A stretch of DNA of 48,674 bases from Clostridia bacterium (lineage in GTDB: Bacteria > Bacillota > DSM-521 > Neomoorellales > JACIYF01), in the NCBI GenBank assembly GCA_014360065.1, contig JACIYF010000008.1, positions 1 to 48,674 of the forward strand. The letters run 5' to 3'. The notes under the pieces are model-generated. The model saw only the letters and a program-made list of their open reading frames with translations. It ran no database searches and had not been told where the DNA came from. Positions 1-48,674 of the stretch are shown one piece after another; positions within the stretch are counted from its first letter, which is position 1; every line of letters starts with the position of its first letter. The position numbers and the translations under genes were made by a program.

Positions 1-2
1 CC

Positions 3-182
3 GCAGCTGTGGGCAGGCCTCAGGCGTTTCGGGCGGTAGGAGGAGCAGAGGCCAAGAATTTGACCTCTATTATTATTTCTTGCCACCGGGTTGTGGCTGC
101 CCGAGGAGGGCTAGGTGGGTACCGACTAGGTCTGGAGATGAAGGCAAGGCTTCTACGCCTTGAGGGATCAAGAGTTTGGTAG
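3..182 (+). CDS. ogt: O6-methylguanine-DNA methyltransferase, 3' end (partial)
   Basis: This is the C-terminal 59 codons of a gene entering from the left edge, read in the third forward frame and ending at TAG 180-182. The peptide contains the signature of suicide DNA alkyltransferases: a stretch like AVGRPQAFRAVG, then IIISCHRVV with the acceptor cysteine at codon 81-83, then GGLGGYRLGLEMKARLLRLEG. The family transfers the alkyl group from O6-alkylguanine (or O4-alkylthymine) to that cysteine. One oddity is visible: the usual PCHR is SCHR here, a Pro-to-Ser change next to the nucleophile. The N-terminal part lies outside the window, so the full length and start are unknown. Confidence 0.85.
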   Translation, partial: AAVGRPQAFRAVGGAEAKNLTSIIISCHRVVAARGGLGGYRLGLEMKARLLRLEGSRVW

Positions 183-190
183 GCATATAA

Positions 191-222
191 GTTGACAGGT
201 CAACTAGGAATAGGAAGTTGAC
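191..222. repeat. GTTGAC inverted and direct repeats upstream of the AmmeMemo gene
   Basis: A perfect 6-bp inverted repeat with a 2-bp spacer (GTTGAC-AG-GTCAAC, 191-204) is followed by a third GTTGAC copy at 217-222, about 65-95 bases before the next start codon. It could be an operator for a dimeric regulator. No convincing -10 element sits at the right distance from either TTGACA, so a promoter here is not claimed. Confidence 0.3.
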
Positions 223-286
223 ATCCAGACAGAATAGACTTAGCCGCAATGAAGGTTAGGTATAACTGCTGAATGGGGGACTGATC

Positions 287-1708
287 ATGGGTGAGCTTGT
301 TTACTGTTGCCTTCTTCCTCACCCCCCGGTAATCGTGCCCGAGGTGGGAGGCCGAGATTTAACTGCTGTTAGCGCTACCGTTGAGGGTATGAAAAAAGCC
401 AGCAAGGCTTTAGTCGACACTACCCCTGATACGGTATTGATCATTAGCCCTCATGGTCCAGTTTTTCGTGATGCAGTTGCCTACTTAAAGGGGCAGAAGC
501 TCAGTGGCAGCCTTAAGGACTTTCGCGCTCCCCAAGTGGAGTTTAGTTTCGTAAATGATTTAGAGCTGATAGCTTGTATAGAAGAAGAAGCTCAGGCCAT
601 CGGAATCCCTATGGTAGGGATTGATGGTTCGTCCAGCCGGTGGTATGGAGTAGATGCGGTTCTGGATCACGGCATGATGGTGCCACTTTACTACTTGCGC
701 CGGGCCGGGCTGCCTACGCAGGTTCGGCTGGTGGCCTTAGGCATGTCTCTACTGGGTAGAGAGCAGTTATACCGTTTCGGGGTGGGATTGCGTAAAGCCA
801 TTGCCAATTCACCGCGGAGGGTGGCCTTGGTAGCATCCGGGGATATGTCGCACCGTTTAATTCCAGGGGCTCCTGCAGGGTACGACCCTAAGGGTGAAGA
901 GTTTGACCGCATTATCCGGGAAGCACTACAAAAAGGCGACCCTTTGCCCGTATTGAAAGTTGAGTCCCACCTAGCTGAAAGGGCCGGGGAATGCGGACTA
1001 CGCTCTCTAATCATGGCCCTTGGCGCCTTGGATGGATTGGCTATAAAGCCAAGAGTGTATTCCTATGAAGGCCCTTTCGGGGTTGGGTACTTGGTGGCAG
1101 AACTTCTTCCCCAAGGCCCGGATGCTTCCCGGTCGTTCTTACCCATGTTGTTAGCCAGCCAAGCTGAGAGTGTGGCCGATATTCGCGCCCGGGAATCCCC
1201 AATTGTCAGGCTAGCCCGCCAGAGTCTGGAATATTATGTAAACCATGGAACCAAAATTGCAGCTTCTCAGGTACCAAAGTTGCCTGATGAGTTTTACAAG
1301 CGAGCTGGAGCGTTTGTCTCCATCCATACCGTAGATGGCCAGTTGCGAGGTTGCATTGGTACCGTTGGCCCTACCCAGAAGCATGTGGTGGAAGAGGTAA
1401 TCGAAAATGCCATTAGCGCTGGAACCAGGGATCCCAGGTTTCCTCCGGTTCGGGCCGAAGAGCTTCCTTACCTAGTCTATTCAGTTGACGTCTTAGAGCC
1501 GCCCGAGAAGGTCTTCAGTACTGACCAGCTTGATCCCAAGCGTTACGGTATCATCGTTCGCAGTGGCTTACGTTCGGGTTTATTGTTGCCGGATTTGGAA
1601 GGAGTCGATACAGTAGAAGAGCAAATAGCCATTGCTAAGCGGAAGGCCGGGATTGGCGAAGATGAGCCTTGCGAGCTAGAGCGATTTGAAGTCCGCCGCT
1701 ACCACTAA
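287..1708 (+). CDS. AmmeMemoRadiSam system fusion protein: MEMO/extradiol-dioxygenase-like domain + AMMECR1 domain
   Basis: This 473-aa protein fuses two components of the AmmeMemoRadiSam system. Residues ~1-275 form a LigB/MEMO-type class III extradiol-dioxygenase fold, with conserved histidines at H12 (LLPHPP), H56 (SPHGP), H128 (LDHGMMVP) and H189 (SGDMSHR). Residues ~305-473 are an AMMECR1 domain with the hallmark LRGCIGT at 353-359 and the RDPRFPPV segment at 381-388. In many genomes the A and B parts are separate genes; here they are one reading frame. GGGGG about 8 bases before ATG 287 serves as ribosome binding site. The partner radical SAM enzyme follows about 100 bases downstream. 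The reaction is not established for this family; metal binding through the histidines is an inference from the fold. Family assignment is firm. Confidence 0.9.
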   Translation: MGELVYCCLLPHPPVIVPEVGGRDLTAVSATVEGMKKASKALVDTTPDTVLIISPHGPVFRDAVAYLKGQKLSGSLKDFRAPQVEFSFVNDLELIACIEEEAQAIGIPMVGIDGSSSRWYGVDAVLDHGMMVPLYYLRRAGLPTQVRLVALGMSLLGREQLYRFGVGLRKAIANSPRRVALVASGDMSHRLIPGAPAGYDPKGEEFDRIIREALQKGDPLPVLKVESHLAERAGECGLRSLIMALGALDGLAIKPRVYSYEGPFGVGYLVAELLPQGPDASRSFLPMLLASQAESVADIRARESPIVRLARQSLEYYVNHGTKIAASQVPKLPDEFYKRAGAFVSIHTVDGQLRGCIGTVGPTQKHVVEEVIENAISAGTRDPRFPPVRAEELPYLVYSVDVLEPPEKVFSTDQLDPKRYGIIVRSGLRSGLLLPDLEGVDTVEEQIAIAKRKAGIGEDEPCELERFEVRRYH

Positions 1709-1810
1709 CTCACCTGAGCTAGTTTACCTTGTGGACTAAGTTTATGCCTTTGACCCTGAGCTAGGTTAAAAAGAGTGGGTGGGGGCAAAAGGTTGCAAAG
1801 GGGGGTGAAG

Positions 1811-2839
1811 ATGGAAAAGCAGCCTACAGCCATGGAGGCCCGCTATTACCAACGACTGGATGGAGGACTTACCCGGTGCTTATTGTGCCCTCACCAGTGC
1901 TTAATTCGTCCGGGGAAAAGGGGGATTTGTCGTGTACGCGAGAACCAGAATGGCCGGCTGACAGCCTTGGGGTACGGATATTGCTCCTCTCTGGCCATGG
2001 ATCCCATCGAGAAGAAACCGCTGTACCACTTTTACCCTGGTGCAATGATCTTATCGGTAGGTACGGTGGGTTGCAACTTTGCTTGCGCATTCTGCCAGAA
2101 TTGGGAAATTTCCCAGGCTACTGTTGTTGAGGACGATGCTCCGGACCGCTATCTTCCAGCTGATACTTTAGTTAGGATTGCAGAAAAGGAGCAGGATCGA
2201 GGTTGCATAGGCATAGCCTATACCTATTCGGAGCCGCTGGTTTGGTATGAATACGTACTGGATGTTGCCCGCAAAGCCCACCAGAAAGGGTTGCGCAATG
2301 TATTGGTAACCAATGGTTATATCGAGCCCGAACCTTTTCAAGAGCTGATACCTTGGGTGGATGCCTTAAATATCGACGTAAAGAGCTTTTCGGAGGATTT
2401 TTACCGGGGGGTTGTGCACGGCCGACGGGACCCAGTGCTGCGGACGGTGGAAACGGCAGTCCGGGCTGGGAAGCATGTGGAGGTAACTACTTTATTAGTT
2501 ACCGGGCTCAATGATAACTGGGGGGAAATTGACCAGTTGGTGGATTGGCTTTCTGGTCTTAACCCTACCATTCCCCTTCATTTCTCCCGGTATTTTCCTC
2601 AGTATCGAATGGATCGCCCAGCAACGCCGGTGAGTACGCTGCAAGAAGCTAGGAAACGAGCCCAGGAGAAGCTCTTTTACGTATACCTAGGGAACGTTCC
2701 TGGGGGCGAGGGGTCGGATACGATTTGCCCTCAGTGCGGGCAAACCCTAGTTCGGAGGCTTGGGTACCATACTACGGTGGTAGGTCTGAAAGGAAAGGAG
2801 TGTAGCTGCTGTGGAAGAAAAGCGGACATAGTCGTATAG
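1811..2839 (+). CDS. AmmeMemoRadiSam system radical SAM enzyme
   Basis: A 342-aa radical SAM protein resembling pyruvate-formate-lyase activating enzymes. The CxxxCxxC cluster motif (GCNFACAFC) is at C88, C92 and C95. An N-terminal cysteine-rich segment (CLLCPHQC...GICRVR) precedes it, and the C-terminus carries two CxxC pairs (ICPQCG and CSCCG), which could bind zinc or a second cluster. The frame is open from GTG 1775, but ATG 1811 is preferred because AAGGGGGGTGA lies immediately upstream at ideal spacing. It follows the MEMO-AMMECR1 fusion gene, and together they make the three-part system. The substrate and product are unknown; cluster-dependent SAM cleavage is known for the superfamily, and any assignment beyond that would be guesswork. 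The 102-base gap from the preceding gene contains a direct repeat of CCTGAGCTAG at 1713 and 1755. Confidence 0.9.
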   Translation: MEKQPTAMEARYYQRLDGGLTRCLLCPHQCLIRPGKRGICRVRENQNGRLTALGYGYCSSLAMDPIEKKPLYHFYPGAMILSVGTVGCNFACAFCQNWEISQATVVEDDAPDRYLPADTLVRIAEKEQDRGCIGIAYTYSEPLVWYEYVLDVARKAHQKGLRNVLVTNGYIEPEPFQELIPWVDALNIDVKSFSEDFYRGVVHGRRDPVLRTVETAVRAGKHVEVTTLLVTGLNDNWGEIDQLVDWLSGLNPTIPLHFSRYFPQYRMDRPATPVSTLQEARKRAQEKLFYVYLGNVPGGEGSDTICPQCGQTLVRRLGYHTTVVGLKGKECSCCGRKADIVV

Positions 2840-2974
2840 CTTCAAGGGAAATACTCTCAGGCTAAAAGCAGTGGTGCACAAATCGAGCCATCAAAAGCGA
2901 AAATAGAAGTAGGTGGCAACTACGTTGCTTATGCAGCAACAAATTGATTCACTAACAGCGCGGAGGTAGGTGCT

Positions 2975-3619
2975 ATGTTTCCAAAGCTTGAGACCTTAAA
3001 GCGAATCGTTGACTGTGGAATTATCGCGGTGGTACGAGCGGAAAATCCAGAAGTAGCCCTAAAAATTGCTGAGGCGGTGAAGGCTGGCGGAGTAGAAGTT
3101 ATTGAGATCACCATGACGGTACCTGGGGCTCCTGATGTTATTAAGGCCTTGGCCCAAGCCTATTCTAAAGGGGAGATAGTAATTGGAGCGGGCACGGTTT
3201 TGGATGCAGCCACAGCGAGAATCTCTATTCTCAACGGGGCTGAATTCGTGGTAAGTCCCCATTTGGATGAGGAGATTATACGCCTGGCCCACCGTTATCA
3301 GAAAGTTGTTATGCCGGGCACAATGACAGTAACCGAGATGGTAAAAGCCATGGAGGCAGGAGCCGATATCGTCAAGTTTTTCCCTGGCAACCTTTTTGGT
3401 CCGGCTGCAGTAAAAGCTATCCGGGGACCACTGCCCCAGGTTCCTCTTTGCCCCACGGGAGGGGTCAGCTTAAACAACGTTGCTGATTGGATCAAGGCTG
3501 GGGTAGTAGCAGTGGGAGTAGGCAGCGAACTCACCAAAGGGGCCAAGACAGGAGATTTCGAGCAAGTAACCATGACGGCCAGGCAGTTTGTGGAGGCTAT
3601 TGGGCGGGCCCGAGCCTAG
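2975..3619 (+). CDS. eda: KDPG / 4-hydroxy-2-oxoglutarate aldolase
   Basis: A 214-aa class I aldolase of the KDPG/KHG family, the usual length. It cleaves 2-keto-3-deoxy-6-phosphogluconate to pyruvate and glyceraldehyde-3-phosphate, and often also KHG to pyruvate and glyoxylate. Visible active-site features are the Schiff-base lysine K134 in DIVKFFPG, the catalytic glutamate E44 in VEVIEITMT, R21 in VVRAEN, and the phosphate-binding CPTGGV near 160. GGAGGTAGG lies 8-10 bases before ATG 2975. Together with the downstream KDG kinase it forms the last two steps of hexuronate (pectin/glucuronate) breakdown through KDG. No uronate dehydratase, isomerase or transporter is in this window. A weak 6-bp hairpin at 2924-2940 lies upstream without a T-run. 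Confidence 0.92.
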   Translation: MFPKLETLKRIVDCGIIAVVRAENPEVALKIAEAVKAGGVEVIEITMTVPGAPDVIKALAQAYSKGEIVIGAGTVLDAATARISILNGAEFVVSPHLDEEIIRLAHRYQKVVMPGTMTVTEMVKAMEAGADIVKFFPGNLFGPAAVKAIRGPLPQVPLCPTGGVSLNNVADWIKAGVVAVGVGSELTKGAKTGDFEQVTMTARQFVEAIGRARA

Positions 3620-3662
3620 CGAGGTATAAACACCGCTATCGGACTATGATCTAAAAGCGACT

Positions 3663-3751
3663 CAGCACTCAATTTAAGGGCCGTAAGGGCGGAGTTTGGC
3701 CCGGGTCAGATATCCCCTGTCGGGTCATCGTATGCCAACAGTTGAGTGCTG
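3663..3751 (+). ncRNA. Candidate structured leader RNA upstream of kdgK (unknown class)
   Basis: In the 194-base gap between eda and kdgK, a perfect 10-bp pair, CAGCACTCAA (3663-3672) with TTGAGTGCTG (3742-3751), closes about 69 bases. These bases can themselves form a GGGCC/GGCCC stem (3678-3682 with 3698-3702), a short GGG/CCC stem starting at 3703, and a TGTCGG/CCAACA stem (3719-3724 with 3735-3740, one C-A mismatch) stacked against the closing helix. This multibranched layout is what a regulatory leader would look like. It matches no riboswitch consensus I can recall. No terminator follows; the kdgK ribosome binding site lies 47 bases downstream. Structure is inferred by eye only. Confidence 0.4.
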
Positions 3752-3813
3752 GGCGGAGCAAAGGACCAGTGTTTCAGTTAGGAGAAAATGATTTATCGGA
3801 GGAGGATACGTCG

Positions 3814-4839
3814 ATGCCCAAGGTAGTCACTTTTGGAGAGATTATGCTTCGTCTTTCTACACCAGGGAATCAACGCTTCATTCAGGCCCAAAGCTTTGAA
3901 GTTACTTACGGCGGAGCCGAGGCCAATGTAGCTGTCTCCTTGGCTAACTACGGATTGGATGCCTATTTTGTAACCAAGCTTCCAGCTAACCCGATTGGGC
4001 AAGCAGCTCTGAATCACCTTCGCCGGTACGGGGTTCACACCGACTACATTCTCAGGGGTGGGCCCCGACTGGGTATCTACTTTCTAGAATCGGGGGTGGC
4101 TCAGCGACCATCCAAGATCGTATATGATCGCCTACCCTCGGCTTTATCCGAGGCTTTGCCTGAGGAGTTCAAGTGGCAGGACATTTTTAAAGGAGCTTCT
4201 TGGTTCCATTTTACTGGGATTACCCCGGCCTTATCAGTCAACGCATCTCAAGCTACGGTCGAGGCTGCCAAAGCGGCAAAGGCTCAGGGGGCGACAGTCA
4301 GCTGCGACCTTAATTACCGCAAGAACCTTTGGAGCCCTGAGCGAGCCAATCAAGTAATGACCGAAGCCATGCAATATGTGGATGTCCTTATAGCTAACGA
4401 GGAAGATGCCGAGAAGGTGTTTGGCATTAAGGCTTCATCTAGCGATGTCAGCGCTGGGAAACTTAGCGAGGCGGGGTACCGAGAAGTGGCCAGGCAGTTG
4501 GCAGATAGGTTTGGTCTAAGCTACGTGGCTATAACTTTGCGGGAGAGCCTGTCTGCCTCCCAGAATGGCTGGTCCGGGCTATTGTTCCACCAGGGTTCAT
4601 TTTATCGTTCCCCTCGATACAACATTACTCCTATTGTTGATCGGGTTGGCGGTGGCGATTCCTTCGGAGGCGCTTTGATCTATTCGCTACTGGCTGGCAA
4701 GGACCCGCAGGATGCCCTGAATTTTGCGGTTGCTGCCTCCTGCCTGAAGCATAGCATTCCTGGAGATTTCAACCTCGTGGGCGTAGAAGAAGTGGAGCTG
4801 CTGGCACGCGGAGATGCTTCTGGCCGGGTACAGCGTTGA
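3814..4839 (+). CDS. kdgK: 2-dehydro-3-deoxygluconokinase (PfkB family)
   Basis: A 341-aa PfkB/ribokinase-type sugar kinase that phosphorylates 2-keto-3-deoxygluconate with ATP to KDPG, the substrate of the upstream aldolase. It begins MPKVVTFGEIMLRLSTPG and has the GGAEANVAVSLA sugar-binding loop, typical of KDG kinases. The C-terminal PfkB signature is written RVGGGDSFGGAL, with the catalytic base D282. The frame is open from GTG 3742, which lies inside the palindromic leader arm; ATG 3814 is chosen because GGAGGAGG (3798-3805) precedes it at normal spacing and the family N-terminus starts there. Other PfkB sugar substrates are possible, but the neighbourhood with eda and the N-terminal motif make KDG kinase the best reading. 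Confidence 0.88.
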   Translation: MPKVVTFGEIMLRLSTPGNQRFIQAQSFEVTYGGAEANVAVSLANYGLDAYFVTKLPANPIGQAALNHLRRYGVHTDYILRGGPRLGIYFLESGVAQRPSKIVYDRLPSALSEALPEEFKWQDIFKGASWFHFTGITPALSVNASQATVEAAKAAKAQGATVSCDLNYRKNLWSPERANQVMTEAMQYVDVLIANEEDAEKVFGIKASSSDVSAGKLSEAGYREVARQLADRFGLSYVAITLRESLSASQNGWSGLLFHQGSFYRSPRYNITPIVDRVGGGDSFGGALIYSLLAGKDPQDALNFAVAASCLKHSIPGDFNLVGVEEVELLARGDASGRVQR

Positions 4840-4925
4840 CCGCTTAACCTGGGGAGAGGATTTTGCCCACCTTGGCCGAACTATTAACTTGCCTCGATCG
4901 CATCTGGTCAAGGTTGGGATGGTTT

Positions 4926-5660
4926 ATGCAAGATATCGATAAAATCATCAGGTGCATAGCTTTAGAGAATGGGGCTCAGTTAGTAGGGGTCGCTGCCACT
5001 GCTGAGGTTGAGGGCGAAACGACAGCGGCCCCCACTTTTATCCCTGGAAGGCCCCAGATTGCCAGGTGGGGCACCCCCATTTTGTCTGCTGAACTTAAAG
5101 TCTTTCCCAGGGCCGTCGTAATTGGCGTTCCAGTCTTGCGATCAGTCTTGGACACCCTGAAGGATGGTCCCAATCATATTTATTACCATCACTACCGCCA
5201 GATCAATCTGCTCCTGGATCAAGTAGCCCTAAAAATAGGCCTTTATCTTGAAAAAGCCGGATATAAATCCATCCCAATAGCTGCCTCGCAGATCGTGGAC
5301 TGGGAAAGTCAACGGGCCTATGTCTCGCACAAGGAGCTGGCTCGCCTGGCTGGCCTTGGGTGGCGCGGCCGTAACAACTTGTTAGTTACAGAAAAATGGG
5401 GTGCTGCGGTCAGGCTTGCTAGCATTCTTACCGATGCTCCATTGGCAACAGGATTACCTCTGGACCGGGACTGCGGGAACTGTTATGCTTGTGTTAGAGT
5501 CTGCCCGGCTGGCGCAATAAAGAGAGACGTCTCCCGATTTGATCACTTGGCTTGCTTTCAAGAGCTCAGGCAGCTTAGTCGGGAACGTAATATAGGACAA
5601 TACATCTGTGGTTTATGCATAAAAGCTTGTTACAGAGGCGGTGGCTGTGGGCAAAGTTAG
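4926..5660 (+). CDS. QueG-like double-cluster Fe-S protein, short form
   Basis: A 244-aa iron-sulfur protein related to epoxyqueuosine reductase. It has the family N-terminus (ENGAQLVGVA), the YVSHKELARLAGLGWRGRNNLLVT block corresponding to the LGWxGxN motif of QueG, and a ferredoxin-like motif C183-x2-C186-x2-C189-x3-C193-P. A second set of cysteines follows (C210, C228, C231, C235, C241). It is much shorter than typical QueG (~300-390 aa) and lacks the C-terminal HEAT-repeat region, so a tRNA role is doubtful; an electron-transfer or dehalogenase-like reductase role is equally possible. The start is uncertain: ATG 4926 fits the family N-terminus, but a better ribosome binding site (GGGGAGAGG, 4853-4859) points to TTG 4863, which would add 21 residues. 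It overlaps the next gene by 14 bases. Confidence 0.75.
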   Translation: MQDIDKIIRCIALENGAQLVGVAATAEVEGETTAAPTFIPGRPQIARWGTPILSAELKVFPRAVVIGVPVLRSVLDTLKDGPNHIYYHHYRQINLLLDQVALKIGLYLEKAGYKSIPIAASQIVDWESQRAYVSHKELARLAGLGWRGRNNLLVTEKWGAAVRLASILTDAPLATGLPLDRDCGNCYACVRVCPAGAIKRDVSRFDHLACFQELRQLSRERNIGQYICGLCIKACYRGGGCGQS

Positions 5661-6240
5661 GTGGCCAGACCCAGCTAAAATCTTTGCTGGCCTTTTAACT
5701 TCGCATCCTGATTTGCTGGCGGAAGCCAAAGTAAGGCTGGTTGCTCATTTAGGTCCCATAGATCTGGAAAGCGAAGTTTGGGACTTCAAGTTCACCGACT
5801 ACTATCAAAAGGAAATGGGGCCAAAGCTGAAGCGGCAGTTTGTAAGCTTTAGTCACTTGCAGTCTCCGGAGGAGCTCCCGAGGATTAAAATACTTACTAA
5901 TCAAATTGAATGGGACTTGGCAGTTGAAGGTAAGCGGCGCGTAAATATTGATCCAGGTTATGTAAACTTGGCTAAGTTGGTTCTAGCTACTACCAAGGAC
6001 TATTCGCACCGATTATACCTAGGTCACGGAATCTATGGAGAAGTGACTTTAATCTACCGAAAAGGCGGATGGCAGGCGCTTCCTTGGACCTATATGGACT
6101 ATCGCAGCCAGAGTTATCTGGAGTTTTTCCTAAGGCTGCGGGAACTTTATCAGCGGCAATTGAGATCGGCCACCAGCTATCAACAAGCACTAAGCTGTGG
6201 CCGTTTGGAAGACAAGTTGCCCAACCAAGAAGGGGTGTAG
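5647..6240 (+). CDS. DUF4416 family protein
   Basis: A 197-aa protein matching the DUF4416 pattern: MGKVRWPDPAKIFAGLL at the N-terminus, WDFKFTDYYQKEMG near 50-63, IKILTNQIEW, then RRVNIDPGYVNLAKLVLATTKDYSHRLYL with GIYGEVTLIYRKG, and a WTYMDYRS close. No function is known for the family and I will not assign one. GTG 5647 is preferred over GTG 5641 because AGAGG (5634-5638) is then 8 bases away and the protein starts MGKV as relatives do. It overlaps the 3' end of the QueG-like gene and its stop codon ends one base before the next ATG, so the three genes are almost certainly co-translated. Confidence 0.85.
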   Translation: MGKVRWPDPAKIFAGLLTSHPDLLAEAKVRLVAHLGPIDLESEVWDFKFTDYYQKEMGPKLKRQFVSFSHLQSPEELPRIKILTNQIEWDLAVEGKRRVNIDPGYVNLAKLVLATTKDYSHRLYLGHGIYGEVTLIYRKGGWQALPWTYMDYRSQSYLEFFLRLRELYQRQLRSATSYQQALSCGRLEDKLPNQEGV

Positions 6241-6241
6241 G

Positions 6242-7015
6242 ATGAAGCGGTTATTTGGGCTGGCCTCTTTGGTCTTGGTAGCCTATATCTTCTTCTTATT
6301 TCAACCGTCGGAAATGTTGAGCGAGCGCCAACCTGGAGAGCAGGTGCCGGTTACCTCCCAGCAGCAAAACTTGATGCAGGATCTTACCCAGAATCAAACC
6401 TTAGTCTCAAAACTGCTGTTGGCTTCGGTAGTTGTTGAGGGCGAGCTTTCCCGAGAGCGCCAAGGTAACTACATCTATTATAGGACCTCCGATGGCACTG
6501 GTTTCAATATATCGCCCAGCGGAATTATCGTTACTGCTTATCATGTAGTCAAAGATGTCCGGCCCGGGACTATTACCATCCAATTTCGGGGGCGACCGAA
6601 ACAAAGTGCCCGGCTGATCAAGGCTATTCCCGAGCATGACATAGCTATTCTCGAGCTAAGCCGGCCTCGCTCCGGCCTGCCCTACCTTAAACTGGCTGAT
6701 AGGAGTGTAGCGCCCATGGATATAGTTTGCTTGGCCGGATACCCGGAAAAAAAAGGAATACTGGTGGAATCTGGTATAGTGAGTTATGTCAACTTAACCA
6801 TACCGGTGAAGATGCAGGGCCAAAATCAATTGGAAGTTGGGACCTTTGCCATTGGAGCTCAAGCCTATCCGGGTATGAGCGGTGGCCCGGTAGTTAATTC
6901 TAAGGGGGAAGCGGTTGGGGTCCTGGTGGCTGCCGGTACCGATCCTCGTCGGATCGAGTGTTATGCAGTTCCACTTGAAGCGGTGGGGACGATCGTCAAA
7001 AGGCTAGCGGCATGA
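6242..7015 (+). CDS. Membrane-anchored trypsin-like serine protease (HtrA-type catalytic domain, no PDZ)
   Basis: A 257-aa protein with an N-terminal hydrophobic segment (residues ~4-20) serving as signal anchor, a Gln-rich linker (~35-55), and a trypsin-like domain. The triad residues are H101 (IIVTAYHVV), D133 (HDIAILEL) and S213 (YPGMSGGPVV). There is no room for a PDZ domain, so it is a short relative of HtrA/DegP proteases acting outside the membrane. ATG 6242 is chosen over the in-frame GTG 6197 because the latter lies inside the upstream gene, while AAGGGG sits just before ATG and the signal anchor begins there. GMSGGP replaces the common GNSGGP, still compatible with activity. It is the last gene of the eda/kdgK-to-protease run. 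Confidence 0.85.
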   Translation: MKRLFGLASLVLVAYIFFLFQPSEMLSERQPGEQVPVTSQQQNLMQDLTQNQTLVSKLLLASVVVEGELSRERQGNYIYYRTSDGTGFNISPSGIIVTAYHVVKDVRPGTITIQFRGRPKQSARLIKAIPEHDIAILELSRPRSGLPYLKLADRSVAPMDIVCLAGYPEKKGILVESGIVSYVNLTIPVKMQGQNQLEVGTFAIGAQAYPGMSGGPVVNSKGEAVGVLVAAGTDPRRIECYAVPLEAVGTIVKRLAA

Positions 7016-7228
7016 TTACTAGCAGGGGTAATAGCTGGCAATCGTAGAAAGGAGCAAGGTGTAGTACGGGCTGCTTTGCACTGTTCCCATATCTGGGGCT
7101 GCGGCCAATCGAACCATTTTGGTGCGCATTTCTGGGGTTGGCCATGGTAATTGCTGAGGCTACGGTTAGGCTAATATTTAGCAGGCTTCGTGCTATGAAC
7201 GAACGACACTAATTGATGGTGGTGCTTC

Positions 7229-9013
7229 ATGATGGTAAACGGTAAAGGGAAAATAGTAATCGTGGGTGGAGTAGCGGCTGGTGGTAGTGCCGCTGCTAAA
7301 GCTAGGCGGGTCAATGAGGCGGCTGAAATCGTTGTCTTCGAGAAAGGAGGTTATGTGTCTTTTGCCAACTGTGGGTTGCCTTATCATATAGGCGGACAAA
7401 TCAAGGACCGCGACGAATTGTTCCTGGTTACGCCAGAACGATTTTGGGAACGGTTCCGGGTCAACGTACGTACTAACTGTGAGGTTGTGAGCCTCGATAG
7501 GACCCGGCATACGGTTAGGGTGTATGACCTCAACCAGGATCGTGAATACGAGGAGAGCTACGATAAACTGATTCTGGCACCAGGGGCCCGGCCAACCAGA
7601 TTGCCGGTACCCGGTACCGACCTCGAGGGAATTTTTACCTTGTGGTCTGTTCCCGATATGGATGCTATCCTGCGTTACATACAAGTACAAAGGCCGGAGC
7701 GGGCTTTGGTGGTAGGGGCAGGGTTTGTAGGACTAGAGATGGTAGAGGCGCTGCTTGACCGGGGTTGCAAGGTAGCGCTGGTTGAAGCGCTGCCGCAGGT
7801 GCTCCCGGTTCTAGATGAGGAAATGACCCTACCCCTAGCTAGGCACCTGGAAGAACTAGGGGTTGACGTTCTACTGGAGACCAGGGTAGAACGGTTTGAG
7901 CCTTGCCAGGGCTTGGGCGGGGCTCGCGAGCCTAGTGACAGGGCTAGAGTGGGGAGCGCAGTATTGGACGATGGGACTGTGCTGCCATGCGAGTTAGTAA
8001 TCTTAGCTGTGGGAGTTAGGCCTAACACTGATTTGGCTAGGGCAGCCGAGATCGCCTTGGGGGAGCACGGTGGCATCCTGGTAAATTCGAAAATGCAAAC
8101 TAGCGACCCGGATATCTACGCCGCTGGCGATGTGGTTGAATCCAAGCATTGGATAACCGGACAAAGGGTATGGGCCCCGCTAGCAGGTCCGGCCAACAAG
8201 CAAGGCCGAGTAGCAGGAGCCAACGCAGCCCTAGCCCTGCTAGGGGTAAAGGATGAAAGCCTTTACTTGCATTTTCAGGGAACCCTGGGGACCACGATTA
8301 TTAAGGTGGGAAAAATGACTGCGGCCAAGACGGGCCTCAGCGAACGGGAGGCCAGGCGGGCTGGACTTAGGTATTATGTATCCTATACACCTTCGCCCGA
8401 CCATGCGACTTACTACCCCGGAGCTGAGATCATGATGATCAAGACCTTGTTTAGCCGGGATGATAGCCGAGTATTGGGAGCACAAATTGTTGGCACCAAG
8501 GGAGTTGACAAGCGTATCGATGTTTTGGCCACGGCTATCCGTGCCCAGTTTACGGCCGAGGATTTAGAGCAGCTGGACCTGGCTTACGCTCCACCCTATT
8601 CTTCCGCCAAAGATCCGGTAATAATGGCCGGGATGGTAGGAGCCAATATTGCCAGGGGAGATATGGAGGTTATCACCCCTGGCGAACTGCGAGATTGGCT
8701 CAGGGCGGCCGGGGTATTCAAGTCGGATCAGAATCGCCAACAAGTAAACGCCGAGTCCTTGCCGCAGATCGTGGATGTGCGTACTCCGGACGAGTACCGA
8801 CACGGTAATATTCCCGGGTCTGTAAACATACCGCTGGAACATTTAAGGGAGCGGTTGGGCGAGCTGGACCCCAACCAACCTACGGTTGTTTACTGTTTAA
8901 TTGGTTACCGGGCATACCTTGCCTACCGCATCCTCAAGCAACACGGGTTCAAGTCCATTAAAAACTTGAGCGGAGGGATGCGGGCTTGGTCGATGCGTCT
9001 GAAGGATAAGTAA
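7229..9013 (+). CDS. CoA-disulfide reductase-like FAD/NAD(P) oxidoreductase with C-terminal rhodanese domain
   Basis: A 594-aa flavoprotein fusion. The N-terminus has the FAD Rossmann motif (IVIVGGVAAGGSAAAKARR) and the single redox-active cysteine C48 in SFANCGLPY, characteristic of CoA-disulfide reductase and related NADH oxidase/persulfide reductases. A second nucleotide fold (ALVVGAGFVGLEMVEAL) starts near 155, and the FAD-closing segment IYAAGDVVE near 290. Residues ~505-594 form a rhodanese domain with active-site C556 in VVYCLIGYRA. Fusions of this kind (CoADR-RHD/Npsr) reduce CoA disulfide, CoA persulfide or polysulfide with NAD(P)H. Exact substrate cannot be read from sequence. Its 3' end overlaps the convergent nucleoside hydrolase gene by 56 bases. 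The 213-base gap upstream holds no gene I can support. Confidence 0.88.
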   Translation: MMVNGKGKIVIVGGVAAGGSAAAKARRVNEAAEIVVFEKGGYVSFANCGLPYHIGGQIKDRDELFLVTPERFWERFRVNVRTNCEVVSLDRTRHTVRVYDLNQDREYEESYDKLILAPGARPTRLPVPGTDLEGIFTLWSVPDMDAILRYIQVQRPERALVVGAGFVGLEMVEALLDRGCKVALVEALPQVLPVLDEEMTLPLARHLEELGVDVLLETRVERFEPCQGLGGAREPSDRARVGSAVLDDGTVLPCELVILAVGVRPNTDLARAAEIALGEHGGILVNSKMQTSDPDIYAAGDVVESKHWITGQRVWAPLAGPANKQGRVAGANAALALLGVKDESLYLHFQGTLGTTIIKVGKMTAAKTGLSEREARRAGLRYYVSYTPSPDHATYYPGAEIMMIKTLFSRDDSRVLGAQIVGTKGVDKRIDVLATAIRAQFTAEDLEQLDLAYAPPYSSAKDPVIMAGMVGANIARGDMEVITPGELRDWLRAAGVFKSDQNRQQVNAESLPQIVDVRTPDEYRHGNIPGSVNIPLEHLRERLGELDPNQPTVVYCLIGYRAYLAYRILKQHGFKSIKNLSGGMRAWSMRLKDK

Positions 9014-9986
9014 GGGCAATATCGTTCCTAGAGATTACCGGCCCTACGGTGCGATCAAGGATAAACTGGATTACCTCCAATGCGTCAGTGCTAAGATACA
9101 CCATGGCATTAGGTTCCTTATGCAGCACGCCGAAGTAGTCGGCAATTGATTGACCGCGGGTGAGGTCACCGTAGGTACAAATCTCCACATATAGAGGTAG
9201 AGCTTGGCCCCATTCCGGGTGAATGACTAGGGCAATAGCCAAGGCATCGTTTACCACACAGCCGTCAAGCCCTTCTCGTTCTCGGTGAAAATCGACATAA
9301 AAGCGTACTAGCTGGCCGAGGAATTGTGCGGCGGAATTGTCCTTGATGCTAACTAGTTTGCTTACCAAGGCTTGGCTAAATATTATTTTTCTGGTTACGT
9401 CCAAACCTACCATCCGAATGGGAATGCCGGAGGCAAACACTGCCTGAGCCGCTTCTGGGTCAGCCCAAAAGTTGAATTCAGAGACCGGGGTAATATTGCC
9501 TGGCGCCAGGGCTGAACCGCCCATGAGGATGATTTCTTTGATCTTTTTTCTCATTAAGCTGGGGTTGAGCCCCAAGGCTAGTGCCAGGTTGGTCAGTGGA
9601 CCCAGGGCAATCACAGAGAGCTGGCCTTCTGAGGCCTCAAGCATGTGTAGCATAGCTAAAGGCCCAGGAACGGCAGGCACTGCCACCCGACTGGGGACTT
9701 TAAGATATCCCAGCCCGGTATCGCCATGGGTCTCCTTGGCAACTTGAGCCGGACGGCTGAGGGGAGCAGAGGCTCCTTGGTAAACAGGTATGTCACCTTG
9801 GTTGTCTGGGCGAAAAAGGCTCAGGATGTAGCAAGCGTTTTGGAAAGTGTTATCAACAGTATTGTTGCCAAAGCAGGTTGTCACCCCGACGATCTCAAGC
9901 TCAGGGGAACGCACTGCTAAAGCCAATGCCACAGCATCATCAATTCCCGGGTCGGTATCAATAATAACCTTAATAGGTAAGTTCAC
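8958..9986 (-). CDS. Nucleoside hydrolase (inosine-uridine preferring family)
   Basis: A 342-aa nucleoside N-ribohydrolase. It starts VIIDTDPGIDDAVALALA, the DTDPGxDDA calcium- and ribose-binding signature, has the family block LSVIALGPLTNLALAL and the ILMGGSA segment, and retains the C-terminal VNDALAIALV where a second metal ligand lies. The reaction is nucleoside plus water to base plus ribose. The frame is open to 10085 but GTG 9986 is chosen: on the minus strand GGAGGAGGG precedes it at proper spacing, and the Arg-rich N-terminal extension from the longer frame is unlike the family. It lies downstream of ribokinase on the same strand, so the released ribose can be phosphorylated. Base specificity cannot be decided. 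Confidence 0.9.
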   Translation of the reverse strand: MNLPIKVIIDTDPGIDDAVALALAVRSPELEIVGVTTCFGNNTVDNTFQNACYILSLFRPDNQGDIPVYQGASAPLSRPAQVAKETHGDTGLGYLKVPSRVAVPAVPGPLAMLHMLEASEGQLSVIALGPLTNLALALGLNPSLMRKKIKEIILMGGSALAPGNITPVSEFNFWADPEAAQAVFASGIPIRMVGLDVTRKIIFSQALVSKLVSIKDNSAAQFLGQLVRFYVDFHREREGLDGCVVNDALAIALVIHPEWGQALPLYVEICTYGDLTRGQSIADYFGVLHKEPNAMVYLSTDALEVIQFILDRTVGPVISRNDIALTYPSDASTKPASLRSSF

Positions 9987-10163
9987 TGCCAATTCCCTCC
10001 TCCTCTGCGTGCTTACCTTTCGGCGGCGACAATCAGCTGTACCCAAAGCCACCCGGGTCACACTCCGTCCTCGGCCTCGGTCCACCAGTGAGAAGTCGAC
10101 CTTGTCAGCGGTAGCCTTTGGGTGAAGTCGATCAAATTTCGCTCGGCCAGGCAGGTTTTTTCA

Positions 10164-11123
10164 TTACCTAGTTGTGCGGCTTGCCGCATGAGGGATTCCT
10201 CCATGCTGTTCGAAAAAGGCTTCAACTTCTTTTCTTGTAGGCATTGAGGTTTGAGCACCGGGGCGAGTGGTGCTGAGGGCGCCAGTAGCATTGGCAAACG
10301 ATAAGGCCTCTAAGACATCTTGGCCCCTAGCGAGGGCGGTAGCCAACCCACCGGCAAACGCGTCGCCGGCTGCGGTCGTATCGATGGCAGTCACGGCATA
10401 TCCCTTAACCCACTTACACCCTTGGTCCCAAGCCACCACGGCACCGTTGGCACCTAGCTTAATAATGGCAACGGGAAACCCTAGTTGGCGAAGGCGAGAT
10501 ACGGCCGCCAGAGCCTCTTTTGGTTCCCCCACTGGTTGCCCGAGCAGAATTTCAGCTTCATGTTCGTTTGGAGTTATTATGTCAACTAATTGAGCTAGTT
10601 CAGGCGCGAGAGGCCGAGCTGGAGCTGGGTCAAGAATAACCGTCAACCCCTTTTCTTTAGCTTTGCGGGCGGCATAGAGTACTGTTTCCTGCGGTATTTC
10701 CTGCTGCAGCATCAAAATCCGAGCTTCACCCCAGGAAGCGGCTGTGGCATCGATATCATCAGGGCTCAGGTGGGCATTAGCCCCGGCAACGACAATAATG
10801 CGATTCTCTCCAGTAGAATCTACTTCAATGAGCGCAGTACCCGTAGGCGCTTCGTGTTCTACTATGATAGAACTGGTATTAACTCCGGCCCCTGAAAGGC
10901 TAGCCAGCAGCTGCCGGCCAAAGGCGTCATCGCCTATTCTCCCCACCATCGCTACCGTGGATCCCAACTTACTTGCAGCTAAGGCTTGGTTAGCCCCTTT
11001 CCCTCCGGGAAACATGCTAAAGCTGTCGCCGTACACAGTCTCTCCCAAAGAAGGGAGGCGGGGAGCTACGACTACTAGGTCCATATTAAGGCTTCCGACT
11101 ACGATTATATCAGGGCTCAACAA
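10164..11123 (-). CDS. rbsK: Ribokinase
   Basis: A 319-aa PfkB-family ribokinase converting D-ribose and ATP to ribose-5-phosphate. Motifs are IIVVGSLNMDLVV at the N-terminus, the FPGGKGANQALAASKLG sugar-binding loop, and the C-terminal DTTAAGDAFAGG with its catalytic Asp. A longer open frame reaches GTG 11171, but no ribosome binding site is there; AAGGAG on the minus strand lies 8 bases before TTG 11123-11121, giving MLSPDIIVVGSLN, the usual start for the family. It precedes the nucleoside hydrolase by about 177 bases on the same strand, which suggests a nucleoside-ribose salvage unit. No transporter or LacI-type regulator accompanies it in the window. Confidence 0.9.
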   Translation of the reverse strand: MLSPDIIVVGSLNMDLVVVAPRLPSLGETVYGDSFSMFPGGKGANQALAASKLGSTVAMVGRIGDDAFGRQLLASLSGAGVNTSSIIVEHEAPTGTALIEVDSTGENRIIVVAGANAHLSPDDIDATAASWGEARILMLQQEIPQETVLYAARKAKEKGLTVILDPAPARPLAPELAQLVDIITPNEHEAEILLGQPVGEPKEALAAVSRLRQLGFPVAIIKLGANGAVVAWDQGCKWVKGYAVTAIDTTAAGDAFAGGLATALARGQDVLEALSFANATGALSTTRPGAQTSMPTRKEVEAFFEQHGGIPHAASRTTR

Positions 11124-11407
11124 GTTGACCACTCCTTGAGGTTCGGTGACCGACTTCTTAGCGGTTACCACTTTGGTCGAAATTTATAATTCGACTGGGA
11201 TAACCAGTTTTTCCTTCTTTTGAACCACTACTGCATCCATCTTTTGTAGTTGCAGTTGCCACCATGCTTTGGCCGCTTATTCCGCTTGCTCTTACATTTT
11301 TCCCATTTTTCTGGCATAGGGGTGGATTTAAGTGCTTACTTTTGTTAGAATTGGCTTAACCAGAGAGACTTCAGTTTGGTGGGGTGTAACGCAGAGGAGT
11401 TGAGAGG

Positions 11408-12241
11408 ATGGTCGAAGCACGGGTAGAAGATCAGATCTGGCAATTCTGGCGGTTGGTAAGAAAACATGGCGGAGGCTTTCTGGAGGTAGCTTCTAAAGGG
11501 CCTGATGGTTTTTTGGTTCAAGGTCTTCTGTCCTGGGATGACTTCTGGGTGAGGTTGCCAATTTTGAAGCGCCGCAATGCTCGTAGGGAGGACATTTACT
11601 GTCGATTAAAGAGCGGCCAAGTGACTGTAATTGATGATGCCATGGTTCCCGAGGGAGTCATATTGCAGACTAGTTGGGATCGCTGCCAAAGTTTGGTAGT
11701 TCTGGATCGTGAGTTGAGTACCGAAGAGAAAGCCCGGCTTCAAGAGAGCCTGACTAAGCGGTATCGGGGGACTCCTCCCCGTTTTGATGGTGAGCCTTGG
11801 TGCCGTTTGCCCGGATTTATAAACTGGAAGCCGGAGCATGAACGCGATGGCAAGTTTCCCGAGGTAGTCATTATTAAAGCCAATTGGGAAGTACTTTCAG
11901 TTCCCACCATTTGGAGCGGCAGCCCACAGCGAAAACGTTGGAGCTACTTGGGTCAGGGGAGGGATTCCACCTCATCAGCCTTGAGGCAGCGCCTCAAGGA
12001 GGAGAGGCGGGCGGCAAATAGTACACAGTGGAGAGATTTTGCTACCACTGACCTTGCTGTTAGCGACTTACGGTATGCTTGCCACCTTATTCGCATGGGG
12101 CTGTCACGCCAAGAAGTGGTAGAAAGGTTGCGCCAGGAAAGCCCCAACCTAGCTGAACGTTTTGGAGTTCATGCTGATGATTACTTGCAGCGGACTGTGA
12201 ACAAGGCCATTATTCATGTAAATGGGATGCTCCCTGTCTGA
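11408..12241 (+). CDS. RepB-like DNA primase domain protein (plasmid/phage replication type)
   Basis: A 277-aa protein resembling the RepB/AEP-type primases encoded by plasmids and integrative elements. The telling segments are VILQTSWDRCQSLVVLDRELS (the family's QTSxxRxQ block, residues ~85-105), GEPWCRLPGFINWKP (the family's RLPGFxNxKP block, ~128-142), and a C-terminal helical module, DLRYACHLIRMGLSRQEVVERLRQESPNLAERFG...YLQRTVNKAI, as seen after RepB primase domains. The early acidic catalytic motif is not obvious to me. No helicase, integrase, relaxase or att repeat is nearby, so it is either a relic or domesticated. The 236-base gap upstream shows no clear promoter, and the ribosome binding site is modest (GAGGAG/GAGAGG before ATG). 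It converges on the BON gene with no spacer. Confidence 0.6.
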   Translation: MVEARVEDQIWQFWRLVRKHGGGFLEVASKGPDGFLVQGLLSWDDFWVRLPILKRRNARREDIYCRLKSGQVTVIDDAMVPEGVILQTSWDRCQSLVVLDRELSTEEKARLQESLTKRYRGTPPRFDGEPWCRLPGFINWKPEHERDGKFPEVVIIKANWEVLSVPTIWSGSPQRKRWSYLGQGRDSTSSALRQRLKEERRAANSTQWRDFATTDLAVSDLRYACHLIRMGLSRQEVVERLRQESPNLAERFGVHADDYLQRTVNKAIIHVNGMLPV

Positions 12242-12916
12242 TCATTCCCGATCGTTCTTTACCTGGCTGTGGAAGATGGCCGCTAAGCTCAGAGGGCGAG
12301 GCCTGGTTGTCCGGATCCGGTTGATGATCTGTTTTACTCCTCTGGCTTTGCTGGCTGCTTGGCCTGCAAGTTCAACCTGTTCGCGATCCTTTGCATGGCC
12401 TTGGAGAGTTACAGTACCCTTGGTAGTTTTAGGATAGACCTTAGCGGTATTAAGACGGGGATCGGCTCCTAGTTCTTGGGCTACCTCCGTGTCAATGTCT
12501 GCATCGCTAACTTGTCCATCGGTGCTGATGGCGACACTGTTTTCTACGCTTTTAACCCCAGGGATAGATTTGACTAAATCAGTGAGTCGTTCTTTTTCTG
12601 CTAGAGCATCTACTATGCCAGTGAGCAAAACATGTCCGTCTGTTACCTCGGCGTTAAGTCCGTAGCCTCGAAGGTCCTTGTCGCTATTTAGCAGGGCCTG
12701 GATGCGGTCTTGTAAATCTCCCCCCAACTCCCGGTTGTGGTTCTGGCGCGCCTTTCTCTCCCAGTCCACAAGCCCCGTCTTATAAGCAATGCTGCGCTTT
12801 ACGTCTTTTTGGTTCCCATGGGGCATACTAATAAGTTGGGCTTTTTGGGATTTGTATTCCCTAGGCTGAGGGTGACCAGAAGGTCGATGCTGGTCTCTTC
12901 CGGTTCGTTGTGGCAC
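12242..12916 (-). CDS. Double BON-domain protein
   Basis: A 224-aa protein with a basic, low-complexity N-terminus (~1-60) and two BON domains. Domain 1 is at ~68-131 (LQDRIQALLNSDKDLRGYGLNAEV...VLLTGIVDALAEKERL...VKSVENSVAIS) and domain 2 at ~138-205 (ADIDTEVAQELGADPRL...GTVTLQGHAKDREQVELA...VKQIINRIRT). BON domains usually bind membranes or peptidoglycan in exported proteins, but no signal peptide is visible, so it may act in the cytoplasm or at the spore or membrane surface. GTG 12916 is supported by GGGAGGT 8 bases upstream on the minus strand. Its stop codon abuts that of the primase-like gene, both lying in one TGATCA palindrome. It is divergent from the arginine operon. Confidence 0.8.
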   Translation of the reverse strand: MPQRTGRDQHRPSGHPQPREYKSQKAQLISMPHGNQKDVKRSIAYKTGLVDWERKARQNHNRELGGDLQDRIQALLNSDKDLRGYGLNAEVTDGHVLLTGIVDALAEKERLTDLVKSIPGVKSVENSVAISTDGQVSDADIDTEVAQELGADPRLNTAKVYPKTTKGTVTLQGHAKDREQVELAGQAASKARGVKQIINRIRTTRPRPLSLAAIFHSQVKNDRE

Positions 12917-13039
12917 GAGAATTACCTCCCGTATTGACCTTTTTCTTTATTTATTATTGTGCCTAAGAGGTTAGCCAAAAATCCGATCTAATAAAGTTTC
13001 CCTGCCCCCCTGGCCCTCTGGGCTTTCCTCTTTTTATGA

Positions 13040-13068
13040 TTGCATAATTATGCATCTGGATGTATAAT
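13040..13068 (+). promoter_or_regulatory. Sigma-A promoter of the arginine operon
   Basis: TTGCAT (13040-13045), a 17-base spacer and a perfect TATAAT (13063-13068) lie about 58 bases before the argC start. No other promoter of this quality is visible in the gap to the divergent BON gene. Confidence 0.75.
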
Positions 13069-13074
13069 TATCGA
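13041..13074. promoter_or_regulatory. Tandem ARG boxes (ArgR/AhrC operator) over the arg promoter
   Basis: TGCATAATTATGCA (13041-13054) is a perfect 14-bp palindrome. TGTATAATTATCGA (13061-13074) is a second, imperfect copy, 20 bp centre to centre. Both fit the A/T-rich ARG-box pattern, and this spacing is typical of paired sites bound by an ArgR hexamer. One covers the -35 and the other the -10, so arginine-bound ArgR would exclude RNA polymerase. argR itself is not in the window. Confidence 0.75.
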
Positions 13075-13125
13075 GTATGGAGCTGGGCAGGGCCTAAGAC
13101 ATTGTCACTAATTGGAGGCGAAAAC

Positions 13126-14199
13126 GTGATTCAGGCTGGAATCATAGGGGCAACTGGGTATACCGGGGCCGAGTTGGTTCGGCTCCTATGCATGCACCCC
13201 GAGGTACAAATACAGCTAATAAGCTCACGAAGTCATGCGGGGAAAAGGTTGGCAGAACTATACCCTAACCTCAACGGGTATGTAGACTTAATTTGCGAGC
13301 CCGAGGCTACCCTGGAGATGCTTTGTGGCTGCGATGTTGTTTTCATCGCTCTGCCTGCAGGGCATGCAGCAACCATAGTAAAAGGTATTGCCAGTTGGCA
13401 AGCAAAGGTGGGCCAGGATGCAGGTGGGCTAGCTCCAAAAGTCATCGACCTAGGAGCTGACTTTCGTTTGCGGGATCCGCAAGCCTATCAGGACTGGTAC
13501 GGGATGACCCATGAGGCGCCAGAGTTTCTCTCCCGTAGCGTTTACGGGTTGCCTGAAATCCACCGGGACAAAATTGCTCACGCTGATCTAATAGCTAATC
13601 CCGGTTGCTACCCAACCGCTACCATCCTGGGGTTATTGCCCGGCCTTCGAGAAGGAATCCTAGATCTAGATTCTATAATTGTGGATGCTAAATCAGGCGT
13701 CTCTGGAGCCGGGCGAGAACTGCGCCTTTCCAGCCATTATGTAGAAGTGAATGAAGGCATTCACCCCTACCAAGCCGGTCGGCATCGTCACACTCCTGAA
13801 ATCGAGCAAGAACTTGAGGCTTTGGCTGGCCGAAGCTTGACCATTACTTTTACCCCCCACTTGGTGCCCATGAGCCGGGGGATACTGGCAACTATTTATG
13901 CCCAACTTAAGGAACCAATTGGCAGTAAGGAACTTTGGGAAATCTACTATTTGCATTACCAAGACGAGCCTTTTATACAAGTTCTGCCAAAGGGACACTG
14001 GCCTCACACCCGCTGGACATATGGGTCCAATATGGTGCTGGTGGGATTAACCGTTGACCAACGCACGCAGCGGGCCATCATAGCAGTTGCCATTGATAAT
14101 TTAGGCAAGGGGGCTTCTGGCCAAGCTGTACAGAATATGAATATTATGTTTGGCCTACCGGAAACCACCGGTCTGCTGATGCCGGGGCTGGTGCCTTGA
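13126..14199 (+). CDS. argC: N-acetyl-gamma-glutamyl-phosphate reductase
   Basis: A 357-aa enzyme of the third step of arginine synthesis, reducing N-acetylglutamyl phosphate to the semialdehyde with NADPH. Motifs are the N-terminal IIGATGYTGAELVRLL, the catalytic cysteine C161 in ANPGCYPTA, and GVSGAGRELR and EGIHPYQAGRHRHTPEIEQEL further on. The frame is open from ATG 13060, but that lies inside the promoter and operator. GTG 13126 follows GGAGG (13114-13118) at 7 bases and gives the standard N-terminus. It is the first gene of argC-J-B-D-F-G-H. Confidence 0.96.
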   Translation: MIQAGIIGATGYTGAELVRLLCMHPEVQIQLISSRSHAGKRLAELYPNLNGYVDLICEPEATLEMLCGCDVVFIALPAGHAATIVKGIASWQAKVGQDAGGLAPKVIDLGADFRLRDPQAYQDWYGMTHEAPEFLSRSVYGLPEIHRDKIAHADLIANPGCYPTATILGLLPGLREGILDLDSIIVDAKSGVSGAGRELRLSSHYVEVNEGIHPYQAGRHRHTPEIEQELEALAGRSLTITFTPHLVPMSRGILATIYAQLKEPIGSKELWEIYYLHYQDEPFIQVLPKGHWPHTRWTYGSNMVLVGLTVDQRTQRAIIAVAIDNLGKGASGQAVQNMNIMFGLPETTGLLMPGLVP

Positions 14200-14244
14200 T
14201 CAGGTGTTCAAATTAGGGTGTAACTAGGGGGAAAGGCTAAGACT

Positions 14245-15543
14245 ATGGCGATGGAACCAGAAGTGGAGATCATGTCACCAGAATTTGTTTTCGTTCCGGG
14301 GGGAGTAACTGCTGCTCGCGGGTTTAAAGCTGCCGGCGTCCATGCAGGGTTGAAGAAGAGTGGCAAACCGGATTTGGCACTGATTTACAGCCAAACCCAG
14401 AGTCGGGCAGCAGCGGTATTTACGCAAAACCTTGTCCAAGCCGCTCCTATCACCATCACCAAGAAGCACTTGGATGATGGTCAGCTCCAGGCAATTGTAG
14501 TTAATAGCGGTAATGCTAATGCCTGCACTGGAAAAGCTGGTTTGGAAGCGGCGACCACTATGGCTGATGTGGCAGGAGCGGCCCTTGGTATTCCTGCCTC
14601 CCTGGTGGGCGTAGCTTCCACGGGGGTTATCGGGGTGCCGCTACCGGTAGATTTGGTGGTCAGTGGAATAAAACTAGCTGCAGCCCAGTTAAGCGATACC
14701 GGGGGAGAGCAGGCGGCTCAAGCTATCCTCACTACTGATACTTTTGTCAAACAAACCGCGGTTCAGGTGAGCGTGGATGGAAGGCTAGTCACTGTCGGGG
14801 GAATGGCCAAGGGGTCGGGCATGATCCATCCCAACATGGCTACCATGCTGGCGTTTATTACTACCGATGCCCAGGTTGACTCCGAAGCTTTGGATCTGGC
14901 TTTGCGTACTGCGGTAGCCGATAGCTTTAACATGATTACCGTTGATGGCGATACCAGTACCAACGATATGGTGCTGGTGATGGCCAACGGGTGGGCCGGT
15001 AACCGCGAACTCAAGGAAGGCGTACCGGGGTGGTCTAGCTTCCAGGCAGCATTAAAGTACGTGTGTACTTATTTAGCCCGATGCATTGCCCGCGATGGTG
15101 AGGGCGCTACCAAACTGATTGAAGTGGTGGTCAAAGGAGCAAGAAGCATCGATGATGCTCGTTTAGCAGCGCGTTCAGTTGCTGGTTCGAACTTAGTGAA
15201 GGCCGCGATATTTGGAAGCGATGCCAATTGGGGGCGTATTCTGGCGGCTATAGGTTACTCAGGCGCTGTCTTTGATCCAGGTAAAGTTGACATCTTCCTT
15301 TCGGCACCCGGCGCTGGGTTGCAGGATTCAGGAAGCTACCCCACAGGTTGGGCGAGCCGCGGAATTAAGGTGGCCGGTGATGGGGTCGGACTGGATTTTG
15401 ATGAAGCAGAAGCCAAGAAAATTCTCGGTAACTCAGAAATCGTCATAGTCGTAGATCTGAAAGAGGGCGAGAAAGAAGCTCGGGCTTGGGGTTGTGATTT
15501 AACTTACGATTATGTGCGCATAAACGCCGAGTATCGCAGCTGA
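14245..15543 (+). CDS. argJ: Bifunctional glutamate N-acetyltransferase / amino-acid acetyltransferase
   Basis: A 432-aa ornithine acetyltransferase. It recycles the acetyl group from N-acetylornithine to glutamate and, in bifunctional versions, also makes N-acetylglutamate from acetyl-CoA. The autocatalytic cleavage site is KGSGMIHPNMATMLAF, with the nucleophile T200 becoming the N-terminus of the beta chain. No separate argA or argE gene is visible in the operon, which fits the cyclic, ArgJ-driven route. Bifunctionality is inferred from this absence, not read from residues. AGGGGGAAAGG precedes ATG 14245. Confidence 0.95.
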   Translation: MAMEPEVEIMSPEFVFVPGGVTAARGFKAAGVHAGLKKSGKPDLALIYSQTQSRAAAVFTQNLVQAAPITITKKHLDDGQLQAIVVNSGNANACTGKAGLEAATTMADVAGAALGIPASLVGVASTGVIGVPLPVDLVVSGIKLAAAQLSDTGGEQAAQAILTTDTFVKQTAVQVSVDGRLVTVGGMAKGSGMIHPNMATMLAFITTDAQVDSEALDLALRTAVADSFNMITVDGDTSTNDMVLVMANGWAGNRELKEGVPGWSSFQAALKYVCTYLARCIARDGEGATKLIEVVVKGARSIDDARLAARSVAGSNLVKAAIFGSDANWGRILAAIGYSGAVFDPGKVDIFLSAPGAGLQDSGSYPTGWASRGIKVAGDGVGLDFDEAEAKKILGNSEIVIVVDLKEGEKEARAWGCDLTYDYVRINAEYRS

Positions 15544-15567
15544 AGCGCGTTGGGGGGAAGATATCAA

Positions 15568-16449
15568 ATGGTGCTTACGGCCTTGGAAAAAGCAGGAATA
15601 CTAATAGAGGCACTTCCCTACATACGCCGCTTTTATGGAAAGACGGTTGTAATCAAATATGGTGGGCATGCCATGACCGACTGCAAACTGAAAGAGGCCG
15701 TAATTCGGGACGTGATTTTGATGAAATTTGTAGGTATGCACCCAGTATTAGTACACGGCGGCGGACCTGAGATCACAGCTATGCTGGAGCGCTTACATAT
15801 ACCGTCAACTTTCGTAAACGGGGAGCGAGTAACTGATGCCTCCACCATGGAGATCGTGGAAATGGTGCTGGTGGGTAAAGTTAATAAGGAAATAGTGGCT
15901 CTCATCAACCGAGCTGGAGGCAAGGCAGTTGGCCTAAGCGGCAAAGATGGTTGTCTCATTCAAGCCAGCAAGAAGGAAGTGTCTGGCTCAGATCAGGCTG
16001 ATTTAGGTTTTGTTGGCCAAATAGTAAATATAAACCCCGAGATTATTCGAACCGTGATTGATCAAGGGTATATACCGGTAGTTGCTCCGGTAGGCGTGGG
16101 AAATCAAGGGGAAGGGTACAACATCAATGCCGACTTTGTTGCCGGAGCTTTGGCTTCGGCGTTGCAGGCAGACAAATTGGTGCTCTTAACCGATGTGGAA
16201 GGAATCAAGGGGCCAGGTGGCAAAATCTTGTCATCTATTAGCACTTCCCAAGTGCCTACCTTGATAAGGGAAGGGATTATTAGAGGGGGGATGATTCCTA
16301 AAGTAAAGTGTTGCGTTGAAGCTTTGGAGAATGGCATCTCTTCAGCTCACATCATCGATGGACGCATCCCCCATTCCCTCTTGTTGGAGATTTTCACCGA
16401 TGAAGGCATTGGGACTATGGTAACACGAGAAAAGCTTGCTAGCGAATAA
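15568..16449 (+). CDS. argB: Acetylglutamate kinase
   Basis: A 293-aa amino-acid kinase phosphorylating N-acetylglutamate. It shows KTVVIKYGGHAM (phosphate-binding Lys and Gly), HGGGPEITAML (substrate loop), and the NINADFVAGALASALQADKLVLLTDVEGI nucleotide-binding region. A TTG at 15550 is open but lies within the ribosome binding site TGGGGGGAAG; ATG 15568 has the right spacing from it. The N-terminal helix before the kinase core (ALEKAGILIEALPYIRRFYGKT) is of the type found in arginine-feedback-inhibited hexameric enzymes; that inhibition is an inference. Confidence 0.95.
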   Translation: MVLTALEKAGILIEALPYIRRFYGKTVVIKYGGHAMTDCKLKEAVIRDVILMKFVGMHPVLVHGGGPEITAMLERLHIPSTFVNGERVTDASTMEIVEMVLVGKVNKEIVALINRAGGKAVGLSGKDGCLIQASKKEVSGSDQADLGFVGQIVNINPEIIRTVIDQGYIPVVAPVGVGNQGEGYNINADFVAGALASALQADKLVLLTDVEGIKGPGGKILSSISTSQVPTLIREGIIRGGMIPKVKCCVEALENGISSAHIIDGRIPHSLLLEIFTDEGIGTMVTREKLASE

Positions 16450-16470
16450 AGGCACGGCGGGGGGTTTACT

Positions 16471-17697
16471 TTGGATAATCACGAGGTCATTAGTTTGGGT
16501 ACCCAGTATATTATGTCAACTTATGCTCGACCGCCGGTGGCTATAGTTAAGGGCCAAGGGGTCAGAGTTTGGGATGCCGATGGTAAGTCATATCTAGATT
16601 TTGTAGCCGGAATCGCGGTCAATGCTTTAGGCCATTGCCACCCTAACGTAGTTCAAGCCATTAAAAATCAAGCCGAGAAGCTGATCCATTGTTCCAATTT
16701 ATATTGGAGTGAGCCACAAGTAAGGCTGGCTGAGCTCCTGGCCAAGCATTCCGGCCTAGATCAGGTCTTCTTTTGTAACAGCGGCGCTGAGGCTAATGAA
16801 GCGGCCATTAAGCTGGCGCGGAAGTACAGCAAGGAACGCCGTGGGCCCAACCGCTATCATATCATTACCATGACGGGATCCTTCCATGGCCGGACCATGG
16901 GAGCCCTAACAGCTACGGCCCAGGAAAAGATTCATCACGGGTTTGAGCCCTTGCTGCCGGGTTTCAGTTATGCGCAGTTCAACGACTTGTCTGCGGTAGA
17001 GGCCAACATCCGACCTGAAACTTGTGCAGTTATGGTAGAACCGGTGCAAGGGGAAAGCGGGGTGAACTTGGCTGAACCTGGTTTCCTAATTGGGCTGGAA
17101 AAGGTATGTCGCCAACACCAATTGCTGCTGATTGTTGACGAAGTACAATGTGGTTTGGGGCGAACCGGTCAGTTTTTGGCCTTTCAGCATTTTGGTATCA
17201 GGCCAGATATAGTTGTTCTGGCCAAAGCTTTGGGTGGGGGTCTGCCCATAGGGGCAATTCTGGCTACTACCGAAGTAGCTTCAGCTTTCCGGCCCGGAAG
17301 CCATGGATCGACCTTTGGGGCCAATCCAGTTGCCTGTGCAGCTTCCGAGGCAGTCATTGAAACCTTGGAGAAGGAAGGCCTAATTGAAAATGCTCGTAAG
17401 CAGGGGGAATACTTCTTAAGGCGCCTTAAGGAGTTGGCTAGTTTGCCGCAATTTCGACCTCTAGTTAAGGACGTCCGGGGAATGGGGCTGATGCTGGCTA
17501 TGGAACTAACTATTCCCGGGGCTCGAGTCGTAGATAGCTGTCGAGAAAAGGGGTTGCTCATTAACTGCACGGCCGAGAACGTGCTTCGCTTCTTGCCTCC
17601 CCTCATAGTTAACGCTGCTGAAATCGATGCGGCCGCTGCCATTTTAGCTGAAGCGTTGGAGGAGGAAACCCAATCCAATAGCAAGGAGGAACACTGA
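16471..17697 (+). CDS. argD: Acetylornithine aminotransferase
   Basis: A 408-aa class III PLP aminotransferase making N-acetylornithine from its semialdehyde and glutamate. Visible features are FCNSGAEANEAAIKLARKY (phosphate-binding), GSFHGRTMGALTAT, IVDEVQCGLGRTG with the PLP-contacting Asp, and the Schiff-base lysine K252 in LAKALGGGLPIGA. TTG 16471 is used, supported by GGCGGGGGG 7-14 bases upstream. Such enzymes may also act on succinyl-diaminopimelate, but the operon position fixes the main role. Its stop codon is followed without a gap by the argF start. Confidence 0.94.
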   Translation: MDNHEVISLGTQYIMSTYARPPVAIVKGQGVRVWDADGKSYLDFVAGIAVNALGHCHPNVVQAIKNQAEKLIHCSNLYWSEPQVRLAELLAKHSGLDQVFFCNSGAEANEAAIKLARKYSKERRGPNRYHIITMTGSFHGRTMGALTATAQEKIHHGFEPLLPGFSYAQFNDLSAVEANIRPETCAVMVEPVQGESGVNLAEPGFLIGLEKVCRQHQLLLIVDEVQCGLGRTGQFLAFQHFGIRPDIVVLAKALGGGLPIGAILATTEVASAFRPGSHGSTFGANPVACAASEAVIETLEKEGLIENARKQGEYFLRRLKELASLPQFRPLVKDVRGMGLMLAMELTIPGARVVDSCREKGLLINCTAENVLRFLPPLIVNAAEIDAAAAILAEALEEETQSNSKEEH

Positions 17698-18675
17698 GTG
17701 CTAAGCATCGGTACGACTAAATTAGATGTCGGGCTTAAGGGGCGGGATTTACTGTCCCTGGCCGACCTCAATAGTGCTGAGGTGGGTCGCATCCTGGAGG
17801 TAGCCTTTGAACTTAAAAGAATGCAACGTCAGGGTGAGCCCCACCAATTGCTTCCAGGCAAGATCCTGGCCATGATCTTTCAAAAGCATTCCACTCGCAC
17901 GCGAGTTTCATTTGAAGCGGGCATGTATCAACTGGGCGGCCGCCCCATGTTCCTGAGCGGCAGCGAACTACAGCTGGGTAGGGGAGAGTCTATCGCTGAT
18001 ACCGCACGAGTTTTGGCCCGCTACGTCGACGGGATTGTCATCCGTACTTACGAGCAGCAGGAGGTTGAGGAACTGGCTCGCTTTGCTGACGTACCGGTGA
18101 TCAATGCACTTACCGATGCATTTCACCCCTGCCAAGTTCTGGCTGACTTGCTTACCATTCAAGAAAAGAAGCAAAGGTTGGCAGGGCTTGAGCTTGGCTA
18201 TGTGGGTGATGGCAATAATGTTGCCCATTCCTTGTTGCATGGGGCGGCCTTGGTGGGGATGAATATTACGGTAGCTACCCCGCCTGGGTATGAGCCGAAA
18301 GCCACGGTGGTAGAGGAAGCGAGGAGGATTGCTAAGAGCGAGGCCGAGCGGCGGGGATGGCCAAAACCTGCGATCAACATAACCGATGATCCTCTGTTGG
18401 CAGCCCGCAATGCGGATATTCTCTATACTGACGTTTGGGCAAGCATGGGCCAAGAGGGAGAACAGGCCGAGCGACAAAGGGCTTTCGCCAGATATCAACT
18501 CAATGCTGATCTCCTTAAGCTGGCGAAGCCAGACTGCATGGTGATGCATTGCCTTCCTGCTCACCGGGGCGAGGAAATCACCGATGAGGTTATTGAGGGA
18601 CCACAATCGGTGGTCTTCGACCAGGCTGAGAATCGCCTTCATGCTCAGAAAGCGCTTTTGGCTCTAGTAATGTAA
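17698..18675 (+). CDS. argF: Ornithine carbamoyltransferase
   Basis: A 325-aa enzyme joining carbamoyl phosphate and ornithine to citrulline. Signatures are KHSTRTRVSFE (S65-T-R-T, carbamoyl-phosphate loop), FHPCQ at 142-146, and the catalytic HCLPAHRGEE with C285. GTG 17698 immediately follows the argD stop and is served by AAGGAGG inside the end of argD, so translation is coupled. The carbamoyl phosphate synthetase genes are not in this window. Confidence 0.96.
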   Translation: MLSIGTTKLDVGLKGRDLLSLADLNSAEVGRILEVAFELKRMQRQGEPHQLLPGKILAMIFQKHSTRTRVSFEAGMYQLGGRPMFLSGSELQLGRGESIADTARVLARYVDGIVIRTYEQQEVEELARFADVPVINALTDAFHPCQVLADLLTIQEKKQRLAGLELGYVGDGNNVAHSLLHGAALVGMNITVATPPGYEPKATVVEEARRIAKSEAERRGWPKPAINITDDPLLAARNADILYTDVWASMGQEGEQAERQRAFARYQLNADLLKLAKPDCMVMHCLPAHRGEEITDEVIEGPQSVVFDQAENRLHAQKALLALVM

Positions 18676-18712
18676 GCTCAGGGCAGCAATTTTCTAGAAA
18701 GAGGTTGGTTTT

Positions 18713-19933
18713 ATGGCTAAGGTAGTGCTGGCATACTCTGGGGGACTGGATACTTCGATAATAATACCCTGGCTTAAGGAGACCTATGGATATGATGTAA
18801 TTGCCTTCACCGCTGACCTGGGCCAGGGTCAGGAACTAGAAGGAGTAAAAGATAAGGCTCTCAAAAGCGGAGCCAGTAAGGTCTACGTGGAAGACCTGCG
18901 CCGGGAATTTGTAACTGACTATATATTCCCCACGCTGCGGGCTGGAGCCATATATGAAGGCAAATACCTCCTCGGCACGTCTTTTGCCCGCCCCTTAATA
19001 GCCAAGAAACTGGTAGAGATAGCGGCGGTAGAAGGAGCAGACGCCGTGGCCCATGGGGCTACCGGGAAAGGCAATGACCAGGTGCGGTTTGAATTGGGAG
19101 TTAAGGCTCTAAATCCTGACCTAAAGATTATTGCTCCTTGGCGACTATGGAATATCCGATCCCGAGAGGAAGCGATTGACTATGCTCGCCTACGGGGCAT
19201 AGAAGTTCCAGTAACCAAGGAGCATCCGTACAGCATGGATCGTAATCTCTGGCATTTAAGCCATGAGGGAGGAAAACTTGAGGATCCCAGCCAAGAGCCT
19301 CCTGAAGATGTATACCTGATTGTTACTCCGCCAGAAAAAGCTCCCGATCAACCCACTTATGTGGAAATAGGGTTCGAAAAAGGAACGCCTGTAAGCGTGG
19401 ACGGCCAGGTTTTAGATCCCGTGCCCCTGATTGAGCGTTTAAATGAAATAGGTGCACGAAATGGCATTGGTATTGTCGACATGGTTGAAAACCGGTTAGT
19501 AGGAATAAAGTCCCGGGGGGTATATGAGTGTCCGGCTGGGACTCTGCTGATGTATGCTCACCGGGAGCTGGAATATCTAACTTTGGATCGGCAAACCATG
19601 CATTTTAAAGAAATAGTCGCCCAACGGTACGCGGACTTGGTTTACGACGGGGTTTGGTTTCATCCTCTCCGTGAAGCGCTTGACGCTTTTGTCGAGCGGA
19701 CCCAAGAAACGGTTACCGGCAAGGTGCGGCTGAAACTTTATAAAGGCAATTGTATGCCTGCAGGAAGCACTTCCCCCTACTCACTTTACAGCCCGGAACT
19801 AGCGACGTTTGAGGCGGACGAGGTTTATAACCAAAAGGATGCGGAAGGCTTTATTAACCTCTTTGGATTACCTCTTAAAGTCCAAGCTTTGGTAAGGCGT
19901 CGGACCGGCAAGAAGTTACAGTCAGGTAAATAG
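18713..19933 (+). CDS. argG: Argininosuccinate synthase
   Basis: A 406-aa ATP-pyrophosphatase-type ligase joining citrulline and aspartate. The N-terminal [15 protein letters not shown] is the PP-loop; [17 protein letters not shown] and the [14 protein letters not shown] segment follow as in the family. Length is normal (~400 aa). AAAGAGG lies upstream of ATG 18713. Argininosuccinate lyase follows after 27 bases. Confidence 0.97.
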
Positions 19934-19960
19934 GGCTTGGCAGCGGAAGGAATGATAGGA

Positions 19961-21400
19961 TTGAAACTATGGGCTGGTAGATTTTCACAAGAAACCGACC
20001 GCTTGGCAAATAAGTTCCAGGCTTCCATATCCTTTGACCAGCGCTTGTACCGGCATGATATCCAGGGCAGCATAGCTCATGCCAAAATGCTGGCTAGCTG
20101 CGGTATCATTTCTGCTGATGAGTCTAAGCAGATTGTCGAAGGCCTTAAGCAGGTACTGCTAGACATTGAATCAGGACGGTCGGTGTTATCGGAAGAACAA
20201 GAGGATATCCACCTTAACATTGAATACCTGCTGACTCAAAAGATCGGCAAAGTAGGGGAAAAGCTGCACACGGCTCGCAGCCGAAATGATCAAGTAGCCT
20301 TGGACCTGCGGCTATATCTACGCGAAGAAATCTTGACCTTAATGACTTCCGTAGACAAGCTGATCGCTAAGTTTTTAACTTTGGCCGAGCAGCACCAGTC
20401 AACCATCATGCCCGGCTATACTCATTTGCAAAGAGCCCAGCCTATTACTTTGGGTCACCACCTGTGTGCTTATGCTTCCATGCTGATGAGGGACTTGGAG
20501 CGCTTGCGGGATACGTTTGACCGAGTCAACCAATGCCCCTTAGGTGCGGGTGCATTGGCGGGTACTACCCTTCCCATCGATCGGCAAATGGTAGCTGATC
20601 AATTAGGGTTCTCTGGGTTAATAGCCAATACCCTGGACGCGGTTAGCGATCGGGACTTCATTGTGGAATTCCTTAGCAGCGTTTCCATACTGATGATGCA
20701 CTTAAGCCGCTTTAGCGAGGAGCTAATCCTTTGGGCATCAGCTGAATTTGCTTTTGTGGAAATTGACGATAGCTATGCTACTGGTTCCAGCATGATGCCA
20801 CAGAAGAAAAACCCCGACATTGCTGAGCTGATCCGGGGCAAGACGGGAAGGGTATACGGCCACTTGCTTGGTTTATTAACTACCCTGAAGGGACTGCCTT
20901 TAGCTTACAACAAAGATCTGCAGGAAGACAAAGAAGGTTTATTCGATGCCATCGATACCGTCCTTGCTTGTGTTACGGTCTTGACGCAGATGCTAAACCA
21001 CTTGCGCTTCAATAAGCAGCACATGTACGGACAGGCCAGCCAGGGCTTTGCTTGTGCTACCGACGTGGCCGAATACCTGGTAGCTCGAGGGATCCCCTTT
21101 CGGGAAGCACATGCCGTAGTAGGAAAGATAGTTGCATACGCGTTAAAAACCAATCGGGATTTGAGCCAGCTCGACCTGGGTGAATGGCGGCAGTTTTCGC
21201 CAGTGTTTAATGAAGACATTTTTCAGGTTATTAAGGTGGAGACGGCTGTGAATCGGCGCCGGACTATTGGTGGCCCGGCTCCAGAGGCCACAATAGCAGA
21301 AATTGGCCGGCTACGTTCTCGCCTAGCCGAACTTCGAAAATGGAAGGAGGAGAAAGCCAAGCAGGCAGGACTTGATGATCTGGCTGGAATGCCAGCTTGA
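19961..21400 (+). CDS. argH: Argininosuccinate lyase
   Basis: A 479-aa member of the fumarase/aspartase superfamily, splitting argininosuccinate to arginine and fumarate. It carries HTARSRNDQVALDLRLYLR, the TVMPGYTHLQRAQP-like active-site block, and the superfamily signature GSSMMPQKKNPD with the catalytic Ser in this flexible loop. TTG 19961 is preferred over TTG 19937 and ATG 19952, because GGAAGGA (19945-19951) then has 9-base spacing and the protein begins with the typical MKLWAGRF. It is the last biosynthetic gene of the cluster; the transporter gene starts 80 bases later. Confidence 0.95.
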   Translation: MKLWAGRFSQETDRLANKFQASISFDQRLYRHDIQGSIAHAKMLASCGIISADESKQIVEGLKQVLLDIESGRSVLSEEQEDIHLNIEYLLTQKIGKVGEKLHTARSRNDQVALDLRLYLREEILTLMTSVDKLIAKFLTLAEQHQSTIMPGYTHLQRAQPITLGHHLCAYASMLMRDLERLRDTFDRVNQCPLGAGALAGTTLPIDRQMVADQLGFSGLIANTLDAVSDRDFIVEFLSSVSILMMHLSRFSEELILWASAEFAFVEIDDSYATGSSMMPQKKNPDIAELIRGKTGRVYGHLLGLLTTLKGLPLAYNKDLQEDKEGLFDAIDTVLACVTVLTQMLNHLRFNKQHMYGQASQGFACATDVAEYLVARGIPFREAHAVVGKIVAYALKTNRDLSQLDLGEWRQFSPVFNEDIFQVIKVETAVNRRRTIGGPAPEATIAEIGRLRSRLAELRKWKEEKAKQAGLDDLAGMPA

Positions 21401-21480
21401 GCTGCCTCAAGCCCAACTACCCAGCCTTGCCATGTCGCAGGGGCTGGTTACGGCTCAGTTTAGTACGGGAGGACGGTAGG

Positions 21481-22926
21481 ATGAAGTGGGCAGCAATTTT
21501 ATTGTATGTGGGTGTGTTGGTCACGGTAGGATTGCTTAGTGCTCGCAAGACCAAAAGCGTGAGTGATTTCTTCTTGGGTGGACGGTCTATTGGCCCGTGG
21601 ATTTCAGCTTTTGCTTACGGTACCACCTACTTTTCGGCGGTAATCTTTATCGGTTATGCTGGAAAGATAGGCTGGGGTTTTGGCCTCAGTGACCTGTGGA
21701 TCGTGGCTGGCAATGTTTTCTTGGGAACTTATTTGGCGTGGAAGGTATTGGCCCGACCTACTCGGGAGATGACGGCTCGACTAGGGGTTTTGACTATGCC
21801 CGCTTTTCTTGAGGCTCGCTACCAAAGCCGCGGCCTTAAGATCCTGGGTGCCTTGGTTATCTTTATTTTCTTGGTTCCGTACTCGGCCTCGGTGTATATG
21901 GGTTTAAGCTATCTCCTGGAGGGAATATTTGGTGTTCCTTATTTTGGAGCCTTGGCCCTGATCGCAGGGTTGACCGCTCTGTACTTGGTTTTGGGCGGTT
22001 ACTTTGCGGTAACCTTGAATGATTTTATCCAGGGCCTCATCATGCTGGTTGGATCGGTGCTATTAATAAGTCATGTGTTGGCCCATCCTTGTGTAGGCGG
22101 CCTAGCCCAAGGAATTAGCAGACTTGCTAGTTATGATCCCGGTTTGGTCAAAGTAGTAGGGCCTCCCGGAGCAGTGCCGCTTTTCTCTCTGGTAATTTTG
22201 ACTAGCTTGGGGACTTGGGGTCTTCCTCAGATGGTTCAGAAGTTCTATTCCATTAAAGACGAAAGGGGTATTCGGCCGGCCACGGTTGTCTCTAGCGTTT
22301 TTGCCCTCGTGATTACTTTCGCTGCCTATTTTACCGGCGCTTTGGGGCGGCTCTTTCTTAATAACCATATGCCGGTCTGGAACGGGCGCCCCAACCCGGA
22401 CCTGGTTATGCCTCATGTAATAGCCCAAGCGCTTCCAGAAGTCCTGTCGGTGATAGTTCTGCTATTGGTCCTGGCTGCATCCATGTCTACCCTGGCTTCC
22501 TTAGTGTTAGTCTCAAGCTCCGCTATATCCTTGGATTTGGTAAAGGGAGCTCTTTTTCCGCGCATCGGCCAGAAGGCACAGGTATTGCTTCTTCGCACCT
22601 TTTGCCTGTTGTTTACTCTGCTATCGGTTGTAATTGCTCTTACTCCTACTTTCATTGTCACTTTGATGTCCATTTCTTGGGGTACAGTTGCTGGAGTATT
22701 CCTTGCTCCCTATCTGTACGGGTTGTATTACAAAGGTACCACTAGAGCCGGAGCTTGGGCAGGAGCAGTTACCGGCCTAGGGCTCTCGTTAGGCTTGGCT
22801 TGGTACTACCATATGGATGATAAACTGATCCCTACTATAGGTTCGGTGGCCATGATAGTTCCCTTAGTGGTGGTGCCGCTGATCAGCTGGGTTACCAATA
22901 AGCTGAGAGAAGAGCACTTATCTTGA
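21481..22926 (+). CDS. Sodium:solute symporter (SSS family)
   Basis: A 481-aa polytopic membrane protein with about 13 hydrophobic segments and SSS-family features: ATG followed by a first helix, then SVSDFFLGGRSIGPWISAFAYGTTYFSAVIFIGYAGKIGWGFG, and the GALYLVLGGYFAVTLNDFIQG-like helix-6 region. The solute is not decidable; proline/PutP-like or monocarboxylate transporters are closest in style. ATG 21481 is chosen over GTG 21397 (which overlaps argH) because GGGAGG lies ten bases upstream. It may be read through from the arg operon, since no terminator is visible after argH. The following 272 bases contain only a doubtful 42-codon frame. Confidence 0.88.
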   Translation: MKWAAILLYVGVLVTVGLLSARKTKSVSDFFLGGRSIGPWISAFAYGTTYFSAVIFIGYAGKIGWGFGLSDLWIVAGNVFLGTYLAWKVLARPTREMTARLGVLTMPAFLEARYQSRGLKILGALVIFIFLVPYSASVYMGLSYLLEGIFGVPYFGALALIAGLTALYLVLGGYFAVTLNDFIQGLIMLVGSVLLISHVLAHPCVGGLAQGISRLASYDPGLVKVVGPPGAVPLFSLVILTSLGTWGLPQMVQKFYSIKDERGIRPATVVSSVFALVITFAAYFTGALGRLFLNNHMPVWNGRPNPDLVMPHVIAQALPEVLSVIVLLLVLAASMSTLASLVLVSSSAISLDLVKGALFPRIGQKAQVLLLRTFCLLFTLLSVVIALTPTFIVTLMSISWGTVAGVFLAPYLYGLYYKGTTRAGAWAGAVTGLGLSLGLAWYYHMDDKLIPTIGSVAMIVPLVVVPLISWVTNKLREEHLS

Positions 22927-23198
22927 GTATTTGGCGATAGGGGTAGATTTAGGAAGGACGGAACGGCTCTTGATGATGTTGGATAAGATCATGAACGGTT
23001 AAGGCAGGATTTATGGGATGCTTTCGCGAATTGGAAGGACCGATAAGGAAAACAGCGCACCCATTACCCACTGGCCGCACCGGTTTGAAGCCCAAGATTA
23101 CGGCTGGTCTAGCCTGTAGGCAAATACGGCGCTGCGGGTAGGGGCAAGGCGCATAATCAGCTGAGCTGGCGATTACGAAGGGAAGGTAGCGGAGAAGG

Positions 23199-25097
23199 AT
23201 GCGGCAATTGCTGTCTGGAAATGAGGCGATAGCTCGGGGAGCTTATGAGGCGGGAGTACGAGTCGCTGCGGCCTACCCTGGGACGCCCAGTACGGAAATA
23301 CTGGAGAACATAGCCGAATACCCGGAAATATATGCTGAGTGGTCGCCCAACGAAAAAGTGGCTCTAGAAGTAGGAGCGGGAGCGGCCATGGCAGGGGCCC
23401 GGGCCTTAGTGGCCATGAAACACGTAGGCTTGAATGTAGCCGCCGACCCCTTCTTTACCTTAGCCTATACCGGTGTCAACGGTGGCTTAGTAGTGGTCTC
23501 GGCCGACGACCCAGGAATGCATAGTTCCCAAAACGAGCAGGACAACCGCTTATATGCGCGGGCAGCCCAAGTACCGATGCTGGAGCCAAGCGATAGCCAA
23601 GAGGCTAAGGACTTTGTCAAAGTAGCACTGGATCTTTCCGAGCAATACGATACCCCGGTTTTAATGCGAATCACCACCCGAATAGCCCATTCCAAATCCT
23701 TGGTAGAACTGGCGGAGCGGGCGGAAATACCGCTAAGATCGTATATCAAGGATACAGGGAAATACGTTATGCTGCCTGGCTTTGCCCGAGAGCGGCACCC
23801 ACTGTTATTAAAGCGAATGGAGCAGCTGGGAGAATTTAGTAATACCAGTGACTTACAGAAGGTGGAGTGGGGGGTCGGAAAGCGGCATATTGGTTTTATT
23901 TGTGCGGGAGTAGCCTATCAATACGTTCGAGAATCATTTCCCGAAGCCTCCATCCTGAAGCTGGGTATGACCTATCCTTTGCCAAGGCGACTGATCGAGG
24001 AGTTCGCCTCCCAGGTGGATGAGCTCTACGTGATTGAGGAACTAGAACCCTTCATGGAAGATCAGCTAAAAGCTTGGGGGATAAAGGTAGAGGGCAAATC
24101 CCGGCTTCCCCGAGTGGGGGAGTTATCTCCGGAGATAATCCACCAGAGCTTTGTAATACAGTTGGGGCCCACAAACAAGGGCGATGTGCCTTTCCCGGTC
24201 CCAGCTTCCCAACCTTCTGATCCGGAAATGGATATGGCAGAAGAACCAGATGCAGTAACACCGACAATAGACTGGTGCTTCCAAGCTATTCCTGGCCGGC
24301 CGCCGGTTCTTTGCCCGGGGTGTCCTCACCGAGGGGTATTCTACGCCTTGCAGCGTTTGCGCTTGACCGTTACCGGCGATATTGGTTGTTATACCTTGGG
24401 GGCATTGCGCCCGCTAAGTAGCATGGACAGTTGCCTTTGCATGGGGGCAAGCATTAGCATGGCCCATGGAATGGAGAAAGCCCGAGGAAAGGATACGGGC
24501 CAAAGGACGGTAGCGGTTATCGGTGACTCAACTTTTCTGCACTCGGGCATCGCTCCGTTAATGGATGTAGTATATAACCGAGGTTCTAGCACGGTTATTA
24601 TTCTCGATAATCGTACTACGGCTATGACTGGCCACCAGGACCACCCCGGAACTGGATTTACTATCCGCCGAGAGCCTACTTGGGCTGTTGATCTAGAGGC
24701 TTTGTGTAGGGCATTAGGCGTTAAGCAGATTTGGGTGCTAGATCCACTGGACTTGGATAAGTTGCGCGAGGGTATTCGTAAAGCAACTGAAGCTGACGAA
24801 CCCTCCGTGATCATTGCTCGCCATCCTTGCGTTCTTCTGGAAAATCCTTTCCAGGATCGTCTATATCAAGTTATACCCGATAAATGCGTCTCCTGTGGTC
24901 TGTGCCGAGACTTAGGATGTCCAGGACTGATATTTGAGCTACGTTCGTTGCTTCCAGAGACAGGGTCGTCTAGCGCTGAGAGATTGTTGCCCAGGATCGA
25001 TCCTGATCAATGCAGAGGGTGTGGACTCTGCGCGCAAGTATGTAACCACCAAGCCATAGCAGAGGTGCCAAAAAGCCAGGGCGCGGAGGAGGGGTGA
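23199..25097 (+). CDS. iorA: Indolepyruvate ferredoxin oxidoreductase, alpha subunit
   Basis: A 632-aa TPP-dependent subunit of IOR, which oxidatively decarboxylates indolepyruvate, phenylpyruvate and hydroxyphenylpyruvate to aryl-acetyl-CoA while reducing ferredoxin. The N-terminal pyrimidine-type domain shows AAYPGTPSTEILE. The TPP-binding region has CPGCPHRGVFYAL, GDIGCYTLG, and GDSTFLHSGIAPLMDVVYN with DNRTTAMTGHQDHPGTG. The C-terminus carries two 4Fe-4S motifs, C563-C566-C569-C574 and C605-C608-C611-C615. The GTG start of iorB overlaps its stop. It implies fermentation of aromatic amino acids or, in reverse, aryl-acid assimilation. Confidence 0.95.
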   Translation: MRQLLSGNEAIARGAYEAGVRVAAAYPGTPSTEILENIAEYPEIYAEWSPNEKVALEVGAGAAMAGARALVAMKHVGLNVAADPFFTLAYTGVNGGLVVVSADDPGMHSSQNEQDNRLYARAAQVPMLEPSDSQEAKDFVKVALDLSEQYDTPVLMRITTRIAHSKSLVELAERAEIPLRSYIKDTGKYVMLPGFARERHPLLLKRMEQLGEFSNTSDLQKVEWGVGKRHIGFICAGVAYQYVRESFPEASILKLGMTYPLPRRLIEEFASQVDELYVIEELEPFMEDQLKAWGIKVEGKSRLPRVGELSPEIIHQSFVIQLGPTNKGDVPFPVPASQPSDPEMDMAEEPDAVTPTIDWCFQAIPGRPPVLCPGCPHRGVFYALQRLRLTVTGDIGCYTLGALRPLSSMDSCLCMGASISMAHGMEKARGKDTGQRTVAVIGDSTFLHSGIAPLMDVVYNRGSSTVIILDNRTTAMTGHQDHPGTGFTIRREPTWAVDLEALCRALGVKQIWVLDPLDLDKLREGIRKATEADEPSVIIARHPCVLLENPFQDRLYQVIPDKCVSCGLCRDLGCPGLIFELRSLLPETGSSSAERLLPRIDPDQCRGCGLCAQVCNHQAIAEVPKSQGAEEG

Positions 25098-25699
25098 CTT
25101 TGGGCGAAGAGAGGATAAGCAAAAAAGATATACTCTTGGTAGGGGTAGGCGGCCAGGGTACAGTCCTAGCTGGCAAAATACTAGCCCAGGTGGGAGTTAA
25201 GGCTGGATTAGCTGCCAAAGTCTCCGAGATTCATGGCATGGCTCAGCGCGGAGGTGGCGTAGTTACTCAGGTTCGTTTGGGCTCTTCAGTTTCTTCGCCA
25301 GTTGTTTCCAGGGGGCAAGTGGATGCGATTATAGCCTTTGAGAAATTGGAGGCAGCTCGGTGGATTCCTTATCTGAGCTCCCAGGGGTGGATGATTGTCA
25401 ACGATCAGGAAGTCATGCCTTTACCGGTCTTGGCCGGGGAGGCCGTATACCCGGCTGGTATAATTGGCCAACTATGTTGCCAGCTCCACCAACTTCGCGT
25501 CGTGCAGGCCGTAAAGCTAGCGACTGAATGCGGTTCCCCTCGATCTATGAATCTAGTGCTTCTGGGCATTCTTGCTCCTTCTTTAGGGTTCCCGCGGACC
25601 CTGTGGGAGGAAGTGATCGCCGAGGCTGTTCCCCCTAGCACTCGGGAAGTGAATCTAAAAGCCTTTGGACGAGGCTGGGCCTTAGAAAGCACTGCTTAA
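25094..25699 (+). CDS. iorB: Indolepyruvate ferredoxin oxidoreductase, beta subunit
   Basis: A 201-aa gamma/beta-type subunit of 2-oxoacid:ferredoxin oxidoreductases. It shows DILLVGVGGQGTVLAGKILAQVG near the N-terminus and the EIHGMAQRGGGVVTQVRLG block conserved in IorB. GTG 25094 overlaps the iorA stop codon (TGA 25095-25097) and follows GAGGAGG, indicating translational coupling and a 1:1 complex with IorA. A strong terminator begins 54 bases after the stop. Confidence 0.94.
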   Translation: MTLGEERISKKDILLVGVGGQGTVLAGKILAQVGVKAGLAAKVSEIHGMAQRGGGVVTQVRLGSSVSSPVVSRGQVDAIIAFEKLEAARWIPYLSSQGWMIVNDQEVMPLPVLAGEAVYPAGIIGQLCCQLHQLRVVQAVKLATECGSPRSMNLVLLGILAPSLGFPRTLWEEVIAEAVPPSTREVNLKAFGRGWALESTA

Positions 25700-25753
25700 T
25701 CTAGTCGCTTTCAAAAATCGATAACTAGATTTGCAACCCTAAGGAACTATTTG

Positions 25754-25780
25754 CCCCTTCACCTATGTGCAGGGGTTTTT
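25754..25780 (+). terminator. Rho-independent terminator after iorAB
   Basis: CCCCTTCAC and GTGCAGGGG form a 9-position stem with one mismatch around a CTAT loop (25754-25775), followed by five Ts (25776-25780). Confidence 0.85.
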
Positions 25781-25994
25781 CTACCATCGTCCAAAAAGTG
25801 CTGGTTCGTCAGTTGCGGCGGTTCCGGCGTTCTCATCTATCCCACAAACGCAGCGGAAACAAAGCCAGAGTGATATTGGCCGCTGTCCATTTTAAGCAAA
25901 AAAATTCCCCCGATGACAGGAAAAGGTTATCCTATATCGAATAGAAAAACATATAGTATAACACATTTCTTGTTGAGTTTAGGGGGTATGAAGC

Positions 25995-27128
25995 TTGAGC
26001 AAAATAACGCTTACAGTTATAAAGGCTGACGTAGGTGGTTACGTGGGCCATTCAGGAGTGCACCCAGCATTGATAGAGCGCGCCCAGGAAGTCCTCAGCG
26101 CCAGCGATCTACTGGTTGATTATTATGTTACCCATGTTGGAGACGATTTAAATTTGATAATGACCCATAAATATGGAATGGATGATGCCCGGATTCATGA
26201 GTTAGCTTGGAATACGTTTACTGCCTGTACTAGCACGGCCAAAGAGCTGAAACTATATGGGGCCGGGCAAGATCTGTTAAGTGATGCTTTTTCTGGAAAT
26301 GTCAAGGGCATGGGTCCTGGAGTAGCAGAGATGGAATTCGAAGAACGAAAGAGCGAGCCGGTAGTAGTGTTTATGGCTGACAAGACTGAGCCTGGAGCTT
26401 GGAACCTGCCGCTTTATAAAATGTTTGCCGACCCCTTTAATACTATTGGATTAGTTATAGATCCCAAAATGCACGAAGGGTTCTGCTTTGAGGTACATGA
26501 CTTAATTAATAGCCAAAAAGTGCTGTTTAACACGCCGGAGGAAATTTATGACTTATTGGTGTTCATAGGTGCTCCTGGGCATTATTGTATTAAGGCAGTC
26601 TACACTAAGAACGGCGAAATTGCTGCTAGCTCTAGCACCCAGCGTCTCAATCTTATGGCTGGCCGTTACGTGGGAAAAGACGACCCGGTGCTAATTGTTC
26701 GCTGCCAGAGCGGTCTTCCTGCTTTAGGAGAGGTTCTAGAACCCTTCAGTTTCCCTCACCTGGTTGCAGGATGGATGCGGGGTTCGCACCATGGGCCATT
26801 GATGCCAGTATCGGTAGATCAATCCACACCTACTCGCTTTGATGGCCCACCCCGGGTTGTAGCTTTAGGGTTCCAAATTGCCAATGGCAAGCTGGTCGGG
26901 CCCCAAGATCTTTTTGCTGATCCGGCCTTTGATCGGGCTCGCCAAACTGCTAATGAAGTCGCTGATTATCTGAGGCGCTTGGGCCCATTTGAGCCCCACC
27001 GTTTAGGGTTGGGGGAGATGGAATATACCACCATGCCGGAAGTATTACGCAAGCTGGCGAATCGGTTTATGCCTATTGGGGAAGAGGATAAACCGCTGCG
27101 CGAGGTGGCTGGTGGTAAGGGCAGATAA
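25995..27128 (+). CDS. Archaeal-type fructose-1,6-bisphosphate aldolase/phosphatase (class V FBPase)
   Basis: A 377-aa enzyme of the bifunctional FBPA/P family. It condenses triose phosphates to fructose-1,6-bisphosphate and dephosphorylates it to fructose-6-phosphate, driving gluconeogenesis one way. Family landmarks are KADVGGYVGHSGVHP, THVGDDLNLIMTH (metal-binding Asp pair), FMADKTEPGAWNLP, and GRYVGKDDP, where Y225 and K228 correspond in spacing to the Tyr and Schiff-base Lys of characterised archaeal members. TTG 25995 follows AGGGGG at 8 bases. The gene stands alone: a terminator lies before it (after iorB) and another after it. This enzyme is found mainly in archaea and deep-branching, often thermophilic, bacteria. 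Confidence 0.94.
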   Translation: MSKITLTVIKADVGGYVGHSGVHPALIERAQEVLSASDLLVDYYVTHVGDDLNLIMTHKYGMDDARIHELAWNTFTACTSTAKELKLYGAGQDLLSDAFSGNVKGMGPGVAEMEFEERKSEPVVVFMADKTEPGAWNLPLYKMFADPFNTIGLVIDPKMHEGFCFEVHDLINSQKVLFNTPEEIYDLLVFIGAPGHYCIKAVYTKNGEIAASSSTQRLNLMAGRYVGKDDPVLIVRCQSGLPALGEVLEPFSFPHLVAGWMRGSHHGPLMPVSVDQSTPTRFDGPPRVVALGFQIANGKLVGPQDLFADPAFDRARQTANEVADYLRRLGPFEPHRLGLGEMEYTTMPEVLRKLANRFMPIGEEDKPLREVAGGKGR

Positions 27129-27161
27129 AACTTAATTGTGGCGTTCTTTAAGGGCAAGAAT

Positions 27162-27198
27162 GGCCCTGGTCGGTACAGGAGGCCGGGGCCTTTCTTTT
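27162..27198 (+). terminator. Rho-independent terminator after the FBP aldolase/phosphatase gene
   Basis: GGCCCTGG (27162-27169) pairs with CCGGGGCC (27183-27190), eight pairs including one U-G, followed by TTTCTTTT. Confidence 0.88.
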
Positions 27199-27269
27199 GG
27201 TCCGGTAATTTTGGTTAAAATAGTAACTGGCTGCAGTTAATCAAATAGGCGGAAGGAGAGGGCAAGCTG

Positions 27270-28991
27270 GTGCGGATATCCGGTCGCGAAGACTTGAGGT
27301 TACGGCTAGCCAGTATTGATGGCAAAGGTTATAAAGCTTACCAGGATATTGAGGGGGCTTATGACTTTGGTTTCTTTACGTTATATGTTGACCATGCGCA
27401 GAGCGACCCATTTGCGCCGCCGTCGCGCCTTAGGGCCCGCGTTAGCCAGAGGGTAGCAGGATTTCCGGCGGAACTTTGGGCCAATCGCGCGCGGCGTTTG
27501 GGTCTAGAGGATTATCTCACCAGAGCGTTTGCGGAGATCTCTCGACGAAGTGCTGGGAATCGCCAGGGTACCGGTCATAGCGGTATGGTTTCCATCCAAC
27601 GCTGTGGCCAGGAAGTGCTCGAGAGGACTTCGGTACGCGTCACTGAAGATATGGTTGAGGCAAGATTTGTAGTTGGTTTGCCGGCGGCGGGGCGGCGCAT
27701 CTTGGGGCGGGCGGCCATTAGCATCCTTTGTGACCTAGTTCCGAGATTGGTGGAAGCTAGCCTGCTCTACCGTAATCTACCCGCCGAACAAGTACGTAAG
27801 CACGTAGAAAACGTAGAAGATGCCGAGTTCGTGCGGAGCCAATTGCCAAAGTTGGGTTTGGTGGCTTTCATTGGCGACGGATCGATATTGCCCCGGGAAA
27901 GTGGTGCTAGCGACCGACCTCTGCGCCAGGGGAGAGTTATTTCGTTTCGTGCTCCAGAGGAATACAAGGTCAGCCTGAAGCTTCCTAACCGGGGCGAGGT
28001 GACTGGGATGGGCATACCTGCCGGAGTTACCTTAATTGTGGGAGGAGGCTACCACGGCAAGTCTACCCTATTAAGGGCTATTGAACGTGGGGTATATAAT
28101 CACATTCCTGGTGATGGGCGTGAGTTGGCGATTACCGTGGGCGATGCTGTGAAAATCCGAGCTGAAGACGGACGCAGCGTAAGCGGTGTGGACATTAGCT
28201 CCTTTATCAATAACTTACCCTTTGGTCAAGGCACTGAAAATTTTTCTACTCCCAACGCCAGCGGGAGCACATCCCAAGCTGCCAACATTATCGAAGCCTT
28301 AGAAGCTGGGGCTAAATTGCTACTTCTGGACGAGGATACTAGCGCCACTAATTTTATGTTGCGGGATAGCAGGATGCAGCGGCTGGTACCAAAGAACAAC
28401 GAACCGATCACGCCTTTTATTGACCGGGTACGAGAGCTATACCACAACTTTGGGGTCTCTAGCATCCTAGTTATCGGTGGGGCTGGAGACTACTTAGATG
28501 TTGCTGACCGGGTATTAATGATGCAAAACTTCTTGCCTTACGATGTTACTGATCGGGCACGGGAAGTGGCAAAACTTGAGCCTACTGGCCGCCAGCTTGA
28601 ACCCAACCAGCCTATGTCCGTTAGGTCGCGCATTCCGCTGCCAGCTAGTTTTGGTTTGGACTCCCGGCACAAAGTCAAAGCCAAGGGAACAGATGTGGTG
28701 CTTTGGGGGCACGAGGAGCTGGATTTAAGCAACCTAGAACAACTGGTGGACCCAGCTCAGGCCAACGCCATTGCGGCCATGATACGCTATGCTGTGGACC
28801 GTCACTACATTGATGGCAGTAGAACCTTGAGCCAGGTTTTGGATGCCCTCCTAAAAGACTGTCGGGATCATGGTTTAGAAATTATTTCCCCTTTTCGGGG
28901 TCAGCATCCCGGCGAATACGCTATGCCTCGCCGCTTTGAAATAGCAGCAGCCGTCAACCGTTTTCGCCGCTTGCAGGTCCGGCAAGCTTAA
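27270..28991 (+). CDS. Predicted ATPase of the ABC class (stand-alone)
   Basis: A 573-aa soluble protein of the ABC-ATPase family with unknown role. The N-terminal half (~1-240) has no motif I recognise beyond family resemblance, such as YDFGFFTLYVDHAQSDPFAPPSR. The ATPase part has Walker A GGGYHGKST at 258-266, Walker B LLLLDEDTSATNF at 350-362, and a serine-rich NASGSTSQAANIIEAL stretch (~329-345) where an ABC signature would stand. It has no membrane segments and no permease neighbour, so it is not a transporter on present evidence. GTG 27270 follows GGAAGGAGAGG. It is flanked upstream by a terminator, and downstream a putative promoter and hairpin separate it from the MFS gene. Confidence 0.85.
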   Translation: MRISGREDLRLRLASIDGKGYKAYQDIEGAYDFGFFTLYVDHAQSDPFAPPSRLRARVSQRVAGFPAELWANRARRLGLEDYLTRAFAEISRRSAGNRQGTGHSGMVSIQRCGQEVLERTSVRVTEDMVEARFVVGLPAAGRRILGRAAISILCDLVPRLVEASLLYRNLPAEQVRKHVENVEDAEFVRSQLPKLGLVAFIGDGSILPRESGASDRPLRQGRVISFRAPEEYKVSLKLPNRGEVTGMGIPAGVTLIVGGGYHGKSTLLRAIERGVYNHIPGDGRELAITVGDAVKIRAEDGRSVSGVDISSFINNLPFGQGTENFSTPNASGSTSQAANIIEALEAGAKLLLLDEDTSATNFMLRDSRMQRLVPKNNEPITPFIDRVRELYHNFGVSSILVIGGAGDYLDVADRVLMMQNFLPYDVTDRAREVAKLEPTGRQLEPNQPMSVRSRIPLPASFGLDSRHKVKAKGTDVVLWGHEELDLSNLEQLVDPAQANAIAAMIRYAVDRHYIDGSRTLSQVLDALLKDCRDHGLEIISPFRGQHPGEYAMPRRFEIAAAVNRFRRLQVRQA

Positions 28992-29010
28992 TTCTTGCAA
29001 ACCGACGCCC

Positions 29011-29039
29011 TTGACATGACGTACCACTTACTCTAGGAT
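29011..29039 (+). promoter_or_regulatory. Sigma-A promoter upstream of the MFS gene
   Basis: TTGACA (29011-29016), 17-base spacer, TAGGAT (29034-29039). The -35 is perfect. The predicted start would be near 29046, directly before a terminator-like hairpin. Confidence 0.6.
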
Positions 29040-29054
29040 ATGCATTCAGTTAAT

Positions 29055-29078
29055 GCTTCGTATTCGAAGCTTCTTTTT
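29055..29078 (+). terminator. Terminator-like hairpin between the ABC-class ATPase and MFS genes
   Basis: GCTTCG-TATT-CGAAGC (29055-29070), a perfect 6-bp stem, is followed by TTCTTTTT. It could end the ATPase transcript or attenuate the MFS transcript. An overlapping GCATT/AATGC pair (29042-29046 with 29052-29056) is mutually exclusive with it. Confidence 0.6.
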
Positions 29079-29106
29079 GATCACTGTGCGGAAGGAGGGG
29101 TAACGA

Positions 29107-30591
29107 TTGACTAAAGAAATTGGCTCAAGGGTAGGGCCAGGTTATAAGTGGATAGCTCTATCTTGTACTACTGTGGGTGCACTGCTATCGGTCTTAAACG
29201 GTAGCACCCTGATGATCGCTTTGCCAGAAATTGCTCACCAATTGCGCGCAAGCATGGAAGTTGTAATCTGGGTCATTATGGGGTACATGCTGGCCATAAC
29301 TATTCTGGTCCCATCCATCGGCCGGGTGGCAGACATATTTGGCAGAAAACGCTTGTATGTATGGGGCTTTGGCATATTTACCTTAATGTCATTCTTGGGT
29401 GGGTGGGCTCGTACTGGAACCGAGCTGCTGGTGGCGCGCACGTTATCGGCGGTGGGTGGGGCTCTAATGCTCGCTAATAGTACCGCCATCGTTACCGATG
29501 CTTTTCCTAGGGGTGAGCTGGGTAAGGCTTTGGGCGTAAATGCTATGGTCATTTCGGCCGCATCGGTGGTAGGGCCGATTCTGGGAGGGTTCCTTACCTC
29601 CATGGGTTGGCGTTGGGTTTTCTGGTTTAACGTTCCCTTAGGTGTATTGGGGACGGTTTGGGCAGGCACTCGGCTGCGAGAGTTGGTATGTTTACCGGAG
29701 GGCCAACGCTTTGACTGGCCAGGGACGATAAGCTTCACCTTAGGTTTACTGGCTATTCTGGTAGGCTTGACTTTTGGCAGCATGATTGGCTGGCTGAGCT
29801 TTCCCATTGTGTCAGCCATGTTGGTCGGGCTTGGCTTGCTGGCCTTGTTTATTTGGATTGAAAACTGTGTGGATCAGCCTATGCTGGATCTAACGCTCTT
29901 CAGAAACCGCTTTCTTGCGGCAGCGTATGCCAGCAACTTCTTAAATGGTTTAGCCAGAGGGGCAGTTACTTTTTTGCTGATTTTCTTCTTTCAGGGGGTA
30001 AAGGGCTTGTCGCCCCTCCAGGCTGGAATAGCCATGACTCCATTTGCGTTGGTAATGATGGTAGTAGGTCCGCTCAGTGGAATGCTATCGGATCGCTTAG
30101 GCTCAAGAGGGCTAAGCTCAGCTGGCTTAGCTATTTCGGCCATAGGCCTCCTAGGTCTGACTCGACTTCAGCCTACGACCTCCATGGCAGAAATCGTAAT
30201 CTGGATGCTAATAATGGGGGCAGGATCGGGACTATTCTTTTCTCCCAACACCAACGCTATTATGGGGGCTGTCCCGGCTGAAAGGCGAGGCATAGCCGCG
30301 GGAACGCGCACCATGATGAACAATGCCGGTATGCTGGTCAGCATAGCCATGACCATGGCCCTAACGGCTTCCTCCGTTAATGCCCAAGTTATGCAAGGAC
30401 TCTTTGCCCATACGGGGATAACTGTAGATCAGGCGGCTGTTGGTGGCTTTGTTCATAGTCTACACCTAGCTTTCATGATATCGTTTGTGATAAGCTTGGT
30501 AGCGGCTGGCATTTCCCTGTTGCGGGGTGACATGCCCGACACTGCCGATTCAAATGCATCCAAACCAAGCTTAGAGGTTGCCCACCGCTGA
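29107..30591 (+). CDS. MFS drug:H+ antiporter (DHA2, 14-TM, EmrB/QacA type)
   Basis: A 494-aa membrane protein with about 14 hydrophobic segments. The first helix ends in SVLNGSTLMIALPEIAHQL, helix 2/3 carries motif A as GRVADIFGRKRLYVWG, and the motif C-like region contains VVGPILGGFLTSMGWRWVFWFNVPLG, typical of EmrB/QacA exporters. The substrate cannot be predicted. TTG 29107 is well supported by GGAAGGAGGGG ending six bases before it. No EmrA-type adaptor or TetR/MarR regulator is adjacent. The HAD gene begins 48 bases after its stop. Confidence 0.9.
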   Translation: MTKEIGSRVGPGYKWIALSCTTVGALLSVLNGSTLMIALPEIAHQLRASMEVVIWVIMGYMLAITILVPSIGRVADIFGRKRLYVWGFGIFTLMSFLGGWARTGTELLVARTLSAVGGALMLANSTAIVTDAFPRGELGKALGVNAMVISAASVVGPILGGFLTSMGWRWVFWFNVPLGVLGTVWAGTRLRELVCLPEGQRFDWPGTISFTLGLLAILVGLTFGSMIGWLSFPIVSAMLVGLGLLALFIWIENCVDQPMLDLTLFRNRFLAAAYASNFLNGLARGAVTFLLIFFFQGVKGLSPLQAGIAMTPFALVMMVVGPLSGMLSDRLGSRGLSSAGLAISAIGLLGLTRLQPTTSMAEIVIWMLIMGAGSGLFFSPNTNAIMGAVPAERRGIAAGTRTMMNNAGMLVSIAMTMALTASSVNAQVMQGLFAHTGITVDQAAVGGFVHSLHLAFMISFVISLVAAGISLLRGDMPDTADSNASKPSLEVAHR

Positions 30592-30639
30592 TGGCAAGTC
30601 AATTACTGCCATGAAAGTTGGAACTGGTGGAAAGTGGAC

Positions 30640-31407
30640 ATGGCCTTAATACGGTTTGGAACATACTTCCATGAATGTAAAGCTATCATCTTTGACAAAG
30701 ATGGAACCTTGCTCGATACTTTTGCCATCTGGCCACGTTTAATTAAGCGACGCTTGGAATTTCTGAGTCGCGAAATATCGCTAGGACCTGAACAATCTTT
30801 GCGGGTGGCGCAGGCTATGGGGTGGGCTACGGCTGGAGAAAAGTGCTGGGTAATGAGGCGTAGTCCCATCGTGCTGGGTACTCGGGAGCAAACGGCTGCA
30901 GCGGTAAGCACGGTCTTATATTTAGACCTGGGGTTACCTTGGGACGAAGCCATGAATAAGGTGCTAAAGGCCTTTTCTGCATGCGATCAGGAGTTGGGGG
31001 TGGAGTGGCAGGCAATACCCATTCCCGGAGTACCGGAAATGCTGCGGCGACTGGCCGAGGAAGGGTGCCAAGTAGCCCTAGCTACCAACGACAGCCTTGA
31101 GCGCGCTCGGCAACTCATGGTAGCAGCTAAACTGGATCCCTATATAACCGCGTACGCTTGCCGCGATGAAGTATCAGATGGCAAACCTGCGCCTGACATG
31201 GTTGAGCTGGCTTGCCGTCGTTTAGGCATTAGCCCGCATGAGTGTGCTGTAGTGGGTGATTCAATACTGGATATGCGGATGGGGAAGGCAGCAGGGGTAG
31301 GATTGACGGTAGGCGTCCTAACTGGTGCCTTCACCCAAGAAGAATTCTCTGGGTGGACCGATGTAGTCATTGCTAGCGCCGCTATGATCTCGCCGGTTGG
31401 TTCCTGA
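30640..31407 (+). CDS. HAD-superfamily hydrolase
   Basis: A 255-aa haloacid-dehalogenase-type phosphatase. Motif I is IIFDKDGTLLDTF (D19 nucleophile, D21), motif II lies in ALATND, the lysine motif in SDGKPAPDMVE, and motif IV in VVGDSILDMRMGKAAG. The helical cap follows motif I, as in phosphoglycolate phosphatase/PGMB-like enzymes. The substrate is not decidable. ATG 30640 is preferred over GTG 30634 because GGTGG is then 9 bases away. It lies between the efflux gene and a DUF89 phosphatase, all on the plus strand. Confidence 0.85.
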   Translation: MALIRFGTYFHECKAIIFDKDGTLLDTFAIWPRLIKRRLEFLSREISLGPEQSLRVAQAMGWATAGEKCWVMRRSPIVLGTREQTAAAVSTVLYLDLGLPWDEAMNKVLKAFSACDQELGVEWQAIPIPGVPEMLRRLAEEGCQVALATNDSLERARQLMVAAKLDPYITAYACRDEVSDGKPAPDMVELACRRLGISPHECAVVGDSILDMRMGKAAGVGLTVGVLTGAFTQEEFSGWTDVVIASAAMISPVGS

Positions 31408-31437
31408 GCTTTTTGTACGGAAGGGGAGCTGGACTAC

Positions 31438-32319
31438 TTGCAGATGGATCTAGAATGTATTCCTTGTATAATTCGCCAAGCCTTGGGCGGAACCAGGTTG
31501 GTTACCGAGGATGTTGCAATTCAGGAACAAGTGCTTCGCCAAGTGCTCCTTCTTTTAAGCAAGATTGATTGGTGCCAGCCTCCTCCTGCTGCAATCCAGG
31601 CCGTGCAGGGAGAGCTAGTTTCAGTTGTCAATCAGGTAGACCCGTATGCCCAGGTAAAACGGGACTTCACCAAGCTTGCCCTATCCATTTATCCCGAGCT
31701 CCAAAGCCGGGTCGAGCAGGCCGATGATCGATTTGGAGCTGCGGTTCGAATAGCTATTATTGGAAACGTAATTGATTTTGGCGTTAACGCGGACTTGAAG
31801 GTTGACACCTTTCTTGAGGCCGTCCAAGAGTGTTTCCAGGCTGACCTGGATCAAGTGGCACTGAATCGTTTTCGGGAGGCAGCAGCCAGAGCCCAAACAA
31901 TTTTATATCTGGCTGATAATGCGGGAGAAATTGTCTTTGACCGCTTGCTACTGGGTGAGCTCAAGCGGCTAGGCCGGCCCGCCATCACGGTGGTGGTCAA
32001 AGGGCGCCCAACTTTAAATGATGCTACCATGGAGGATGCCAAGGCAGCAGAGATAACTGAACAGTATCCAGTTATTGATAACGGATCTGACGCTCCGGGA
32101 ACTATCCTAGCCGACTGCTCACCAGAATTCCGCCGCCGATTTGAAATGGTTGATTTGGTTATTGCCAAGGGGCAAGCCAATTATGAGACTCTCAGCGATG
32201 CCAAGCAGCATATCTTCTTTTTGCTCAAGGCTAAGTGTCCGATAATTGCTCGAGATATTGGCTGCAAGGTGGGGGATTTAGTCATTAAAGAACATAGGGA
32301 AGACCAGTCGAGAGGTTAA
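31438..32319 (+). CDS. DUF89/ARMT1-like damage-control phosphatase
   Basis: A 293-aa protein of the DUF89 family, metal-dependent phosphatases proposed to remove damaged or excess sugar phosphates and related metabolites. It has the subfamily N-terminus MQMDLECIPCIIRQAL with a CxxC pair, then IIGNVIDFG, LYLADNAGEIVFDRLLL (the metal-binding Asp-Asn block), and VIAKGQANYETL. TTG 31438 follows GGAAGGGGAG at 9 bases. The CxxC N-terminus is typical of the archaeal/bacterial subfamily. Its substrate is unknown. The stop is 62 bases before the promoter of the T-box operon. Confidence 0.87.
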   Translation: MQMDLECIPCIIRQALGGTRLVTEDVAIQEQVLRQVLLLLSKIDWCQPPPAAIQAVQGELVSVVNQVDPYAQVKRDFTKLALSIYPELQSRVEQADDRFGAAVRIAIIGNVIDFGVNADLKVDTFLEAVQECFQADLDQVALNRFREAAARAQTILYLADNAGEIVFDRLLLGELKRLGRPAITVVVKGRPTLNDATMEDAKAAEITEQYPVIDNGSDAPGTILADCSPEFRRRFEMVDLVIAKGQANYETLSDAKQHIFFLLKAKCPIIARDIGCKVGDLVIKEHREDQSRG

Positions 32320-32381
32320 GGGGCCAGGGTAGGCCTTGCAGGAAAAGCTGGAAAGGTTGGCCGCCGAGTTATTCCTCGGCG

Positions 32382-32410
32382 TTGTCTATCGTAGTTAAAT
32401 ATGTTATCAT
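32382..32410 (+). promoter_or_regulatory. Sigma-A promoter of the T-box/serA operon
   Basis: TTGTCT (32382-32387), 17-base spacer, TATCAT (32405-32410); transcription would start near 32417. A 7-bp hairpin (32362-32368 with 32375-32381) abuts the -35 but lacks a T-run. Confidence 0.65.
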
Positions 32411-32416
32411 CTATGC

Positions 32417-32683
32417 TAAATTCATGGGTGAACCCGATGCTGGGGAGGAGTAAGCACGGACTCGGTATCAGCAGAGAGTTGGTGGCTGGTGCAAACCAAC
32501 CCGAGCCTGCAGAAAGGCACCCCAAAGGGGAAAACGAAGTCCCTGGAGAGGGAATAAGTTTATCCGGTGATGTCCGTTATGCATCGAGAGGGGATCCAGG
32601 TTGAGGTAGCTTGTGCCTGGGTCAACGAGGGTGGTACCGCGGGAGAAAACCTCTCGTCCCTACGTATGGGGCGAGGGGTTTTT
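32417..32683 (+). promoter_or_regulatory. T-box leader (tRNA-sensing riboswitch)
   Basis: The T-box core AACGAGGGTGGTACCGCGGG is at 32624-32643, preceded by a full Stem I. Stem I has the loop-E AGTA (32449-32452), the AGAGAG bulge (32473-32478), the distal GGTGGCTGGTGCAA loop, and GAA on the 3' side (32512-32514) before the specifier loop. The specifier appears to be GGC (32516-32518) followed by A, which would read glycine. The antiterminator bulge is TGGT, whose variable base T (32635) would favour a tRNA with A73. The leader controls the aminotransferase-serA-serS genes by terminator/antiterminator switching. T-box identity is near certain; amino acid identity is not. Confidence 0.93.
32650..32683 (+). 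terminator. Conditional terminator of the T-box leader
   Basis: CCTCTCGTCCC (32650-32660) and GGGGCGAGGGG (32668-32678) form an 11-pair stem with G-U pairs, then TTTTT (32679-32683). It competes with the antiterminator that includes the T-box core. Confidence 0.9.
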
Positions 32684-32706
32684 GAACTAAAGGAGGTAGA
32701 TCTAAA

Positions 32707-33873
32707 ATGGGGACAGCAAGGTCAGAAAGCCAGATTCTCCTATTGCCGGGCCCTACACCGATTCCCCCTAGGGTGTTGCGCGCCATAGGTGCTCCCATGA
32801 TCAACCATCGGGGCCCAGCTTTCAAGGCTATGCTGGAGGAAATTACGGGGGAGCTAAAGGAGATCTTTCAGACTCAAAATGATGTACTGATCCTTACCTG
32901 CTCGGGGACGGGCGGCATGGAGGCGGCCGTGGCTAACACCCTTTCCCCAGGGGATAAGGCGCTGGTAATCAGTATTGGTGCCTTTGGCGAGCGTTTCGCC
33001 AAGATTTGCAAAGCCTATGGGGTACAAGCGGAAGTACTAGACTACCCATGGGGCACGGCTGCTAATCCAGATGATATTGCTCGGCGGCTGGCAGAGGATC
33101 AGGGTCATGAGATCAGAGCTATTTTGGTCCAGCACAATGAGACCTCGACTGGCGTGCTCAATGACCTGGAAGCCATCAGCAAAGCCCGCGGGGATCATCC
33201 GGCCTTGTTGATTGTGGACTCGGTAAGCGGTATGGTAGCCGCTGACATCAAAACCGATGCGTGGGGCTTAGATGTTGTCATAACCGGAGCTCAAAAGGCC
33301 TTTATGATCCCGCCAGGCTTGGCCATGGTTAGCGTTAGTTCCCGGGCTTGGGAACGGATAGAGGCGTGTCGCAACAGCCGCTTCTACTTTGATTTTAAGG
33401 CTTATAAGGAATTCTACAGCATTGGGCAAACCCCCTTTACGCCAGCCGTAGCTACTATATACGGGCTTTATGAGGCGTTAAAGATGCTAAAAGAGGAGGG
33501 GCTAAGCAAGGCGCAGGAGCGCCATGCACTCTATCGGGCTATGGTTCGAGCTGGGGTAAGGGCATTGGGACTCGAGCTAGTTGCTTCCGATGCAGTAGCT
33601 TCTCCTGCCGTGACTACAGTTAGGGCTCCGTCAGGAATTAGTCCTGGTACTATTACTAGGTTGATGCGAGAGAAGTACAACGTAGTTATCGCCGGCGGAC
33701 AAGGTAAACTTAAAGATACTACTTTTCGCATCGGGCACTTAGGATACGTGCAGGTTACTGATTTGCTAGCTGCCATAGCGGCGCTGGAACTAGTCCTTGA
33801 GGAGTGCGGGTTAACCATTGAGAGAGGAGCAGGGGTGAGGGCAGCCCAGGAAGTAATAGCCCAAAGCAATTAG
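32707..33873 (+). CDS. Class V aminotransferase (alanine/serine-glyoxylate aminotransferase family; probable phosphoserine or glycine-forming transaminase)
   Basis: A 388-aa PLP enzyme of the AGT/SgaA/PucG family. It starts ILLLPGPTPIPPRVLRAI, has the GTGGMEAAVANTL phosphate-binding block, LLIVDSVSGM with the PLP-contacting Asp, and the Schiff-base lysine K197 in VITGAQKAFMIPPGLA. AAAGGAGG precedes ATG 32707. It sits between a T-box leader and serA where serC would be expected, so it may supply phosphoserine transamination. Family members also interconvert glyoxylate/glycine with alanine or serine. Sequence alone does not separate these; context favours serine/glycine synthesis. Confidence 0.85.
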   Translation: MGTARSESQILLLPGPTPIPPRVLRAIGAPMINHRGPAFKAMLEEITGELKEIFQTQNDVLILTCSGTGGMEAAVANTLSPGDKALVISIGAFGERFAKICKAYGVQAEVLDYPWGTAANPDDIARRLAEDQGHEIRAILVQHNETSTGVLNDLEAISKARGDHPALLIVDSVSGMVAADIKTDAWGLDVVITGAQKAFMIPPGLAMVSVSSRAWERIEACRNSRFYFDFKAYKEFYSIGQTPFTPAVATIYGLYEALKMLKEEGLSKAQERHALYRAMVRAGVRALGLELVASDAVASPAVTTVRAPSGISPGTITRLMREKYNVVIAGGQGKLKDTTFRIGHLGYVQVTDLLAAIAALELVLEECGLTIERGAGVRAAQEVIAQSN

Positions 33874-33934
33874 CAATTTGTGAAAAAGTGCTTAACCAGA
33901 TCATTTATCCGGTAGAAACTGCTGAAGGAGCGAG

Positions 33935-35533
33935 ATGGCTGATATGAATAGCTTCAAGGTGCTAGTTAGCGATCCTATTTCTGATAAGGGAATTGAAATG
34001 TTGAGAAATGCGGGAGTACAGGTAGAAGTCCGGACTAAACAGCCCGAGGACGTGTTGGTCAGCATCATCGGCGATTATGACGGGCTGATCGTGCGCAGTG
34101 AGACTAAGGTAACTAGGCGGATATTTGAGGCGGCCAACAAGTTGAAGATTGTTGGTCGAGCGGGTGTAGGCATCGATAACATAGATGTTTCTGCCGCTAC
34201 TGAAAAGGGGGTAGTGGTAGTAAATGCACCTGAAGGCAACACCATTGCCGCTACGGAGCACACTATAGGTCTGATGTTAGCGCTTGCTCGCAACATTCCC
34301 CAAGCTGATCGTTTGCTGCGCATGGGCAAATGGGAAAGAAAGCGATTCATGGGGGTAGAGCTCCGAAACAAGGTATTGGGAATAATCGGCTTGGGTAAGA
34401 TCGGAAGTGAGGTAGCCAAGCGGGCCCGAGCCTTGGAGATGAAAGTCATCGGCTATGATCCGTATGTTTCTCAAGAATGGACAGAGCGTATCGGAGTAAA
34501 ATTGGTTTCTTTTGAAGAAGTCTTAGCCGAGGCTGATTTCTTGTCAGTTCATCTGCCTTTAAGCCCTAGCACTTTTCATATGATTGGAGAAGAACAATTA
34601 GCTAAGACTAAACCGGGGGTTCGAATTCTGAATGTGGCCAGGGGTGGAATTATCGACGAAGAGGCCCTAGTTAAGGCCCTCAAGTCGGGGCATGTAGCCG
34701 GAGCCGCCATTGACGTATTTGAACATGAGCCGGCCACCGATAGCCCCCTGTTTGAGATGGATTCGGTAGTGGTGACTCCCCATTTAGGTGCTTCGACCGA
34801 GGAAGCCCAGGTGGGTGTGGCCATAGAAGTGGCTGAAGACTTCTTGCGAGTATTCAGGGGCGAACCAGCTAAAAACCCGGTCAACATTCCCACGGTGAAA
34901 CCGGAATTAATGGCAGCTATTAGCCCGTACTTAGACTTGGCAGAGAGATTAGGGCGGTTCATGGCCCAAATTGTGGAAGACAATATCCAGGCTATTGAGG
35001 TTCGATATAATGGTGAATTGGCTTCCTTGGAAACCACCCCTATTACCAATACTCTGCTTAAGGGCTTTTTGCGTCCTATGCTCCAGGATGCGGTAAATTA
35101 TGTTAACGCTCCTGTAGTGGCGAAAAGCCGGGGCCTTTTGGTTACTGAGAAGAAATCAGTCCAAATGGAGGACTTTGCCAACCTAATCACTTTGGTGGTT
35201 AAGGGCAAGGAAGGTGAGGAGCGCTCACTTGCTGGAACCTTGCTTAGCAATAAAGAGCCTCGAATAGTCAGGATTGATGGCTATAGCGTAGATGCAGTTC
35301 CGCAGGGTCATATGCTGGTGGTGCCTCATATTGATAAACCCAAGATTATTGGCCCTGTGGCCAATCTCATTGGTGCCCACGATATTAACATTGCCGGCAT
35401 GCAGGTGGGACGGAAGACTATTGGTGGGCGCGCGGTTATGCTTTTATCGTTGGACTCACCGGTACCGGCTGCCACTTTGGAGGAGATAAAGAAAATACCA
35501 GGGGTGTTCGGTGTACGGTATGTTTACTTGTAG
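33935..35533 (+). CDS. serA: D-3-phosphoglycerate dehydrogenase (long, ACT-containing form)
   Basis: A 532-aa NAD-dependent dehydrogenase, first step of serine synthesis. It has the catalytic and nucleotide domains of the 2-hydroxyacid family (GRAGVGIDNIDV, IIGLGKIGSEVAKRA, LNVARGGIIDEEAL, the AAIDVFEHEP Glu and TPHLGAST His), an intervening domain at ~320-450 as in type I enzymes, and a C-terminal ACT domain (~460-532, IGPVANLIGAHDINIAGMQVGR) that usually binds serine as feedback inhibitor. AAGGAG lies 5 bases before ATG 33935. It is the second gene of the T-box operon. Confidence 0.95.
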   Translation: MADMNSFKVLVSDPISDKGIEMLRNAGVQVEVRTKQPEDVLVSIIGDYDGLIVRSETKVTRRIFEAANKLKIVGRAGVGIDNIDVSAATEKGVVVVNAPEGNTIAATEHTIGLMLALARNIPQADRLLRMGKWERKRFMGVELRNKVLGIIGLGKIGSEVAKRARALEMKVIGYDPYVSQEWTERIGVKLVSFEEVLAEADFLSVHLPLSPSTFHMIGEEQLAKTKPGVRILNVARGGIIDEEALVKALKSGHVAGAAIDVFEHEPATDSPLFEMDSVVVTPHLGASTEEAQVGVAIEVAEDFLRVFRGEPAKNPVNIPTVKPELMAAISPYLDLAERLGRFMAQIVEDNIQAIEVRYNGELASLETTPITNTLLKGFLRPMLQDAVNYVNAPVVAKSRGLLVTEKKSVQMEDFANLITLVVKGKEGEERSLAGTLLSNKEPRIVRIDGYSVDAVPQGHMLVVPHIDKPKIIGPVANLIGAHDINIAGMQVGRKTIGGRAVMLLSLDSPVPAATLEEIKKIPGVFGVRYVYL

Positions 35534-35547
35534 AAAAGGTTTCTTAG

Positions 35548-36885
<1,338 letters not shown>

Positions 36886-36889
36886 AGGC

Positions 36890-37903
36890 CTATTGGCTGA
36901 CTGTATAGGTAAGCTTTCTGCCGTCAGAAAGGAAAACTATGGTTCCGTCCTCATCTGTGCGCAGTACCCGGGTTCCCATGGCTCGGATGCGACTTAAAGT
37001 TTTTCGATGAGGGTGCCCATAATCATTATGTGCTCCTACAGAAATGACCGCATACTCCGGCTGCACTGCCTCCAAAAAGGCTTTGGTGGAGGCCGAGCTG
37101 CTGCCGTGGTGACCGACTTTTAAGACGTTGGCCCGTAGATCTCGGCTAGTAAATCCGTAGCGAGCGGCCTTGGCGGCGGCGAGGATTTCACTTTCGGCGG
37201 TAGCTTCGGCATCCCCCATTAGCAGGAACACTGTCTCCCCGTACTGGACGCGGACAACAGCAGACCAGTTATTGAGGTCTTCATACTTCGAACCTACTGG
37301 TCCCAGCAGCTGGACCCTTAGCAGAAGGTCACGGGGGCCACTGACAGGGCTCTGGGCGGGTAGCTTTAAAGGCACGCGTTCGTTTAAAAGTACTAACCCA
37401 GCCCCGGCCGGAGCGACCTTCAGCTTCTTTGCCTCTAATGCCCGGAGCACATCCAAGTAAGTGTCAGTGGTATGAGGTACTTTGGGCATTACTACAGTAC
37501 CTATTGGGAATGCTCGGATGACGTCATCTATTCCCCCGACGTGGTCCTCATGCGGGTGCGTACCTACCAAGTAGTCAATTTGTTTTACCCCGGCTCTTTT
37601 TAACTCACTTATTACCCTTGGACCGTCCTCATTGCTACCGGCATCAACCAGCATCACCTTCTGGTTAGGCAACTGAACCAGAATACTGTCGGCTTGGCCA
37701 ACGTCCAGAAACGTAACCCGAAGTTGGCCTTGATTGTTAGGCAAATCAGCCAAGTCCGTTGCGGGCTTAAAGCTGCCCTGGGGTGACGGACTGTTACTTA
37801 GAGCTTGACACCCGCTTAGACCAAAAGCTAGGGCTACCAGGAGGGCGAGAATCATCCAGGCCGTCGTTCGAGGTTTACATAAGTTCGCAAACAAATTGAC
37901 CAT
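36890..37903 (-). CDS. Lipoprotein ComEC/Rec2-like metallo-beta-lactamase-fold hydrolase
   Basis: A 337-aa exported protein. An N-terminal hydrophobic stretch (~16-30) ends in the lipobox LSGC with C32, so it should be lipid-anchored outside the membrane. The MBL domain resembles the C-terminal nuclease-like domain of ComEC: VTFLDVGQADSILVQLPN, THPHEDHVGG (H116, H118, D120, H121), LLMGDAE, LKVGHHGS and VISVGAHNDYGHP. Stand-alone versions are proposed to be phosphodiesterases or nucleases. ATG 37903 has AAGG directly adjacent; TTG 37894 is an alternative start. It follows the DUF3006 gene by 11 bases and its stop lies 4 bases from that of serS. Confidence 0.88.
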   Translation of the reverse strand: MVNLFANLCKPRTTAWMILALLVALAFGLSGCQALSNSPSPQGSFKPATDLADLPNNQGQLRVTFLDVGQADSILVQLPNQKVMLVDAGSNEDGPRVISELKRAGVKQIDYLVGTHPHEDHVGGIDDVIRAFPIGTVVMPKVPHTTDTYLDVLRALEAKKLKVAPAGAGLVLLNERVPLKLPAQSPVSGPRDLLLRVQLLGPVGSKYEDLNNWSAVVRVQYGETVFLLMGDAEATAESEILAAAKAARYGFTSRDLRANVLKVGHHGSSSASTKAFLEAVQPEYAVISVGAHNDYGHPHRKTLSRIRAMGTRVLRTDEDGTIVFLSDGRKLTYTVSQ

Positions 37904-37914
37904 CCTTGTAACGG

Positions 37915-38142
37915 TTACTTTTGGAAAAGTGAAGCTAGCAAGTGTTCTGCCTTTAATCTCTTGGCGGCAGTGGTCTTTTGGTCTATTAGTAACGTTATTT
38001 CCAGGACATGGCCTTCTTTTGCCCCAGCTGGGAGTAGCTGGCGAGGAAGATTGAAACAGTTAGACCGGTATTCTACTACTACCCAATCACCTTCGAATCT
38101 ATCGACGGTTATCTTGGCTGTTTTCTGGGAAGGCGTTTCCAT
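37915..38142 (-). CDS. DUF3006 domain protein
   Basis: A 75-aa protein with the DUF3006 pattern: KITVDRFEGDWVVVEYRSNCFNLPRQLLPAGAKEGHVLEITLLID followed by a basic helix. This tiny domain is commonly encoded next to stand-alone ComEC-like MBL hydrolases, exactly as here; its function is unknown. ATG 38142 has GGAAAGGAAA upstream on the minus strand. It is the first gene of a two-gene unit with the MBL lipoprotein. Confidence 0.85.
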   Translation of the reverse strand: METPSQKTAKITVDRFEGDWVVVEYRSNCFNLPRQLLPAGAKEGHVLEITLLIDQKTTAAKRLKAEHLLASLFQK

Positions 38143-38287
38143 AAGACGTTTCCTTTCCTACTAGTCTTCCGTTATGACCAAGGGCGAAGAAGAGTGAGCG
38201 TACCAAGTACCATTATATACGTTGGGCTAGCCTGTGATCCACAGACTGGGGCCAAAAGAGTTATTATAAAAATGGCTTAATTATGTC

Positions 38288-38317
38288 TTGACGCAAAGAC
38301 GCAAATTTACGTATAAT
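38288..38317 (+). promoter_or_regulatory. Sigma-A promoter of the fadNAE operon
   Basis: TTGACG (38288-38293), 18-base spacer, perfect TATAAT (38312-38317), start expected near 38324. It lies in a 355-base gap that otherwise holds the FadR-type operator and a long leader with a doubtful 18-codon frame. Confidence 0.8.
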
Positions 38318-38332
38318 TAAAACGTATTAATC

Positions 38333-38350
38333 TGAATGAATCCTCATTCA
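38333..38350. promoter_or_regulatory. FadR (TetR-family) operator of the fatty-acid degradation regulon
   Basis: TGAATGAATCCTCATTCA is a perfect 7-bp inverted repeat with a 4-base spacer and matches the arms of the Bacillus FadR box (TGAATGA-N4-TCATTCA). It begins about 10 bases after the predicted transcription start, where a bound repressor would block initiation or clearance. In Bacillus, long-chain acyl-CoA releases FadR. No fadR gene is in this window. Confidence 0.8.
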
Positions 38351-38520
38351 CCAGGACCGAGTTTCTGATTGTAAGTGCTATCTACCTTTGCTTACAGCTG
38401 TGATGATAAGAACAAAATTGTTACCGGTGGGGGAGGGATGAATAGACCAATAGTCCAGAAACTGTACGGAGGAAAGACTTTTCTGTACATCTAAACTTCC
38501 ATGTAAAAGGAGGTCAAGTG

Positions 38521-40929
38521 ATGGGGCGTAAGATCAAGAAGGTTGCGGTACTGGGCGCTGGAGTAATGGGCGCTAGCATAGCCGCGCATCTTGCCAACGT
38601 AGGCATTCCATGCTACCTCTTGGATATTGTACCACCAGAACTTAGCGAAGAAGACAAGAAAAAGGGACTCAGCAAGGAAAGTCCTGCCTTCCGAAACCGC
38701 CTTGCAATTGCTGGGAAGGAGAATGTCGTTAAGGCCAAGCCAGCAGCATTGTATGTACCTGAATATGCTGATCGAATCACACCTGGCAACTTGGAGGACA
38801 ATATGGAATGGCTAGGGGAAGTAGACTGGATCATCGAGGTGGTAGTAGAACGGCTGGACATTAAGAAGCAGGTGTTCGAGAGGGTAGAAAAGTACCGGAA
38901 GCCCGGGACCATTGTCTCCTCCAATACGTCAGGAATTTCTATCAATGCTATGGCCGAGGGCCGGTCGCTGGAATTCCGGCAACACTTCCTGGGGACTCAT
39001 TTTTTCAACCCGCCTCGCTACATGAAGCTCTTGGAACTTATCCCTTGCCAGGATACTTTGCCGGAAGTAATGGAATTCATGAGTGAGTTCTGCCAAAAGG
39101 TGCTGGGTAAGGGAACTGTGATTGCCAAAGATACACCTAACTTCATTGCTAACCGCATTGGTACCTTTGCCATGCTCGAGACTATCCGGGAAATGATCCG
39201 GCAAGGATTGACTATCGAAGAGGTAGATGCCTTGACGGGCCCAGTGATGGGTCATCCCAACAGCGCTTCTTTTCGGACTTTGGACATGGTTGGGTTAGAT
39301 ACTTTTGTTCATGTAGCTGGCAACGTTCATGATGGTGTCAGCGACCCAGCTGAGAAGGCAGCTTTTGAGGTCCCAGAGCTTTTGAGAAAAATGCTGGATG
39401 CTGGTCTGCTTGGGGATAAAGTAGGCAAAGGGTTTTACCAGCGTAAAAAGACTGAGGCGGGACGCGAGACCTTGGCTCTAAATTATAACACGTTGGAATA
39501 TCGTCCCAGAGAAAAGGCCAAGCTGGATATCGTTTCGGCTGCCAAAGCTCGAAGCGATATGAAGGACAAGCTCAATACTCTAATCTGGGGTGAGGATAAA
39601 TACAGCCAGTTTGCTTGGTTTGTCACCAAAAAAGCAGCCCTATATGCAGCCTCCAAGGTGGGGGAGATTGCTGATGATATTGTCAGTATTGATCGAGCCA
39701 TGCGCTGGGGTTTTGCTTGGGAACTGGGACCCTTTGAACAGTGGGATCTGATAGGGGTTAGAAAAACGCTCGACCGGATGCGGAGTGAAGGCGAGACCAT
39801 TCCGCCGCTGGTTGAGACCCTTCTCGACTCGGGATATGACAGCTTCTATAGAAAGGAAAACGGAAAACTATACTACTTCGATCATCGGACTAGGTCCTAT
39901 CAACCGGTTCTTTTCTTGCCCGAAGTCGTTATTTTGCCTCACCTCAAGGAACAGAACAAGGAAATTATAAAGAATTCGGATGCTAGCCTGATTGATCTTG
40001 GCGATGGGGTTGCTTGCTTGGAGATGCATTCCCCCAACCAAGCCATAACCGCCGACTTCATTGAGATGATATGGAAAAGCCTGGAGGAAGTGGACAAAAA
40101 CTTTGTAGGGATGGTCATCGGCAACCAGGCCAAGAACTTTTGCGTCGGAGCCAACCTCTTCTTGGTACTGGTGGCGGCTCAAAACGGCGCCTGGGATGAG
40201 CTAGAAAAGACGGTTAAGAGTTTCCAGGACGCATGCATGGCAATCAAGTACTTCTCGAAGCCGGTGGTAGCCGCTCCTTTCCGCATGACTTTGGGCGGTG
40301 GTTGTGAGATCTGCCTGCATTGCCACCGAGTCCAGGCCGATGCCGAAACCTACGTTGGGCAGGTAGAGGTAGCCGTAGGGTTATTGCCAGGTGGGGGCGG
40401 CAATAAGGAAGTATTAATTCGGATGATGGAAGGAATTCCGGAAGGAGTTCAAAACGTCGACATTATTCCTTACGTAGCTAAAGCTATGGAACTTATCGCT
40501 ATGGGCAAGGTGGCCACCAGTGCCAGGGAAGCTCAGAAACTAGGCTTATTCCGCAAAAGCGATGGAGTATCGGTAAACGGAGATCATTTAATCCACGATG
40601 CCAAACAGGCAGTGCTAGCTATGGCGCAAATGGGATTTGTGCCTCCAGAGCCTAAGAAAATCATGGTTGCTGGCGAGACTGGCTATGCTGCCTGCAAGGT
40701 ATTTGTAAGGACCCTCAACTGGGGTGGTTATGCCACTGAGCATGACGTGAAGATTGCCGAGAAGATTGGCTATGTGCTCTGTGGCGGGCTTATCCCGTAT
40801 AAGAGCATGGTTACCGAGCAGTACCTGCTGGATCTGGAGCGGGAGGCGTTCCTGAGCTTGGTCGGGGAGCCTAAATCCCAAGAGCGGATGCAATACATGC
40901 TGATGAACAACAGACCGCTCCGAAATTGA
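38521..40929 (+). CDS. fadN: 3-hydroxyacyl-CoA dehydrogenase / enoyl-CoA hydratase
   Basis: An 802-aa bifunctional beta-oxidation enzyme of the FadN type (dehydrogenase first, hydratase last). Residues ~5-195 are the NAD-binding domain (VAVLGAGVMGASIAAHLANVG, GTHFFNPPRYMKLLELI). 3HCDH C-terminal modules follow (~200-300 and ~365-440), then a crotonase domain (~480-670) with NFCVGANLFLV and the GGGCEICLHCHRV...VGLLPGGGG oxyanion/active-site region. AAAGGAGG stands 7 bases before ATG 38521 (GTG 38518 is also open). Gene order and sizes match fadN-fadA-fadE of Bacillus. Confidence 0.93.
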   Translation: MGRKIKKVAVLGAGVMGASIAAHLANVGIPCYLLDIVPPELSEEDKKKGLSKESPAFRNRLAIAGKENVVKAKPAALYVPEYADRITPGNLEDNMEWLGEVDWIIEVVVERLDIKKQVFERVEKYRKPGTIVSSNTSGISINAMAEGRSLEFRQHFLGTHFFNPPRYMKLLELIPCQDTLPEVMEFMSEFCQKVLGKGTVIAKDTPNFIANRIGTFAMLETIREMIRQGLTIEEVDALTGPVMGHPNSASFRTLDMVGLDTFVHVAGNVHDGVSDPAEKAAFEVPELLRKMLDAGLLGDKVGKGFYQRKKTEAGRETLALNYNTLEYRPREKAKLDIVSAAKARSDMKDKLNTLIWGEDKYSQFAWFVTKKAALYAASKVGEIADDIVSIDRAMRWGFAWELGPFEQWDLIGVRKTLDRMRSEGETIPPLVETLLDSGYDSFYRKENGKLYYFDHRTRSYQPVLFLPEVVILPHLKEQNKEIIKNSDASLIDLGDGVACLEMHSPNQAITADFIEMIWKSLEEVDKNFVGMVIGNQAKNFCVGANLFLVLVAAQNGAWDELEKTVKSFQDACMAIKYFSKPVVAAPFRMTLGGGCEICLHCHRVQADAETYVGQVEVAVGLLPGGGGNKEVLIRMMEGIPEGVQNVDIIPYVAKAMELIAMGKVATSAREAQKLGLFRKSDGVSVNGDHLIHDAKQAVLAMAQMGFVPPEPKKIMVAGETGYAACKVFVRTLNWGGYATEHDVKIAEKIGYVLCGGLIPYKSMVTEQYLLDLEREAFLSLVGEPKSQERMQYMLMNNRPLRN

Positions 40930-40983
40930 GCATGAGTTGAGTCAGAGATCGGCTACCTGGTTTGAGACGATAGGAGGGATAAC

Positions 40984-42159
40984 ATGCGAGAAGCGGTTAT
41001 TGTTGCTGGGGCTAGGACCGCGGTCGGGAGGGCACCCCGAGGAACGTTGCGGCATACCCGGCCGGAGTATATGGGGGCAGCTGTAATCCAAGACCTCCTG
41101 AGGCGGGTACCGGCTGTAAAGGCCGAGGAAATCGATGACGTTATTATTGGCTGCGCTTTTCCTGAAGCGGAAATGGGCATGAATCTGGCGCGAATCCTGG
41201 TACTAAGAGCCGGGCTGCCCACCTCCGTGCCAGGCCAGACTGTAAATCGTTTCTGTTCCTCAGGTTTACAAGCTATTGCCATTGCGGCCGAAAAGATTAT
41301 GTGTGGCTTTGCCGAGATCTGCATTGCTGGTGGCGTGGAAAGCATGAGCCTAGTGCCAATGGGTGGCAATAAGCAGGTACCTGATCCCTGGCTGGCAGAG
41401 AACTTGCCTGAAGCTTATATGGGTATGGGTCTAACGGCTGAACGAGTAGCGGAGCGCTACAATATTAGCCGCGAAGACCAGGATGCTTTTGCCTTGGCCT
41501 CACATCAAAAGGCAGCCAAGGCCCAGGACGAAGGCAAGTTTAAGGATGAGATTGTCCCCTTGACTGTCAAGCAATTTGACTTTATCGGCGACAAGGTGGA
41601 AACCAAGGAAATCGTCTTTGACACTGACGAAGGTGTTCGCCGGGATACTAGCATGGAGGCTCTAGCCCGGCTCAAACCCGTGTTCAAGCAAGGCGGAACT
41701 GTTACCGCTGGCAATTCCTCCCAGACCAATGATGCTGCGGCTGCGGTGATGGTGATGTCGGCCGAGAAAGCCCAGCAATTAGGCCTCAAACCCATGGCGG
41801 TTTTCCGCTCCTTTGCGGTGGGTGGAGTGGACCCCGATGTTATGGGCATCGGACCCACGGTAGCCATTCCCAAAGCTGCTAAGCTGGCAGGAATAACCGT
41901 AGACCAGATCGACATTATTGAGCTCAACGAGGCGTTCGCAGCCCAGTCCCTGGCAGTAATTCGTATCTTAGGACTTGACATGGATAAAATCAACCCCAAT
42001 GGCGGGGCCATTGCTTTAGGTCATCCCCTGGGTTGTACTGGTGCTAAACTGACTGTGAGTCTCCTCAACGAGATGGCCCGGAGAAACGCTCGTTATGGAA
42101 TGGTGACTATGTGCATTGGTGGCGGGATGGGTGCAGCTGGGATATTCGAACGGATCTAG
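40984..42159 (+). CDS. fadA: Acetyl-CoA C-acyltransferase (3-ketoacyl-CoA thiolase)
   Basis: A 391-aa thiolase carrying out the last step of beta-oxidation. The acyl-accepting cysteine is C91 in [17 protein letters not shown]. The C-terminal motifs are [29 protein letters not shown] (catalytic His) and [14 protein letters not shown] (proton-shuttling Cys). ATG 40984 follows TAGGAGGG. The 163-base gap to fadE contains a GC-rich hairpin. Confidence 0.95.
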
Positions 42160-42258
42160 GAGTTAAGAAGAGGAGGGAATTCCGGTGCCGGCGAGGCCGA
42201 GCGGGGGATCAACTAAAAATTAGAGCCCGCTTGCCGGAACGCCGGATTTGCAGGGGTA

Positions 42259-42293
42259 GCCGCTGCGGAGGTTAGCCCGCCACCCGCAGCGGC
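42259..42293 (+). repeat. GC-rich hairpin between fadA and fadE
   Basis: GCCGCTGCGG (42259-42268) and CCGCAGCGGC (42284-42293) are perfect 10-bp inverted arms around a 15-base loop, 30 bases before the fadE ATG. No T-run follows, so an mRNA processing or stability element is more likely than a terminator. Confidence 0.7.
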
Positions 42294-42322
42294 CGGCTCC
42301 TAATGTTGAGAGGAGGACCAAA

Positions 42323-44107
42323 ATGGCTGACGAAGACATCATCAAGGGCGGAAGTTTTCTACTGGAAATGCCCGATCCCCAAAAGGTCTTTACCCCGGAA
42401 GATTTCACTGACGAACATAAAATGATGGCCAAGACCACCATGGACTTTACCCTCGAGAAGGTATGGCCCTACCGCGACCAAATTAACGAAAAGGATTACG
42501 ATTTGTTAAAGCGGCTTATTCGCGAAGCAGGTGAGTTAGGGCTCTTGGGTGCCGATGTACCAGAAGAATACGGTGGTTCAGGGCTTGACAAGATTAGCAG
42601 CATGGTGATTACGGAGTACTTGGTATACGGGGGAGGTTCTTATAGTGTTACCTTTGGGGCTCATACGGGAATTGGTAGTTTACCAATAGTCTACTTTGGG
42701 AATAAGGAACAGAAACAGCGCTTTTTGCCTGACTTGGCCGAGGGGAAGAAAATTGCAGCCTATGCTTTGACCGAACCGGGCGCTGGATCGGATGCTATGA
42801 ATATCAAAACCAAGGCTACTTTAAGTGCTGATGGCAAGTATTACATCCTTAATGGAACCAAACAATTCATTACCAATGCAGCCATTGCTGATGTATTTAT
42901 TGTGTTTGCCAAGGTCGACGGTGAAAAATTCACTGCCTTTATTGTAGAAAAGGGGACCGAGGGCTTTAGTATTGGTGCCGAGGAGCACAAGATGGGCATC
43001 AAAGGTTCTTCTACCTGTTCCTTGATTTTTGAGGATGCTAAAGTGCCAGTAGAAAACGTCCTGTTTGAAGTTGGCCGCGGCTACCGAGTTGCCTTCAACA
43101 TTCTTGACATCGGGCGTCAAAAGCTAGCTGTTGGTTGTGTTGGTTCTTGTAAGCTGGTAATCGAGCTAGCAGTAAAGTATGCTTTAGAGCGGGTACAATT
43201 TGGTGTTCCTATCGCCCAGTTCGGGTTAATTCGGGAGAAAATTGCCGATATGGCCATAAAAACTTATGCAGCTGAGAGCGCAGTCTACCGTGCTAGCGGT
43301 TTGATCGATGCTAAATTGCATACTGTTGATGTGACTGCAGAGGATGCGGGCCAACAGTCGTTGAAGGCTATTGAAGACTACGCTATTGAATGCTCCATCA
43401 ATAAAGTGTTAGGCTCTGAGACCTTAGATTATGTGGCTGATGAAGGAGTTCAGATTTTTGGCGGATACGGTTACACCTACGAATACCCGGTCGAAGAAGC
43501 TTACCGTGATGCCCGCATCAACCGCATCTTCGAAGGTACAAATGAGGTTAACCGCTTGCTTATTCCTGGCACCATGGTACGTAAAGCTATGAAAGGCGAG
43601 CTTGACCTCATGGGAGCTATTGGTCGCTTGGGCGAGGACATTAGGGCGGCCCTGGCAGCGGAACCGGATGGCAGCGTTTTAGGGGAAGAAAAAGTTGCGA
43701 CTGATCGAGTTAAAAAGGTGCTGTTGATGGTTGCAGGAAATGCCGTGCAGAAGTTTGGAACTGCCCTGGAAAAAGAACAGGAGATCCTACGACTCCTAGG
43801 AGACATAGGTATCGAGCTATTTGCCATGGAAAGCGCCTTATTAAGGACATTAAAAGCTATCCAGCGCGATGGGGAAGAGGCTGCCAGCTTGAAGATTGCC
43901 TATACCAAGGCATATGTTCATGATGCTTTGCCAAGAATCGCTACCCTCGCCAAAAACGGTATGGCGGCAATAGAGGCTGATGCTGAAACATTAGCTAAAC
44001 GAATAGCTACTATCGAGAGGTTGACTGCGCACTCGCCCATTAATGTCATTGGTATTAAACGGCAAATTGCCGAGAAGGTTATTGAGGCTGGTAAATACGT
44101 GGTTTAA
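42323..44107 (+). CDS. fadE: Acyl-CoA dehydrogenase
   Basis: A 594-aa acyl-CoA dehydrogenase with the long C-terminal extension seen in FadE/VLCAD-like members. It contains the family signature AYALTEPGAGSDAMNIKTKA, the KGSSTCSLIFEDAKVPVENVLFEVG segment, and the C-terminal VQIFGGYGYTYEYPVEEAYRDARINRIFEGTNEVNR with the probable catalytic base E404. It oxidises acyl-CoA to enoyl-CoA and needs an electron acceptor; no etfAB genes are in the window. GAGAGGAGG precedes ATG 42323. A strong terminator follows. Confidence 0.94.
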   Translation: MADEDIIKGGSFLLEMPDPQKVFTPEDFTDEHKMMAKTTMDFTLEKVWPYRDQINEKDYDLLKRLIREAGELGLLGADVPEEYGGSGLDKISSMVITEYLVYGGGSYSVTFGAHTGIGSLPIVYFGNKEQKQRFLPDLAEGKKIAAYALTEPGAGSDAMNIKTKATLSADGKYYILNGTKQFITNAAIADVFIVFAKVDGEKFTAFIVEKGTEGFSIGAEEHKMGIKGSSTCSLIFEDAKVPVENVLFEVGRGYRVAFNILDIGRQKLAVGCVGSCKLVIELAVKYALERVQFGVPIAQFGLIREKIADMAIKTYAAESAVYRASGLIDAKLHTVDVTAEDAGQQSLKAIEDYAIECSINKVLGSETLDYVADEGVQIFGGYGYTYEYPVEEAYRDARINRIFEGTNEVNRLLIPGTMVRKAMKGELDLMGAIGRLGEDIRAALAAEPDGSVLGEEKVATDRVKKVLLMVAGNAVQKFGTALEKEQEILRLLGDIGIELFAMESALLRTLKAIQRDGEEAASLKIAYTKAYVHDALPRIATLAKNGMAAIEADAETLAKRIATIERLTAHSPINVIGIKRQIAEKVIEAGKYVV

Positions 44108-44136
44108 AAATGCTAAACTCTCACCCCACCAACATA

Positions 44137-44163
44137 GGCCTCCCCTTGGGAGGCCCTTTTTTT
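44137..44163 (+). terminator. Rho-independent terminator after fadNAE
   Basis: GGCCTCCC-CTT-GGGAGGCC (44137-44155) is a perfect 8-bp stem, then C and seven Ts. Confidence 0.92.
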
Positions 44164-44186
44164 GGCCGTCAGCGGCAGGTTTCGGG

Positions 44187-44215
44187 TTGGATAAGCAGTT
44201 GGTATCTGGTATACT
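44187..44215 (+). promoter_or_regulatory. Promoter of azlCD with extended -10
   Basis: TTGGAT (44187-44192), 17-base spacer, TATACT (44210-44215) preceded by TGG, i.e. an extended -10. It lies between the fad terminator and azlC. Confidence 0.65.
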
Positions 44216-44279
44216 ACCGCCATGTAGCCATTCTCACTTCCAGCTATTCTTAAATCTCTGAGGGAGAGGATTTGGAGGT

Positions 44280-45065
44280 TTGTGGGCGGGGACGTTTCGT
44301 AGCAACCCTTGGTTTGAGGGTTTAGCTCTAGCAGTGCCAGTAGCTTTAGGATATATGCCGTTGGGTTTTGCCTACGGAGTGTTGGCGCGAAATGCTGGAC
44401 TCAACCTTACAGAAACAGTGGCTATGTCTATATTTGTATACGCAGGATCTGCTCAATACATTGCCGTAGGCATGATTGCCGCCGGCATTCCGCCTTCAAG
44501 TATTATCTCAACGGTGTTCCTAGTTAATTTGCGCCATGTGTTATTTAGTGCTTCTCTAGCGCCGTACTTACGGAGGTGCCCATCATGGTTTTTGGGTGTT
44601 ATTGCTGGGCAAATAACCGATGAAACATACGCAGTAGCATTTAACTATTATGCTAATCACCAGGCCAGTCCAAAACTTCACTTGGCACTAAACATAGGGG
44701 CTCATCTTTCTTGGGTTCTATCCTCCTTGGTTGGCGGCTTGGTAGGAAGCTTTTGGAGCGATCCGTCCCGGTATGGATTTGATTTTGCGCTGGCATCCAT
44801 GTTTATTGCGCTTCTACTAATGCAAATAAGGCCTCCCTCATCGGAAAAAACCAAAGTAGAAGCGAGCCCTAGTCGGAATAAAAGCCTTCAGCTACACTTA
44901 CGGGTAGTGGTGGCAGTGGTAGCTTTCTTAGTTTCTCTAGGGATAGCTGTGGCGGTCGGCGGTAATTGGAATATTTTAGGTGGGACCGTAGTGGCCGCTA
45001 CCTTGGGAGTAATTCTTCAGCGCTGGTTTACTAAAGGGGGGCATAAAGAGTGTCAAAAGGAGTAG
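44280..45065 (+). CDS. azlC: AzlC family branched-chain amino acid exporter, large subunit
   Basis: A 261-aa membrane protein of the AzlC/BrnF family. It has the conserved segments GYMPLGFAYGVLARNAGL, FVYAGSAQYIAVGMI and FLVNLRHVLFSASLAPYL, and then further hydrophobic helices. With AzlD it exports branched-chain or other hydrophobic amino acids. TTG 44280 is used, with AGGGAGAGG 10-18 bases upstream. Its 3' end overlaps azlD by 16 bases, the normal arrangement. Confidence 0.9.
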   Translation: MWAGTFRSNPWFEGLALAVPVALGYMPLGFAYGVLARNAGLNLTETVAMSIFVYAGSAQYIAVGMIAAGIPPSSIISTVFLVNLRHVLFSASLAPYLRRCPSWFLGVIAGQITDETYAVAFNYYANHQASPKLHLALNIGAHLSWVLSSLVGGLVGSFWSDPSRYGFDFALASMFIALLLMQIRPPSSEKTKVEASPSRNKSLQLHLRVVVAVVAFLVSLGIAVAVGGNWNILGGTVVAATLGVILQRWFTKGGHKECQKE

Positions 45066-45367
45066 TGATGGTGATTGTTGGGGCAGCGGTGGTTACTTAT
45101 CTTTCCCGGATGTTGCCCCTAGTTCTGCTGAGCCGCTGGAAGGTACCGCCAATTGTAGAAAGGTGGTTAGGCTTTATACCGATTGCAGTACTGTCTTCTT
45201 TGTTGGCGCCTTTGCTCCTTATGCCCCAAGGACACTTAGACTTGACAGCTAACAACCATTACCTTTTGGCTGCACTACCGACTATGGTGGTGGCTTGGGT
45301 GAGTCAAAACTTATTGATAACCCTAGTCGCTGGAATAATAGTGATGGCAGTTATTCAGTTCATCTAG
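45050..45367 (+). CDS. azlD: AzlD domain protein (exporter small subunit)
   Basis: A 105-aa protein with three to four hydrophobic segments and the AzlD pattern VVTYLSRMLPLVLLSRWKVPPIVERWLGFIPIAVLSSLLAP. GTG 45050 follows GGGGGG at 9 bases; ATG 45068 is an alternative. It overlaps azlC, and the two form the heteromeric exporter. Confidence 0.88.
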   Translation: MSKGVVMVIVGAAVVTYLSRMLPLVLLSRWKVPPIVERWLGFIPIAVLSSLLAPLLLMPQGHLDLTANNHYLLAALPTMVVAWVSQNLLITLVAGIIVMAVIQFI

Positions 45368-45481
45368 ACAGAGAGCCTTTAACGAAAACTTAACCACAAA
45401 ATAAGGGGTAGTTAGTCCAAAAAACGAACCCGGTTAGTATAATGAAGCTAAGATTTGGCTGGGCTTTCAGGAGGAATGCAT

Positions 45482-46237
45482 ATGCACCTTGAAGCCGATC
45501 TTCACACCCACACGGTAGCCAGTGGTCATGCTTACAGTACCATTAAGGAGATGGCAGAAGCGGCGGCGGAAAAGGGGTTAAAGATCCTTGCGGTCACCGA
45601 TCATGGGCTCAACATGCCGGGGGGACCGCATTATTACTATTTTACTAACCTGCGGGCAGTACCAAGATGTATAGCTGGAGTGGAAATCCTCAAGGGTGTA
45701 GAAGCAAACATAATTGATAAAGATGGCCACTTGGATATGCCAGAACGGCTGCTAAGAGAGTTGGATTGGGTGGGAGCAGGTTTCCACGATGGTACTGGCT
45801 ACGTTCGGGGCTCCATCGAAGAGAATACGTGGGCTATGATTGCTGCCTTACGAAACCCTTATGTCCACTTTATTGTCCATCCTGGCAATCCAGACTACCC
45901 GGTCGACTTGGAGAAAATAGTATTGGTGGCCAAAGCTTTGGGCAAGGCCCTGGAAATCAATAATAACTCTTTTTCCGTTAGTCGGCCTGGCAGCAAATCG
46001 CGATGTGAGCTAATGGCGCGATTGGTCAAGAAGCACGGCGGGCAGGTGGTATTAAATAGTGATGCCCACATATTTTCGGCTGTGGGCGTCTGTGGCCGGG
46101 CAGTGGAAGTTGCCATGGCTGCAGGTATAGAGCAAAGCCAGATTCTTAATAGCTCTGCCGGCAGGGTCCGCCAGTACTTGATGCGGCACCGGATACGTTT
46201 AGAAGGGATTTTAGAATCGGCGGAACAAATCAAGTAG
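45482..46237 (+). CDS. PHP-domain phosphatase (YcdX-like)
   Basis: A 251-aa metal-dependent hydrolase. PHP motifs are DLHTHTVASGHA near residue 6, AVTDHGLNMPGG, EILKGVEANI, a FHDGT site, FIVHPGNPDYP and VVLNSDAH near the C-terminus. Members such as YcdX are trinuclear-metal phosphatases; histidinol-phosphatase activity is less likely given the length and motifs. AGGAGG (45469-45474) is 7 bases from ATG 45482 and too close to ATG 45476, which decides the start. A TATAAT (45438-45443) lies upstream without a good -35. Confidence 0.87.
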   Translation: MHLEADLHTHTVASGHAYSTIKEMAEAAAEKGLKILAVTDHGLNMPGGPHYYYFTNLRAVPRCIAGVEILKGVEANIIDKDGHLDMPERLLRELDWVGAGFHDGTGYVRGSIEENTWAMIAALRNPYVHFIVHPGNPDYPVDLEKIVLVAKALGKALEINNNSFSVSRPGSKSRCELMARLVKKHGGQVVLNSDAHIFSAVGVCGRAVEVAMAAGIEQSQILNSSAGRVRQYLMRHRIRLEGILESAEQIK

Positions 46238-46284
46238 AAAACCTTGTTAGGTTCGGCCTACCAGACCCGCCGTTCACATAAAAT

Positions 46285-46304
46285 GGCAGGCCATGGGGCC
46301 TGCC
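46285..46304. repeat. Perfect 8-bp hairpin after the PHP gene
   Basis: GGCAGGCC-ATGG-GGCCTGCC. On the plus strand it is followed by AAAACA, not T-rich, so terminator function for the PHP gene is doubtful; on the minus strand it is followed by ATTTTA. Confidence 0.5.
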
Positions 46305-46435
46305 AAAACATCAATTGCGGCCAACCCTCGATGCAACGATTAACAATGGGATGGGGTTCTGCTTCGAGGCCATAAGTGCTACAATGAGATAAATCTGCGA
46401 GGAATTACTAGTCAGTCCAAAGAGGTGTAGCCGCT

Positions 46436-47077
46436 TTGCTTTGGCCTCTGCTCTTTCTCTTTCTGGTCGTTCCCATGTTGTTGGCTTCCATTTTTTTAAA
46501 CTTGGCCGTTTTTTCTTTCTCGCGGCTGGGATTGTCTGCCGGTGGGGCGCTGTTGCTTTTGACCTCCTCGGTTGTTGGCGGCCTGATCAATATCCCTATT
46601 TCTCGCCGCCGGGTTTCCTACCGCCAGCCCGAGGCCATTCCTTTCTTTTCTTTTTTCTTTTACTACCCGCCTCAAGTGCGCTATCAAGTGTTATGTATAA
46701 ACGTAGGAGGGGCAATTATCCCAGTTCTTTTTTCTCTCTACTTGCTCCTTACCCGAGCCCCGCTAGGACGAACTATTGTAGCAGTCCTAGTCGTTACTTT
46801 AGTATCTAAAGCCTTGGCCCGGGTAGTGCCGGGGGTGGGGATCTCCCTGCCTACCTTTATTCCTCCTCTGGTCGCAGCTTTGTCCGCCGTGCTTATATCG
46901 CCCGGTAACGCTGCACCGGTAGCTTATGTTGCGGGAGCGCTAGGGACGCTTATTGGAGCGGATCTATTAAACTTGAGAGCCATCCGGAAGCTCGAGGCGC
47001 AAGTGGTAAGTATCGGTGGTGCTGGGGTTTTTGACGGCATATTCTTGGTGGCTCTGGTTGCCTCCCTTTTAAGCTAG
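46436..47077 (+). CDS. DUF1614 integral membrane protein
   Basis: A 213-aa membrane protein with about six hydrophobic segments. The central NVGGAIIPVLFSLYLLL, the SKALARVVPGVGISLPTFIPPLVAA stretch and the C-terminal GADLLNLRAIRKLEAQVVSIGGAGVFDGIFL are typical of DUF1614. No function is known. TTG 46436 follows AAAGAGGTG at ~9 bases. The 198 bases upstream hold the hairpin above and a TACAAT (46380-46385) without a convincing -35. Confidence 0.85.
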   Translation: MLWPLLFLFLVVPMLLASIFLNLAVFSFSRLGLSAGGALLLLTSSVVGGLINIPISRRRVSYRQPEAIPFFSFFFYYPPQVRYQVLCINVGGAIIPVLFSLYLLLTRAPLGRTIVAVLVVTLVSKALARVVPGVGISLPTFIPPLVAALSAVLISPGNAAPVAYVAGALGTLIGADLLNLRAIRKLEAQVVSIGGAGVFDGIFLVALVASLLS

Positions 47078-47222
47078 CCTCCATTTCCAGTCATATTTCC
47101 TTGACCCACCTCGGATAAGCCCTTACCGGCTTCGGCAATACTATGCCCAGGAGCTACTTAGTCGAATGTTTGGTTCGATCACAGGTAACGGAGTATCAGC
47201 TTCTGAAAACTAAGACTGGAGA

Positions 47223-48260
47223 TTGCAATGGCAAATGGGCTTGGCGCCAAATAGCTTTTGGGCGGCTTTGGAGAATGACCACATAATCTCTCCGCTCTTG
47301 GCGAAAGTTGATCGACAAATAAGAGAGCTTTTAGCAGGGGTAACAGGACCAACCGCTGAGGTAATCGACTATGTTGTCTCTAGAAGCGGTAAACGTCTGA
47401 GGCCAGTCCTGGTGGTTTTGTCCAGCAGCCTATACGGCGTTAACAGCGCCATAGCTGTTGATCTGGCAGCTGCCATCGAGCTGGTTCACCTGGCCTCTTT
47501 GGTACACGATGATGTTATTGACGGCGCTAGTACTAGGCGGAACCAGCCCAGTTTGAATAGTAGGTTCGACAATCATGTGGCTGTTCTTGCCGGCGACCAC
47601 CTTTTTGCGACAGCTTTTGAGGTATTCTCCCGTTATCATGAATACAATGTTCTTGAACTAATAACTAGCGCTATACGTCAGATGTGTGATGCGGAAATTG
47701 CACAGTCGATCAAAACTTTCGATCTTGGGGCAAGTGAGCAGGATTATTGGCAATGCATCGAAAAAAAGACTGCTTCACTATTGGCTGCTAGTTGTAGTTT
47801 AGCTGCGAGAATTGGTGGTGTGTCGGCCGCAGAAGAACAAAAAATGGGGCAATTTGGCACGTACCTTGGTTACGCTTTTCAGATCACCGATGACATCATG
47901 GATATAGCGTCTCCCCAAATTCGTACTGGAAAGTCAGTCGGACAAGATTTGTGGCGAGGCATAATGACTCTCCCGATAATTAAATTGCTGAGCCATGACC
48001 AGTTGGGAAGCAAGGCCCGATGCTTGATTGAACAATGGCGGGATACAAAGGAAAAAGGCGAGAGTCACCAACTATTTCAGTCCATACTGTACGATTTAAG
48101 GTGTATGTTACAAGATTCAGGTATTCTGGATTGGTGTCGCCAGCAGGCCTACCTAAGTGTTCAAAGAGCCAAAGAATACCTGTGTGATCTAGCATATGAT
48201 TCTCCGGCCAAGGAATTGATGCTAAGCCTAGCTGACGCTATTGTTGATCGCGATAGCTAA
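47223..48260 (+). CDS. Long-chain polyprenyl diphosphate synthase
   Basis: A 345-aa trans-isoprenyl diphosphate synthase. The first Asp-rich motif is DDVID (96-100) in LVHDDVIDGASTRRNQPS, the second DDIMD (223-227) in GYAFQITDDIMD, and the allylic binding segment is RSGKRLRPVLVV (54-65). The fifth residue before the first motif is a small alanine, which suggests a long product, as needed for a menaquinone side chain. The partner-type small subunit (HepS) is not next to it. The start is uncertain: TTG 47223 has GGAG only 2-3 bases away, and ATG 47235 has it at 14. Codon use and an internal lack of strong ribosome binding sites offer no further help. Confidence 0.88.
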   Translation: MQWQMGLAPNSFWAALENDHIISPLLAKVDRQIRELLAGVTGPTAEVIDYVVSRSGKRLRPVLVVLSSSLYGVNSAIAVDLAAAIELVHLASLVHDDVIDGASTRRNQPSLNSRFDNHVAVLAGDHLFATAFEVFSRYHEYNVLELITSAIRQMCDAEIAQSIKTFDLGASEQDYWQCIEKKTASLLAASCSLAARIGGVSAAEEQKMGQFGTYLGYAFQITDDIMDIASPQIRTGKSVGQDLWRGIMTLPIIKLLSHDQLGSKARCLIEQWRDTKEKGESHQLFQSILYDLRCMLQDSGILDWCRQQAYLSVQRAKEYLCDLAYDSPAKELMLSLADAIVDRDS

Positions 48261-48674
48261 ACATCAGCTACTCGCTCCTTTCTAATGGCTACCAATATAC
48301 CGTCCCAGCAGCGCACGAATGCTGGAGCTGGCCAGTGATAATGCGCAAAAGGTTGGCTTGTTCGGCCATCATATACCAATCTGCTGCCTTGGGGGACCTG
48401 AGGGGTGGATAGTATATACCATTGGGATGAACCTGCACCATCCAAAGCTAGGTCAGATGGAATGGACAATTTGACCAATGGGACCGTGTGCTGGAAGTTG
48501 CAACTCGTCCGTTACTCAAGCTCCGCCTCCTGGCGTATCCCCACTTTTCAGCCTGCTTTGGCTTACGCTCGCTCCAGAAACCCTCACGGGCCAAACTAGC
48601 GCTCGGCCTCAAGCTCCGGCGGACTTCCCGGCAAATTCGACCTCCTGTCTCAGTTGCCGGCCTCGGGCATCCAT
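48261..48674. other. No gene supported; possible decayed or repeat sequence
   Basis: These 414 bases carry no coding frame with a recognisable domain on either strand. A 73-codon minus frame ends here (48257-48478, overlapping the synthase stop) but matches nothing I know. Near the right edge a 7-bp inverted repeat (CCGGCAA 48628-48634, TTGCCGG 48654-48660) surrounds a loop that reads AGGAGGTCG on the minus strand. A gene may continue beyond the edge. Confidence 0.5.

What the first reader, a model, noticed from the sequence alone, without database searches (positions are those of the whole stretch)
32417..33873. T-box of the serine operon appears to carry a glycine specifier that conflicts with its antiterminator bulge
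By position relative to the loop-E AGTA/GAA pair, the specifier reads GGC (Gly) followed by A, and no Ser codon occurs in the specifier loop. The antiterminator bulge is TGGT, which calls for a tRNA discriminator A, whereas bacterial tRNA-Gly normally has U73 and tRNA-Ser G73 (a U-G pair would be possible). Downstream are a glyoxylate/phosphoserine-type aminotransferase, serA and serS. Either glycine scarcity controls this operon, or the Stem I register differs from my reading.
Basis: partly seen in the sequence, partly recalled or inferred. Interest (0 to 1): 0.6.

Follow-up and report, generated by a model that had tools for sequence, protein, structure and literature searches.

The report
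Serine T-box with glycine-looking specifier
The RNA switch in front of a bacterium's serine operon shows a glycine codon where a serine codon is expected; related genomes suggest that it still senses serine tRNA, through one G-U wobble pair at the first codon position, which standard T-box rules do not allow for.

Summary
Window 32428-32664 is a class I T-box (Rfam RF00230, 101.4 bits). In the standard register (GAA-A-GGC-A-CCCC) its specifier is GGC (Gly), and its antiterminator bulge is UGGU. All three tRNA-Gly found in the genome have U73 and all four tRNA-Ser have G73, so specifier and bulge disagree for glycine. The seven other T-boxes of the genome are concordant.

Orthologous leaders point to an answer. 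In 27 leaders of the same aminotransferase operon, specifier positions 2-3 are always GC and position 1 is G (21) or A (6). AGC is the Ser codon read by tRNA-Ser(GCU). Two sister genomes differ at this specifier base, GGC versus AGC. The 21 GGC leaders carry UGGC (16) or UGGU (5), never UGGA. By contrast, 25 of 25 T-boxes upstream of glyQ in relatives carry UGGA. Two genomes hold both kinds: glyQ GGC+UGGA, ser operon GGC+UGGC.

Most likely this is a serine T-box whose specifier pairs with tRNA-Ser(GCU) through a conserved G1·U36 wobble. Glycine control is less likely. Dual sensing, with tRNA-Gly(GCC) as decoy, is not excluded: summed pairing energies in the window are near parity. No tRNA binding was tested.

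The parts
32382..32410 (+). promoter-like TTGTCT-17-TATCAT upstream of the leader
   Evidence: consensus scan, 9 of 12 matches, 0.2 expected in shuffles; not evidence of function
32428..32664 (+). class I T-box leader, serine type by locus
   Evidence: Rfam RF00230, 101.4 bits, E=2.5e-21
32442..32445 (+). 5' strand (GGGG) of the Stem I helix below the specifier loop; pairs with 32520-32523
   Evidence: CM alignment and consensus structure of 26 orthologous Stem I sequences
32449..32452 (+). AGUA of the specifier-loop loop E motif
   Evidence: read from the sequence, CM alignment
32512..32514 (+). GAA of the specifier-loop loop E motif
   Evidence: read from the sequence, CM alignment
32516..32518 (+). 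specifier GGC, followed by A 32519; first base proposed to wobble-pair with U36 of tRNA-Ser(GCU)
   Evidence: register from CM, in-genome T-boxes and orthologues with GGC or AGC in the same place; pairing itself inferred
32520..32523 (+). 3' strand (CCCC) of the Stem I helix below the specifier loop
32628..32641 (+). T-box sequence AGGGUGGUACCGCG; UGGU 32632-32635 is the tRNA acceptor-end binding bulge
   Evidence: CM alignment
32648..32683 (+). intrinsic terminator hairpin with T run; its 5' half (CGUCCCU) is the strand that the antiterminator uses
   Evidence: fold of 32585-32690, -48.7 kcal/mol, z=-4.57; antiterminator pairing from the CM
32707..33873 (+). class-V aminotransferase; best NCBIfam model BhcA (367 bits, cut-off 650 not reached)
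33935..35533 (+). serA, 3-phosphoglycerate dehydrogenase
   Evidence: TIGR01327, 702.8 bits over cut-off 454
35569..36885 (+). serS, seryl-tRNA synthetase
   Evidence: TIGR00414, 577 bits over cut-off 301.65

Best explanation
A serine-responsive transcriptional T-box whose specifier has G in place of A at its first base (GGC instead of AGC). Uncharged tRNA-Ser(GCU) docks on GGC with two G-C pairs and one G1·U36 wobble; its GCCA end pairs with the bulge (UGGC in most relatives, UGGU here with a U·G73 pair); this stabilises the antiterminator and turns on the aminotransferase, serA and serS genes when charged Ser-tRNA runs low. Shown here: the anatomy, the register, the discriminator bases, the conserved operon, and that specifier position 1 varies only between G and A while positions 2-3 stay GC. 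Inferred: tRNA-Ser binding, the wobble pair and the response to serine.
For: Specifier position 1 is G in 21 and A in 6 of 27 orthologous leaders, positions 2-3 invariant GC, as expected for pairing with U36. Sister genomes G002 (GGC) and G007 (AGC) differ at this base in the same CM columns with the same UGGC bulge. Bulge of GGC leaders: C 16, U 5, A 0, G 0; T-boxes before glyQ: A 25 of 25. G023 and G058 hold both types in one genome, with U73 tRNA-Gly and G73 tRNA-Ser. tRNA-Gly(GCC) U73 and tRNA-Ser(GCU) G73 through the order. Aminotransferase-serA-serS order kept in 7 of 7 genomes read, with GGC or AGC leaders. The proven serine T-box of P. polymyxa is AGC with UGGU (PMC8002221). Predicted pairing energy with GCU is the same for GGC and AGC (-0.9 kcal/mol).
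Against: T-boxes are held to prefer strict Watson-Crick specifier pairing (PMC7778990). tRNA-Gly(GCC) pairs better with GGC (-2.6 against -0.9 kcal/mol), and in the window the sums of both contacts are near parity (Gly -4.1, Ser -3.7). If AGC is better or equal, the persistence of G over several families is unexplained. G004 has AGC with UGGA, so the bulge does not always fit tRNA-Ser. Leaders are related by descent, so counts are not independent. Nothing was tested by experiment.
Confidence: 0.7

Rival explanations
1. A genuine glycine T-box: uncharged tRNA-Gly(GCC) reads GGC by three Watson-Crick pairs and tolerates a mismatch at base 73; glycine scarcity raises serine synthesis because glycine is made from serine, or because the aminotransferase makes glycine from glyoxylate.
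For: GGC is the usual glycine specifier (0.77 of Gly T-boxes in TBDB, PMC7778990). Best codon pairing energy. The closest NCBIfam model of the first gene is an aspartate-glyoxylate aminotransferase, though below cut-off, and this genome has a separate canonical serC. No T-box was seen before glyQ in the four loci of the order that were read.
Against: All tRNA-Gly have U73, which pairs with neither UGGC nor UGGU. T-boxes before glyQ have UGGA 25 of 25, these leaders 0 of 21. The operon holds serS, not a glycyl-tRNA synthetase. AGC occurs in its place in close relatives.
Confidence: 0.12
2. A dual or competitive sensor: tRNA-Ser(GCU) is the inducer through the wobble, while tRNA-Gly(GCC), the perfect specifier match with the wrong acceptor end, occupies Stem I as a decoy, so that the operon reports serine against glycine charging. 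In UGGU leaders either tRNA might induce.
For: tRNA-Gly is predicted to bind the specifier better and tRNA-Ser the bulge better; the sums are near parity in the window. G at position 1 has been kept across several families although a single transition restores AGC. Response of one T-box to two tRNAs has been shown for B. cereus lysK (PMC2916919).
Against: No direct evidence; bare duplex energies ignore tRNA modification, the elbow contact and co-transcriptional kinetics. Sister species with AGC would have lost the feature without other change.
Confidence: 0.13
3. The specifier is read one base later, as GCA by tRNA-Ala(UGC), whose A73 pairs with UGGU.
For: tRNA-Ala has A73, and TBDB tests this frame as well (PMC7778990).
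Against: 16 of 21 GGC orthologues have UGGC, which does not pair with A73. The other T-boxes of the genome use the GGC frame, and its alanine-type T-box has GCC in that frame. A tRNA-Ala(UGC) gene was not seen in this assembly.
Confidence: 0.03

Closest known systems
Serine T-box of Paenibacillus polymyxa serA (PMC8002221)
   Same: serine synthesis gene downstream, terminator and antiterminator, specifier ending GC, bulge UGGU against tRNA-Ser
   Different: specifier AGC there (proven by mutation), GGC here; here the operon also carries an aminotransferase and serS
Glycine (glyQ) T-boxes, as in relatives of this genome
   Same: specifier GGC in the ones read in full (G023, G058)
   Different: bulge UGGA in 25 of 25 against UGGU here; glycyl-tRNA synthetase downstream against serine genes here
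B. cereus lysK T-box responding to tRNA-Lys and tRNA-Asn (PMC2916919)
   Same: a specifier that may serve two tRNAs of different amino acids
   Different: ambiguity there lies within one mixed codon box and was shown in vivo; here it is at codon position 1 and untested
C. acetobutylicum and B. subtilis alaS T-boxes (PMC4695836)
   Same: non-Watson-Crick specifier-anticodon pairing
   Different: mismatch or wobble at codon position 3 there, proposed wobble at position 1 here

Membership tests
Class I transcriptional T-box riboswitch (RF00230) | match to the family's covariance model over its whole length | tested here: met
   101.4 bits against gathering score 93, model 1-219
Class I transcriptional T-box riboswitch (RF00230) | T-box sequence, specifier loop with AGUA/GAA, and a terminator alternative to the antiterminator | tested here: met
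Class I transcriptional T-box riboswitch (RF00230) | binds a specific uncharged tRNA and antiterminates | not testable with these tools
   needs in vitro transcription or a reporter
Serine T-box | a Ser codon as specifier, Watson-Crick to a tRNA-Ser | tested here: not met
   GGC; no Ser codon in any frame of the loop
Serine T-box | bulge base able to pair with G73 of tRNA-Ser | tested here: met
   U·G73 wobble here, C-G73 in 16 of 21 GGC orthologues; tRNA-Ser G73
Serine T-box | serine synthesis or seryl-tRNA synthetase genes downstream | tested here: met
   serA and serS over their curated cut-offs, conserved in 7 of 7 genomes
Glycine T-box | Gly codon as specifier | tested here: met
   GGC at 32516-32518
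Glycine T-box | bulge UGGA, complementary to U73 of tRNA-Gly | tested here: not met
   UGGU; tRNA-Gly all U73; glyQ controls UGGA 25 of 25
Glycine T-box | glycine gene downstream | tested here: inconclusive
   no glycyl-tRNA synthetase in the operon; substrate of the aminotransferase not settled

The most novel reading that the evidence does not exclude
A T-box that integrates two amino acids: tRNA-Ser(GCU) induces through a first-position wobble while tRNA-Gly(GCC), the perfect specifier match with the wrong acceptor end, competes as a decoy, so that the operon reports the balance of serine and glycine charging.
Probability: 0.13. Interest if true: 0.75.

Novelty: new variant of a known kind. 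Interest (0 to 1): 0.5.

Why it matters
T-box specificity is predicted from the specifier codon under a strict Watson-Crick rule. Under that rule this group of serine leaders would be filed as glycine (or, through the discriminator check, alanine) sensors, and the regulated aminotransferase could be misannotated with them. If tRNA-Ser reads GGC here, the rule needs a first-position wobble term and a check of the bulge base. If tRNA-Gly competes, this is a natural two-amino-acid sensor. Either can be tested directly with two tRNA transcripts and one leader.

Tried and rejected
Folding Stem I as a single sequence gave no useful structure (z = -0.68); the register was fixed instead by the CM, the other T-boxes of the genome and an alignment. 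An automatic helix search for specifiers mis-assigned many leaders and was replaced by a stricter pattern plus reading by eye. A hidden tRNA with anticodon GCC and G73 was looked for and not found; the assembly may lack some tRNAs (Ala-UGC and Ile-GAU were not seen), so absence is not absolute. The Ala frame (GCA) was rejected because UGGC dominates in orthologues. Two-strand energy evaluation failed twice and duplexfold was used. Literature searches found no report of a GGC serine T-box, but two main T-box surveys that I recall (Vitreschak 2008; Gutierrez-Preciado 2009) are not held, so earlier mention cannot be excluded.

Full report
WHAT IS THERE. The window has one Rfam match, a complete class I T-box at 32428-32664 (+), 101.4 bits, E=2.5e-21. 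A promoter-like element lies just upstream. A strong terminator hairpin ending in a T run follows at 32648-32683 (fold z = -4.57); the CM pairs its 5' half into the antiterminator. Downstream are a class-V aminotransferase, serA and serS.

REGISTER. In the CM alignment the 3' side of the specifier loop reads GAA-A-GGC-A-CCCC, with GGGG as the partner of CCCC and AGUA opposite. The same counting gives the expected codons in the other seven T-boxes of this genome: UGC before cysE/cysS, CUC before leuS, UUC before pheS and before DAHP synthase, GCC before an AsnC/Lrp-type regulator and an aminotransferase, AUC before ilvE, GUC before valS. Each has a bulge base that fits base 73 of its tRNA (gene names from translations; A73 of tRNA-Ile is recalled, its gene was not seen in the assembly). 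Only the serine leader is discordant: GGC with UGGU, while all tRNA-Gly found have U73 and all tRNA-Ser have G73.

ORTHOLOGOUS LEADERS. The aminotransferase gene was followed through two samples of relatives (150 genomes; 399 genomes) and the DNA upstream was read. GGC stands at the specifier in 21 leaders: the window, one genome of family f2, most of family f3, two of f35, and one each of f5 and f40. AGC stands in the same place in six (L098, L102, L118, L119, L121, L281), and also in the Planococcus loci (read by eye); one further leader (L109) was ambiguous. More distant relatives mostly have UCC with UGGC. In the alignment of 26 of these 27 leaders (L092 was read by eye) specifier position 1 is G or A and positions 2-3 are always GC. 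In the aminotransferase tree AGC leaders are scattered among GGC ones, although several forks are weakly supported; G007 (AGC) and G002 (GGC) are sisters, and their leaders differ at this base in the same CM columns. This is the pattern expected if U36 of tRNA-Ser(GCU) is the partner: A-U and G·U are interchangeable and the other two positions are fixed.

BULGE. Among the 21 GGC leaders the variable bulge base is C in 16 and U in 5, never A or G. UGGC pairs with G73. UGGU can pair with G73 as a wobble and is the bulge of the proven AGC serine T-box of P. polymyxa (PMC8002221); TBDB reports such wobbles for Trp T-boxes (PMC7778990). As a control the glyQ genes of relatives were examined: 25 of 30 loci have a T-box and all 25 have UGGA, the complement of U73. 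Two genomes, G023 and G058, hold both kinds: glyQ GGC+UGGA and ser operon GGC+UGGC, with tRNA-Gly U73 and tRNA-Ser G73 in each (the G058 glyQ specifier was read by eye). The same specifier with two different bulge bases in one cell is hard to explain unless the tRNA partners differ. The leaders are related by descent, so the Fisher value (1.4e-13) shows only the size of the contrast.

GENES. Aminotransferase, serA and serS are together in all seven genomes checked, with GGC or AGC leaders. In G023 and G058 the tRNA-Ser(GCU) and (UGA) genes lie in the stretch with the operon, after serS. A canonical serC is missing from 21 of 22 genomes of the order, so the class-V aminotransferase is a likely phosphoserine aminotransferase there (inference). 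The window's own genome does have a serC on another contig, so the role of the aminotransferase here is less certain.

MECHANISM. Most likely, uncharged tRNA-Ser(GCU) docks on GGC through G1·U36, G2-C35 and C3-G34, its GCCA end pairs with UGGU, and the antiterminator forms. Predicted pairing energies of GGC and AGC with GCU are equal (-0.9 kcal/mol), while GGC with GCC is -2.6. Adding the bulge, tRNA-Ser leads in UGGC leaders (-5.1 against -3.9), but the window's UGGU leader is near parity (-3.7 against -4.1) (values, summed here). These are bare duplex values without modifications or tertiary contacts. They show that tRNA-Gly could compete for Stem I, so a decoy or dual role stays open, above all in UGGU leaders. 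No binding or expression was tested.

AGAINST KNOWN KINDS. It is a member of the T-box family by every feature that could be tested. It fails the strict definition of a serine T-box (a Ser codon) and that of a glycine T-box (UGGA). By locus, bulge and orthology it works like a serine T-box. Watson-Crick rules of the TBDB kind would call it glycine or alanine (rules; its actual entries were not seen). The literature at hand describes non-Watson-Crick tolerance at codon position 3 (PMC4695836) and one T-box responding to two tRNAs (PMC2916919), but no conserved first-position wobble. Two main older surveys are not held.

LIMITS. The register of orthologues rests on pattern, alignment and CM for those shown, and on reading by eye for a few (L092, L097, L118). 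G004 combines AGC with UGGA, so exceptions exist.

Noticed in passing
L118 (G004), leader of the orthologous operon: AGC (Ser) specifier with UGGA bulge, a conflict of the opposite kind: the bulge fits U73 while tRNA-Ser has G73.
   Followed up: no
L308 (G000:C1:73700-73990), 133-218 on the minus strand: A tRNA-Sec-like match below gathering score (RF01852, 34.9 bits) that shares the 3' part of tRNA-Ser; ARAGORN finds no tRNA there. Possibly a degenerate tRNA or an attachment site.
   Followed up: partly
L345 (G000:C44:7456-8550): Canonical serC in this genome only, absent from the 21 other genomes of the order, although the class-V aminotransferase of the operon is present here too.
   Followed up: partly
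L332, L334, L340, L341 (glyQ loci of the order): No T-box before glyQ, while 25 of the 26 other glyQ loci read have one.
   Followed up: no
window 31438-32319: ARMT1-like damage-control phosphatase gene just upstream of the leader, after a HAD phosphatase gene at 30634-31407.
   Followed up: no
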